Below are positions 1 through 51,057 of a stretch of 51,057 bases of DNA, one piece after another. The position numbers and the translations under genes were made by a program. The notes under the pieces were generated by a model. That model saw only the letters and a program-made list of their open reading frames with translations. It was not told the origin of the DNA and did no database searches. Source of the DNA: Actinomycetes bacterium (GTDB lineage Bacteria; Actinomycetota; Acidimicrobiia; Acidimicrobiales; JAJZXF01); NCBI GenBank assembly GCA_021802485.1, contig JAJZXF010000008.1:1-51057 (forward strand), in the 5' to 3' direction. Numbering within the stretch: the stretch's first letter is position 1; every line of letters starts with the position of its first letter.

Positions 1-111
1 CGCTGGAGCGTGCGGGGCGCTACCGGCATCGCCACCCTACGCTGCCAAGAAGCCAGCGGGCGCTGGGAGGAAATCTGGAGGCTGCCCCGCACTCAGACGA
101 GCGTGGCGTGA
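1..111 (+). pseudogene. C-terminal end of an ISKra4-like transposase (cut by window edge)
   Basis: Frame 1 is open from the first base to a TGA at 109-111 and reads RWSVRGATGIATLR, then ASGRWEEIWR. This resembles the C-terminal tail of ISKra4-type transposases, where a WxVxGAxxxLxLRxxxxSGxWxExW pattern closes the protein. The rest of the gene, if any, lies upstream of the window, so whether the element is intact cannot be judged. Family assignment is from memory of the motif only. Confidence 0.5.
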
Positions 112-607
112 CCCCGCTACCTACAAATCTGGCGCACGCCCGGCATGAGCGGGTGACCGTGGCGGTCAACCACGAACACCCGCTGAGCCGCTATTACAGG
201 TGGGACCGCAAGGCCCCGATCTCTCGCTTCACCGACCGAAGCCAGATTCGCGGAGTGACGCTGTAGGCAAAGGTGATCCCCTACAGTCTCTGCTCGACCA
301 TGTTGTACAACAGTTGCCGGGTTACCCCGGCGTCCGCGCCCCGTTTCGTCCTTACCTTGTAGGTTGTCTGCTGACGCGGATTGCGCATCGGCAGACTGAG
401 GAAGCATCTGCTGGTGGGTCTTCTCGCTTGTGTGCGACGTAGACATCTTGTTCACCCCCTTTTCGATGTCTTGGTCTGGTCAACCTGGGCTTGGGGGACA
501 TTCCCTCAAGCCCCCGGCTTTAGCTGTGGAGTGGTTGACTATGGAGCGGTCGATACGGCATCCAGGCCGGTGACGATTAAAGGCTTGATCGCCAGCCCGG
601 CAACGAA
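112..607. other. Gene-free stretch after a transposase tail
   Basis: No convincing gene is seen. Short open frames exist on both strands but have no recognisable domain and no good ribosome binding site. The stretch contains the strong hairpin at 487-513. It probably holds the 3' flank of the transposon and the trailer of the S53 peptidase gene. Confidence 0.5.
487..513 (-). terminator. Candidate terminator hairpin behind the S53 gene
   Basis: GGGCTTGGGGGA (487-498) can pair with TCCCTCAAGCCC (502-513) over 12 bp with one G-T wobble and a 3-base loop. It lies about 95 bases downstream of the S53 stop codon. There is no U-run on either side, so it would be a hairpin-only terminator, as is common in actinobacteria, or an mRNA-stabilising hairpin. 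Confidence 0.35.
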
Positions 608-3190
608 TCAGCTGACCGCCATGCCAACAATTGGCTTGTTGAGCGGCTTTCCACCCATGGAACCGTAGAACTTTGCATCACCGAAGCTAAAGATTCCACC
701 GTCCGAGGCTACGAACCAGTAGCCCTTGCCATCTGGCGTAGCCGCCATGCCAACGATCGGAGCGTTCAGGTGTTTTCCACCCATCGAACCGTAGAACTTC
801 GCATCGCCAAAGCTGAAGATGCCTCCGTCCGAGGCTACGAACCAGTAGCCTTTGCCATCTGGCGTAGCAGCCATGCCGACGATTGGAGCGTTCAAGTGCT
901 TTGCACCCATAGAGCCGTAGAACTTCGCATCACCGAAGCTAAAGATGCCACCGTCTGAGGCTACGAACCAGTAGCCTTTGCCATCTGGCGTAGCAGCCAT
1001 GCCAACAATTGGCTTGTTCAGCGGCTTTCCACCCATCGAACCGTAGAACTTCGCATCACCGAAGCTAAAGATGCCACCGTCTGATGCTACGAACCAATAT
1101 CCCTTGCCATCTGGCGTAGCAGCCATGCCAACGATCGGAGCGTTCAAGTGCTTTGCACCCATAGAGCCGTAGAAGGATGCGTCGAAGCTGAAGATTCCCC
1201 CGTCCGAGGCTACGAACCAGTATCCACCGGTGGCCGGATCTGCAGCCATGCCGACAATTGGCTTGTTCAAGTGCTTTGCACCCATAGAGCCGTAGAAGGA
1301 TGCGTTGCCAAAGCTGAAGATTCCCCCGTCTGATGCTACGAACCAGTAGCCGTTCTGTGGGCAGCCAAGTGCCTTTTGGAGTAGTTGGGCATTCGGGGTG
1401 CCGAGGCCCGACGCCATGTCGTAGCCTACCCCGGCCGGGTAGTAGCCACCGTTCGTTCCAGTGAAGTCATTGTTCCCGGTGGTGACATCATTGAAGGGGT
1501 CGGTAGCTGGGGACGCGGCAGCCTTGTAGATAGCTGGGTTGATGAAGCCGAGTGGCGTCGTACAGCTCTGGTTGATATCTGCGAGCATTGCGGCCCATAG
1601 CGGCGTCGCAAAGCTAGTGCCGTAGAAGTTTCCCCAGTCGATCGGTGTACCGTTTTGTACGCAGTCCCCTGCGGTGCAGTAGAAGGCATAACCGGGGCTT
1701 GCGGAGGCGAGAGCTGAGACATCTGGAACCTCGCGGCAGTACTGGCCGGCCGGGGCGTTGCAGGGCGTCGAGCTGGATAGCCCCTGCTCGATTACGCCCG
1801 GCCCCTTTTGCCACGAAGGCATTGGCCAGCGCATAGAGACTCCGCCGCCCCCCGCTCCGTAAGTACCGTTCCAGACAGTCTCATTCGGAGGTGGCCCCAC
1901 ACTGAGCAGTTTCGTGCCGCCGACGCCGGTCGCGTAAGGCTGTGACGCGGGATCTTGGACCGCGAGCTGAGAGGTGCTTCCAGGGCTGTTTGCGTTGTAG
2001 CACGCCTCGGAGCCGAAGTCGCCTACCGCGTCGACGATTGTCTGACCATGTGTCGCGGCCTCCTGGAACAGCGTGTTCTCCCCCGAGACGAGGCCAAGGC
2101 CCTGCGCATTCTGCTCGCACATGCCCCAGCTGGTGCTCGCAATCTCAGCAATGTCCTGGGTTACTATGGCGTTCCAATTTGCGAGATCTCCCACGATGCT
2201 GTTTGGCGCTTCATAGACCCGGATGCTCGCACCTGGCGCTAGGCCGATCGCGTCCTCGACGTCAGATGTCGCCTCGAGTGTCCCGGAGCCGATGCTCCCG
2301 CCGCCTGCTTCGGGGATCTTCTTGATCGGCTCTGAAAGGTGATAGCAGCTCTGGTAGACCGAGACATCGCTCATGCTGAAGTCAGCGAGCTCGAATAGCG
2401 CTATCGTCTGGCCCGCTCCGGTGTAGTTGGACTGGTACAAGGAGTTGATGCGGTATGCGGAGGCGAGCTTGTTTGCTGTGTAGGCGCCTGTATTGACAGC
2501 GCTCGCGCACGGCGTTGGCCCCGATGCCAACGGCGCGGGACTCGCAGTTAGTCGGGCGGGAGGTACCGCTCCGTGGGTTGCGCTGGCGCCTAGTGGATGT
2601 AGGCGAGCGATGGTGTCGAGGCCGACGATCGTGTGAATGTTCTTCGCCAGTACCTCTGGCAGGAGTGGCGCGGTGGCGTTCGCGAAAGCGACCCTGCCGC
2701 TTTGGAGCCGGTAGCTCTTTAGCGTGGTCCTAAAGGCCGCCTCAGCTTTGGACGCTGTCGTCGTGATAGGGATCCCGAGGCCGTTTGACCAAGGTTTACC
2801 AGGGCTGAGGCCGAGTTGTTCGAGCGCGTTACGAACTGCGCTCAAGGTCGCAGGCGTTGCTCCAAACCGGGCTCCAAAGGCTCCGCGTGGGAGGTAGTGG
2901 TGAAAAAGTGGGTTGCCGGGGGTTGACACGTCCTTTGCGAAGGCGGAAAGGGCTGCAGGGTTGCGAGGGGATAGCAGGACCAGTAGATGGATATTCTGGC
3001 CTGCGGGTACCGTAGCTAGTCGCAACGCACTTTGTGGAACGTGCGGCGCGGTGCCGACCTGGACCATCGCTTGCGATGCGCTTGCGGAGGCTCGTGCTGG
3101 CGGCAACACCGCCGTGATCATCAGGGCAATAGCCGCTGCGACTACAGCTCCTGCGGACATTGTCTTGATCGCTTGAAAGCGTCCCGCCAT
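608..3190 (-). CDS. Secreted S53 (sedolisin/kumamolisin) peptidase with C-terminal repeat domain
   Basis: Serine-carboxyl peptidase expected to act outside the cell at acid pH. The ATG at 3190 is chosen because a signal peptide follows (MAGRFQAIKTM, a hydrophobic stretch, then ARASA) and GGTGGGA lies six bases upstream; an in-frame start at 3241 only adds a polar leader. Residues about 40-220 form a pro-kumamolisin activation domain. The catalytic E-x3-D is in LEATSD (E306, D310), the oxyanion Asp is in VGDFG (D391), and the nucleophile is in YGTSFATP (S526). The DVTTGNND...GYDMASGLGTP stretch is the calcium site. From about residue 614 to the end are six near-identical 41-42-residue repeats, WFVASDGGIFSFG...FYGSMG...PIVGMA. 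These repeats recur in Acidimicrobiia surface proteins, and their function is unknown to me. The gene is divergent from the ABC1 kinase gene. Confidence 0.9.
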   Translation of the reverse strand: MAGRFQAIKTMSAGAVVAAAIALMITAVLPPARASASASQAMVQVGTAPHVPQSALRLATVPAGQNIHLLVLLSPRNPAALSAFAKDVSTPGNPLFHHYLPRGAFGARFGATPATLSAVRNALEQLGLSPGKPWSNGLGIPITTTASKAEAAFRTTLKSYRLQSGRVAFANATAPLLPEVLAKNIHTIVGLDTIARLHPLGASATHGAVPPARLTASPAPLASGPTPCASAVNTGAYTANKLASAYRINSLYQSNYTGAGQTIALFELADFSMSDVSVYQSCYHLSEPIKKIPEAGGGSIGSGTLEATSDVEDAIGLAPGASIRVYEAPNSIVGDLANWNAIVTQDIAEIASTSWGMCEQNAQGLGLVSGENTLFQEAATHGQTIVDAVGDFGSEACYNANSPGSTSQLAVQDPASQPYATGVGGTKLLSVGPPPNETVWNGTYGAGGGGVSMRWPMPSWQKGPGVIEQGLSSSTPCNAPAGQYCREVPDVSALASASPGYAFYCTAGDCVQNGTPIDWGNFYGTSFATPLWAAMLADINQSCTTPLGFINPAIYKAAASPATDPFNDVTTGNNDFTGTNGGYYPAGVGYDMASGLGTPNAQLLQKALGCPQNGYWFVASDGGIFSFGNASFYGSMGAKHLNKPIVGMAADPATGGYWFVASDGGIFSFDASFYGSMGAKHLNAPIVGMAATPDGKGYWFVASDGGIFSFGDAKFYGSMGGKPLNKPIVGMAATPDGKGYWFVASDGGIFSFGDAKFYGSMGAKHLNAPIVGMAATPDGKGYWFVASDGGIFSFGDAKFYGSMGGKHLNAPIVGMAATPDGKGYWFVASDGGIFSFGDAKFYGSMGGKPLNKPIVGMAVS
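611..1351 (-). repeat. Six tandem ~126-bp coding repeats in the S53 gene
   Basis: Six consecutive units of 41-42 codons with very high DNA identity. Units differ mainly at GAKH/GGKP/GGKH and at N-K versus N-A before PIVGMA. Such near-identity implies recent expansion or gene conversion. Repeat number may vary between strains, and the region is prone to short-read misassembly. Confidence 0.9.
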
Positions 3191-3277
3191 CGTTATTCCC
3201 ACCGGATCCCTCTCCTCCTTGCTGGTGATCAGTGCTGCCAACCCAAATAATATACACCGCGATACCGTCTATGTGCT

Positions 3278-4960
3278 GTGACAAGATCGGATGAGCCTGA
3301 CGAAGTGGATCGAAAGTTAGCGGTTTGCGAACGATCGAGCTCCGAGAGGGAATCTGCTCGTGTAACCGCGGCCGACAGCGACCAGGGGTCCTTTGGGGAG
3401 AACCCGGCATGGTTGGTGGATCCGGCGAAGTTCTCCTGGTTGAAGGGGTTGGAGAGGCTTCGCGCAGGCACGAAGGAGGAAGCGCCGCTCCTTGTGCGAA
3501 GGCGGCTTCCCGTCCCGAGCGGTCGCGTTCTAAGGGTAGTTGCTGCCTTTGTCATCGCAGTTGTTTCTTGGTATTTCTCGGAGCGAAGGCACTCTAGGTC
3601 TGAGTCCCGTCGCGGCATCTCACGGCGCCTCAGACTGGCCTTTCATAAGCTAGGCCCTACCTACATCAAGATGGGCCAGATACTCTCAGCTGGTGAGGGA
3701 CTCTTCCCCGAGGAGGTGGTCTCTGAGTTCAGGCTCTTGAGAGACCAGGTCCCTCCGGAGGGATTCGAGACTGTTAGGCAGACCCTAGAGGCCGAGCTGG
3801 GCTGTGCGTTAGAAGATATTTTTGCCGAGCTCTCTCCCGAGCCGTTGGCAGCCGCATCGATCGCTCAGGTGCACGCGGGTGTGTTGGTCACCGGGGAGCG
3901 GGTGGTTGTGAAGGTCCAGCGGTCGCAGGTCGCGCGGCTCGTTCGCCGGGACCTCGCGGTGATGAGCTGGCTGGCGCCCGCGTTAGTCGGGCGTATTCCG
4001 GTTGCTGCTCTTGCGAATCCCCCGGCTCTGGTAGAGGTGTTTGCTGAGACCGTCCTGGAAGAGCTGGATTTCCGGCTTGAGGCGGGAAACATGCTTGACG
4101 TAGCGAGGATTCTCGCAGAGTTGGACCAGCGCCAGATAATTGTGGCGCGGCCTCACCCGAGTCTCGTGACCAAGAAGGTTCTCGTCATGGAGCGGATCGA
4201 CGGTTTCTCCTGGGGGGATATTGAAAGCATGCGGGCGAGTGGGATCGACACAGCTGCTGTGCTTCGGGCGAGTACGACCGCTTTCGTTGAGGGCCTCATG
4301 TTTTACGGCGTGTTCCATGGGGATCTACACGGTGGCAACCTGATCGTTAGGCCGGACGGAAGGGTCGCGCTGGTTGACTTCGGGATCACTGGAAGGCTTG
4401 ACGAGAAGGAGCGGCTTGCATTTGTCCGCCTTCTCCTCGGTGTTGCGATGGGTGACGTCTCGCTCCAAGTTGGAGCGCTGAAGGTGCTCGGCGCGCTCCC
4501 GCACGACATTGACGAGGAGACGGTGGTGAGAGATTTTGGCCTGGATGCTCCCGCAAAGGATCCGCTTGCGATGACCGCCCAGGAACTTTCCGCTGAAGTC
4601 CGGGATATGACGAAGAGGCTTCTTGGCTATGGTGCGCGAATGCCGAAAGAGCTCATGCTTTTTGTAAAGGACATGCTCTTCATAGACGGCGCAGTTGCGG
4701 TGATGGCGCCTGGGGTCGATCTGTTCGCGGAGATCACCACGCTTGTGATGTACCTTGCGGGACGCCATGGCGACAGGTTGGCGCGTGAGGTCGGGGTGAA
4801 CCCCGCAAAGATGCAGGTGGATCTGAGCGTGCTGCGTAACTCGATGGGGCTCGCTGAGGAGGTTCAGAGCTTGAGCTATAACGAACTGCGCGAGCGCCGT
4901 GAGCTGATACTCAAGCGCCTTGAAAGCCGTCAGCACCGCGGGCGAAATCACCCGCGCTGA
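3278..4960 (+). CDS. ABC1/UbiB-family atypical kinase
   Basis: Atypical protein-kinase-like protein of the UbiB/AarF/ABC1 family, associated with isoprenoid quinone or lipid metabolism and usually membrane-linked. Visible family motifs are the KxGQ region LGPTYIKMGQILSAGEGLFP with the following LLRDQVPPE, the ATP-binding segment ASIAQVHAGVL then VVVKVQRS, the catalytic loop FHGDLHGGN and the metal-binding DFG in VALVDFGITG. A hydrophobic stretch before the KxGQ region (VLRVVAAFVIAVVSWYFSE) may be a membrane anchor. At 560 residues it is of normal length. GTG at 3278 is the likely start. It is transcribed away from the S53 gene and converges on trpA. The substrate cannot be told from sequence. 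Confidence 0.88.
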   Translation: MTRSDEPDEVDRKLAVCERSSSERESARVTAADSDQGSFGENPAWLVDPAKFSWLKGLERLRAGTKEEAPLLVRRRLPVPSGRVLRVVAAFVIAVVSWYFSERRHSRSESRRGISRRLRLAFHKLGPTYIKMGQILSAGEGLFPEEVVSEFRLLRDQVPPEGFETVRQTLEAELGCALEDIFAELSPEPLAAASIAQVHAGVLVTGERVVVKVQRSQVARLVRRDLAVMSWLAPALVGRIPVAALANPPALVEVFAETVLEELDFRLEAGNMLDVARILAELDQRQIIVARPHPSLVTKKVLVMERIDGFSWGDIESMRASGIDTAAVLRASTTAFVEGLMFYGVFHGDLHGGNLIVRPDGRVALVDFGITGRLDEKERLAFVRLLLGVAMGDVSLQVGALKVLGALPHDIDEETVVRDFGLDAPAKDPLAMTAQELSAEVRDMTKRLLGYGARMPKELMLFVKDMLFIDGAVAVMAPGVDLFAEITTLVMYLAGRHGDRLAREVGVNPAKMQVDLSVLRNSMGLAEEVQSLSYNELRERRELILKRLESRQHRGRNHPR

Positions 4961-5018
4961 CAACGTCCTCCTTGAGGGTTATCCCCGCCTGTTCAGGTGA
5001 ACGAATCCGGTCTGTTGC

Positions 5019-5867
5019 TCAGCCAGCGTCAAGTGCTCTCCTGAAGCTTCCAAGGAACCGAGTGATCTCACCAGGGCTGCTTCCTTCCATGATCCTGCGC
5101 ACAACGCCGGAGCCGACTATCACGCCGTCGGCGTCCTGGCACACCTCTACTGCCTGCTCGGGGGTCGAGATTCCCACGCCGACGATGACCGGTAGGCTGG
5201 TCGCGGCCTTCAAGCGCGCAGCGACCTGCCGCGAAGTCCGCGCAAGGTCTGTTTGTTCGCCGGTGACCCCCATGCGTCCCACCCCGTAGACGAATCCGCT
5301 TGCAGCGTTGCAGATCGAGCGTAACCGGTCGTCAGGTGTCGTCGGCGCTACCAGCATCACGTTCGCAATCCCCGCCTCAGCTGCTTCACTGATCCATGCT
5401 GTGGCTTCGTGTAACGGCAAGTCGGGCAGCACGGCACCTGTAATGCCGGCTCTAGCGAGCGTTAGGGCTGCTCGTTTCAGCCCCAGGCGAAAGAGGATGT
5501 TGTAGTAGCTCATTATGAACAAGGGAGCAGGCGTGCCGATTGCGTTGAGGTGTGCAATCGCGGCAACGACTCCTTGAATGGATGTGCCGAGGACCAATGC
5601 TCGCCGGGATGCCTCCTGGATCGCTGGGCCATCCATCATTGGATCGGAGAACGGCACTCCCACCTCCACCGCATCGGCTCCTGCATCGAGGGCTGCTGAG
5701 ACCATCTCGGGCCAGTCAGGGACCATCCCTGCGGTGACGTACGGCACCAGGAGCTTGCGGCCAGTTGCTCGCTGCTCGATGAGAGTGGCCTCTAGCTTGC
5801 CGGGAGCCTGCGCCTGCTCGGAGCCTGAGCCCGCGGGCGCGGCTGGAACCTTTTCTTGCGACATCAT
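5019..5867 (-). CDS. trpA: Tryptophan synthase alpha subunit
   Basis: Cleaves indole-3-glycerol phosphate to indole and glyceraldehyde 3-phosphate, passing indole to TrpB. It is a TIM barrel of normal length (about 282 residues). The catalytic Glu is in VEVGVPFSDP and the catalytic Asp in VLPDLPLHEA. The phosphate-binding segments are near VGVGISTPEQ and VIVGSGVVRR. The ATG at 5867 overlaps the trpB stop codon (TGATG), with TTG 5870 and ATG 5864 as alternatives, so translation is probably coupled to trpB. It is the last gene of trpC-F-B-A and converges on the ABC1 kinase gene with about 58 bases between the stops. Confidence 0.95.
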   Translation of the reverse strand: MMSQEKVPAAPAGSGSEQAQAPGKLEATLIEQRATGRKLLVPYVTAGMVPDWPEMVSAALDAGADAVEVGVPFSDPMMDGPAIQEASRRALVLGTSIQGVVAAIAHLNAIGTPAPLFIMSYYNILFRLGLKRAALTLARAGITGAVLPDLPLHEATAWISEAAEAGIANVMLVAPTTPDDRLRSICNAASGFVYGVGRMGVTGEQTDLARTSRQVAARLKAATSLPVIVGVGISTPEQAVEVCQDADGVIVGSGVVRRIMEGSSPGEITRFLGSFRRALDAG

Positions 5868-7030
5868 CAAGGTCCAATCACCTCCAGCACCTGAGCAACG
5901 TCTTTGTCGCCCCGTCCGGAGAGGGTGACGAGCACGCTTGCACCAGAGGGGATCTCACCGGCACGCGCTGCTCTGATGACAAAGGCGAGCGCGTGGGCAG
6001 GTTCGAGAGCGGGTATGATGCCCTCCAGTCTTGCGAGCAGGCTGAAGGCGTCGAGCACCTCGACATCGTCGGCTGTAGCGTAGCGAACTCGCCCTGTGGA
6101 CCCAAGCCAAGCATGCTCGGGTCCTGTGCCTGGGTAGTCGAGACCGGCCGAAATCGAGCTGGCCTCAAGTATCTGGCCGTCTTCGTCTTGGAGGAACATG
6201 GATTTCATACCATGGACCACGCCCGGGATTCCGCGAGTCATAGCTGCGCCACCATGAGCTTCAACCCCGATTAGCTGGGCGGTGGTTCCTGCGAACCCGG
6301 CGAATGTTCCTGCAGCGTTCGACCCCCCACCAACGCACACCACCACAACATCCGGATCTGCCCCGTTCAGGATCTCTCTGCAGGCCGAGCGCGCTTCAGT
6401 GCCGATGACCGTTTGAAGCTCGCGTACGATCCATGGATACGGATGAGGCCCAACGACCGATCCAATGCAGTAGTAGGTTTGCCCAACGTTTGCCACCCAG
6501 TCCCGCAGCGCTTCGTTCACGGCGTCCTTTAGCGTTCTGCTGCCCGTCGTGACCGGTCGCACCTCGGCTCCGAGCAGCTTCATTCTGAAGACGTTTAACT
6601 CTTGGCGATGGACGTCAACCTCGCCCATGTAAACAACGCAGTCCATCCCGAAGAGAGCAGCAGCGGTCGCAGCAGCGACGCCGTGCTGACCCGCTCCAGT
6701 CTCAGCTATCAGGCGAGTCTTTTTCATACGCTTTGCTAGCAGAGCCTGGCCCAGTACGTTGTTGATCTTGTGCGAGCCGGTATGGGTGAGGTCCTCTCTC
6801 TTCAGCAGAACCCTGACCCCGAGCTCGTCGGAGAGCCTCTTGCATTCGGTGATCGGCGTTGGCCGGCCTGCATAGTTGTGGAGGATCCCATCCAGGGTCT
6901 CCCGAAAAGAGCGATCTGACCAGGCCGTGCGAAAGGAGGCCTCCAGTTCCTGGCAAGCTGGCACGAGGGACTCGGGTATGTACTGGCCGCCGAAATCGCC
7001 GAAGTAGCCGCGAGGGCCGGGATCACCCAT
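5867..7030 (-). CDS. trpB: Tryptophan synthase beta subunit
   Basis: PLP enzyme that condenses indole with serine to tryptophan. The PLP lysine is in HTGSHKINN, the [10 protein letters not shown] loop follows, and the phosphate-binding GGGSNAAG is present. From the ATG at 7030 the protein is about 387 residues, the usual TrpB length, and begins [20 protein letters not shown] as the family does. GGAAGG eight bases upstream is a strong ribosome binding site and decides this start. An in-frame TTG at 7135 overlapping the trpF stop (TTGA) would add 35 unconserved residues. It lies between trpF and trpA. Confidence 0.95.
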
Positions 7031-7131
7031 AGGGTTATCCTTCCTGGCTCCCGGAGCAGCGTGGTTCGGTGGCTCTGAGACTAGGGGCGCGCTCGACCGG
7101 CTTGGATCGTCGGAGCGCGGGTTCTCTCGAA

Positions 7132-7899
7132 TCAATGATCCTCCTGCCAGTCATAGAGCGTTCCGGTTGGTGGCTCCCCTGAGGTGGTGTGCCCGATAGC
7201 TTCGCTGGTGTCGCGGGGGTAGGCCTCGCTGTTGTAGTCGTAGAGCCTCCTGGTCCCGCCGTCTTGGGCCTCCGTGCTTGTATCGGGGTCGTAGTTGGTA
7301 GCTGCGCGCTTTGCCCTGGTAATGAACGACCTGAGCTTTTGAGGATCCTTCTTTCCTCGAGTGGACTCTACGCCGCTTGAAACGTCAACTCCCCAAGGCT
7401 GCACGTAGCGTATGGCATCAGTCACGTTCTCAGGGTTCAATCCCCCGGAGAGGATGAGCTTCGACGGATCCACCACCCCCTCGAGTATTTTCCAGTCGAA
7501 CATCCGTCCTGAGCCGGGTACCGGCCCGTCGACTAAGAGGATGTCAGCGCCGTAGCTCGGAAAGTCCCGGATCATGGGATGGCCCGCCGGGAAGGCCTTG
7601 ATCACGGTGCGGACCCGTCTGGCTATCCACTGGGACTCCTCTATGCCCTCGTTGCCGTGAAGCTGTACGCCGAGAAGGCCAATCCCATTTGCGATCTCAA
7701 CGACGCGCTTCGCGGACTCGTTGCGGAACACCCCAACGGTTGTGATCTCGCGCGGAAGACGCTTTGTTATATCGGCCACGAGCGAGGGCGTGACCTGCCT
7801 AGGCGATGGCGCAAATACGAAACCCACCGCGTCGGCGCCCAGTGCAACAGCCAGAAGGGCGTCCTCTTCGGTCGTGATCCCGCATATCTTCACGAACAC
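7132..7899 (-). CDS. trpF: Phosphoribosylanthranilate isomerase with C-terminal extension
   Basis: Converts N-(5-phosphoribosyl)anthranilate to the carboxyphenylamino-deoxyribulose phosphate used by TrpC. It begins FVKICGIT with the catalytic Cys, and contains [19 protein letters not shown] and [10 protein letters not shown], all family signatures. The start is GTG at 7899, overlapping the 3' end of trpC by about 10 bases. The conserved barrel ends near residue 200. The last roughly 55 residues (from [14 protein letters not shown]) are a polar, acidic tail with no counterpart I know in TrpF. The tail occupies what would otherwise be the trpF-trpB spacer, so it may be a recently acquired read-through extension. 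Confidence 0.92.
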
Positions 7900-8732
7900 G
7901 GCGTGCGTACTCCTGCGGCTGTGAGTCCAGCCACCGCCAATGAGCGGTCACTGGATGTGACGAGGTACTCACCCACGAGAATCGCGTCGAAGCCAAGATC
8001 CGCGAGCTGGATCGCGTCCTCGGGCCCCTGCACGCCGGACTCGGCGATCTTGGTCATGTGGGCGGGGATCTGCGCTGTGAGCGAGCGAGCCTTTTCGGGC
8101 TGTATCTCAAAGCTTGCGAGGTCCCTTTGATTGACGCCAATCATGACCGAGGTGGTTGTGGTGGAGCAGGCATGGAGAGCACGCTTGAGGTCGACGTCAT
8201 CATGAATCTCGACCAGGGCTGCCAGATCGATCTCGGTGGCCAGCTCAAGGAGGCTGCCAAGTTCGCTGTCTGTGAGCGCGGCAACAATGATGAGGACAGC
8301 GTCCGCTCCCATTATCCTCGCCTCCAGCACGTCAGCTGGGCAGATGGTGAAGTCCTTGCGCAGAACAGGGAGGTCTACGGCCTGACGAGCCTCGAAGAGA
8401 TCGGAGGGCGAGCCCCCGAAAAACTCGTGGTCCGTCAGTACAGACAAGCAGGCGGCACCGCCTGCAGCATACTCTCGTGCTACGGCTGCAGGGTCAAGCT
8501 GTTCTTGGATGGCTCCCCTAGACGGAGAGCGCCGCTTGATCTCCGCGATCACCGCCAAGCCGTCACAGGCGCGAAGCGCGTCTTCGAACTGCCTGGGGGA
8601 AGGCATCGAAAGTGCCCTGGTCATCAATGTTGTCATATCCCGCCGCGCTGTCGCGGCTGCTTGCCTGTGTGCCGAAACTATATTTTCCAGGTATCCCGCC
8701 ACGAGACCAATCGTACCGGCTCGGACAAGCAT
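7890..8732 (-). CDS. trpC: Indole-3-glycerol phosphate synthase
   Basis: Closes the indole ring in tryptophan synthesis. Motifs are VIAEIKRRSPSRG, VLRKDFTI, ADAVLIIVAAL, IGVNQRDL and IAESGV, containing the catalytic Lys and Glu residues of the family. The start is uncertain. ATG at 8732 gives 280 residues, while the GTG at 8702 gives the more typical beginning VAGYLENIVSAHRQ; neither has a clear ribosome binding site. It is the first trp gene here and divergent from the response regulator. trpE, trpG and trpD are not in the window. Confidence 0.93.
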   Translation of the reverse strand: MLVRAGTIGLVAGYLENIVSAHRQAAATARRDMTTLMTRALSMPSPRQFEDALRACDGLAVIAEIKRRSPSRGAIQEQLDPAAVAREYAAGGAACLSVLTDHEFFGGSPSDLFEARQAVDLPVLRKDFTICPADVLEARIMGADAVLIIVAALTDSELGSLLELATEIDLAALVEIHDDVDLKRALHACSTTTTSVMIGVNQRDLASFEIQPEKARSLTAQIPAHMTKIAESGVQGPEDAIQLADLGFDAILVGEYLVTSSDRSLAVAGLTAAGVRTPCS

Positions 8733-8801
8733 GCCGGTGAATACTTCAAGACGCGGGGGTGCTGGTGGTGGCAGGCTGGTGGTGTGGGTTACGCGAACGC
8801 T

Positions 8802-9470
8802 GTGGACACAATCGTTGTGGTGGAAGACGACGAGAACATTGGACAGCTGGTGAGCATGTACCTGACCCGTGAGGGGTTTCGAGTCGTGCGTGCCCGGGAC
8901 GCGGCGCAGGGGCTTGCACAGGTAGAGCGCGAGCGTCCCAGGATGGTGCTCATCGACATCGGTCTTCCCGGCGAGCTGGACGGACTTGATCTGTGCCAGA
9001 TGCTCCGGGCAAAGCTGGACGTGCCGGTTATCATTCTGACCGCGCGCGATGATGAGATCGACAAGGTTCTTGGGTTGGAACTCGGCGCGGATGACTACGT
9101 CACGAAGCCATTTTCACCACGGGAGCTCGTAGCAAGGGTGAAGGCGATCCTTCGCAGAACTGACCTGAAGGGGCGAGTAGCGCCAGAGCCATTTGCGCTG
9201 GGCGATCTTGTCATCGACCTCGAACGGCGGGAGGTGCGGGTGAGTGGTGATGTCGCTTCGCTAACCCCGCGAGAGTTTGACCTGCTGGCGTACCTGGCGA
9301 AGCACCAAGGATTGGCGTTGAGTCGCCGCCAGATCCTTGACGGCGCATGGGGGCCGGGTTGGTATGGTGACGAGCGGACTATCGACGTTCACATTCGCCA
9401 GCTGCGCAAGAAGCTTGGTGATGCTCTGCCGCTTGCGACCCTGTGGGGTGTTGGGTACCGGCTGGGATGA
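8802..9470 (+). CDS. OmpR/PhoB-family response regulator
   Basis: Two-component response regulator of about 222 residues. The receiver domain (residues 1-115) has the acidic pair in VVVEDDE, the phosphoacceptor D52 in VLIDIGLPG, T80 in ILTA and K102 in VTKPFSP. A winged-helix DNA-binding domain follows, with LTPREFDLLAYLAKHQG, a WGPGWYGDERTIDVHIRQLRKKL-like core and GVGYRLG. GTG at 8802 is the likeliest start because the receiver strand begins there; GTG at 8784 is an alternative. It precedes a histidine kinase gene by 107 bases and is presumably its partner. The regulon cannot be inferred; adjacency to trpC does not prove control of trp genes. Confidence 0.92.
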   Translation: MDTIVVVEDDENIGQLVSMYLTREGFRVVRARDAAQGLAQVERERPRMVLIDIGLPGELDGLDLCQMLRAKLDVPVIILTARDDEIDKVLGLELGADDYVTKPFSPRELVARVKAILRRTDLKGRVAPEPFALGDLVIDLERREVRVSGDVASLTPREFDLLAYLAKHQGLALSRRQILDGAWGPGWYGDERTIDVHIRQLRKKLGDALPLATLWGVGYRLG

Positions 9471-9577
9471 AGCATCCAGAGGTACCAGCGAGATCCGTCG
9501 CCGCAATCTGTAGGGACTGCGTTGACCTGTGTTGGATGATGAGGTTCTCGCGTTGCTCAAGGAAGGCGTGAGCGCAA

Positions 9578-10981
9578 GTGCGCCAGCGTCTTACCATAAC
9601 GATCCTTGGTGTGGTTGCGGCCACACTCCTCGTGGCAAGCCTCGGCACTCTGGTGCTTGTCCATCGGGCCGCGACCGGTACGTCGCGCCAGGAGCTCCTC
9701 GGTGAGACGATCGCGATCGGCGAGCATGCACCGCCAGCACTTTTCAAGTCAGCACGGATCGGGTTCGTTCATTTTGTAGAGCACGCTGCGGGGATTGAAG
9801 CTGTTGGCCTTGTTGCCCTGGGCCCAGCAGGGAACATTGTTGGTAAGCTTCCTAGCGGCATCAGGGAGGGTGATCTTCCTCTTCAGACGCTTGCAAATGG
9901 GTACCCGGCCTCGGGGTCGAAGGGGAACCTGGTGTTTGCGATCGTGCCGATCGCGTTGTCGCGACGGCAGGCGGTCGGGCTGAAGCTGCCGCTTGCCTAT
10001 CAAGACTTCCTCGTGACAGTGCGCAAGGTGAAAAGCCCCGGTGGCGGTGAGTTCTACTTCCTGGCCGTAGCAGGAGGTGCGCTGGTGATCGCGGCGTTCA
10101 TAGCCGCCTTCTTGAGCAGGCGGATCACCCGGCCGCTCGTTGACGCGGTAGAGACGACGAGAAGGATCGCGGCGGGCGATCTGGAGGCGAAGGTGCCCGT
10201 GGTGAAGACAGATTTGCCGGAGCTTGCCGCGTTGGCAACATCCATCAACACGATGAGCGCGAGTCTCAGCCGGTCCCGAAGTCTTGAACGCCAGTTCCTG
10301 CTATCGGTCTCTCACGACTTGCGCACGCCCTTGACTTCAATCAGGGGATATGCAGAGGCGATTGGCGACGGAGCAGCGCCGGATCCCGCGGCCGCGGCAG
10401 CGATAATCAGTATGGAGGCAAAACGCTTGGACCGTTTGGTCCAAGATCTGCTCGAGCTGGCTCGCTTGGACGCTCGACGGTTCTCCTTGGACATGCAGAG
10501 AACGAACTGCGCGAAGATCGTTGCAGATGCCTCAGAGGGACTTCGGCCAGCGGTAGAGGGTGCGGGGCTCGAGTTCGTCGTCTCGATCGCCGCGGCGCAA
10601 GGTATGCCGGACCCGCGTTCATGGGTAAGTGCGGATCCGGATCGTCTTGGTCAGGTGGTTGCGAACTTGATTGAGAACGCTGTCAAGTTCGCAACAAAAC
10701 GGGTCATCGTCGATGTCACGGCCCTAGCTGATGGCGTCCGGGTAACCGTCGAAGACGACGGACCTGGCATACCCTCCGTCGATCTTCCACACATCTTCGA
10801 GCGGCATTACACATCTCATCGCGCTCCGGTGCGTGCCGTTGGCTCGGGACTGGGCCTTGCGATCGTAGCTGAGCTGGTTCAGGCTATGGGCGCGGTGGTT
10901 CAGGTGCAGTCTCCGCTGACTCCGTTTGGTGGTACTCGGATGGTCCTTCGGCTTAACCGCTGGAAGTCCCTCACCAACTGA
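9578..10981 (+). CDS. HAMP-domain sensor histidine kinase
   Basis: Membrane sensor kinase of 467 residues. The first membrane segment is about residues 5-29, an extracytoplasmic sensor region runs to about 160, and the second segment is about 161-179. HAMP spans about 181-233. The HisKA H-box is FLLSVSHDLRTPL (H246). The catalytic domain has the N box VVANLIENAVKFA, G1 VEDDGPGIP, the F box IFERHY and G2 GSGLGLAIV. GTG at 9578 is the start, with an AGGAAGG-like site upstream. It probably forms an operon with the response regulator. The sensor loop matches nothing I recognise, so the stimulus is unknown. Confidence 0.92.
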   Translation: MRQRLTITILGVVAATLLVASLGTLVLVHRAATGTSRQELLGETIAIGEHAPPALFKSARIGFVHFVEHAAGIEAVGLVALGPAGNIVGKLPSGIREGDLPLQTLANGYPASGSKGNLVFAIVPIALSRRQAVGLKLPLAYQDFLVTVRKVKSPGGGEFYFLAVAGGALVIAAFIAAFLSRRITRPLVDAVETTRRIAAGDLEAKVPVVKTDLPELAALATSINTMSASLSRSRSLERQFLLSVSHDLRTPLTSIRGYAEAIGDGAAPDPAAAAAIISMEAKRLDRLVQDLLELARLDARRFSLDMQRTNCAKIVADASEGLRPAVEGAGLEFVVSIAAAQGMPDPRSWVSADPDRLGQVVANLIENAVKFATKRVIVDVTALADGVRVTVEDDGPGIPSVDLPHIFERHYTSHRAPVRAVGSGLGLAIVAELVQAMGAVVQVQSPLTPFGGTRMVLRLNRWKSLTN

Positions 10982-10982
10982 C

Positions 10983-11132
10983 CCGAAGTTCCCCCCAGTG
11001 ATACGCCCGCAACACGTCTACGTGGGGAAACGCGTATCTCACATGACTACGCCTAGACATGTAATTCCGGCCACTGCGCCTCCGTGACCTGGGCACGTAA
11101 ACCGCTCTTGGTGAGGCCGGGGGGAACTTCGG
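10983..11132. repeat. 150-bp MITE-like unit with 14-bp perfect terminal inverted repeats
   Basis: CCGAAGTTCCCCCC at 10983-10996 is the exact reverse complement of GGGGGGAACTTCGG at 11119-11132. The unit starts one base after the histidine-kinase stop codon and encodes nothing. No obvious target-site duplication flanks it. It could be a miniature transposable element or two IS ends left after a deletion. It is too wide-looped to be a simple terminator. Confidence 0.5.
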
Positions 11133-11350
11133 TCTAGCTTGGATCTACCCTCTATTGCCCAGGCTGCCTTCCAACCGGCGAGGGAGCGGGAGAACACGTC
11201 GATGACACCTCAAATCCACTCTCCTACCAAGGTATGGAGCCTCACGGGGTCCCGGGTGTAGACCGCCACGCTAAATGAGCACGGGGAGACATTCAACGTG
11301 AGCACGGCTGGCACCAACGCCATGGCCACATTGTGCGTCGCCTCTCGTTC

Positions 11351-11400
11351 CTGTCAAGGCCGAAAGTCCAGCATGTGAGGGTCGTCTGCGGCCTTGACAG
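11351..11400. repeat. 12-bp perfect inverted repeat (large hairpin)
   Basis: CTGTCAAGGCCG (11351-11362) pairs with CGGCCTTGACAG (11389-11400) around a 26-base loop. No gene lies close on either side that it would obviously terminate. It resembles an IS end or a recombination-site hairpin; the role is unknown. Confidence 0.45.
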
Positions 11401-11661
11401 TTTCCTCGTCGGCGACGATGTGGGCGTCCATGCGATGGATTCCATCCTCGCGCTCTGTGTCGTTGTCGTGATCAAATGACCTGTCGCCCAACACCGGGCT
11501 GATTCAAGAGGTTCGATCGCGAGATCCAACGCGATATCCAAGAGGAGTGTTTGGCGCAATAGATAGTTGTACGTAGTTCACTCGACCAATTGCCACCCGC
11601 GGAGTTCAAGGAGTTCCGCATACACCACCGACGGATCACGAAGGCCATCAGGTTTGGGCGG

Positions 11662-11976
11662 TCACGAGGTGTGCTGCAGCACCTCGGCAAGCCTCTCCCG
11701 GGTCGGGTATCCGGGAGCACGTCCGGCTGCGTCGGCACAGCTGGGGTACCTCCGGCAGGAGAGTCCGACGGGTTCTGTGGGTCCGGGGAACGGGTCGGTG
11801 CCGTCGATGAGGATGGTCGGTGAGCCATGGAAGCCGAGGCGCATGGCGTCGGCGTCGGAGCGGACGAGGGTAGTTGTCAGGGTGACGTCGTCCCGGCCGT
11901 CGATCACGCTGCGTAGCTCGGCGAGCAGCAGCTCCAGGTTCGGACAGTCCTCGGTGTGCAAGATGGTGACGTTCAT
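11662..11976 (-). CDS. Small thioredoxin-fold protein of a MerR-controlled locus
   Basis: 104-residue protein starting MNVTILHTEDCPN. It begins with a strand and a lone Cys where thioredoxins carry CxxC, followed by RLGFHGSPTILIDGTDPF with the cis-Pro, a thioredoxin-fold signature. Similar small actinobacterial proteins are often annotated as thioredoxin-like or alkylmercury-lyase-like; no lyase activity can be claimed. The ATG at 11976 has TAGGAGG with ideal spacing. It is divergent from the MerR regulator, and its promoter overlaps the palindromic operator at 12004-12023. It is therefore almost certainly the regulated target gene, with a likely role in metal or thiol stress. Confidence 0.75.
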   Translation of the reverse strand: MNVTILHTEDCPNLELLLAELRSVIDGRDDVTLTTTLVRSDADAMRLGFHGSPTILIDGTDPFPGPTEPVGLSCRRYPSCADAAGRAPGYPTRERLAEVLQHTS

Positions 11977-12003
11977 AGCGATACCTCCTATGATGAGGGT
12001 AAG

Positions 12004-12023
12004 CCTTCCAGTGCACTGGAAGG
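12004..12023 (-). promoter_or_regulatory. MerR-family operator within a divergent promoter
   Basis: CCTTCCAGTGCACTGGAAGG is a perfect 20-bp palindrome. On the minus strand TTGACC (12027-12022) and TACCCT (12001-11996) flank it with a 20-bp spacer. This is the over-long spacing that MerR-family activators correct by untwisting DNA, and the sequence closely resembles CueR-type promoters. It drives the thioredoxin-like gene and lies 15 bases before the regulator's own ATG, so autoregulation is likely. Confidence 0.85.
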
Positions 12024-12038
12024 TCAAGGAGGTAACGC

Positions 12039-12440
12039 ATGAAGATTGGAGAACTAGCCGAAGTGAGCGGGGTTTCGGCAAAGACAATCCGCTATTACGA
12101 GGAGATCGGGCTCCTTCCTGCACCGGAGCGAGAGATGAACGGCTACCGTTCGTACGATCGCGACGCACTCCTGCGGCTCCGGTTCGTACAGCACGCTCAA
12201 GCAGCGGGCCTGACGCTCCGGGAGATATCCCAGGTGCTCGCGATCCGCTCCGAGGGGCGGGCACCGTGCGTGCACGTGCGAGAACTGATTCACCGCCATC
12301 TCGAACAGATCGACGCCCGGCTTGCCGAACTGCGCGCCACCCGCCGGGAGCTGCAGGATCTCGCCATTTACGCCAAGACCGTCGATCCGGCGGCCTGTCC
12401 GGAGGACGTCATCTGTTCCATCTTCGTGCGCGAGCCGTGA
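12039..12440 (+). CDS. MerR-family heavy-metal-responsive regulator
   Basis: 133-residue regulator. The N-terminal winged helix is MKIGELAEVSGVSAKTIRYYEEIGLL...GYRSYD, followed by the dimerisation helix HRHLEQIDARLAELRATRREL. Cysteines at 77 (APCVHV), 120 and 126 (CPEDVIC) fall in the regions that bind metal in MerR, ZntR and CueR, so a thiophilic metal effector is likely. Which metal cannot be decided. AAGGAGG lies just upstream of the ATG. The gene is divergent from the thioredoxin-like gene across a textbook operator. Confidence 0.88.
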   Translation: MKIGELAEVSGVSAKTIRYYEEIGLLPAPEREMNGYRSYDRDALLRLRFVQHAQAAGLTLREISQVLAIRSEGRAPCVHVRELIHRHLEQIDARLAELRATRRELQDLAIYAKTVDPAACPEDVICSIFVREP

Positions 12441-12484
12441 ACTGTTTCGTACGATTGCGGGAGCGGACTCAGGACTGCGTCCTC

Positions 12485-13039
12485 CTAGCCGTCACGTGCC
12501 GCAGTGCTGGGGCAGTCCTCGTACCAGTTGCGACACATGGGCCCGTGGGGCGAGATAACGATTGGATGCACACCATCGAAGGCAATGTCCCCATTTCTCG
12601 GGAAGATTCGACTCTCCGACATATTGAGCAGTGCGAGCCCGTTGCCGACGTTCCTCACCGTAAGCCAACCGGTCACCGAATCGCCCTTCTCCCCGACGTT
12701 CAGCGATGGATGTGAACCTGCCATGCAAGTAGAGCCGTGGCGGTATGCCTCAGGAGCGCTGCCAGAGGGGACCTCAAATGATGGCTGCCACACCAGCCAG
12801 GGCTGAACGGTCGCGCGTAGGGCTTCGGCCGAGATGGCGACCTGCCGCTCCGTCTGTTCGGACTAGCGCTCCACTGCCTTTGCCTCGTCAAGGGTCGCCT
12901 GGGCAGCCTTAAACGTCGCTTCTGCCACCCCTTTGGTCTCGTTGGCCATCGACCGGGTCTTCCAGGCGAGGAAGCCCGTGACGATCGCCAGTAGGGCCGT
13001 CGCGACCGCTGCGATGGCTGTCCACGTCGCGGCAGTCAT
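12485..13039 (-). pseudogene. Small membrane-anchored protein interrupted by an in-frame amber codon
   Basis: An ATG at 13039 with GGGAGG upstream opens a frame reading MTAATWTAIAAVATALLAIV (one membrane helix), then a helical stretch ending AKAVER and a TAG. The same frame continues without shift as SEQTERQVAISAEALRATVQP, then WLVWQPSFEV and a compact beta-rich segment GWLTVRNVGNGLALL...GVHPIVISPHGP, ending at 12485. The heptad-like pattern runs through the stop, so TAG probably replaced CAG (Gln) or TGG. The whole would be about 184 residues. Short N-terminal-helix proteins of this kind are common and uncharacterised. It could be a decayed gene or a sequencing error. Confidence 0.65.
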
Positions 13040-13404
13040 GCTCGGGTACCTCCCGCCAGCGCTACAGACCGCTCCAATCTCTCCAGGGGGCCGTGAGGCC
13101 GGGGACTGGCATCGCTTCGACTGCTTCCAGTATCGCAGGAGCAACCTCCAGGCTGCCGGTTCTCACAAACGAGCCTCAAGTGAGAGTCGCCGTCGATCAG
13201 GCCTGACGCAGAAATAACTTCCTAGTTCCGAGCTCAGGTTTGTCATCGCTAGCTCCGAGAGGTCGAAGTGTCGAATACGATTAGCCGGCGCGATGGGCTG
13301 TGAATCAAAGGGATCTCGCACTTCGCCCTGTCAGTCACGTGTTCGCTGACTATAGGTGTGTTCTTATGTTAGAGGTCCTCATATTGGGGAGGATTATTCT
13401 CATA
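13040..13404. other. Intergenic stretch in the accessory island
   Basis: No gene is seen. TCTCATAATGAGA just before the next gene's start is a short palindrome (6+1+6) that could be an operator. The rest shows no recognisable structure. Confidence 0.35.
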
Positions 13405-13975
13405 ATGAGACCTGAACAGTACGACCCAGAGGCCCTGGCAAGCCTGCTCCGACAACGAGAAATCGCCACCATGGAAGACCTCAAGCAGGCCCTCGGCACT
13501 GCCGCGGACGCGACGGTGTTCCGCAAGCCAGCTGGGCTCGACCACAAGGCCGGCTATTTGCACCGGGGCCGGTACTACACCTTGTACGAGGTCGCCCGCT
13601 TCGACGCCCTCGGGCTGTGGTCGTTCTGCCAAGTCTTCTTCAGCAGCTTCGGGACGTTGGTTGCGACCGTAGAGGCCTTGGTCCTTTCGGCGGAGGCCGG
13701 CTATGACGCCGCGGAGTTCGAGATCGTGCTGAACGTCGAGGCCAAGGCGGCCCTGCTCAAACTAGTGCGCTCCGGGCGCCTTTCCCGCGAGCAGGTGTCG
13801 GGGCGCTACGTCGACCTCTCGCCTGAGCCCTCTGTTCGCCGTGCTGAGCTGCGCGCCGGTTCGGCCCATGACGCTGGAGGCCAGCCGTCTTTCCCTCGGC
13901 CCGGGCTTGGTGGTCCTCCCAGACGAGCTGAAGGCGGCGATCGTGTTGTTCTACACCAATAAGCAGGGTAGGAAA
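13405..13975 (+). pseudogene. IS-associated accessory protein, frameshifted
   Basis: The ATG at 13405, with GGGGAGG upstream, opens MRPEQYDPEALASLLRQREI, then a segment resembling a DNA-binding or IS accessory protein (GRYYTLYEVARFDALGLWSF, GTLVATVEALVLSAEAGY, LLKLVRSGRLSREQVSGRYV). The pattern resembles proteins that accompany some actinobacterial insertion sequences. After LSPEPSVRRAELRAG the frame loses similarity, while another frame carries LVVLPDELKAAIVLFYT, the expected continuation. A frameshift therefore lies near 13,850-13,920. The downstream frame ends shortly after, so the gene is truncated as well. Family recognition is by pattern only. Confidence 0.45.
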
Positions 13976-14006
13976 GTGCCTGGTTGAGGGGCGATCGCCA
14001 CTCAAG

Positions 14007-15728
14007 TTGGAGCCTTCAGATGCCGACATATCCGTTATGGCTTCGAGTACGGAGCAGGTGGGGCCTGGCGACGGACCCCTTGACTGTTCTGATTGGCGGG
14101 TTCGAAGATCCCGATCTGCGGTTGAAGCCGGTTTTCATCTCGATGTACCGGCTGATGAGGGTGCTGGGACGGTCGATTCGGTTCAGCGGCTGACCATTGC
14201 CTACAAGGTAAGGACCGTGCGGATCGGCGTACAGGCCACCGCGCTGGTGTTGTTGGTCCTCGGAGCCTGGGTCGGCCTTCCCGGCCATCCGCCGATTAAT
14301 CTGGTTGGCTACGCGGTCTTGATGCTGATGGCCGCTGCAGGTGCGGCCATCGCCTATCTGGTGGTGCCTTGGGAGAGGCTGTTCTTAGCTGGGTGGGGTG
14401 ACCCGGCAATGTATGTCTGGTCAGTGCTCGACATCGTATTGATCACGCTGCTCGCGCCATGTGCCGGAGGGGCGAACTCCCCAGTGCTGCTCCTCTACCC
14501 GTTGACCACCGTTTTCTTTGCCGTCTCCTACCCCGAGGGGGGACAACTGGCACTGTTGGGTCTCACCTTCGGGTCCTACCTGACGCTCTGCGCACTGTCG
14601 AGCGCCCCGATCCCGGCCGCCGATATCGCCCTTCGGATGGGAGCCCTTGCCATTGTCTGGTTCATAGCGAGGTTCCTATCTGCTGAGCGGACTCAGGAGA
14701 TGCGCGCGAATCTGGACTCGATGGCGTTAGCCGAGCACCGTGCCGACCTACTCGCCGCGGTAAACCGCGCCCAGGCGGCGATCTCAGTGCTCGACCCAGA
14801 GCAGGTGATGTCGCGCGTGGTGGACTCGCTCGTAGGAATTGGTTTCGAGATCGCCGTCGTCTATGGGCTGGATACGGGACTGAGCTGCCGCGTGCTGTGC
14901 TCTGTCGGCGCACCCAAGGGTTTCGTTGAGGCCGCTCATTCGAGCTCGGAAGGCATGGTTGGCCTGGTATTGAGAAGCGGCCAGACCGAGATTCTCCGCG
15001 ACTACTCGGCAAACCCCCTAGCGCTCCCCGCGCTGAAGAACCTCGGCCTCCAGGCCGTGATCGCCGCGCCGATCCGCGTCTTCGGCCAAATCGTCGCGGT
15101 GCTTGTCGCTGGCGAGACCCATAGGCAGGAGCTTCCAGGCAGCGATGTCGAAGCGTTCGATATCCTGGCGTCACAGGTGGGTAGAGCGCTGGAGAATGCC
15201 CGCACCTATCAGATGGAGCAGAACTTGGCCGACCAGGCCAGCGCAGACTCTCTCACCGACTGCCTGACCGGGATCGGGAACCGCAGACAGGCCGAGGCGC
15301 TCCTCGCCACCCTGGCCCAAGGGGATGCGCTCGTGATGATCGATCTTGACCGCTTCAAGGACGTAAACGACAGCCTCGGCCATGCCGCGGGCGACGACGT
15401 CCTTTGCCAGGTGGCCGAGTACCTCCGAACCGCGATACGTGACGTTGACCAAGTTGTCCGCTATGGCGGTGAGGAGTTCCTGGTCATTCTTCACGACGTC
15501 GGCGAGGGGGCCCTAGCAGCAGCCCAGCGCCTCCATGAAGGCTGGCAGGCACTCGATCCGACCACATCATTTTCTGCAGGCGTGGCTGTCCACGCCGACA
15601 GCCTGAGCGACGCCGCGCTCACCGTTGAGCACGCTGACATCGCCTTGTACCTGGCCAAGGAGAAGGGACGTGACCGCGTCCGGCGCTACGAGCCGGGGCT
15701 GGGTGCAGAAGCGGGTGCCAAAACGTAA
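14007..15728 (+). CDS. Membrane GAF-GGDEF diguanylate cyclase
   Basis: Makes the second messenger c-di-GMP from two GTP. About five or six hydrophobic segments lie between residues 70 and 230 (numbered from the TTG at 14007). A GAF domain follows at about 250-400, and a C-terminal GGDEF domain has LTDCLTGIGNRR, MIDLDRFKDVNDSLGHAAGD and the active-site GGEEF at 487-491. The allosteric I-site RxxD is present as RDVD exactly five residues before GGEEF, so product inhibition is expected. The start is uncertain; ATG 14037 or a later start nearer the first helix is possible, as the first 63 residues are unlike a typical N-terminus. It lies alone between remnants of mobile elements. Confidence 0.88.
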   Translation: MEPSDADISVMASSTEQVGPGDGPLDCSDWRVRRSRSAVEAGFHLDVPADEGAGTVDSVQRLTIAYKVRTVRIGVQATALVLLVLGAWVGLPGHPPINLVGYAVLMLMAAAGAAIAYLVVPWERLFLAGWGDPAMYVWSVLDIVLITLLAPCAGGANSPVLLLYPLTTVFFAVSYPEGGQLALLGLTFGSYLTLCALSSAPIPAADIALRMGALAIVWFIARFLSAERTQEMRANLDSMALAEHRADLLAAVNRAQAAISVLDPEQVMSRVVDSLVGIGFEIAVVYGLDTGLSCRVLCSVGAPKGFVEAAHSSSEGMVGLVLRSGQTEILRDYSANPLALPALKNLGLQAVIAAPIRVFGQIVAVLVAGETHRQELPGSDVEAFDILASQVGRALENARTYQMEQNLADQASADSLTDCLTGIGNRRQAEALLATLAQGDALVMIDLDRFKDVNDSLGHAAGDDVLCQVAEYLRTAIRDVDQVVRYGGEEFLVILHDVGEGALAAAQRLHEGWQALDPTTSFSAGVAVHADSLSDAALTVEHADIALYLAKEKGRDRVRRYEPGLGAEAGAKT

Positions 15729-15993
15729 GGGCGCGCTGCAAAATACCTTAGAGCCGACCCAAGAACAACTTCCCACTTTCGGTGCAGCCAGTTCACCTGG
15801 GGCTGACGGTGTAGTTACGGTTGGGCTGGGTGTCGTGGCGATGACCCCGCCAGTTACAATGTCAAAAAGCCAGCCGCCCTGCGACTGGCTTGACTGCCTT
15901 CTTCCTTCGAGCTCACGTTCGCTTTCACCGGCCCACGGATGTGTCTCGACTTTCTCACTTCTTGAGGCACTCCACGGCTTTGACCCTGACGAG
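15729..15993. other. Intergenic stretch downstream of the GGDEF gene
   Basis: Open frames on both strands show no domain and poor start signals. A short AGCCAG/CTGGCT hairpin near 15,873-15,895 could end the GGDEF transcript, but no U-run follows. Nothing else is seen. Confidence 0.35.
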
Positions 15994-16227
15994 GAGCGGG
16001 CGCTACGACAATGCCCGTAGATGATCCAACAGATCGACGGCGCACAGATGAGGTCGCTAGATGAGATGCTGCCTTCGTGCCGTTGCCGAGGCTGGCTCAC
16101 TGGCGGGAGATTCCGCGTCGTTTTGGGTCGGACTCCCGGGTCTAGTCGCCCCTTCTGTCGCCGCAAGGCGAGAACCTGGTCATGGAGGGGACGCGCTGGA
16201 AGGAAATGTCAGCTATTACGAACCAGG
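15994..16227 (+). repeat. Interspersed repeat, copy 1 (short form)
   Basis: Shares GGCGCTACGACAATGCC, GGCGGGAGATTCCGCGTCGT and GTCGCCCCTTCTGTCGC with the copies at 17,989-18,415 (reverse orientation) and 36,731-37,150. It lacks the first ~180 bp of the longer copies. All three copies end with GAACCAGG or its complement, here at 16220-16227. ACCTGGT and ACCAGGT near this end can pair into a stem. It sits directly downstream of two small overlapping minus-strand genes. Confidence 0.8.
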
Positions 16228-16267
16228 TCAAGTTGACTCCGACTTCCGCGCCTGAGCCCTCAGCCAG

Positions 16268-16474
16268 CTACGCCTGACCAATGCGGGCGAGTGCGGAGAC
16301 CGCCTCTGCGTAGACGTTGAGTAGCTCGGCACCGGAGGAACGCCACACATGGGGCTCGTTGATCGCGTCGCCCACAGCGGCGAAGAGGTTGACCAGGAAC
16401 CGCATCGGCTGCTCGAAGAGCACGACGACGGTCCGTTCCGACGTGCTGCCTTCCTCGATTGCATCGTCATTCAC
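16268..16474 (-). CDS. Small hypothetical protein (second gene of an overlapping pair)
   Basis: 68 residues from a GTG at 16474 that overlaps the upstream gene's stop codon (GTGA). It reads MNDDAIEEGSTSERTVVVLF, then a helical C-terminal half RFLVNLFAAVGDAINEPHVW...LNVYAEAVSALARIGQA. No domain is recognised. The four-base overlap suggests translational coupling with the gene before it. The arrangement of two tiny coupled genes next to a repeat resembles a toxin-antitoxin layout, but neither product matches a family I know. Confidence 0.45.
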   Translation of the reverse strand: MNDDAIEEGSTSERTVVVLFEQPMRFLVNLFAAVGDAINEPHVWRSSGAELLNVYAEAVSALARIGQA

Positions 16475-16665
16475 CCAGCATAGCCGCTGGCTCCCTCTTC
16501 GATCTGGGCCGTCATGGCGTCCCCTATCTCCGAGGGATCGAGGCGGTCGACCTGGTGGCGACCAGCGAGCTCTTCGAGAGCGGCTACCCCGCTTGCGAGC
16601 CCGACGCCGACGAGGATGTTGGGTACTGCCGGCAGGCCATCCCGGTGAGCCGGCTGGTCCACCAT
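16471..16665 (-). CDS. Small hypothetical protein (first gene of an overlapping pair)
   Basis: 64 residues beginning MVDQPAHRDGLPAVPN, then a small-residue-rich segment ILVGVGLASGVAALEELAG and a C-terminal DPSEIGDAMTAQIEEGASG. GGAGG lies nine bases before the ATG at 16665, which supports the start. The stop overlaps the GTG of the next gene. No function is recognised. It may be a shortened remnant of a larger gene, since upstream sequence in the same frame is also open. Confidence 0.45.
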   Translation of the reverse strand: MVDQPAHRDGLPAVPNILVGVGLASGVAALEELAGRHQVDRLDPSEIGDAMTAQIEEGASGYAG

Positions 16666-16934
16666 CCACCATTGCCTCCCCCTTCTCGGGGTGGTAACAT
16701 GCAAGTGGGTCTTCGGGGGTAAGCCTGTACCGAAGAGCCGGAGTCGAGGGATGAAGATCCGGTCGCGCTGGATTTGGCCTCGGGCCAACAGGTGTCGTGC
16801 CCTCCTTTAGGACGCTCCCGAGGGCCCACGAAGTCGTGGTGGGCATCGAGTTCCCGTCCGCCTCGTGGTCGGTCGTACGAGCCGAGTATTTCCAGGCCGT
16901 GTGCGTCCCCACCACTTGGTGGCATCATTGCGGC

Positions 16935-17729
16935 ATGATTCGTACAGACTATACAGACGACGACCTGATCCGCACCTTTGCTCAGGATGCGGGATCGAGC
17001 GACCCAGCGGCCATCAAGGAGTTCTTGGAGCACTACAAGGCAACGTGCTCGCATCCTGACGACAAGGCACAGGCATGCGAACTCACAATGAAGCGCATGA
17101 TCGAGTGGCTCGACGCCAAGGAGGCCCACGACATCTCCGGGGCAAGCCGGATCTTCACCTACACCCAGCTCGAGCTGGCCGAGTACGCTACGAAGGCCGC
17201 GATCGCGATCGCGGACCGCGTGGTCGACGAGATGATCGTCGCAGGCGCTCTCAAACGTAAGGACATCGGGACCGCGGTCTACCGCGTCGCCGGGGACACC
17301 GTCGTCGACGCTCCGGACTTTGCCCATCATTGCTGGGCAGACATGGCCGAGTTGCTCGCGCACGGACGCGGCAGCGTCCATCCAGCCACGGTGATCCTGG
17401 ACTGTTGGCACGTGGTCTGGATGGTCTCGCTGATCGCGACGGGAGGCGCTGCGCCGCTCGCGTCGCCGTTGCGGCGTGTCAACCTCGCTGCTTCGATCCA
17501 GCCAGGCGAGCGCCCGGGGGACCCCGTACCCGGCACGAAGGTCCGGATCCCGAGAGGGACCAGGATCTTTTCGGACGTCGGCGGCTGGCCTAAGCGCGGC
17601 GTGCCGATCGAGCGAGCGCGGACCGTCACGCTGCGTTTCATGACAGGAGAGCCAGAGGAACCGGCTGTCTCCTGGTTCGGCGAAGGCGGGCGCGCCTACT
17701 GGTCGAAGGTGTGGGAGGTCGTTCACTGA
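16935..17729 (+). CDS. Hypothetical protein with C-terminal IPRGT beta domain
   Basis: 264 residues from the ATG at 16935 (MIRTDYTDDDLIRTFAQD); a longer start at 16797 is open but unsupported. The N-terminal two thirds are helical (IKEFLEHYKATC, ELAEYATKAAIAIADRVVDEM), with one hydrophobic stretch around VILDCWHVVWMVSLIATGG. The C-terminal part KVRIPRGTRIFSDVGGWPKRG...VTLRF...VSWFGEGGRAYWSKVWEV resembles a small beta domain of unknown function seen in actinobacterial accessory proteins. I do not recognise a function. It stands alone in the accessory island. Confidence 0.6.
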   Translation: MIRTDYTDDDLIRTFAQDAGSSDPAAIKEFLEHYKATCSHPDDKAQACELTMKRMIEWLDAKEAHDISGASRIFTYTQLELAEYATKAAIAIADRVVDEMIVAGALKRKDIGTAVYRVAGDTVVDAPDFAHHCWADMAELLAHGRGSVHPATVILDCWHVVWMVSLIATGGAAPLASPLRRVNLAASIQPGERPGDPVPGTKVRIPRGTRIFSDVGGWPKRGVPIERARTVTLRFMTGEPEEPAVSWFGEGGRAYWSKVWEVVH

Positions 17730-17988
17730 CGGAGACCATCCGCCACCATCCGACCCTCGTGAAAGGCTGCCGGCTCACTCGGCTGCCGACAGACCGCGTT
17801 CATGATCGCTACGACAGCTGCCTCTTCAAGGTCGAGCTTGGCGAGCTCGCCAACGAGGTCAGCATCGTGGGGGGTCTGCCACCTCCGTTTCCGGAACCTC
17901 CAAGTGGGCCGAGATCCTCCTTCTGCGTCGTGACGCACTATTCCGATGCCGGTTTGCGGCTACGACTGCAGGGCTACCTGGAAACCGT
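17730..17988. other. Stretch with unconvincing overlapping open frames
   Basis: A plus-strand frame ends LETVLVR at 18001, and a minus-strand frame reads LVGELAKLDLEEAAVVAIMN and ends at 17723. They overlap each other, neither has a good start signal, and neither matches a family. The minus-strand frame has the more natural amino-acid composition and may be the tail of a degraded gene. Confidence 0.3.
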
Positions 17989-18415
17989 CCTGGTTCGCTA
18001 GTCGCACGGCTAGTCAGATCCCCAGCCGCGTCCCTTCCGTGACCAGGTTCTCGCCTTGTTGCGACAGAAGGGGCGACTAGGCCCGGGAGTCCCACCCGAA
18101 ACGACGCGGAATCTCCCGCCAGTGAGCCAGCCCCAGCAAAAAGCATGAAGGCTGCGTCTCATCTAGCGGCGACCTCATCGGTACGCTGTCGATCTGTTAG
18201 ATCGCCTACAGGCATTGTCGTAGCGCCCGCTGCTACCGCTCTTGAGGACCGGTATCGCTGACACTCAACCAGAGATCCCCACGGCGAGCCTTTTCGCCAC
18301 ATCAGCCGCCACGGAGGATACCCGTTGGCGACAACGAGCCGCTCGTCTGCAAGAGCCCTCGTCAAGCGCTTTGCGATCCCGGAAGCCAACGAGCGCGTTT
18401 CTTCCGTAGGCACAT
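17989..18415 (-). repeat. Interspersed repeat, copy 2 (long form, inverted)
   Basis: Reverse-complement copy of the element at 36,731-37,150. The similarity covers about 420 bp, from CCTGGTTC (17989) to the complement of TGTGCCTAC at 18415. It includes GGCGATCTAACAGATCGAC, which contains a CGATCT-AAC-AGATCG hairpin. It lies immediately upstream of, and divergent from, the mntA-hepT module. Confidence 0.85.
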
Positions 18416-18419
18416 TCAT
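18159..18419 (-). CDS. Possible 86-residue protein encoded by repeat copy 2
   Basis: Within the repeat, a frame from ATG 18419 reads MNVPTEETRSLASGIAKRL, ALADERLVVANGYPPWRLMW and SSRAVAAGATTMPVGDLTD. The matching frame in copy 3 preserves most residues, and about half of the differences fall at third codon positions. Copy 3, however, carries an in-frame TAG after GYPPWCET. This suggests an ancestral coding region that is now decaying. No ribosome binding site is clear and no family is recognised. It could instead be non-coding conservation. Confidence 0.3.
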   Translation of the reverse strand: MNVPTEETRSLASGIAKRLTRALADERLVVANGYPPWRLMWRKGSPWGSLVECQRYRSSRAVAAGATTMPVGDLTDRQRTDEVAAR

Positions 18420-18528
18420 TTGCCCAGGTGGACGACCTACCGCTTCGGCCAGCGTCGCCAAGCGCCATCGTTCGGCACGATTGAGAGCGTGTCGATGCCC
18501 ATAGACGATAAGTACTAGGCTGATCCTT

Positions 18529-19068
18529 GTGCCGCGCAACAACGTCTCGAACGTCTCGCCGGGACAGCTCCTTCGGGAAGCACGCACGAGCGTCCATCTG
18601 TCGCAGGCCGACGTCGCTCGTCGAGCACGCATTGCGCAAAGCGTGGTCAGCGCGTATGAGTCTGGTCGCAGAGAGCCCTCTGTCTCGACGCTCGAACGCC
18701 TCGTCAGCGCGACGGGCCACCGCCTGGTCCTCAACCTCGAGCGCACAGGCGATGGCTCGGCGCTCGGCCTTCCCGACACCCCGCTCGGTAGGCGGCTCCG
18801 CCAGCGTCGCCGCGCGGTGCTCGCCTGCGCGGCGCGTCACTGTGCGAGCAATGTCCGCGTCTTTGGAAGCGTGGCGCGTGGCGAGGACCAGCTAGACAGC
18901 GATGTTGATCTCGTGGTGGACCTGGATGGGAACGTCGGGCTTCTTGCCTTGGAAGCCCTGCGCAGAGAACTCTCGGAGATCCTTGGCGTCTCGGTCGATG
19001 TCGCTCCGTCAGACAGCTTACGACCTCGCGTTCGGGAAGACGTCCAACGCGAGGCCATCCCGCTGTGA
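18529..19068 (+). CDS. mntA: XRE-type HTH plus nucleotidyltransferase (MntA-like antitoxin)
   Basis: 179 residues from GTG 18529. The N-terminal XRE helix-turn-helix (about 10-63) reads LLREARTSVHLSQADVARRA, then QSVVSAYESGRREPSVSTLERL. The C-terminal minimal nucleotidyltransferase has GSVARGEDQLDSDVD, a perfect GS-x10-DxD motif (G113, D125, D127). In type VII toxin-antitoxin systems MntA AMPylates and silences the HEPN toxin HepT. The stop overlaps the next start (GTGA), as in intact mntA-hepT pairs. The fused HTH suggests it also autoregulates. The partner toxin here is truncated, so the antitoxin is orphaned. Confidence 0.8.
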   Translation: MPRNNVSNVSPGQLLREARTSVHLSQADVARRARIAQSVVSAYESGRREPSVSTLERLVSATGHRLVLNLERTGDGSALGLPDTPLGRRLRQRRRAVLACAARHCASNVRVFGSVARGEDQLDSDVDLVVDLDGNVGLLALEALRRELSEILGVSVDVAPSDSLRPRVREDVQREAIPL

Positions 19069-19225
19069 GCCCGAGACGCGATGACGAGCGCCTCGCAGAC
19101 ATCGTCGACGCAATTGCGGCGATCAGAAGCCACCTTGCCCGCGGTGACCTCTCTGACGGGCTAGTCTTCGATGTCGTTCGAGTGCGTCTCATTGAAATTG
19201 GCGAGGCAGTGAAGCTACTCAACCG
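19065..19225 (+). pseudogene. hepT: HepT (HEPN/DUF86) toxin, truncated by a transposon
   Basis: It begins MSPRRDDERLADIVDAIAAI, then RSHLARGDLSDGLVFDVVRVRLIEIGEAVKLL, the standard first half of HepT/DUF86 proteins. Homology stops right after IGEAVK-L, and transposase-derived sequence continues in the same frame. The second half, which carries the catalytic RNxxxH/RX4HXY motif of the HEPN RNase, is missing. The product cannot be an active toxin. The 3' boundary is approximate. Confidence 0.75.
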
Positions 19226-20318
19226 TTCCTATACACTGCGCGATAGTGAGTATCGCTCAGTGGGTGGCCCCGATGAGCCCTGGGCCACCTGGCGCGCTTC
19301 GCTTCCGGTAGGCGCTATGGTCTCACCACCACCGCTTCGCGAGTGCCTCGTGCGCCCGTGCGGTGGTTGCCTCCTTCGCGTCCTTGGCTCTGGTTGCCTG
19401 GTACTTAGCCGCGACGAGGTGCCAGAGGTCGTGCGGGCAATGATCGTAACCACCTGCTCAAGCGATCCGGTCCCCGCCTTCGTCGCTGTGCTTCAAAGAC
19501 TGGTGAGCTCCGGAGTCTCCCTGGGCGACATACTCGCCGATTCGGGCTATGCACACCGCATCCCCAACAACTGGGCGATCCCGTTGCGCATGCTCGGCGC
19601 TAATATCGTTACTGACCTGCACCCGGCCGATCGTGGCAAGGCGGGAACCTTTGCCGGAGCACGCTGCTTCAACGCCAACCTCTATTGCCCTGCGACCCCG
19701 GAGGCGCTCTTCGAGGTGGAACCGCTGTCAAGGTCAGCAAGCTCCGAGGAGATCGAAGATCACGATAAGAAGACCGCCGAGCTTGCTCGCTTCAAGCTGG
19801 GGAGATTGAGTGCAGATGACCCCGACGGATATCACCGTGTTGGGTGTCCGGCTCTCGCCAACAAGATTCGCTGTCCGCTGCGTGCAGACTCGATCGCTCT
19901 CTCATTCGATCGTCCCGAGGTTCTTTCAACCCCGAAGCATCCACCGACCTGTTGCATGCAGGCTAGCGTCACTGTGCCACCTGCGGTCAACGCGAAGACC
20001 CGCCAGAAGCACGACTACCCCTCCAGGGCCCATCGCATCTCCTACGGGCGCAGAACCGCTGTGGAGCGCTCGAATGCCCGGATCAAGGACCCCGCCACGG
20101 TCGATGTGTCGCGGGGCTGGTGTCGGGTGATGGGGCTCGTGGTGATGAGCCTGTTCTTGGTTTGCGGCCTCGTCGTGCGCAACATAGCGGTCATCGATGC
20201 CTTCGAGGAGCGCCAGGAAGAGAACGCTCGCCGGGCACAGCTCGGAAAACCCCTCCGCACACGCAAGCGCCGGCGCAAGACCTTGACAGATCTTGCGGGC
20301 GCAAATGCGCCACCGTAG
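19226..20318 (+). pseudogene. C-terminal two thirds of a DDE transposase
   Basis: The in-frame continuation of hepT contains DEVPEVVRAMIV...DPVPAFVAVLQRLVSSGVSL, ILADSGYAHRIPNNWAIPLR, LYCPATPEALFEVEPLSRSA, NAKTRQKHDYPSRAHR and RRTAVERSNARIKDPATVDV, then MGLVVMSLFLVCGLVVRN. This is the typical C-terminal half of a common actinobacterial transposase. The N-terminal part with the first catalytic residues is absent, so the element is dead. Its frame fuses to hepT by chance, giving a 417-codon chimeric frame that could be mis-annotated as one gene. Confidence 0.75.
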
Positions 20319-20503
20319 GCAGAACCGGACTCGCTGGCTGTAATGGCCTGATCCTCCGGGGTCGGGGGACCTTGCTGGGCCTTGCTGCACATGTGCACAG
20401 GCCCGACCACTTCCAGCGCACCGGCAGACGAGTCACAGGCCCATGGCACAATAAGCCTGCGCCCAAACGTGAAGTAGTGACGTCGTCAAACGTGAAGACG
20501 TCT
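20319..20503. other. Spacer between transposase remnant and tRNA
   Basis: No gene. AAACGTGAAG occurs twice (20465-20474 and 20488-20497), and GACGTC occurs twice between the repeat and the tRNA. This may be the footprint of an element that inserted beside the tRNA gene. Confidence 0.3.
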
Positions 20504-20579
20504 TGGTGGGGACGGAGGGAGTCGAACCCTCACTGGAGGCGGTTTAAGCGCCTTGCCTCTGCCATTGGGCTACGTCCCC
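20504..20579 (-). tRNA. Class I tRNA with anticodon UAA (nominally Leu, atypical)
   Basis: The minus strand folds fully: acceptor GGGGACG/CGTCCCC, D arm GCCCAATGGCAGAGGC, anticodon stem AGGCG/CGCCT around loop CTTAAAC, a 5-base variable loop CCAGT, and T arm GAGGG-TTCGACT-CCCTC, with discriminator A and encoded CCA. The centre of the loop gives anticodon UAA, which reads the Leu codon UUA. Bacterial tRNA-Leu normally has a long variable arm (class II), and this one does not. It may be a mobile-element-borne or otherwise non-standard tRNA. It lies between the transposase remnant and the esterase gene. Confidence 0.85.
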
Positions 20580-20690
20580 GAACTTAGATCACTGGCAGTG
20601 CTCACAATGTCGCCGAGGTCCACGAGTCAGGTGGCCATGCCGGAGCACCTTTGAGACGACAGCTTCCGGACTCGCCTCTGCGAGCCTTTG

Positions 20691-22328
20691 TTACTTGAAG
20701 AGCGTAGGTAAGTGATCGAAGGTCCCCCAGAAGTGCCGCTCCTCCTCCATTGGTGCTTCGACCACCTTGGAGTCTGCGCCAAACAGCATGGTAGCTCGCC
20801 TTGAAGGATCATACGTGGGCCATGGCCCCAGGCCACTGTGAGAAGGATCGCTTGAGTGCGCGAAAGAGATCCACGCGTCCTGCATCTGGGTGGAAAGTCG
20901 TTCGGCCTGCGGTCCCGAACCAGCAAAGAGACCTACGAACGGCGACGAAAGTGTTCCAAACACGAAGGGCAGTTCGAGCGCATGGCAAGCTCCAAGTGCT
21001 CCGTCGAACGCAGGGGCTTCCCATGCGAATAGGTAGGAAAACGTTGCCGGTTGATGAGCCGCCTGAGCCTCGGCCATGTGAATGGATGGCATCCTGAACA
21101 CCCAGTCCGTAGCGATTCCGGACCAGATATCGAAAGGCGTGGTGCTCTCGCCGCGACTGTTGTGTATCTCACGGTAGGCGCTGGCAACGCGTTCCACTGC
21201 CGAGGCAAGGTGTTCTGAGGAAGGGGTCTGCGTGGAGAGTCCACGGTGTTTAGCGGAGCTGCCTGCCTGCTCTTGGGAGCCGTCAGGTCCACCTATGCGT
21301 TCGCTGATCTGGGCGGCTGTGGATGCCATGAAGCTCACCAACTCCGCCTCGTCCATGTCCTTTACCCACTGCTCCGCAACCGCGAACAGCTTTACCTCAT
21401 CGCGGTTTGTTCCGATTAGAAGTGGGATGTCCGCAGCGCATCCCGCGGCAAGCGCCTGAATGGGAGTTTGGCGAATGAGATTGCCATCAAGGACCGGGCC
21501 GTAGGGTAACCCGAGCGCCCCCCCAGCCCTTTCTTCGATATGACCTTGAGCAGCAACTATTTCAGCGGCAGGTATCTTCCTCATTGCTACGGGATCCACC
21601 TCGTCAAGTCCAAGGATCTCTGCAACGGCCTCTGCAGTGCGAGCAGCTACATCCATGTTGACGACTAGTGGCGGTCCGGATTGAAGGATTGCCCTTCGGA
21701 ACAATCCCCGCGAGATTTCCGACGCCATGAGGCATCCAACGCTCATGGCCCCAGCGGATTCTCCGAAGATCGTGACGTTTTCCGGATCCCCGCCAAATCC
21801 GGCAATGTTCTCTCGCACCCAGGAAAGCGCGGCTACTTGGTCCAGAAGTCCCCAGTTGGCGTCGAATCCTGACGCTTCGTCTCGAAGGCGGGGGTGTGCG
21901 AGAAAGCCAAGCGTTCCAAGGCGGTAGTTAAGCGTTACCACGACCAGGTCGCCTCTCGTTGCAAGGGTCGTGCCATCATAGAGGACGCTCGCGCCAGAAC
22001 CAGCCACGAACCCGCCACCGTGAATCCAGACCATAACTGGTCTGCGAGACGAGTCGAGACCAGGAGTCCACACGTTGAGCGTGAGGCAGTCCTCGCTCCA
22101 TTCGCTCGGGTCGCCTGGTACGGCGGTGATCGGCGACGGTGGGAGTTGCGGTGCTATCGGGCCGAACTCGCGGGCGCTAAGGGGTTCTTTCCACGGCTTA
22201 GGCTGCACCGGCGGGCGCCACCTCAGGTCGCCTTCTGGGGCCAATGCGTAGGGAATTCCGCGAAAAACCCACGTGTCTGCCTCGCGGGATCCAATGACCT
22301 CACCGAGATGTGTTTGAACAGTGCCCAT
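20691..22328 (-). CDS. Type B carboxylesterase
   Basis: Alpha/beta-hydrolase of 545 residues, the normal length for carboxylesterase/para-nitrobenzyl-esterase proteins. The N-terminus GEVIGSREADTWVFRGIPYA is the family start. SEDCLTLNVWTP is the type-B signature 2. The oxyanion hole is WIHGGGFVAGS, the nucleophile is in FGESAGAMS, and the His region near GACHALELPFVFG closes the triad. No signal peptide is seen, so it is probably cytoplasmic. It is divergent from the NlpC/P60 gene. The natural ester substrate is unknown. Confidence 0.9.
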   Translation of the reverse strand: MGTVQTHLGEVIGSREADTWVFRGIPYALAPEGDLRWRPPVQPKPWKEPLSAREFGPIAPQLPPSPITAVPGDPSEWSEDCLTLNVWTPGLDSSRRPVMVWIHGGGFVAGSGASVLYDGTTLATRGDLVVVTLNYRLGTLGFLAHPRLRDEASGFDANWGLLDQVAALSWVRENIAGFGGDPENVTIFGESAGAMSVGCLMASEISRGLFRRAILQSGPPLVVNMDVAARTAEAVAEILGLDEVDPVAMRKIPAAEIVAAQGHIEERAGGALGLPYGPVLDGNLIRQTPIQALAAGCAADIPLLIGTNRDEVKLFAVAEQWVKDMDEAELVSFMASTAAQISERIGGPDGSQEQAGSSAKHRGLSTQTPSSEHLASAVERVASAYREIHNSRGESTTPFDIWSGIATDWVFRMPSIHMAEAQAAHQPATFSYLFAWEAPAFDGALGACHALELPFVFGTLSSPFVGLFAGSGPQAERLSTQMQDAWISFAHSSDPSHSGLGPWPTYDPSRRATMLFGADSKVVEAPMEEERHFWGTFDHLPTLFK

Positions 22329-22457
22329 GAACAGTTACCGCTTTCTTTCAACGACGGCCACCATTCGCGTGTTCCACGCTGATGCATAGCGGTCGTACCG
22401 GCCCCTCAGAGGATAGGCGCGCCCGTTGGGGGTAGGCAACGAGCTGTGTTGTTGTTG

Positions 22458-22486
22458 TTGTACAAAGTGGGTAGTGGTGTTAGAAT
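22458..22486 (+). promoter_or_regulatory. Sigma-70-type promoter giving a probable leaderless mRNA
   Basis: TTGTAC (22458-22463), a 17-bp spacer and TAGAAT (22481-22486) form a good consensus promoter. The ATG of the NlpC/P60 gene (22492) begins six bases after the -10 hexamer, where transcription should start. No Shine-Dalgarno sequence is present, so the message is probably leaderless, which is common in actinobacteria. Confidence 0.65.
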
Positions 22487-22491
22487 GAACA

Positions 22492-23784
22492 ATGATGGAG
22501 CGTGTGATCATACGCGTGTGTAATTGCCGTTCGTCGGATTGCGGAGCGTCCCCAGCTGCGCAGGCTCCCCAGGTGCGCGCGCGCCATCGGACCGTTTCGC
22601 AGAGCTTACATCGTTGCCTGCTCGGATACCCGTTCATGCTCTTGGTTTCGGCCGCGATGCTTCTTGGCGTCCTGCCGGCTGGCGAGGCGTCAGCCAGTCC
22701 CGTAGCTTCAAGTTCACCAGGCATCGCCTCGACCCAGAGCGAGGTGATGACGCTCGAACAGAAGATCCTTGCCCAGAGCGAGCAGATCGCATCCCTGAGC
22801 GAGCAGTTCGCTAAAGCTTCGTCGATGCTGGCCAGCATCGACTCGCGGGTTGCGCAGATCAATCTGGCCGTGGCTTTGACCAAGCTGCGAATAGCGACTG
22901 AGCAGTCACGTCTCAGGCGCGACGCGATCGACCAGTTCGTTCAGGACGCGCCAGCTTCGCAGCTCAGCATGCTCTTTGCTGGCAAAGCGAGCCAGCTTGG
23001 CCTGCGATCCCAATACATGGGGGTGATCCTTGGGAGTACGTCGGCTGATGTATCCACGCTGCAGGCAACCAGGCGTCACCTTGGTGGCCTTCAGGCTCGA
23101 TTGAAGATCGAGCAACAGAGCGCTGCGGCGACCGTCAGCCGAGTCCGTTCGAGCAGGAGTGCCGCAGTTGCAGCGAGCGCCTCTGAGCAGGCAATCCTTG
23201 TCAAGGTGAAAGGACAGCTGGCAGCCGAGATCGCACAACGCGCTGCTGCCCAAGCACGTGCAGCAGCAATTCAAGCTCAGCAAGCCGCGAGCGCAGCTCA
23301 GAGGCGAGCAGCAGCTCAGGTTGCAGCGGAGAGCTCGTTCCTCGCGGCGACCCTTGGGTCTCAACCGACCGGAACCACGCCCCCGCCTCCGCCCCCTACT
23401 GTACGGGGTTCCACGGCTGGCGCTATTGCGGTTCGAGCAGCTGAGTCCCAGTTGGGCGTGCCATATGTGTGGGGCGGTGCGACTCCAGGTGTCGGATTTG
23501 ACTGTTCTGGCCTGACGATGTGGGCATGGTCCCAGGCTGGGGTTCAGCTAGCTCATTTCGCAGCCACCCAGTATGCAGAGACAACCCATGTGCCTCTTTC
23601 GTCTCTGCAGCCGGGAGACTTGTTGTTTTACGATTTCGGCGGCAATGGGATCGATCATGTCACGATGTACGTCGGCTCGGGTCCCTATGGGTCATCCACC
23701 GTCATCCAGGCGGCGCACACCGGTACAAATGTCATGTTCTCTCCGATTTGGTACACCGGCCTGGTGGGAGCAGGTCAACCCTGA
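22492..23784 (+). CDS. Secreted NlpC/P60 (C40) peptidoglycan peptidase with coiled coil
   Basis: 430 residues. A hydrophobic segment around residues 42-66 (PFMLLVSAAMLLGVLPAGEA) is a signal peptide or anchor behind a long basic N-terminus. Two coiled-coil regions occupy about 80-280 (QKILAQSEQIASLSEQFAKA; later Ala/Gln-rich). After a short proline linker the NlpC/P60 domain has YVWGGATPGVGFDCSGL (catalytic Cys), QPGDLLFY, IDHVTMYVG (catalytic His) and IQAAHTG. The architecture matches RipA/RipC-type or CwlO-type hydrolases, whose coiled coil is regulated by FtsEX. A role in cell-wall cleavage at growth or division is likely. It is expressed from the leaderless promoter just upstream. Confidence 0.88.
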   Translation: MMERVIIRVCNCRSSDCGASPAAQAPQVRARHRTVSQSLHRCLLGYPFMLLVSAAMLLGVLPAGEASASPVASSSPGIASTQSEVMTLEQKILAQSEQIASLSEQFAKASSMLASIDSRVAQINLAVALTKLRIATEQSRLRRDAIDQFVQDAPASQLSMLFAGKASQLGLRSQYMGVILGSTSADVSTLQATRRHLGGLQARLKIEQQSAAATVSRVRSSRSAAVAASASEQAILVKVKGQLAAEIAQRAAAQARAAAIQAQQAASAAQRRAAAQVAAESSFLAATLGSQPTGTTPPPPPPTVRGSTAGAIAVRAAESQLGVPYVWGGATPGVGFDCSGLTMWAWSQAGVQLAHFAATQYAETTHVPLSSLQPGDLLFYDFGGNGIDHVTMYVGSGPYGSSTVIQAAHTGTNVMFSPIWYTGLVGAGQP

Positions 23785-23850
23785 TCACTCGATGTGTACG
23801 ACGCCTGAGAGCTGACCAGAGAGCTGGACCATTTAGCGTAGGCACGCGAG

Positions 23851-24636
23851 ATGGGCTGTGAGAAGCCGGAAACGTCGAGCAGAATGAGTTTTCGAGACAG
23901 TGGCCGGGACCAGGCAACGCTGTCGCGTTCGGTTGAGTTGTTCAGGGCGTTTAGAAAGGAGCAGACCGACCCGGCTTACTTCTACGAGCTTCTCGCTCGA
24001 GACACAGTTGCGCAGATGAGCAAGTACTGTGAGCTTGAAAACAAGCTGGTGTTGGATGTTGGCGGCGGTCCCGGGCATCTTGCCAAGGCGCTGCGTGAAC
24101 GTGGTGCCCGGGCCGCGTTCATCGAGTACGAGCCGGATGAGCTACTGGAGCAGGGCAGGAAGCTTGGTTGCGGGATCATTGGTGACGGATGTGAAATGCC
24201 GTTTGCCAGCGCGACCTTTGACCTTGCCTGCTCTTCCAATGTGCTCGAGCATGTACCGGAGCCCTTCCGAATGCTCGACGAGATGCTCCGAGTGGTACGG
24301 CCTGGTGGAGTGCTCTTTGTTGCCTTCACGAACTGGCATTCTCCCTGGGGGGGGCACGAGACCTCCCCCTGGCATTATTTCGGAGGCAAGCGGGCCGCAA
24401 GGCGCTTTGAGCGTCGCCACGGAAGGCCGCCGAAGAACCACTATGGCTCCTCGCTTTTCCCGCTTCAAGTGTCACATGTCCTTGCTTGGGCACATGGCCA
24501 GCACACAACCGGGACAGCTGAGCTTATCGAAGCATTTCCCCGTTACTACCCTCACTGGGCTCGCTGGGTAGTGTCGATCCCGATCCTGAGGGAACTAGCA
24601 ACGTGGAACCTTGCAATTGCGATGCGCCGTCGTTGA
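23851..24636 (+). CDS. SAM-dependent methyltransferase (Rv0224c-like)
   Basis: Class I methyltransferase of 261 residues. Motif I is LVLDVGGGPGHLAKAL with the acidic residue in FIEYEPDEL, then DGCEMPFASATFDLACSSNVLEHV and LRVVRPGGVLFVAFTNW. The C-terminal FTNWHSPWGGHETSPWHYFG...RHGRPPKNHYG is characteristic of the mycobacterial Rv0224c group. The start may be ATG 23851 or ATG 23884 (MSFRDSG). It precedes an acyltransferase and an epimerase gene on the same strand, which suggests a shared role in envelope lipid or glycolipid metabolism. The substrate is unknown. Confidence 0.85.
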   Translation: MGCEKPETSSRMSFRDSGRDQATLSRSVELFRAFRKEQTDPAYFYELLARDTVAQMSKYCELENKLVLDVGGGPGHLAKALRERGARAAFIEYEPDELLEQGRKLGCGIIGDGCEMPFASATFDLACSSNVLEHVPEPFRMLDEMLRVVRPGGVLFVAFTNWHSPWGGHETSPWHYFGGKRAARRFERRHGRPPKNHYGSSLFPLQVSHVLAWAHGQHTTGTAELIEAFPRYYPHWARWVVSIPILRELATWNLAIAMRRR

Positions 24637-24690
24637 TCTGAGGTTGCCAGGCTCGGTCCCGTGACCCCGGGTCGTGCTGGCGGAGATAGC

Positions 24691-25578
24691 ATGGGGGTTG
24701 TGACGACGGGCGGACAGGCTGCTGGGACGAACAAACGAGCGGCGCTTGTGCCGTTGCGAGCCGAGAGGCCGAAGGCGGCTCCATGTGACCCGCGAATGTC
24801 GGATGTTGACGAATGGGGCCGCTCCGAAAGGATGCGAACCATCATCCGGCGCCTGTCTACGCCGGTATACCGATACTGGTTCCGAGTGGAGTGGGAGGGC
24901 CTGGAGAAGATCCCCACCACGGGTGGAGCGTTGCTCGTAGCGAACCACGCTGGAGCGATCCCACCAGATGCGCCGATGATCATTCACGGGATCGAAGAGG
25001 AACTCGCCCGACCGGTGTACGGTCTCGCCGACTACTTTTTCAAGGAAATTCCCGTTGGGGGAACTCTTTGGGCTCGCCTTGGTGGCGTGACTGCCCATCC
25101 CGACAACGCACTAAGGCTCCTTGCCGACGAGGGACAGCTAGTGCTTGTGTTTCCAGAAGGCACAAAGGGCCCCAGCAAGACCTATGCCAGCCGCTATCGG
25201 CTAAGACGATTTGGCCGCGGGGGGTTCGTGGAAATCGCGATGCGGGCGGGAGTGCCGATAGTTCCCATAGCCGTAGTGGGGGCAGAAGAAGCAATGCCTA
25301 TCCTTTTCAGGTTGCCCCGTGTCGCGAAGAAGATCGGTCTACCCTACTTCCCGATCACGGTCAACCACCTGATGTTTGGCCCTATTGTTGGCAGCGCACT
25401 TTACTTCCCAGCCAAGTTTAAGATGAGAGTCTTGGACCCGATCAACTTTGATGTCGCGCCGGGACAGGAGCGTTACTCGAAGAGCAGGGTGATGGACGAA
25501 GCCGAGAATGTCCGCACGGAGATCCAGGAGGCTCTTTTCGACATGCTCCGCGACAGGCACTCTCCATGGCTGGGCTGA
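24691..25578 (+). CDS. PlsC-like lysophospholipid acyltransferase
   Basis: Acyltransferase of the glycerolipid (1-acylglycerol-3-phosphate) superfamily, 295 residues. The catalytic H-x4-D-like block is VANHAGAIPPDAPM, followed by the substrate-binding FPEGTKGPSKTY and VPIVPIAVVGAEEAMPIL. ATG 24691 is chosen because GGAG sits five bases upstream; GTG 24661 is also in frame. It resembles M. tuberculosis Rv0502, which also lies beside an epimerase gene (Rv0501). The next gene starts 15 bases after this stop, so the two are probably co-transcribed. Likely a membrane-associated enzyme of phospholipid or glycolipid synthesis. Confidence 0.85.
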   Translation: MGVVTTGGQAAGTNKRAALVPLRAERPKAAPCDPRMSDVDEWGRSERMRTIIRRLSTPVYRYWFRVEWEGLEKIPTTGGALLVANHAGAIPPDAPMIIHGIEEELARPVYGLADYFFKEIPVGGTLWARLGGVTAHPDNALRLLADEGQLVLVFPEGTKGPSKTYASRYRLRRFGRGGFVEIAMRAGVPIVPIAVVGAEEAMPILFRLPRVAKKIGLPYFPITVNHLMFGPIVGSALYFPAKFKMRVLDPINFDVAPGQERYSKSRVMDEAENVRTEIQEALFDMLRDRHSPWLG

Positions 25579-25593
25579 TCTTGATGAGCACCG

Positions 25594-26736
25594 GTGCGCG
25601 TATCCACTGCGACTGCTCAAATGACACGACGGTTGCCGGCCCTCATTCGACAGAGCGAGCACGCAGGAATGGTGAGAACCGTGGGTCGTAGGATACTCGT
25701 CACAGGCCTGGACACTTTTTGGGGAGGCAGGGTTGCCCAGGCACTTGAGGCCCGGCCGGATGTAGATGTCGTGCTTGGCCTGGGCACCGGAAGTCCCTCG
25801 GTTGCGCTCGACAGGACGGAGTACGTTCGCTCCGACCAGACTTACTCGATCTTGTCCCGGATAGTGCGCGCTGCGAAGGTGGACACGATCGTGCACACTT
25901 TCCTGATCGTCGACTCGACCTCCATGAACGCGCGCACATTGCATGAGTTGAACGTGATCGGGACCATGAACCTTCTTGCCGCGGCTGGCTCGGCCGACAC
26001 GCCAGTTCGCCAGGTAATAGTGAAGTCGTCAACGATGGTCTATGGGTGCTCAGCCAGAGACCCAACTTTCTTTACAGAGGAGATGGAGGGGCCGTCGCTG
26101 CAGCGAACCCGGCTTGAAAGGTCTCTTTTGGATGTAGAAGCGCTCCTGCGGGACTTTGCTGATGACAATCCATCCACAGTGGTCACCTTGCTCCGGTTTG
26201 CGAATGTGATTGGTGAGGAGATATCGACCCCAATCACGAGAAACCTGTCGCGCTCACTGGTGCCTTCGGTTCTCGGGTTCGACCCGCTCTTTCAGTTTGT
26301 TCACGAGACCGACGTGGTCCGCTGCCTGGAGTTCGTTACCATGCAACAGCGTCCGGGCATCTACAACGTCGCTGGCCGTGGCAGGATGCCATGGAGTGAG
26401 GTGGTGGCAATGGTCGGTACAAAGCGCCTGCTATTGCCACCTGTGGCAACCCGGCTTGCTGCGCTTCCGCTGATCAGGGCGGGCCTTATCGATCTCCCAC
26501 CGGAGATGGAATGCCTACTTCGCTACGGACGCGGAGTGGACACGAGTCGGCTTGAAAGCGCTGGCTTCGAGCACAACTTCACCTCGGCAGGCGCCGTAGA
26601 CAGTTTTGCTCGTGCGACGCGTCTCAAGCGGGCGGTCGGCACGACCAAGCCGAGCTACACATACGAAGCCGATGTGGAAGCGTTCTTTCGCCACTCGCCT
26701 ACCGTTGCGGCTAATGACCGCAGCGGGAAGGATTGA
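25594..26736 (+). CDS. NAD-dependent epimerase/dehydratase (Rv0501-like SDR)
   Basis: Extended short-chain dehydrogenase of up to 380 residues. The nucleotide-binding site is RRILVTGLDTFWGGRVAQAL, an atypical GxxxxxG variant. VDTIVHTFLI and NVIGTMNLLAAA follow, with STMVYG at the usual YxxxK region. There Y is followed by GCSARD rather than a clear K, so catalysis may be altered. The start may be GTG/ATG 25594 or a later one nearer VGRRILVTG (around 25,669-25,684). It directly follows the PlsC-like gene, as in mycobacteria. The substrate is unknown. Confidence 0.82.
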   Translation: MRVSTATAQMTRRLPALIRQSEHAGMVRTVGRRILVTGLDTFWGGRVAQALEARPDVDVVLGLGTGSPSVALDRTEYVRSDQTYSILSRIVRAAKVDTIVHTFLIVDSTSMNARTLHELNVIGTMNLLAAAGSADTPVRQVIVKSSTMVYGCSARDPTFFTEEMEGPSLQRTRLERSLLDVEALLRDFADDNPSTVVTLLRFANVIGEEISTPITRNLSRSLVPSVLGFDPLFQFVHETDVVRCLEFVTMQQRPGIYNVAGRGRMPWSEVVAMVGTKRLLLPPVATRLAALPLIRAGLIDLPPEMECLLRYGRGVDTSRLESAGFEHNFTSAGAVDSFARATRLKRAVGTTKPSYTYEADVEAFFRHSPTVAANDRSGKD

Positions 26737-26748
26737 TCTTAGTTCGGT

Positions 26749-27345
26749 TCAGCGGCCGCCCAGCCATTCGGTTGCGTACCAACCCCGTCTGGCAATCCAC
26801 TCTTCAACGGTTATCGCGTAGCGGACGTGGTCTTCCCAGCGGCCGTCGATTTCGAGGTACCCAACGGAAACGCCCTCGTTCCTCAGCCCAAGCTTCTCTG
26901 CGACGCGCCTGCTTGGCCGGTTCCTGGGGACGATCGCCACCTCCACTCGATGGAGGGCGAGCTTTTCAAAAGCAAAGGCGAGGAGCGTCGCAGTCGCCTC
27001 GGGCGCGTAGCCATTCCCAGCGTGGAGCTTGTCAATCCAGTACCCGATAAAACCACTCTGGAAAGGTCCTCGCTGGATCGATGAGAGGCTTGCCTCGCCG
27101 ACGAAGTGTTGTTCGGCCAGCGTGAAGATGCCGAACGCAAACCCGCTTCCAGCCTGCCATTCGCGATCGCGGATCTCGCAACGGGTCTGGTAAGTCGATC
27201 GGTTTTCCTCTGGGTAGCCGGCGGCGCTCGACCGTGGTTCCCAGGGCAGGAGCCAAGCTCTGCAGCGGGATCGAACCTCATGCCACGAAGCGTAGTCGTC
27301 CATCGTGAGCGGTCGAAGGATCACCTTAGGACAGCGCAACTCCAT
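26749..27345 (-). CDS. GNAT-family N-acetyltransferase (RimJ-like)
   Basis: About 198 residues from ATG 27345 (MELRCPKVILRPLTMDDYA), the family's usual opening. FIGYWIDKLHAGNGYAPEAT is the acetyl-CoA-binding block, followed by FAFEKLALHRVEVAIVPRNRPSRRVAEKLGL. This is the pattern of RimJ/RimL enzymes that acetylate N-terminal residues or small amines. An open frame continues upstream to 27492 but overlaps cysC. It is the last gene of the minus-strand run after cysC (about 55 bases away) and may be co-transcribed. No specific substrate can be named. Confidence 0.82.
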   Translation of the reverse strand: MELRCPKVILRPLTMDDYASWHEVRSRCRAWLLPWEPRSSAAGYPEENRSTYQTRCEIRDREWQAGSGFAFGIFTLAEQHFVGEASLSSIQRGPFQSGFIGYWIDKLHAGNGYAPEATATLLAFAFEKLALHRVEVAIVPRNRPSRRVAEKLGLRNEGVSVGYLEIDGRWEDHVRYAITVEEWIARRGWYATEWLGGR

Positions 27346-27400
27346 CGGTGCAGTCTCGCCGCTTCGTTGCCTCAGACGCCGGCCAGTAACCACCTCGACG

Positions 27401-28054
27401 TTACCCCTGTGGGTTTCCTTTGTCAGACAGGGCCAGTTCGGACACCACAATTCCCCGTGGTGGAGGGGTCCATAGGCTGAGCAGCTCATCAAGGATTACC
27501 TTGGCCGCGTCTGAGGCATCAGTGCTTGTTGACCCGTCAATGGTCACGTCTGGATGAGATGGAATTTCGTACGGGTCATCCAGGCCTGTCAGATCTTGAA
27601 GCTCTCCGCGCCTTGCACGCGAGTAGAGGCCTTTCGGATCGCGCCTCTCGCATTCTCGTGCTGGAGTAGAAACCCAAACTTCGAGAAATGGTATGCCCTG
27701 TTCTTCATGTCGGGCGCGTGCCCTTGCGCGCCCTTCCGCGAACGGGCTAACCAGGCTAACCAGGCTAACCAGGCCCGACTGGGCCGCGATCAGGGCAACC
27801 TCAAGAACCCGGCGGACGTTCTCTTGTCGTCCGGAAACAGAGAAGTCGAGGTCCGAGCACAAGCCTGTCCTCAACGCATCCCCGTCAAGGATGCAGCATC
27901 TCACGCCGCTTTCTTCCAGTAGGTTGGCGAGCGTAGCCGCGGCAGTCGACTTCCCTGAAGCCGGCAGTCCTGTGAACCAGACCGTAGCGCCGCGACCGTC
28001 GTGTACGGAGCCAGCCCTATTTGGCCTCATCGGTGCAGCCGGCAAGTCCCGCAC
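27401..28054 (-). CDS. cysC: Adenylylsulfate kinase
   Basis: Phosphorylates APS to PAPS. The P-loop is GLPASGKST; then ILDGDALRTGLCSDLDFS, the RQENVRR segment, SPFAEGRARARARH, FLEVWVSTPARECERRDPKGLY and GLDDPYEIPSHPDVTID. All are standard CysC blocks. It is 217 residues long and starts eight bases downstream of the cysN stop. Within VSLVSLVSP the DNA contains three exact tandem 9-bp units (27745-27771). CysC supplies PAPS for either sulfate reduction or sulfotransfer. No PAPS reductase or sulfotransferase gene lies in the window. Confidence 0.94.
   Translation of the reverse strand: MRDLPAAPMRPNRAGSVHDGRGATVWFTGLPASGKSTAAATLANLLEESGVRCCILDGDALRTGLCSDLDFSVSGRQENVRRVLEVALIAAQSGLVSLVSLVSPFAEGRARARARHEEQGIPFLEVWVSTPARECERRDPKGLYSRARRGELQDLTGLDDPYEIPSHPDVTIDGSTSTDASDAAKVILDELLSLWTPPPRGIVVSELALSDKGNPQG
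27745..27771 (-). repeat. Three tandem 9-bp units inside cysC
   Basis: GGCTAACCA occurs three times without a break, encoding the L-V-S repeat before SPFAEG. The number of residues matches other CysC proteins, so the repeats fill normal length. Slippage could still add or remove Leu-Val-Ser. Confidence 0.8.
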
Positions 28055-28061
28055 CTTTGCC

Positions 28062-29318
28062 TCAGGAAGAACGATCTACGATCATGCCCGCTCCAACAGT
28101 GGAGTTGGTTGCCTCGTCCATGAGGATGAAGCTTCCCGTGAGGCGATTGCGCGCGTAGCTGTCAAAGAACAGCGGTGATGTCGTGCGCAGCTCAACCCGG
28201 CCAACATCATTTAGCTCGAGAGAGTCAGTGCTGCGATCGCGGTGAAGGCTGTTCACGTCGAGGCGATAGTGCAGCTTTTTTACGAGGGCTCTAGCGCTGC
28301 GTGTGGTGTGCTTGATAGCGAACATCGCACCTGTTCTCATCGCGTCCCGTGACATCCAGCAGACCATGGCCTGCACATCCTGGCCCGCTGCCGGTTGGTT
28401 GTGAGGTCGGCATATCATGTCCCCTCGGGAGACATCGAGGTCGTCCGCAAGCCTTAGAGTTACTGACATCGGGGGAAACGCGGCCTCGAGCGGGCCGTCA
28501 ATGGTGTCGATGGATGCGATTGTGGATGAAAGCCCAGAGGGAAGTACGATCACATCGTCACCGGGTTCCAGAACGCCACCAGCGACCTCGCCCGCATAGC
28601 CCCTGTAACCGGTGTGCTCGGAGGTGACGGGGCGTACCACACGTTGAACGGGGAAACGGACGTCTATGAGGTTCCTGTCTGAGGCAATGTGAAGTTCCTC
28701 CAGGTAATTCAGCAATGAGAGGCCCTCGTACCAAGGCATGTTGGGCGATCGCTGCGTGACGTTATCTCCGAGCAGGGCTGATATCGGGATGAAGGATATG
28801 TCCGGAACCTCGAGCTTTGCGGAGAAGTCGATGAATTCCTGCTTCACCTGCTCAAATGCGAGTTCATCCCAGGAGACCAGGTCCATCTTGTTGACACATA
28901 CCACCATATGCGAGACCCGCATGATAGATGCCAGGGTCGCGTGGCGCCTCGACTGCTCAGTTGCTCCAGCACGGACATCTACGAGGACCACCACCAGATC
29001 AGCAGTGGAGATCCCGGTGACCATGTTTCTCGTATGCTGCGTATGGCCAGGGGTATCGGCTATGACAAACCGCCTCTTTTTTGTGGCGAACGGTCTGTAC
29101 GCGACGTCAATAGTGATACCCTGCTCGCGTTCGGCGCGTAGCCCGTCGGTCAGCAGCGCAAGGTCCGTATACTCGTCCCCGCGGGCCGTGCTCGCGACTT
29201 CGACGGCGCGAAGTTGGTCCTCGAAGACCTGCTTCGAGTCGTACAAGAGGCGGCCGATCAGGGTCGACTTGCCGTCATCCACTGACCCCGCTGTAGCAAG
29301 GCGTAGGAGCTCTGCCAT
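28062..29318 (-). CDS. cysN: Sulfate adenylyltransferase GTPase subunit
   Basis: The EF-Tu-like GTPase that drives APS synthesis by CysD. G1 is GSVDDGKSTLIGRLL, the EQGITIDVAYR switch follows, G3 is DTPGHTQHTRNM and G4 is NKMDLV, with two beta-barrel domains after. The 418-residue length is that of a stand-alone CysN, not a CysNC fusion, which agrees with the separate cysC. Its ATG directly follows the cysD stop with no spacer. It is the third gene of the giant glycosyltransferase-cysD-cysN-cysC run. Confidence 0.95.
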   Translation of the reverse strand: MAELLRLATAGSVDDGKSTLIGRLLYDSKQVFEDQLRAVEVASTARGDEYTDLALLTDGLRAEREQGITIDVAYRPFATKKRRFVIADTPGHTQHTRNMVTGISTADLVVVLVDVRAGATEQSRRHATLASIMRVSHMVVCVNKMDLVSWDELAFEQVKQEFIDFSAKLEVPDISFIPISALLGDNVTQRSPNMPWYEGLSLLNYLEELHIASDRNLIDVRFPVQRVVRPVTSEHTGYRGYAGEVAGGVLEPGDDVIVLPSGLSSTIASIDTIDGPLEAAFPPMSVTLRLADDLDVSRGDMICRPHNQPAAGQDVQAMVCWMSRDAMRTGAMFAIKHTTRSARALVKKLHYRLDVNSLHRDRSTDSLELNDVGRVELRTTSPLFFDSYARNRLTGSFILMDEATNSTVGAGMIVDRSS

Positions 29319-30224
29319 CTAGAAGTACCCCTCGCGCTTTCTGTCCTCCATCGCTGCTTCGGAGAAACGGTCATCCGCTCTCGATGCGCCGCGCTCTGAG
29401 ACCGTCGATGAGCTCAGCTCGACAAGCACCTCCTCGACAGTTCCAGCAGATGATTCCAGCGCAGCGGTGCAGGTCATGTCCCCAACGGTCCGGTAGCGTA
29501 CCGTGGCATCGAAGGTCTGCTCTCCTGGCGCTGGCTGGGTCCACGGACCTACGGCCCAGAGAAGATCGTGATGCCGGTATACCCGGCGACGATGAGCAAA
29601 GTAGATGGTTGGGACAGCTATGGCCTCTTCGGCTATGTACTCCCACACGTCCCTCTCCGTCCAGTTCGAAAGGGGAAAGATGCGGAAGTGCTCGCCGGGG
29701 AGGTGGCGTGTGTTGTACAGGTTCCAGACCTCAGGTCGTTGGTTGCGAGGATCCCACTGGCCGAACTCGTCCCTGAAGGAGAATACCCGCTCTTTTGCCC
29801 TTGCCTTCTCCTCGTCCCTGCGGGCTCCGCCTATGAGCCCATCGAAGCGGTAGCGAGCCAGGGCCTCGAGGAGCGCCGCTGACTGCAAGCGGTTACGTGA
29901 GGCGCCCGGCCCTGGATCTGCTATACGGCCCGCGTCGATTGACTCTTGGAGCGATGCAACCACGATATCGACGCCTGCCTCAGCAACTCTAGCGTCGCGA
30001 AAGTCGAGTACCTCGGGGAAGTTCTGCCCAGTATCTACGTGTAGCAATGGAATGTGAAGCCTCTGAGGCCACACCGCCTTCTCGGCAAGTCGTAGCAGCA
30101 CCGCAGAGTCCTTGCCGCCGGAGAACAGCAAAGCTGGGCGCTCGAGTTCCGCTACGACCTCGCGCAGGACATGTATCGATTCAGCCTCAAGCGAGCGGAG
30201 ATGGCTCAGTTGGTATGTCGTCAT
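29319..30224 (-). CDS. cysD: Sulfate adenylyltransferase subunit 2
   Basis: ATP sulfurylase catalytic subunit. The PP-loop is LLFSGGKDSAVLLRL; then DTGQNFPEVLDFRD, IGGARRDEEKARAKERVFSF and FPLSNWTERDVWEYI, and it ends KREGYF as CysD proteins do (301 residues). Its ATG overlaps the stop of the giant glycosyltransferase gene (ATGA, four bases), so the two should be translationally coupled. This linkage of sulfate activation with glycan synthesis is the notable part of the context. Confidence 0.96.
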   Translation of the reverse strand: MTTYQLSHLRSLEAESIHVLREVVAELERPALLFSGGKDSAVLLRLAEKAVWPQRLHIPLLHVDTGQNFPEVLDFRDARVAEAGVDIVVASLQESIDAGRIADPGPGASRNRLQSAALLEALARYRFDGLIGGARRDEEKARAKERVFSFRDEFGQWDPRNQRPEVWNLYNTRHLPGEHFRIFPLSNWTERDVWEYIAEEAIAVPTIYFAHRRRVYRHHDLLWAVGPWTQPAPGEQTFDATVRYRTVGDMTCTAALESSAGTVEEVLVELSSSTVSERGASRADDRFSEAAMEDRKREGYF

Positions 30225-33200
30225 GTCAGCGTTGTCGAGCGAGTTGCATCATCGTGTGTTGCAGGCGATCTTCCAGCCAGCGTGTGTTGCCCGCTGGCTT
30301 CACTGTTCCCGTTGCCCGTGCGTCTCGAATTCGCGGCACTCGCGTCGATCCGTCTCGGTTTGTTGATGGATTTGGTTTCAGTTGAACTGTCATCTTCGAC
30401 CACGTTCACGATAGCCGACCATGCGTTGGAGGCTGATACCTGGTCGAACCACCTGACGCCCTCTTGAACCGCAGTCACGATCAAGCGGTACTGCGCTGGC
30501 TGGTCGGGTGCCCGCAGAAGCGCACGAAGGCGGATCTTCTCACCAGCGAGAAGCACTCGACTCAGCGGCATGCGAAACGAGCCGCTGCCGTCCAGGTCGA
30601 CTTCGACGGTTCCCATAGAGACTGCTTCGTGCGCGCCATCCTGGGTCACCGAACCATTTGCAGCTGGCTGGCCAGTTGTGCCACCCGGGTCAACCTGCGC
30701 TTGCGCTCCTGCGAGGACAGGTTCCCATCGGTATGAGATGCGAACCGGGTTCGACCCTTTTGACGAAAGCGGTGTACGCCCGAGATTGCGGATCTCGACT
30801 TCAATGGTGCGAAGGGCTCCAGGTTCCAGCTGGTCAAGGGACTGATCTGGGAGATGCTCCACCTTGATCGAGATCCGGACTTCATGTTCTGGGAGCGGCC
30901 CAAGGCCCCGTGGCTGCTCTCGGCATAGGAGGTCTTCTGCTTCAGATTCCCGATAGCCTTCGCTCGCAACAACCGTCTGGGCCTGCCTGCGTGACGTCGT
31001 AGCCTCTCTCACCCAGAGCACACTCGAACTGGCCGATGACGCGGCTCGGAGCCCTTCGAGCAGCGCTTCGGGAACGAATAGGAGGTCGTAGATCTCCTTA
31101 GCGGGGAGCGGCAAGGCCCCGACTTGCTCGCCAGTGAGCTGGTCCACAGCAACTACTCTTGCTACCGCTGCGGATCCACTCCGCTGGCGATGTGAGCTCA
31201 CGCCCACCAATAACGTGCTGTCGCACAGAGCGAGCCCCCTGGTCCATCCACCGAACTCAAGTGTTCTGTCGACCCGAGAGGTTGTTAGATCCACCGACAG
31301 CACCTGGCCAGCAGCGGAGCTGCACAGAAACCATTTCTGCGCCTCGTTGTCCGTGGCCTGGGTTGGTGTGTGGGGTGATTCGAAGCCGCCTAGGACGACC
31401 TTGTTCTCAGTCAGCGAAAACAGCACCCCCTTAGCGGCACCGGTTGCGCGAGCCCATTCCCTGTAGCGTTCATTCTGGCCGAACGCTGACACGAGGAGCT
31501 CGCCTGATCGAGTCCACGCCAGCGAGTTGAGGTGCCAGGAGTCGGGCTCGCCGGGTGCGCGCCACCTTTTCTTGACTTTGCCACTGGTGGAGAGCCAGAC
31601 CACCTCGTTGTCAAAGGTCGACACGACGACATAGTCGTTGCCTTCCATTGATACATCATGGGGATCATGCACCTCGTCCACGCGCAGGTGAGAGACTAGC
31701 CCCTCGGAGTCGTACACAAGAAGTTCGGCGACCCCGTTGGGACCGTCGGGGGCGTGCAGCAATCGAAGGAGCCTCGCGGAAGAGGACTTTGCGTCGCCTT
31801 GGCCTGCTATCCGGTCGGCTAGGTACAAACCGGTGGATGGACGGCAGTCGAGGCGTTCCAAGGAATCGCCCGTGCAGGCGAAAAGCCCTCCCACCCCGTC
31901 TTCGCCGAACGCTGAAACGAGGAGTGCGTGCCCGCTAGGCCAGTCCCTGGCGATGCCGTCCGGCCAGCTACTGGATGGAGTGAGTATTTTCGATGCAGAC
32001 CCTCGGCCACCAGGGCCTGCATCCGGCTCCTGATCAGTGGCGCAGAGCGACGCGTTGGGGCCCTCGGTGCTATCAGGCCCGTCAGCTCCTGTGCTAGCCG
32101 AACGGACTGCAACCGCCTGGCCTGCACGCTGTGAAGCAATGTTCACCCTCGCTCCGAGGTTCCCGACCAGGTGCTCGACCGCGGCTAGCCGGAGCTTCAT
32201 CTGCTCGAGCTGTGCCGTCGTCTCGTTTGCAGCCTCATCTGCTTGGCGCGCGTGCTCGTCGTGCGCCTCAAGTACCCGGGCAATTGTCACGTCCACGAGG
32301 CGTTGATGGGCGTCGTGGTGGCGCAGCATCCTCAGCACGGTGCGGCGAAGCAAGCGCGCTGGACCTGCGAAGCGCGCTGGAGACCCGATGTCCGGGCTGC
32401 GAAGCGCAAGCTGCGCCGCAGTTGTAGCCGACGGAGCTTCGGAGGCAGCCTTGAGCAGCGGGTCTACCAGCTCAGGCGTGATAGCACTGCTGCTGCCCAG
32501 AGGAAGGGTCGCGGGGGACCCGGTGATCGATCTCTCCCTGGTTTCCCAGATCTTCTCCAGGCGCTTCGAGATGAAGCGCGCTCGAACTTCAATGCTGTGG
32601 GTGCTGAGAATGCTTTCGCGAGCCATGCGGCCCTTTGCGGCAGCGAGTTCTGGGTTCTCGTAGACAAGCCTCATGAGCCGCGCTGCTTCGCTCGTAATAG
32701 GGTTAGCCCAGAGCATGCCCGAGGGGTATGGTTCGCAACCCGCTGGGACAGCGCAGGGCGAGTATGGCACGAGAAAGCTGTTCTCGCGGTCCATGAAGTC
32801 GAGGTTGCCGGAGTATGCAGTAGCGATGACAGGCTTTCCAAGCGCCATTGATTCCGCGAGACTGAGACCGAATCCTTCGCTCCTGTGCAGCGAAACAAAG
32901 CAGTCAGCTCGCGCCATCAGCGCAGCGTTCTCCCCCTGGGGCATGGCCCGTTCGATGATCACGACGTCGGACCGGTCTCTTGCGCGCAACTTCAGGCGTT
33001 CCAGATCTACCGCCCGATGCTCGCTACCCATGACCTTGAGCACCAGCAGCGGGCCTTCGTCAGGTTTGAATGCCTGTTCGAACGCATCGAGGACGCCTAG
33101 GGGGTTCTTGCGTTCGAAGCCACTCAGCAGATCGAAGCTGAACAGGTAGACGAAACGGCCGTCAGGGATTCCGAACTCAGCGAAGTCGACTCCGCTGGCT

Positions 33201-34927
33201 GGGGACGGGGCGACTACCCCGTGGGGAACGGTGAATACTGGTCGCGGTGAGATCTTGGCAATTGCCCCACGTGTGAAATTGCTCACCGCCCATACCTCGT
33301 CCACGTAGTGAAAAGCGGGATGCATCGTGGGAGGAAGGTCTTCGAGCTCCCAGGCCCAAACTCCTATGGTGTAGCGGTGTTCGAAGAAGTCCTGGCCCAT
33401 CCGCAGTGCGAAGGACTGTGTCATGTCTGCGTTTATGCAGAGGATGTTGGTGTCGAACATCTCCTGTGAAGTCTTGTGGCCTGTGAAGTTGTGGCCTTGA
33501 CGAACCAGACCTGCATCTTCGTCGATGATCGAGTACGGCAAGCCAGCAGCCTCGATTGCGGCGACGAGGAGCCTCGCTCCCTCACCGACTCCATGTTGCG
33601 CCCGGAAGTAGCCAGCAACGTTCACGCCCTTACGGTCCTTGCTAGCAGGCTGGCCGACGCTTGAGCCGGTCGTATGCGATGTTCCGGGACGCATGCTGGT
33701 GCCCGGAGCCTCGGGGACCAGCCTAGGGTGGAGCCCCCAGGTCTGGCCGCTGCCAGCTCTCGCCCAGGCAAGGAAATCAGTCGCTCCAGTCGAGTAGAGA
33801 TCTCCGAACGCGGCCCGAAGGCCTGGGTCGGACTCCCGCAGGGCGATCAGGTAGCGGGTGAGACCGCTCGCGCGTGGGAATGATGGGTGTGGCTCGTTCA
33901 GCCATGAGATGAACTCCTCGGCCTCCACGGGGGCGAATGGGTCAGGAGGGCGAACCCTGGTCCCCGCCTCCGCGTCGAGTAGCCGCTGGCGATAGAGGCG
34001 TCTCATTGCCTGGGTGATCTTGATGCCGCTAGGCAATATAGCGTAACCGTAAGAGCCTAGTGACGGATCTCCGAACCCCTCTTCTTGCAATCGGGCGTCA
34101 TAGTGACCGCAGATCTGGGCCACGCTGGGATGCTCGCTCAGCAATATTCGAGGCAGGTGGGCTTGATGCCTGCTCAGAAGGTGGGGTTCTTTGGGGCTGT
34201 ACCCGCTGAAGTGGAAGAACTTGAGAGGCTCTCCGTTGACTTCGTACGCGGTGCCGCTCCATGACAGCTTCCGGTGATCGAGGTTCCAGTAGGCAACGTT
34301 AACAGCCGGGTCGCGTAGCACGTACGGGCTGAAGCAACCCGGGGCAAAGTCAACCCATCGTTGATCCACAAAGAGCATGTTTTCGATGTCAACTATGCAG
34401 TCCGTGCGGAGACGTTCTGACCAGTAGTCGAGGAAGGGGCCACTCGACGTGCCGACAGCCACAAAGCCAAGGTTGAAGACACCCGACGCTAGAATAGCGG
34501 CCTCCGTGGGCCACTTTCCGTCGCGGGGGAGTGGGGAAGTTATGTGCGGCGTTAGCACTATGCCATGCTTTCTTGCCAACGGAAGAACGAAGTCGAGCGG
34601 CGCAAAGACCTCGATATCCGGGTCTAGATAGATGACCTCCGGATTCCCGTTTGCCAGAAGGTGCCTCAGCAGGAACGGCTTGACCGCTGTGGCCAACTCC
34701 ATCACGTCGTAGATCATCGCCATTGTGTGAAGCTCTCTTATGTCGAAGAGATCCTCGAGGTGCATCACCTCGAATGGCTCAGTGTTCGAGTTCACCTCCC
34801 TATCCAGATCATCGAGGATGAGGGCGGTCACCTGGCCTTGCGGGTGATGATCAGTAAACGATCTCGCGAGCACGCGCGCATACGGTAGGTAGTTGCGCGC
34901 AATGATTGTGCACGCGTTGACTGCCAT
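30221..34927 (-). CDS. Giant multidomain protein: GT-A + GT4 glycosyltransferases, coiled coil, propeller-like and Ig-like domains
   Basis: 1568 residues from ATG 34927, with GGAGG 12 bases upstream; an in-frame start at 35101 adds 58 unconserved residues. Residues 1-330 are a GT-A fold resembling GT8, with the metal/nucleotide site YLDPDIEV (DPD at 102-104). Residues 434-796 are a GT-B enzyme of the GT4 type with HGVGEG, WAVSNFTR, VPHGV, FERKNP and the donor motif EGFGLSLAE (684-692). A coiled coil lies at about 870-935. Residues about 997-1300 resemble the TIGR03032/DUF4915 propeller family (DPHDVSMEG, WHLNSLAW, SPHTP, GWTRGLAL). A beta-sandwich at about 1350-1510 (VEIRNLGRTPLSS, ISYRWEP, QYRLIVTAVQEGVRWF) resembles the Wzt-like C-terminal domain. 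There is no signal peptide. It overlaps cysD by four bases. Likely role: assembly of a surface polysaccharide. Confidence 0.85.
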   Translation of the reverse strand: MAVNACTIIARNYLPYARVLARSFTDHHPQGQVTALILDDLDREVNSNTEPFEVMHLEDLFDIRELHTMAMIYDVMELATAVKPFLLRHLLANGNPEVIYLDPDIEVFAPLDFVLPLARKHGIVLTPHITSPLPRDGKWPTEAAILASGVFNLGFVAVGTSSGPFLDYWSERLRTDCIVDIENMLFVDQRWVDFAPGCFSPYVLRDPAVNVAYWNLDHRKLSWSGTAYEVNGEPLKFFHFSGYSPKEPHLLSRHQAHLPRILLSEHPSVAQICGHYDARLQEEGFGDPSLGSYGYAILPSGIKITQAMRRLYRQRLLDAEAGTRVRPPDPFAPVEAEEFISWLNEPHPSFPRASGLTRYLIALRESDPGLRAAFGDLYSTGATDFLAWARAGSGQTWGLHPRLVPEAPGTSMRPGTSHTTGSSVGQPASKDRKGVNVAGYFRAQHGVGEGARLLVAAIEAAGLPYSIIDEDAGLVRQGHNFTGHKTSQEMFDTNILCINADMTQSFALRMGQDFFEHRYTIGVWAWELEDLPPTMHPAFHYVDEVWAVSNFTRGAIAKISPRPVFTVPHGVVAPSPASGVDFAEFGIPDGRFVYLFSFDLLSGFERKNPLGVLDAFEQAFKPDEGPLLVLKVMGSEHRAVDLERLKLRARDRSDVVIIERAMPQGENAALMARADCFVSLHRSEGFGLSLAESMALGKPVIATAYSGNLDFMDRENSFLVPYSPCAVPAGCEPYPSGMLWANPITSEAARLMRLVYENPELAAAKGRMARESILSTHSIEVRARFISKRLEKIWETRERSITGSPATLPLGSSSAITPELVDPLLKAASEAPSATTAAQLALRSPDIGSPARFAGPARLLRRTVLRMLRHHDAHQRLVDVTIARVLEAHDEHARQADEAANETTAQLEQMKLRLAAVEHLVGNLGARVNIASQRAGQAVAVRSASTGADGPDSTEGPNASLCATDQEPDAGPGGRGSASKILTPSSSWPDGIARDWPSGHALLVSAFGEDGVGGLFACTGDSLERLDCRPSTGLYLADRIAGQGDAKSSSARLLRLLHAPDGPNGVAELLVYDSEGLVSHLRVDEVHDPHDVSMEGNDYVVVSTFDNEVVWLSTSGKVKKRWRAPGEPDSWHLNSLAWTRSGELLVSAFGQNERYREWARATGAAKGVLFSLTENKVVLGGFESPHTPTQATDNEAQKWFLCSSAAGQVLSVDLTTSRVDRTLEFGGWTRGLALCDSTLLVGVSSHRQRSGSAAVARVVAVDQLTGEQVGALPLPAKEIYDLLFVPEALLEGLRAASSASSSVLWVREATTSRRQAQTVVASEGYRESEAEDLLCREQPRGLGPLPEHEVRISIKVEHLPDQSLDQLEPGALRTIEVEIRNLGRTPLSSKGSNPVRISYRWEPVLAGAQAQVDPGGTTGQPAANGSVTQDGAHEAVSMGTVEVDLDGSGSFRMPLSRVLLAGEKIRLRALLRAPDQPAQYRLIVTAVQEGVRWFDQVSASNAWSAIVNVVEDDSSTETKSINKPRRIDASAANSRRTGNGNSEASGQHTLAGRSPATHDDATRSTTLT

Positions 34928-35101
34928 TGTACTAATCGACCTCCGCCAGCTGAGGGCCTCTAGGGTGTCTACGAACGACCCCAGGTTATACGACCGAGCA
35001 GGGGCGGGCTGGAGTCGCTTGATTTTTCGGCCGGTCCTTGGCACCAGAACGCGTACTTGGTGCTCGTGAGCGAATTGCGGCCGCATTCGCCAAGGGGTCA
35101 A

Positions 35102-35498
35102 GGCCGCCGGTATTTCGCTGCAACGAAGAGCGTAACTAGTTACACATCTTGCTCACTAGATGTGTGCTAAACTGCTCAACTTAGACATGTATCAGCTACG
35201 GGTCTTCGGTCGCATGATCGCTAGATCGGTCTCCACCCTGCAGCGTGAGTAACTCGAGTGGGTTGTGCCTGCGAAGGCACTCGGCTCTGTTGGCGGGGCG
35301 TCAAGCTAAGCGCGAGATCGCACCTGCTGTACGCTCAACCTCCGGCCCGAACCTGGCTTCGGCCAGCATCAAGCCGGTCCCATGTAGCGGAGCCGTTTCT
35401 GTCGCGAGAACCTGAGGCCGTATGCCTTCGGGTGACAAGATTCTGGAGAAGTTCTGAGGCGGTGATTTGGCCGATGATGACCTACTTCAGTAACAACG
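35102..35498. other. Upstream region of the glycosyltransferase-cys operon
   Basis: No gene is seen. It contains a 12-bp palindrome and an adjoining 8-bp inverted repeat at 35132-35165, then low-information sequence. Pieces near 35,400-35,498 may belong to the ISAzo13-like remnant that follows. Confidence 0.4.
35132..35165. promoter_or_regulatory. Adjacent palindromes upstream of the glycosyltransferase operon
   Basis: GTAACTAGTTAC (35132-35143) is a perfect palindrome. It overlaps ACACATCT (35142-35149), which pairs exactly with AGATGTGT (35158-35165) around an 8-base loop. AT-rich symmetric sites about 200 bases before a large operon are good candidates for a regulator's operator. A hairpin terminator is less likely because of low GC content and no U-run. 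Confidence 0.45.
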
Positions 35499-35627
35499 GT
35501 CGACGCCCACCTCATGAACGCCGAGTACACCACCGGGATCAAGGTCAGCGACAAGGAGATGAAGGACCTTTCGATCCGCCACTACGACATCCAGCCCAAT
35601 CGCAACTACACCACCAGTCCCAAGTGA
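35499..35627 (+). pseudogene. C-terminal remnant of an ISAzo13-like transposase
   Basis: The frame from 35499 to the TGA at 35627 reads VDAHLMNAEYTTGIKVSDKE, then MKDLSIRHYDIQPNRNYT. This matches the end of ISAzo13-family transposases (x-KVSxKEMxxLxIxxHxxxxxxNYT). Nothing of the rest of the protein is present upstream. Confidence 0.6.
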
Positions 35628-35922
35628 CCGGTCACCCGAAAGTGGCAGGTGGTGTTTGCGTCAGTCCTAAGGTGGCTATAGGTGCTGATCATACCGACTC
35701 CGGACCTGCGCAAAAAAACACCGTTCGCTACTGCATGTGCGCAAAGGCCGTCCAGCGGGCTCGTAACTCACAGACTGCTCTCATCGACTCCTCGGCGCGG
35801 TTGGAGTTCATGGTTGGCATCCTGGGTCTTCGAAACGGTACTGAACGACGCACTAGAACGACGAGTGTCGCTTTCGTGAGTCGCAGCAGACATCGCGGCA
35901 GTGTACGGGCGTTGGGCGAGCA
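35628..35922. other. Gene-free stretch before vapC
   Basis: No gene or clear repeat is seen. Plus-strand frames are open but lack start signals and domains. A run of seven A (35,711-35,717) is the only low-complexity feature. Confidence 0.35.
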
Positions 35923-36327
35923 CTATGTGGGGCTGGTTGTCTTAAGACCCAGTTGTTGAAGCGCGGTCAGCATACGCCGATCGTAAGTGACGACTTGGCC
36001 AAGGTCGGTGCCGACTAGCTGCGCGCTGGCAACGTGGATGGCGTCGAGCGTGCGAAGGTCGGTAGGCATGAGAACTCCAGCTGCGCGGAGGATCTTGTCA
36101 GTGACCCGGATCATGTCGATCCTGCCGAGCACGTCCCGGCCGCGGGCAAGTCCGACGTCACCTTCGTGCAGCAGGGCGCGCAGTACCTCGGCGCGAGCAA
36201 GGGAGCTGGAGACTAGCGGTCTTCGGCGGCGCAGATATCGCCGGAGCGCTGTGGACTCCGGCTCCTCGACTACGAGCTTAACGATCGCCGATGAGTCGAG
36301 ATAGGTCGCGGGGCCATCAGCGTTCAT
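35923..36327 (-). CDS. vapC: PIN-domain RNase toxin (VapC family)
   Basis: 134-residue PIN domain with the acidic metal site intact: D11 in YLDSSAIVKL, E47 in RAEVLRA, D95 in TLDAIHVA and D116 in TYDRRML. VapC toxins cut tRNA or rRNA when freed from their antitoxin. The start overlaps the 3' end of the upstream antitoxin gene by about 11 bases, the usual vapBC arrangement. The module looks complete and potentially active. It sits in a patch with a transposase remnant and repeat copy 3, so it was probably acquired. Confidence 0.88.
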   Translation of the reverse strand: MNADGPATYLDSSAIVKLVVEEPESTALRRYLRRRRPLVSSSLARAEVLRALLHEGDVGLARGRDVLGRIDMIRVTDKILRAAGVLMPTDLRTLDAIHVASAQLVGTDLGQVVTYDRRMLTALQQLGLKTTSPT

Positions 36328-36589
36328 GTTCTCGAAGGCGGGCCAGAACCCTTGAAGGTGGCTCGAGAGCTTGTGAAGGGAGTGGTGACGGGAGGTCCTC
36401 GAGGGTGCCGGTCGCGGCCTCGATGTCGCCAGCGAGCCGCATCCGCTGGAGCGGGTTCCCCTCGGGTAGGGGTGAGAGCAGGGCCACGGGCCGACCCCGA
36501 TCGGTGATCTCGATCGATTCCCCCCGTTCCACCTGTCGAAGCAGCTCGCTCGCCCGTTGTCGTAGCTCTCGGATCCCTACTGTCGGCAT
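36317..36589 (-). CDS. vapB: Phd/YefM-type antitoxin partner of VapC
   Basis: 90 residues beginning MPTVGIRELRQRASELLRQV, then ERGESIEITDRGRPVALLSP, the Phd/YefM DNA-binding fold. The C-terminal tail (from about residue 50) would wrap the toxin. ATG 36589 has no Shine-Dalgarno sequence. Instead TATAAG lies about nine bases upstream, so the mRNA may be leaderless. It overlaps vapC, and autorepression by the pair is expected. The longest repeat copy lies about 140 bases upstream. Confidence 0.88.
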   Translation of the reverse strand: MPTVGIRELRQRASELLRQVERGESIEITDRGRPVALLSPLPEGNPLQRMRLAGDIEAATGTLEDLPSPLPSQALEPPSRVLARLREHER

Positions 36590-36730
36590 ATGCTACTTAT
36601 AGCACATCTGGGACGACGGAAGCGAGGCTGTTCGAGACCACCCTTATCTGATCTGACTTCCGGCCAGGTGGTTCTGGTAGGTGAGTAAGCGGGCTTTGGC
36701 GCGGCATTGAGCAGAGGGCGCGAGAAAGAG
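36590..36730. promoter_or_regulatory. vapBC upstream region with candidate -10 box
   Basis: On the minus strand TATAAG precedes the vapB ATG by about nine bases; no good -35 hexamer is seen at standard spacing. The rest of this stretch shows no similarity to the other repeat copies. Confidence 0.35.
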
Positions 36731-37150
36731 TGTGCCTACAGAAGGAACGCGCTCGTTGGCTTCCGGGATCGCAAAGCGCTTGATGAGGGCTCTCGCAGAC
36801 GAGCGGCTCGTTGTCGCCAACGGGTATCCCCCGTGGTGCGAGACGTAGCGAAAAGGCTCGCCGTGGGGATCTCTTGTTGAGTGCCATCGGTATCGGTCCT
36901 CAAGAGCGGTAGCGGCGGGCGCTACGACAATGCCTGTAGGCGATCTAACAGATCGACGGCGTACCGATAAGGTCACCCAGATGAGACGCAGTCTTCGCGC
37001 CTTTTTGTCGGGGCTGGCTCGCTGGCGGGAGATTCCGCGTCGTTTCGGATGGGACTCCCGGGCCTAGTCGCCCCTTCTGTCGCCGCAAGGCGAGAACCTG
37101 GTCATGAAAGGGACGCAGCTTCCAGGAAATGTCAGCTGTTTTGAACCAGG
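36731..37150 (+). repeat. Interspersed repeat, copy 3 (long form)
   Basis: About 420 bp matching copy 2 (17,989-18,415, inverted) along its length and copy 1 (15,994-16,227) over its second half. It starts TGTGCCTACAGAAGG and ends GAACCAGG at 37143-37150. The reading frame conserved with copy 2 is broken here by a TAG. Its right end overlaps the last codons of ppx (stop at 37132). It lies between vapB and ppx. Confidence 0.85.
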
Positions 37151-38085
37151 CTGAGGACAATCCCGTCCAGGATGTCGGCCTCCGATACGAGGCACTCTTC
37201 GAAGCCGAGTGTGCGCATCGCGCTGACGAGGATAACTGCTCCTCCGATGATCACGTCGGCACGCGCTGGATCCATGCCTGGACGGGCTCTTCTTGAAGCG
37301 ACACTCTCGACCGCCATTTCCTCCAGAAGGGCGTTGACAACCTCGAGTGACAGAACGGCATGATGCACCCGGTCCCGTACGTATGTCTCCAATCCCTGGT
37401 GCACACTCGCTAATGTTGATACAGTACCCGCCAATGCAATAAGAGAAGGCGGACGTCGTTCAAGAGCGTCGAGGCGTAGCTCGCCCCTCGCACTTCTCAG
37501 CTGCCGAGTGGCCTCCGTCGCGGCCTCCTCCATCTCTGTAGTTTGTGGTGGGTCGTGGTGAAGAAACCGCTCGGCGAGCCGAACACAGCCTATATCCAAG
37601 GAGACGACTTCCAGGGGAAGGGCATCTCCAACTATGAGCTCCGTCGAGCCACCTCCGATATCGATCACGAGGTACGGTCCACTGCCGGATGGGAGATCGG
37701 AGGTTGCCCCGGCGAACGAGAGGGTGCCTTCCTCGTATCCCGACAGGAGCTCCGCTGCAAGCCCTGTTGAACGAAAGACAGCATCCAGGAACTGTCCGGA
37801 GTTCATCGCGTCACGCGCTGCTGAAGTGGCAACTAAACGGGCTCTCGCCACACCGAGGGTGTTCATCTCTTCCCGGTACGAGGCCAGAACGCCAGCGGTG
37901 CGTTCAATCGCTTCGTCGCTGAGCCGGCCGGTGGCGTCTACGCCTTCGCCAAGCCTGGTAATGCGGGTGCGGCGCGCCAGAGGGTTGCCGAAACGGTCTG
38001 CGACGAGAAGCCGGGTTGAGTTCGTGCCGCAGTCAAGAGCCGCCACGTTCGCCACGACATCGCTCTCTCGAGAGGCATTGCTCAC
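37132..38085 (-). CDS. ppx: Ppx/GppA phosphatase (exopolyphosphatase)
   Basis: 317-residue ASKHA-fold phosphatase that hydrolyses polyphosphate or pppGpp. The phosphate-1 loop is VAALDCGTNSTRLLV and the phosphate-2 loop is YLVIDIGGGSTELIVG, with LVATSAARDAMN between. The length matches the short actinobacterial form (Rv1026-like) found downstream of DUF501. The last codons (LVQNS, stop) lie inside the end of repeat copy 3, so the repeat may have supplied the present stop codon. It is the last gene of the mfd-to-ppx run. Confidence 0.92.
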   Translation of the reverse strand: MSNASRESDVVANVAALDCGTNSTRLLVADRFGNPLARRTRITRLGEGVDATGRLSDEAIERTAGVLASYREEMNTLGVARARLVATSAARDAMNSGQFLDAVFRSTGLAAELLSGYEEGTLSFAGATSDLPSGSGPYLVIDIGGGSTELIVGDALPLEVVSLDIGCVRLAERFLHHDPPQTTEMEEAATEATRQLRSARGELRLDALERRPPSLIALAGTVSTLASVHQGLETYVRDRVHHAVLSLEVVNALLEEMAVESVASRRARPGMDPARADVIIGGAVILVSAMRTLGFEECLVSEADILDGIVLSLVQNS

Positions 38086-38106
38086 GCCGGGCTCACGGCG
38101 AAGGGC

Positions 38107-38697
38107 TTACGGTGCCTGTACATCTTGAACGTCGTTGTCCGCCGTGAGAACTCGCTCTGGCTGCCCAGTGAGGCCGTTGTGGGAGAATGACCTGGAAGTG
38201 CCGATCTGGTCCGCCACCCATTGGCCGACCGGATCATCTCCGCCAGCTAGGTACCAGGCGAGGTGAGCGTGCAGGCACTTCACCCCAACCCTCGTTCCCC
38301 CGACGCCGCCTGAAGGCAGTGGCCCGGGATGCCCTTTCGGCAATGCTTGAGATCTCTCGTCGGCGTAACGCTGGTGGGCTTGTGCGAGTTCCAAGGGGTC
38401 CACGGCCGCGGCTGCGAGCCGCACACCCCCCCGAGCTTCGAGGCGGCTGACTGCCTCGCACAGTTCGGTGCTCGTCAACCACCAGCGGGTCGGCATCGGC
38501 GTGCCGTCATCGAGCAAGGGAGCATTGCGGATTACCATCGGAACCCCGCTGGCATCTCTTACCACCACGTCGAAGGTGCACCTCACCGGGCGCCCGATCA
38601 GGCGAGAAACCACCTCCACGTCGTCATGATCCGTATGATCATGAATTCCGCGGATACCGTCAGGTTGACGCAGATTGAGAGTGGTTGTTCGGCTCAT
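38107..38697 (-). CDS. DUF501 family protein
   Basis: About 196 residues from ATG 38697, with GGGGAG/GAAGG just upstream. DUF501 features are VVSRLIGRPVRCTFDVVVRD, NAPLLDDGTPMPTRWWLTST, AVSRLEARGGVRLA and GVKCLHAHLAWYLAGGDDPVG. The conserved VGVKCLHAH with nearby Cys and His residues hints at metal binding, but no function is established. The family is almost always between ftsB and ppx in Actinobacteria, as here. Confidence 0.88.
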   Translation of the reverse strand: MSRTTTLNLRQPDGIRGIHDHTDHDDVEVVSRLIGRPVRCTFDVVVRDASGVPMVIRNAPLLDDGTPMPTRWWLTSTELCEAVSRLEARGGVRLAAAAVDPLELAQAHQRYADERSQALPKGHPGPLPSGGVGGTRVGVKCLHAHLAWYLAGGDDPVGQWVADQIGTSRSFSHNGLTGQPERVLTADNDVQDVQAP

Positions 38698-39225
38698 TGT
38701 TGACCTTCTCCCCACGCAAGGAGGCGGCGGATTCCGACGTGTCTTGCCGGCTGTATTACCGGAGGCATTGCGACACCTCCAGTGCCGTAAGCGAACCGGC
38801 AATAGATGCTGGCGCAGAGATAGTTGTACCGTCTTCGGGCCGAGGTGCTCTATTGGAGCACCTGCTTGACATGCGATTGCAAATCCCTACCAACGAATGA
38901 CGGCCTAGGGGACGCGAACGCGGGACTCGTCGCAACTGCGCGTTGCATCTGGGGGCGCTCTCCGGCCCTCGCCAGCCTCTTGGGGCTGGGGTGCAATCGA
39001 GTACCGCTCTCACGAAGAGCATTACGTATCTCCACGAGGTCGAGGGTATCTCTGCCCACTTCGTGTGCCGCGCAGAGCCCGAGTAATGCCGAGAAAACGC
39101 CAATTTTGACAAACAATACTGCACATCTTCACTATTGCACAATCGTGTATTACGCGTGCCGATCTACGCCAACTCGGCTTGCTTGACCCAACGGCTCTAG
39201 CCGGGGCTTGCGCTTGCCGTTTCGG
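38698..39225. other. 530-bp spacer between ftsB and DUF501 genes
   Basis: In most actinobacteria these genes are close, so this gap is long. It holds an 8-bp perfect hairpin at 38843-38863. A minus-strand frame of 88 codons from TTG 39116 (MFVKIGVFSALLGLC...) has fair composition but no family and no ribosome binding site, so I do not call it a gene. It may contain a terminator and an internal promoter for DUF501-ppx. Confidence 0.4.
38843..38863 (-). terminator. Candidate terminator hairpin downstream of ftsB
   Basis: AGGTGCTC and GAGCACCT form a perfect 8-bp stem around a 5-base loop, about 360 bases downstream of the ftsB stop. There is no U-run, so termination is only a possibility. Confidence 0.3.
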
Positions 39226-40101
39226 TCAGCTCCGCCAGAACTCGAGATCGTGAAGAACGCGCGACCAATAGCCTGATGGCACGCGTCCATGCGCTGCATT
39301 TGTTGACGCTGCCTGGTGCGTAGCCGAGTTCGCAGTACCTGGGCCAGAGGTCGCGGGAGCACCTGAAGCACCAGTGTTGGCTGAAGTCGTGGCCGCACCC
39401 GCGATGCTTGTGACCCCCGATGGAGTCGTGGCGCTGGAGGACGAGGCTCCTCCTTTTCCAAGATCAAGAGATGGTGTCGCGGGTGTCGGAAGCCGCTTGG
39501 GGAGTGGTTCTTCGAGCTGGGACTGGCCTTTCGGCGGGATGACGAGGAACGAGCGTTGTCCCGGTTTGACCAAGTTGAAGTAGCGATGCGCAAGCGTTTC
39601 TATCGCGCCAGAGCTGTTCAGGGATGTGATTTGCTGACGCAGCCCGGCATTCTCGATGCTTACTGAGGAGAGCTGGGCGTTTGCGGTGGCAAGCTGGCGA
39701 TGTTGGGAGATCAAGTTCCCTATCGGGAAATCAGTGACCAGCAGCAGGACCGCAATTCCCACCGCAGCAACGGTGAAGACCGTTGCAAAGCCAAGGCCCG
39801 AACGGGCCCGTGCTGCTTCCTCCGTTTTGGCTGGTTTTGTCCTTGTTGGGGTTGGGGAGCGAGTGTTCCGGTGCTTGCCCGTGCTGGCGCCCCTCGTGGT
39901 GCCGGGTCCCCTTGTTGCAACGGGCGCTCTTGGTCGCCGACTGGGAGAGTCGGGTCCCCTTGCTGCAACGGGCGCTCTTGGCTTCCGACTGGGAGAGCCG
40001 GGTCCCCTTGTTGCAACGGGCGCTCTTGGCCGCCGGCTGCTGGCGCTCGCTCGCTGGGCGACACGAGCCGGTCGAGCTGAGAGTCGTTGCTGCGTTTTCA
40101 C
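39226..40101 (-). CDS. ftsB: FtsB/DivIC-type septum protein with repeat-rich N-terminus
   Basis: 291 residues; the core matches the septum-formation-initiator family. One membrane helix is FATVFTVAAVGIAVLLLVTD. A coiled coil follows (HRQLATANAQLSSVSIENAGLRQQ), then the GAIETLAHRYFNLVKPGQRSFLVIP block typical of actinobacterial FtsB. The cytoplasmic N-terminus is basic and Pro-rich, with three 16-residue repeats (SRRPRAPVATRGPGSP). The extracytoplasmic tail is long, Ser/Ala/Thr-rich and disordered. The start is GTG 40101, 39 bases after the eno stop. FtsB bridges FtsQ and FtsL in the divisome. Confidence 0.85.
   Translation of the reverse strand: MKTQQRLSARPARVAQRASASSRRPRAPVATRGPGSPSRKPRAPVAARGPDSPSRRPRAPVATRGPGTTRGASTGKHRNTRSPTPTRTKPAKTEEAARARSGLGFATVFTVAAVGIAVLLLVTDFPIGNLISQHRQLATANAQLSSVSIENAGLRQQITSLNSSGAIETLAHRYFNLVKPGQRSFLVIPPKGQSQLEEPLPKRLPTPATPSLDLGKGGASSSSATTPSGVTSIAGAATTSANTGASGAPATSGPGTANSATHQAASTNAAHGRVPSGYWSRVLHDLEFWRS
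39903..40046 (-). repeat. Three 48-bp tandem repeats in ftsB
   Basis: The units start at 39903, 39951 and 39999 with an exact 48-bp period, encoding SRRPRAPVATRGPGxx variants. High DNA identity indicates recent duplication. The encoded segment is strongly basic. Confidence 0.88.
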
Positions 40102-40140
40102 CGTCTTGAATGCTCTTTATGGGAAAAGGAAGAGCGCATG

Positions 40141-41466
<1,326 letters not shown>

Positions 41467-41582
41467 TCACATATCTTCTGGCAGCTCCTGTTGCGCATGT
41501 TGGCCAAGTTAGCACTGGTGAAGTCGATAGGCCAGGAATGCCCGAGCGGTACTCCACGCGCTGTTCACTGTGCACTGAAGGC

Positions 41583-43154
41583 TTAGCTACTGTCTTGTGT
41601 CGTTTCTAATGCCGTACCTTTCTGCGGTGAGGCGCCTTGAGATCGAGTGCGTCGGGGTCCGCTCGCGTTCCGCTCGGCTGCTTCTGCTCGTCTTCGAAGG
41701 TCACCTGCAGCCGCTCTGAGCGCTAGCTCAGGATCAACTCCAGCGCCTACAGCCAGAGCAGTGATCGCGAGCAATAAACTCCCGAGTGTTATTGACGCTC
41801 TATCAGGCGCGTGATCGATAATGTGCGCATTCATGCGCGTATCGGTAGGCGATTCGTTGGGCTCATCTATTGTAAGCGCCGTCGCTTTGGTGTTGTCGAT
41901 CGACTGGTCCGATGCCGTCAGCTGGTTCGGATCATCGAGTTCAGCCGCAAGCACGTCGGCGACGCTGTTCAGGACAGTCTGGGCCTTTCCGCGATCGGGC
42001 ACCAGCACCTCTTGGTATCCAATCGAGGCGCTTCTCCGGAGGATCTTTGCGGCATAGGAAAGTGCCGGGAGCGAACGCGGTATACCCTCCATGACGCTGG
42101 CACCATTCCTTTCCTCCTCCTTGATGCGTTCCCAGTTGACAGAAACATCCTCAGGTCTCGGCGCGCTGACATCAGAAAACACGTGAGGATGTCGCCTGAC
42201 TAGCTTATGGTACACATGTTCGGCAACATCAGCCATCGTGAACAGGCCTTCCTCAGCTGCTAGAACCGCATGGAACTGCACCTGAAACAGAAGGTCGCCC
42301 AGTTCTTCCTCAAGATGATCCACGGCATTGTCGCGCTCACCAAGCTCGTTGATAGCGTCGAGAACTTCATACGCCTCTTCGAGCAGGTGGGGTCGTAGGG
42401 ACTGATGGGTTTGGATGCGGTCCCACGGGCACTGCTCACGCAACACGCGTGCCAGCTCGCCGAGCCGTGCCAGCTCGGTGCCGATCGGCGGATTCAAGAC
42501 CGGAATAAACAGGGTCGTAAGATGATCGGGCTCGACATCCCTATCAAGGTTCTCCCAGGAGACCTCGTAGATTCGCTCGTCAGGGAGGCCGAGCCGGGAT
42601 AGGACCGTCACCCGAGTTCCGCTCGCAGGTTCAGCTGACAGCTTGACAGCGGACAGTATCTCTTCTGACCAGCACTGCCCAACGAGAAGGGGACCTCGAT
42701 CCTGAGCTGCATCGACCGGGAAAGAGCTTGCGTCAAGAATGCGCACTCCAGACGAGATCGGGTCAATCGCGAGACGATCCCATGCGAGATCAAGGAATGA
42801 GAGGGCCGGCTCCACCGTCACATCAACACGGGGGTCAGATCGCAGCAACTCCACTGAGCGTTCCGCGACCAGCGGAGAACCTGGGACTGCGAACATGACA
42901 TGACCAGCCTCGCGCGCTGCTCCGACAAGACTTTCGACCATGGACGCGTAGAGTTCTTCGAATGTCTCCGCCTTTTCGTAAAGGAAATCGAAGCTCTCGA
43001 TGTCTGCGAATTGAGTTGAGGCAGGATGACGCCTCGTTCGCAAGAAAGCACGAGGCGCACAATGCAGTGCATCCACCACACTGGGATGAGTCATAGCTGG
43101 CCCCGCGGGGCCCAAGCCGACTACTTGTACTCGTGAGGCGGTGTTGCGTGCGAT
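41583..43154 (-). CDS. mazG: MazG-family protein: tetrapyrrole-methylase-like domain + NTP pyrophosphohydrolase
   Basis: The N-terminal domain resembles the SAM-dependent tetrapyrrole methylases (as in B. subtilis YabN). It is followed by a MazG domain with RVLREQCPWDRIQTHQSLRP, LLEEAYEVLDAI, LEEELGDLLFQVQFHA and RRHPHVFSD, whose E-x2-E...E-x2-D residues bind magnesium. A second, weaker MazG-like segment lies near the C-terminus. The first TTG or ATG in frame (43115, 43091) would remove the essential first strand RVQVVGLGPAG. The only codon that fits is ATC at 43154, eight bases after GGGGAGG and just behind the foldase stop codon. An AUC start is therefore proposed; otherwise the start is TTG 43115. 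Likely role: clearing aberrant nucleotides. Confidence 0.85.
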   Translation of the reverse strand: MARNTASRVQVVGLGPAGPAMTHPSVVDALHCAPRAFLRTRRHPASTQFADIESFDFLYEKAETFEELYASMVESLVGAAREAGHVMFAVPGSPLVAERSVELLRSDPRVDVTVEPALSFLDLAWDRLAIDPISSGVRILDASSFPVDAAQDRGPLLVGQCWSEEILSAVKLSAEPASGTRVTVLSRLGLPDERIYEVSWENLDRDVEPDHLTTLFIPVLNPPIGTELARLGELARVLREQCPWDRIQTHQSLRPHLLEEAYEVLDAINELGERDNAVDHLEEELGDLLFQVQFHAVLAAEEGLFTMADVAEHVYHKLVRRHPHVFSDVSAPRPEDVSVNWERIKEEERNGASVMEGIPRSLPALSYAAKILRRSASIGYQEVLVPDRGKAQTVLNSVADVLAAELDDPNQLTASDQSIDNTKATALTIDEPNESPTDTRMNAHIIDHAPDRASITLGSLLLAITALAVGAGVDPELALRAAAGDLRRRAEAAERNASGPRRTRSQGASPQKGTALETTQDSS

Positions 43155-43162
43155 CTTACAGG

Positions 43163-43169
43163 CCTCCCC
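43163..43169 (-). promoter_or_regulatory. Strong Shine-Dalgarno before a non-standard mazG start
   Basis: GGGGAGG follows the upstream gene's TAA directly and precedes ATC (43154) by eight bases. No ATG, GTG or TTG occurs in the mazG frame near this site. It is the evidence for AUC initiation. Confidence 0.55.
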
Positions 43170-44255
43170 TTAGCCTGTCCCCGGGCTGCTTGACCCTTGT
43201 GATGGAGCCGTGCCGGACTGTGGTGCGGTGCTCTTCGGTAGCACACTCGCGCTGGGCGGGACTGGCGTTGTCAGTAGCTGTGGCCAGCGCCCGGTCCATG
43301 TTCCATAAAGCGGATTTATGCTTACTCGCGCTTTCTTCGCAAGCTGGCCAAGGAACGACGCCAGGATGGAGGATGACGAGCTGAGCTGCTGCTTTATCTG
43401 TACAACGGCTTTTGAAAATGGCTCGAGCTTACGAGATGTCGGCTGGGCGATCACCCATCCTGAGGGACCATTGCTTACCGGTTTGCTCACCCGACCAAGT
43501 GGAAGACTCGCAAGGGAAGGGGGGAGCTGGCTCTCGGGTATGCACGCGCTGAGGAGATGAAGGTGGTTCGCTGTAGCCACACTGGCCAGCTTCGCGCCCG
43601 GGCTGATATTCGCTCGGAGGTGCTTTGCGCCCCCTTGGGTTGGAAATGCCAAAGCGTCGAGACAGACGGTGACGAAGTGGGAGGGATGCGACCTGTAGTA
43701 CTTGCGTTCGGCAGAGGGGCGTGTTGCTGCCGAGGTCAGGCGGGTTATGAAGTAAGTGAGTTCCGCTTGAGCGCGCTCCTGGGCTACCTGGTACCAGCTT
43801 GGGAACGCGTCAAATACCGCTATTCCGCTAATCGTTGGGCACGATCGCGCACTGGAGGTACCAGCCGCTGGCGGCGAGGCACCGGAGCCGAGGGCGCTTG
43901 CGATGCTCTTACGAGCGCTTGCAAGCTCAGCGGTGCTCGGGCGAGCATGATGTCTTGAGGCATATTGATCAAGAAGCCGGAACAGGATGAGATTTCGCAG
44001 CTCGCTGGCCGCAAAAGAACTCGAGTAGCTGCCTACGCTAGCGCCTTGGATGGAAATGGGAGATGGACTCGACGCTTCTTGCTCGCAGATGAAGGCCCGG
44101 TTTGCTTTTATAGCCGCGAGGGCCGAAAAGAGGGTCTGTTTCCTGATTACGACGCCGTTTACCTTCGCAGCGTAGGGCACAGGGTAAAGCAGGTAGCCGA
44201 GTACCACCAAGCCTGCGACGATCAAGGTGACAATGATGAGTAAGGCATTTTTCAT
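43170..44255 (-). CDS. Membrane-anchored SurA-like peptidyl-prolyl isomerase/foldase
   Basis: 361 residues. It has an N-terminal membrane anchor [20 protein letters not shown], then YAAKVNGVVIRKQTLFSALA, the SurA_N/PrsA-type opening. A helical region (ELRNLILFRLLDQYASRHHA, STAELASARKSI) and a C-terminal segment resembling a degenerate parvulin domain (HFVTVCLDALAFP, LPLGRVSKPVSNGPSGWVIAQP) follow. The end is Ser/Pro-rich. Its ATG overlaps the mfd stop (ATGA). In this operon position other actinobacteria carry a lipoprotein or foldase gene. A chaperone role outside the membrane is likely; isomerase activity is uncertain. Confidence 0.75.
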   Translation of the reverse strand: MKNALLIIVTLIVAGLVVLGYLLYPVPYAAKVNGVVIRKQTLFSALAAIKANRAFICEQEASSPSPISIQGASVGSYSSSFAASELRNLILFRLLDQYASRHHARPSTAELASARKSIASALGSGASPPAAGTSSARSCPTISGIAVFDAFPSWYQVAQERAQAELTYFITRLTSAATRPSAERKYYRSHPSHFVTVCLDALAFPTQGGAKHLRANISPGAKLASVATANHLHLLSACIPESQLPPSLASLPLGRVSKPVSNGPSGWVIAQPTSRKLEPFSKAVVQIKQQLSSSSSILASFLGQLAKKARVSINPLYGTWTGRWPQLLTTPVPPSASVLPKSTAPQSGTAPSQGSSSPGTG

Positions 44256-47200
44256 GTCGGTTGGATGCTAACCGCTGTCGTGGTGCTGCTGCGAGGCGGA
44301 GTCATGTTACCTGCTGCGGCGACTCCGTGATCCAACCGCTCGCGCGGGGACCAGTCTTCGGTCCCATCCGCCGACTGGGAGTCCTGGGACTTGGCAGGTT
44401 CTGTGACGACCGGCAACAGGGTTCTAACCAGTTCAGCGAGGTCTTTCGGGTTCTCTTGGCCTGGTGCTAGCGGTATGATCAGTTGCTGGTCAATCTCTTT
44501 GTAGATCGCCTTGGGATGAAGTCTGTTCAGCCGGGCTCTGAGGCTCGCTGGAAGCTGAACCGGCGAGAGCCGTGCGATCCAGTTGCTCCGGCCATCAGGT
44601 GTGAGATCTCGTGGTCCTGCACCTGAACGCGTCACTGCTACCTCTCTCAGCTGTGTTCTAAGGCATACGGTACGCAGGAGTGCCACGTCGACAAGCAGAG
44701 CCGCAGCCGGTGGTAGGGGGCCGTAACGATCGGCCCACTCCTCGGCCATGTCGCGGACCCCCTCCTCGCTCTCGACGGCCACCATGCGCCTGTAGGCTTC
44801 GAGGCGCAAGTCATCGCGGGAAATGTAGCTACGCGGCAGGTGCGCGTCGACAGGGAGATCCAGCTTCACCTCCACTGGTTGGTGAGGAGTCTCCCCCTTG
44901 AGTTCGGAGATCGCCTCCGAGACCATTTGAACGTAAAGGTCGTAACCAACCGCTGCTATATGACCGGACTGGCTCTTGCCCAATAGGTTACCAGCCCCTC
45001 TCATTTCCAAGTCGCGCATTGCAATCTTGAATCCGGACCCGAGCTCGGTATTCTCGCCGATAGCCTTCAAGCGCTCGTAGGAGCCCTCGGATAGCTCGCG
45101 ATTTGGTGGGTAGAAGAAGTAGGCGTATGCGCGTTGGCCGGAGCGACCCACGCGGCCTCGCAGTTGATGAAGCTGTCCTAGCCCGAGGTGGTCTGCGGAG
45201 TCGACAACCAGGGTGTTGACGGTGGGAATGTCGATGCCCGACTCGATGATCGTCGTGCATACGAGGACGTCAGAACGTTGCTCCCAAAAGTCCAGTGCTA
45301 CGGACTCCAAGCTGCCCTCGTCCATCTGACCATGGGCGACGGACACCCGAGCTTCTGGAACTAGCTGGCGCAAACGTTCTGCGACGAGGTGAATATCGCG
45401 GACTCTATTGTGAACGAAGAAAACCTGGCCCTCTCGGAGCAGTTCTCGACGCACCGCCTCGCTGACAGCTCGCTCGTCGTACTCGCCCACATAGGTCAGA
45501 ATCGGTTGACGCTCGACCGGGGGGGTTCTGATGAGGCTCAGTTCGCGGATTCCAACCAGGCTCATCTCCAGGGTGCGCGGGATCGGGTTCGCTGTGAGGG
45601 TTAGGACATCCACCCCGGTCGCGAGTTTCTTGATGGCCTCTTTGTGCTGGACACCAAAGCGTTGCTCCTCGTCTACGATGAGTAGCCCCAGGTTCTTGAA
45701 CCGCACCCCGTCCGAGAGCAGCCGATGTGTTCCAATCACCACATCCGCTGTACCTTGAGCGACCCGGTTTTCTACCTCGCGGGCTTGAGGGTCGGTCAGG
45801 AAGCGAGAAAGCATCTCCACCCTCACCGCAAGACCCGAAAATCTCTCACTGAAGGTCTCGTAGTGCTGGCGAGCAAGAAGGGTGGTTGGTACGAGCACGC
45901 CCACCTGACGACCGTCCAGGACCGCTCTAGCAGTAGCTCGTATCGCGATCTCCGTCTTGCCGAACCCAACATCGCCGCAGACCAGGCGGTCCATTGGCAC
46001 AGGGCGTTCCATGTCGGCCTTTACGTCATTGATTGCACGTGTCTGGTCAGGGGTGAGCACGTATGGGAAGTCAGCATCCACATCCGCTTCTCCGGCGGGA
46101 TTTTCAGAAAAGGCGTGACCCTCGCTCACGAGGCGTTTTCGGTAGAGCTCGACGAGCTCCTCAGCGATCTCTTGGACGCTCGATCGAACTTTCGACTTGG
46201 TCCTCGCCCAGTCCGATCCTCCCATCCGGCTAAGGGTGGGAGTTTCCCCGCCAGTGTAGGGTGTCACTACCGCGATCTGATCCGTCGGCACGTAGAGCCT
46301 GTCCCCTCCTCGGTACTCGAGAAGCAGGTAGTCGCGGTTCGATCCACCAAGCGCACGGGTGACCATGCCGCGATAGTGCGCAACTCCGTGGTGAGCATGG
46401 ACTACAAAATCGCCGGATTTCAGGGTGTCGAAGAAGCCCTCGACACTCGCGCGCTGTGCTCTTGGCGGTCTGTGGGGCCGTCTACGACCAGATGATAGGT
46501 CTGCTTCGGTGAGTATGGCGACCTTTGTCTCCAATAGAACGCAGCCCTTCTCCAATGGCTGGAGCACCAACCTTGCGCCCGGGTGAGAAAGGTCAATCGT
46601 CTGCGCGCTCGAATTGTTGGAATCGCTGTTGGCGCTAGTGGGGTCGATGAGTGGCACATCCAGCCCCTCTGATCGAAGGGAACTCCAGAGCCGTTCCGCG
46701 CTGTGCTTTCCCGAAGCGCAAATCGTGACTGAATAACCCTCTGCAAGCAGGCTGGCTACCTTGCTGAGTACGCCCGTGACCGCCCCAAATCCGGAGTCCC
46801 ACCCCGTTGCCCTGATAGAGGGGATTCCGAGGCCCTCCGAAGGCGGGAGGATTGATAGCATGCTGCCCTGAAAGCAAGAAAGGAGGCGATCATAGTCAAG
46901 GTGAAGCCTTGGCAGGCTGCTCGTTTCAGGGCTGACGCTGGAACTTGCCGTACTGGGGTTCCCCGTTTCCACGGGCTCAGGACGCGGCGGCGTGTTGAGC
47001 ACTCCCCATGTTCGAGCTAGCACGACCGCCAGAGATTCTTCTTCTGCAACAAGATCGTCGACTCGGCGGCGAATGCGGCGTGGATCGACAAGTACCAGCT
47101 GGCACTCGGGATCCAGTAGATCACACAGGAGCAGCTCCTTGTCCACAAGCCAAGGCATCCAGGACTCCATCCCGTCGAAGATCTGTCCTGCGGCAAGCTT

Positions 47201-48040
47201 CTCCCACTGCTCGCGACCCCAGGGCTCTGTCTCGAGCAGTTGCCGGGCGCGTTCTCGAACTAGTTCAGACGTAAGCAGCTCCCGGCAGGGAAAGACTACG
47301 GCTTCGTCAAGATTGCCGGTGGAACGCTGATCGCTGGCGTCGAAGTCTGTGAGGCGCTCCACCTCATCACCCCAGAGTTCTAGCCTGACAGGTGTTTGGG
47401 CTGTCGATGGGTAGATGTCGACGATCCCGCCCCGAACCGCGACCTCGCCGGGGTGCTCAACTTGGTACTCGCGCCTGTATCCCATGGCTATGACCCGATC
47501 GATGAGGTGGTCCATGTCGACTGTGTCTCCTCGCCGCACGACGACAGGTTCGAGGTTCGCGATCTCGAGAGGACCTAGGCGCTGTGCGAGGGCTCTTGCA
47601 GCCGCGACGATGACGACTGGTTCCTCTAGCGTGTGCTTGCCGGTCGGAGGGTTGCGAACGCTATTCTCGTCGTCTGAGCATGTGCCAGAGCTTTTCTCGG
47701 TTGGCTCCATGCGTTGAAGGAGTGTCCAGAGGACCTTTGCCCGCTGGCCAGCGGTTTGCGAAGAAGGACTCATCCTCTCGAACGGGAGTGTCTCCCAAGC
47801 TGGGAACTCCATCACGCCTCCATCGCCGAGAAATGCCCTCAGGTCATTCGCAAGATTCTCCGCGTCCTTTGTCGTGGGTACGCAAATGAGCGCCGCGCCG
47901 TCAGGTCGGCGAGCGGCTAATGCGGCTGTGACAACAGCCAAGGCCGGTTCCGGGACTGCGAGCGTGCCTGATTCCACATCGAGCACGCTCGCGAGGCTCG
48001 GGTCTTCTCTGACACTGGAAAGGAGCGATTCAAGGGTCAC
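44252..48040 (-). CDS. mfd: Transcription-repair coupling factor
   Basis: ATP-driven translocase that removes stalled RNA polymerase and recruits UvrA. From GTG 48040 it is about 1262 residues; the open frame reaches 48229 but adds a non-homologous leader. The N-terminal UvrB-like module has [20 protein letters not shown] and [15 protein letters not shown]. The RNA polymerase-binding domain begins near [15 protein letters not shown]. The helicase motor has [53 protein letters not shown] and [20 protein letters not shown]. The C-terminal D7 domain is present. It is the first gene of the mfd-foldase-mazG-eno-ftsB run and divergent from cytochrome b. Confidence 0.96.
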
Positions 48041-48219
48041 CACGGCAAGGCTACCGGATGGTGGTCCCACTGCAGTTGCCGACCGTTGCGCTCGACGGGC
48101 TGTGAAGCTACCCTGGTTGTCGTGCTGCTGGCTGCATGGACAGGTGCCTGCGGGAACGGCTCCCGCAGTTGGAACCGCATGGTGATGCCAACTGTTTACA
48201 GCCTGATCGGGCAGGTTGG

Positions 48220-49272
48220 ATGACCGCACTGTCGTTTAGCAGTCCCCAGTGGTTGCCACATCTATTTGGTGCAGTGATCAACCTGAAACCCCATGATCAC
48301 TACTTCCACTTGGGTTTCATAGTCATATCGCTGGCGAACCTCCTTGTAATCGTGGCGATGTTGATCCTGTTCGTTCTGGCTATCCTCCTGCCCTTCGTGC
48401 ACGGTCGTCAGAAAGGACCTCACCAGTCGGACGCCGCGGCATTGGAGCGCACGAGGCCGCGCGGGCTGGATGCTGCGCGCGAGGAGGACACTCGCGGACT
48501 GTGGACAGCCGCGGTGCGCAGGGCGGGTCTTCGCCTGCTTCCCCCAGAAAAGCTTCTCCCCGATGATCAGCCGGCTTACGTATCTTCATGGATCTATGTG
48601 TTCGGCGTACTTGCGCTCTCGGGGTTCGTGGTTGTAGTTCTCTCTGGGGCCGTCTTGGCCCTGAAGGGCCCCACTTGGTGGCATACGAGCATCGTGGGTC
48701 ACTTTGTCAACTCGCTTCACCTCTGGAGCGTCGAGCTGTTCATGGCATTCATGGTGATCCATCTTTGGGGCAAGTTCTGGATGGCCGCATGGCGTGGCAA
48801 GCGGCGCCTCACCTGGATGACAGGCGTAGTTGCCTTCGTGCTGTCGATCTTCGAGGCGTACACGGGCTACCTTTCCCAGACGAATTTCGACTCGCAGTGG
48901 ATCGCGTTCGAGTCCAAGGACGCCTTCAATGCGTCGGGTATCGGTGCATTTGTAAACACGATGAACTTCGGCCAAGCTCTCATGCTCCACATCGTGTTTG
49001 TTCCGCTCGTGCTGGCTCTCCTGATTGGCGTTCATGTCGCTTTGGTAAGGATCAGGGGTGTCGTGCATCCCATAGACGCGGATCCTGGCGACACCGCGCT
49101 TGACGGCGCAGCGCCAGTGCGCCACATCAGCGATGAGGGCACAACAGAGGAAAGCCCATGTGTGGGCCAAGACGAAGAGCAGGTTGGTATACCGGCTGGC
49201 GCAGTGCCAGATGCTAGCGGTATACCGGCTGGCGCAGTGCCGAATAACAGCGAGGGGAGCATCATTGGCTAA
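48220..49272 (+). CDS. Cytochrome b (b6/QcrB-like N-terminal domain)
   Basis: 350-residue membrane protein from ATG 48220. Hydrophobic segments include FIVISLANLLVIVAMLILFV, WIYVFGVLALSGFVVVVLSG, LFMAFMVIHLW and MLHIVFVPLVLALLIGVHVAL. Haem ligands fit cytochrome b: H-x13-H in HLWSVELFMAFMVIH and H-x14-H in the MLH...GVH helix, the latter spacing as in b6. TGYLSQ matches the GYLL region. The charged C-terminal tail contains a duplicated 11-residue unit (GIPAGAVP). It overlaps the next gene by eight bases. No Rieske or cytochrome c gene is adjacent, so this is a partial or unusual bc-type unit. Confidence 0.82.
   Translation: MTALSFSSPQWLPHLFGAVINLKPHDHYFHLGFIVISLANLLVIVAMLILFVLAILLPFVHGRQKGPHQSDAAALERTRPRGLDAAREEDTRGLWTAAVRRAGLRLLPPEKLLPDDQPAYVSSWIYVFGVLALSGFVVVVLSGAVLALKGPTWWHTSIVGHFVNSLHLWSVELFMAFMVIHLWGKFWMAAWRGKRRLTWMTGVVAFVLSIFEAYTGYLSQTNFDSQWIAFESKDAFNASGIGAFVNTMNFGQALMLHIVFVPLVLALLIGVHVALVRIRGVVHPIDADPGDTALDGAAPVRHISDEGTTEESPCVGQDEEQVGIPAGAVPDASGIPAGAVPNNSEGSIIG
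49186..49241 (+). repeat. 33-bp duplication in the cytochrome b tail
   Basis: Two identical 23-bp blocks start at 49186 and 49219 (33-bp period) and encode GIPAGAVP twice in the hydrophilic tail. This is a recent tandem duplication. Confidence 0.85.
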
Positions 49273-50326
49273 GCACGCAGCTCCAATTGCCACTGTTTCC
49301 CCCAGCCGCCGAAGCATTAGGCGCCAGCGCCGGGCGGCAGATGCCGCTCCATGGACCGGCCCCGTCAGGCGCTACGACATTGTGAAGGAAGCGACGATAG
49401 CGTTTGTGGTCGTCGCTGTTCTCACAGCTGTGCTCGCTGTCATGTTCTCCTCCCCAGATGTCCCGCCTGTCACCATCAAGGCATGGGCAAGTGCCCAGCC
49501 GATCCGATTTACCAAGATCGCTCTCAGCGAGTTGGAGGGAACGAGTGACTCTGCGACCTATGGTCCGCCTTACAATCACGCATCTGGCAGCGTCCAATCC
49601 TTCAGGTCCATCTCGATCCAGCGTGCGCTAGGCGTCGCTTACCCGATCAATACTGCCAAGGCGTTCGTACTGCAGCCATTGGAGTCGAGCGACCAGGATC
49701 CTGGCCTAGCGAAGGCCATCCGTGAGTACAAGACTGCGTCAAGCGCTCAGCGACTGCGGTGGGAGAAGGACTACGGGACGGCACTTGCGCGGGCACGGAT
49801 GGTATCCCAGCACATTGTCTTGCCGCGAGGCCGCTACGGACCGGTTGCCAGGATGCTCAGCTCGTTGCTCTCAATGGCTCGCGCTGGTGGCCTTGATGCC
49901 CAGTTGATCACGCACTCCGCCTTTTACACGACGAACTATACAAAGCCGATCCTCTTCATGGGCGACTCGTGGAAGGCTCAGCATGCGCGCAGCTACTGGG
50001 GTCATGTCGTCAGCGCTCAGCATCTGAAGGGCTCCCAGTGGGGCGTGATGAACGAGACGGGAAGCTGGCCTGGGCAGCCTTGGCTATGGCTGTATACCAT
50101 GTGGTACCAGGTGCCCCCTATGAACCACTCCAGCAATGGAGACCTGATGGTGGTCATGATCATGACTATCTGCACGTTGGCCCTGCTTTTCGTGCCGTTT
50201 ATCCCGGGATTGCGGGACATCCCGCGCTGGATCCCCCTCCATCGAAAGATATGGCGTGACTATTACCGCATCATGGCCGAGCGGCAACCGGTTATACCTG
50301 GAAGCCAACCTTCGTCGGGTGGGTGA
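49265..50326 (+). CDS. Membrane partner of cytochrome b (function unknown)
   Basis: 353 residues from TTG 49265, with GAGGGG seven bases upstream; the start lies inside the last codons of cytochrome b. After a basic segment (SPSRRSIRRQRRAA) comes one helix, AFVVVAVLTAVLAVMFSS. A long extracytoplasmic domain follows (LSELEGTSDSATYGPPYN, PLESSDQDPGLAKAIREY, GDSWKAQHARSYWGHV, SWPGQPWLWLYTMWYQVPPM). A second helix, LMVVMIMTICTLALLFVPFI, precedes a short tail. The standard cytochrome b C-terminal PEWY motif is not seen. I recognise no family. The overlap makes it a likely subunit of the same quinol-oxidising or electron-transfer complex. Confidence 0.65.
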   Translation: MAKHAAPIATVSPSRRSIRRQRRAADAAPWTGPVRRYDIVKEATIAFVVVAVLTAVLAVMFSSPDVPPVTIKAWASAQPIRFTKIALSELEGTSDSATYGPPYNHASGSVQSFRSISIQRALGVAYPINTAKAFVLQPLESSDQDPGLAKAIREYKTASSAQRLRWEKDYGTALARARMVSQHIVLPRGRYGPVARMLSSLLSMARAGGLDAQLITHSAFYTTNYTKPILFMGDSWKAQHARSYWGHVVSAQHLKGSQWGVMNETGSWPGQPWLWLYTMWYQVPPMNHSSNGDLMVVMIMTICTLALLFVPFIPGLRDIPRWIPLHRKIWRDYYRIMAERQPVIPGSQPSSGG

Positions 50327-50336
50327 CCAGGGCAGT

Positions 50337-50582
50337 TCAAGCGGCCGCTGCAACGTAGCGGTCTAGCGAGTTCTGCCACCGGAACATTCGACGTGGCATG
50401 GTGTTGACGCGGTGGCTGATTGCGTCGAGGTCGGACTGTTCATTGACACCGATATCGGTTCCCTCGCCCACGTAGCGACGGGCCGGTCCGTTGAAGGGCC
50501 GCTACCATGGCTTGGCGAAGAACACCTTGATGTCCGCCAGGTCCTGCAGCTCGCGCCAGCGGGCCATCTCCCTGCCCTGATC
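50337..50582 (-). pseudogene. IS30-family transposase remnant
   Basis: The minus frame reads DQGREMARWRELQDLADIKV, then FFAKPW, a TAG, RPFNGPARRYVGEGTDIGV and ISHRVNTMPRRMFRWQNSLD. This corresponds to the end of IS30 transposases (SDQGxEMA...VYFxxPxxPWQRGxxENxNGLLRxYFPKGTDL...LNxRPR). The conserved WQRGxxEN stretch holding the catalytic Glu is mutated and carries the stop. Stop codons also precede DQG, so this is a dead fragment. Confidence 0.7.
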
Positions 50583-50691
50583 CTAGGAGAGTTCTGAAGT
50601 ATTCAGATCTTGGCCGATTGAATGTAGCAATAGTGCTGGTAACAGCCGCGCGACTTTGCCAAGAAGCCATTACTTCAGCGCTTTCCTAGAG

Positions 50692-50780
50692 CGGAGAGGC
50701 AGGGATTTGAACCCTGGGAGCCGGTTTCCCAGCTCAACTCATTAGCAGTGAGTCCGATTCGGCCGCTCTCGCACCTCTCC
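50692..50780 (-). tRNA. tRNA-Ser (GCU)
   Basis: The minus strand gives acceptor GGAGAGG/CCTCTCC, anticodon stem ACTCA/TGAGT around loop CTGCTAA (anticodon GCU), a long variable arm (GCTGGGAAACCGGC), T arm CAGGGTTCAAATCCCTG and discriminator G. This is a standard class II serine tRNA; CCA is not encoded. Its anticodon reads AGC and AGU. Confidence 0.95.
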
Positions 50781-50923
50781 TGGTGTTGGAACCGCTTTTA
50801 TCGTAGTCGATTCGTCTCAGGTCCACGGGCCGATGGGCTATAAGGCGAAGCATGCAGATGAGCACATAGGCACGGACCCTATCGGTTAGCGCCGACCGCC
50901 GCACAACTGGTTCGGGGCAAGGT
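50781..50923. other. Short spacer beside tRNA-Ser
   Basis: No gene or strong repeat is seen between the tRNA and the transposase tail. Transposase remnants lie on both sides of the tRNA, as often happens at tRNA integration sites. Confidence 0.3.
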
Positions 50924-51057
50924 TCAGGTGATTTCGTAGTGCAGGGTTCGGTTGGCCCACCATGGGACGGTGGTGTCAGGTGGGAGGTCGGCTTGAGGTA
51001 GAACTGGTGTGTAGGCGCGCCGTTCCAGGCGGATGGTGATGGTGTCGGCGGGTGTGT
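50924..51057 (-). pseudogene. C-terminal end of another transposase (cut by window edge)
   Basis: The minus frame reads TPADTITIRLERRAYTPVLP, then DTTVPWWANRTLHYEIT and a stop at 50924. It resembles the end of an actinobacterial transposase family whose proteins close with VPWW-GGRxLxxEF. The rest is outside the window, so intactness is unknown. Confidence 0.45.

Follow-up and report, generated by a model that had tools for sequence, protein, structure and literature searches.

The minus-strand gene at 20504-20579 of the DNA stretch that we analyzed (the window, 51,057 nucleotides of an Acidimicrobiales genome) is very probably a tRNA-Leu(UAA) with a class I body that is functional and resident in the chromosome; it would be the cell's only decoder of UUA and is presumably charged by LeuRS. 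The first-pass annotation had left three options for this gene: a leucyl identity on a class I body, charging with another amino acid such that UUA is recoded, or a decoy or mobile-element tRNA. The first is borne out by the leucine-only anticodons found on related bodies, the identity set, the mutual exclusivity with the class II form and the alignment of UUA with leucine. The second is contradicted by these anticodons and this alignment, and the third, for the window copy, by the conserved locus and its status as sole UAA tRNA, although phages do carry the family.

Structure of the class I tRNA

ARAGORN identified the gene as tRNA-Leu(taa), 76 nt long with an encoded CCA end (20504-20506) and with the anticodon UAA starting at position 34 (positions 34-36; 20544-20546, minus strand). 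The sequence matches the Rfam model RF00005 with 58.8 bits (E 3.1e-10), above the gathering threshold of 29. Read on the minus strand it is GGGGACG UA GCCC AAUGGCAG AGGC A AGGCG CU UAA AC CGCCU CCAGU GAGGG UUCGACU CCCUC CGUCCCC A CCA, with an acceptor stem of 7 bp, a D stem of 3 bp and anticodon and T stems of 5 bp each. The variable loop, CCAGU (positions 44-48; 20532-20536, minus strand), counts 5 nt and thus falls within the 4-5 nt of class I tRNAs; the long variable arm of a canonical class II tRNA-Leu is missing. As also seen on comparison with the relatives, U48 of this loop pairs with A15. The D arm (positions 10-25; 20555-20570, minus strand) carries A14 A15, G18 G19 and A20a as in class II tRNA-Leu (identity set in PMC9976931), and its stem has three pairs because C13.A22 is unpaired. 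The discriminator, A73 (20507, minus strand), is an A in 105/105 chromosomal and 90/90 viral relatives. ARAGORN, Rfam and the sequence itself therefore agree on the class I tRNA with UAA anticodon, 5-base variable loop and encoded CCA that had been described at first pass. The accompanying claim of a perfect fold holds for all other stems and fails for the D stem, where the C13.A22 mismatch, present in class II tRNA-Leu as well, is itself a tRNA-Leu feature.

The fold is far beyond chance, with a folding z-score of -2.83 against dinucleotide shuffles, and the helices covary across relatives: the share of canonical stem pairs is 99.7% in chromosomal (n = 108) and 99.5% in viral relatives (n = 90), compared to 80.5% and 73.3%, respectively, in a partner-shuffled control. 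A search for a sigma-70-like promoter upstream of the tRNA gave none.

Leucine identity and the meaning of UUA

Class I bodies normally belong to tRNAs for amino acids other than leucine, and on this ground one could suppose that it carries a different amino acid and that UUA is recoded. We consider this extremely improbable, given the identity elements, the anticodons found on the same body and the UUA codons themselves. In E. coli, leucine identity depends on A73, A15-U48, G18G19 and A20a, while the anticodon and the arm are not needed and tRNA-Leu variants without the arm stay active; in Aquifex, U8:A14 matters as well (PMC9976931). The window tRNA, with its leucine anticodon, has this set complete (A73, A15-U48, G18G19, A20a and U8:A14), and the elements are (nearly) invariant in its relatives. 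More explicitly, 105/105 distinct chromosomal and 90/90 viral class I UAA tRNAs have A73, A15-U48 and G18G19 without exception and leave 13.22 unpaired, and the same A73, A15-U48, G18G19 and 13.22 mismatch occur in 44 class II UAA tRNAs of the order. The combination of A73, A15-U48 and the 13.22 mismatch is absent from every other class I tRNA of the own genome. A precedent is human mitochondrial tRNA-Leu(UUR), which lacks a long variable arm and owes its leucine identity to A73 and A14 (PMC9976931), although that tRNA is organellar, has its own LeuRS and shows no sign of a common body.

The anticodons on related bodies point in the same direction. A pattern search of IMG/VR for class I UAA tRNAs recovered at least 84 distinct sequences, and when the body pattern was used with the anticodon left open, 80/80 distinct viral bodies among the matches listed had a leucine anticodon (UAA 67, CAA 9, UAG 3, CAG 1). 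That a leucyl identity is carried on the class I body is thus strongly supported by the sequences compared.

Class I genes with their surroundings gave 146 loci (1.24 Mb), in whose homologous ORFs UUA occurs at 2.17 per 1000 codons. At sites with at least three homologues, leucine was the majority residue for 65.7% of the UUA codons versus 77.2% of the CUG codons, and among all aligned residues leucine made up 57.1% for UUA, 61.2% for CUA and 64.5% for UUG. The leucine signal is somewhat weaker at UUA than at other leucine codons; still, the alignment of UUA with leucine counts against recoding, and UUA most likely means leucine in class I genomes.

The same codons bear on the proposal that the tRNA is regulatory in the manner of bldA, serving a small number of UUA codons found mostly in regulated genes. 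The GC content of the window is fairly high (0.605) and UUA is low in eight of its genes (5 in 3167 codons, 1.6 per 1000), as this proposal would have it, but these codons lie in ordinary genes, e.g. those for an NlpC/P60 protein, an esterase and a GGDEF protein, and the same holds for the UUA codons in the homologous genes of class I relatives. A regulatory context was looked for and not found, and the genomes of family f83 (which we take to be Streptomyces) that have a bldA-type sequence carry the class II form. As ordinary genes contain about 1.6-2.2 UUA per 1000 codons, bldA-like regulation is unsupported and, in our estimate, highly unlikely.

Class I and class II forms exclude each other

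The own genome has 42 tRNAs according to an RF00005 search. As classified by ARAGORN (39 of 40 tRNA loci plus the window), its class II tRNA-Leu genes cover CAA, UAG, CAG and GAG, and UAA is found solely as the class I gene; a pattern that ignores the D arm gave the same outcome. The check for a normal class II tRNA-Leu(UAA) elsewhere in the genome, suggested at first pass, thus turned up none in this 152-contig draft. On its own this is weak, since the genome is a draft and the initiator tRNA also went unrecognised. An assembly gap could explain a missing class II copy in the draft alone; it is excluded by hundreds of further genomes, an isolate and closed genomes. Apart from this, a candidate tRNA-Sec or second tRNA-Leu at L160 440-600 (G000:C61:6048-6136; 29.9 bits) was rejected as it reads as a 3' piece of a tRNA-Glu(CUC) without matching 5' half, which looks like an integration-site scar or a truncated gene.

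Among 218 Acidimicrobiales genomes (at least 90% complete), sequence patterns recovered the class I form in 42, the class II form in 133 and both in none, with an expected overlap of 25.6. Within a sample of 397 Actinomycetota genomes these pattern-based counts were 69, 211 and zero, with an expected overlap of 36.7. If the forms were independent, zero overlap would have a P of about 2e-21 and 5e-27, respectively, values that overstate the case because the genomes are related. Most genomes that matched neither pattern could be assigned to one form with the D-arm-free pattern, which gave class I in G127, G166, G192, G142, G014, G072 and G042. The same pattern detected no class II UAA tRNA in 35 class I genomes outside the order, closed ones included, and in the isolate Aciditerrimonas ferrireducens the UAA tRNA is of class I only. 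Both states occur within families f14, f30, f76, f89 and f103, and even within four genera of f76, but never in one genome. Actinobacterial genomes thus carry either a class I or a class II tRNA-Leu(UAA), and no genome in our samples had the two together. The window gene belongs, judging by these comparisons, to a large class I tRNA-Leu family as the resident and sole tRNA-Leu(UAA) of its Acidimicrobiales genome.

The two forms have much in common. Class II tRNA-Leu(UAA), including bldA of Streptomyces, shares with the window tRNA the anticodon, A73, A15-U48, G18G19, the D-loop GG-Y-A-G, the 3-bp D stem with 13.22 unpaired, the genomic role and, in f14, the locus. It differs in its arm of 13-19 nt versus the 5-nt variable loop, and in having G12-C23 where class I has C12-G23.

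A conserved chromosomal locus

Directly upstream of the tRNA lies a carboxylesterase gene (20691-22328, minus strand; Pfam COesterase, E 1.4e-110), followed by genes, identified by Pfam and synteny, for an NlpC/P60 protein, a methyltransferase, a plsC-like acyltransferase and an epimerase (22492-26736, plus strand) and for a GNAT acetyltransferase (26749-27492, minus strand). Using tblastn with the named window genes, we found that parts of this upstream gene order recur beside the class I tRNA in families f23, f32, f29, f39, f42, f44, f56, f30, f31, f41 and f14 and in Aciditerrimonas; the carboxylesterase is a neighbor in f32, f39, f42, f44 and f56. As the neighborhood recurs across families, we conclude that the class I gene was inherited vertically and did not arrive by a recent insertion.

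This bears on the possibility that the gene is a mobile-element or decoy tRNA, for instance the remnant of a prophage or integration site, without a role in host translation. Such an origin could be suspected from the abundance of the same family in phages, from the repeated 3' parts in G492 and G526 and the duplicate in G296 that suggest integration into the tRNA, and from the integrase gene adjoining the class I tRNA in Tsukamurella. However, the window neighborhood is chromosomal and its locus is conserved in about a dozen families, the gene is the only UAA tRNA in class I genomes and it is never found beside a class II copy in one genome, which together make this reading very unlikely.

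Second copies of the class I tRNA-Leu(UAA) or its 3' part were observed on the same contig at a distance of 4-78 kb, as a repeated 3' part in G492 (G492:C51:117739 and 129888) and G526 (G526:C71:33966 and 38055) and as a duplicated gene in G296 (G296:C1:2666663 and 2744541), which suggests that elements integrate in this tRNA gene. On plasmid 5 of Tsukamurella tyrosinosolvens (L537 3001-4275) a site-specific integrase gene directly follows a class I tRNA-Leu-like sequence. The transposase remnant reported beside the window tRNA could not be confirmed: the ORF at 19065-20318 has no Pfam or NCBIfam match, and the plasmid search gave a single 29.5%-identical 'hypothetical protein'. The window further encodes an MntA-like HTH-nucleotidyltransferase protein at 18529-19350 (plus strand; Pfam HTH_3 and NTP_transf_2), after which the apparent start of a HepT-like toxin is found and then interrupted, possibly representing a broken toxin-antitoxin pair beside the tRNA.

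Within f14, a comparison of G160 (class II gene) with G014 (class I gene) shows collinear neighbors on both sides, with the acyltransferase at +1.6 and +1.5 kb, respectively, and the epimerase at +2.3 kb in both. The class I genes of G142 and G207 have the acceptor stem GCCGGCG, the same as the class II genes of f14. The f14 pattern fits an in-place exchange or conversion of the two forms. A same-locus placement of class I and class II genes had also been considered for f30, but it did not hold up by tblastn synteny, and we claim such a placement for f14 only.

Distribution in chromosomes and phages

The homologues with the same class I body and a UAA or CAA anticodon, for which the first-pass annotation recommended a search, were found in many chromosomes and phages. 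The chromosomal signature was present in at least 118 stretches of named genomes, and among the matches listed nearly all were from Acidimicrobiales or unspecified actinobacterial MAGs, besides Aciditerrimonas ferrireducens. The search of the E. coli genome collection yielded no match. In family f88, genus g197, the sampled members had the class I form and none the class II form. G263 has a ribosomal protein S2 with about 94% identity to that of PDB 6dzi and 5o5j, presumably Mycobacterium smegmatis ribosomes. In M. tuberculosis, leuX (TAA) and leuV (CAA) are tabulated at 74 bp each, a class I length, with no remark on class (PMC9336784). They differ from the window gene in acceptor and anticodon stems, and the tRNA-Leu(CAA) of the window genome is class II; the sampled Mycobacteriaceae have the same body. 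Judging by these sequences, Mycobacteriaceae, Mycobacterium included, apparently carry a class I tRNA-Leu(UAA).

Phages with class I tRNA-Leu infect Salmonella, Erwinia, Mycobacterium, Streptomyces, Rhodococcus, Lactobacillus, Vibrio and relatives of Bacillus. The Felix O1-like Erwinia phage phiEa21-4 encodes three class I tRNA-Leu, with the anticodons CAA, AAG and UAA, and mycobacteriophage Rey one with UAG. The phage tRNA-Leu (Felix O1-like, mycobacteriophage, Lactobacillus and Streptomyces phages) share the body and the leucine anticodons with the window tRNA, but are mostly G1-U72, whereas in the window gene this pair is G1-C72 and the locus is a conserved chromosomal one. Overall, this first acceptor pair is G1-U72 in 76/90 viral versus 25/108 chromosomal class I tRNAs. 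Most phage copies are labeled plain tRNA-Leu. In phiEa21-4 (L182 2502-2824) the UAA tRNA was deposited as 'tRNA-OTHER' and the AAG one as 'tRNA-Leu CUU', and such annotations obscure the family. Our literature search, which did not extend to subscription papers that may hold a prior mention, found no description of a class I cytosolic tRNA-Leu in bacteria, and the family is apparently widespread and unremarked.

A possible route of exchange

In its elbow and acceptor end the window tRNA has retained the elements for leucine recognition (A73, U8:A14, A15-U48, G18G19, A20a and the 3-bp D stem with 13.22 unpaired), while it dispenses with the long variable arm. Since these elements, rather than the arm, are what bacterial LeuRS recognises, the host enzyme would charge this tRNA with leucine, and it would be the one tRNA that decodes UUA. 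Considering that genomes have one form or the other, never both, and that the two can occupy the same locus, one would repeatedly have displaced the other. We infer the direction and route of this exchange, as well as aminoacylation and expression. Displacement could occur by a documented route known as tRNA-dependent lysogeny: a tRNA brought by the phage takes the place of an essential tRNA of the host with the same isotype, as with the tRNA-Leu-CAA of mycobacteriophage Gaia in M. smegmatis (PMC10865867). In contrast to that system no prophage was recognised at the window locus, and the link is one that we infer. Tentatively, then, the essential tRNA-Leu(UAA) may have switched repeatedly between class II and class I across Actinomycetota, within families, even within genera, and in some cases at a single locus, and the class I tRNA-Leu of phages may have served as donors or intermediates. 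The arm would thus be dispensable and exchangeable, kept or lost under arm-reading enzymes, tRNA-targeting toxins or phage defences; we regard this joint reading as possible, yet rather less probable than its opposite.

Significance

Cytosolic tRNA-Leu is said to share its long variable arm with tRNA-Ser and tRNA-Tyr (PMC9976931). In about 17% of the sampled Actinomycetota genomes, apparently including Mycobacterium, the only UUA decoder is nevertheless a class I tRNA-Leu, which is also common in phages. Such genomes test in nature what was seen in vitro, namely that LeuRS can do without the arm. It also affects tRNA annotation, as a class I tRNA-Leu could be flagged as an isotype conflict. 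Finally, it raises the question why and how an essential tRNA changes its architecture, where one source of selection could lie in toxins and in nucleases of defence systems that recognise tRNA-Leu.
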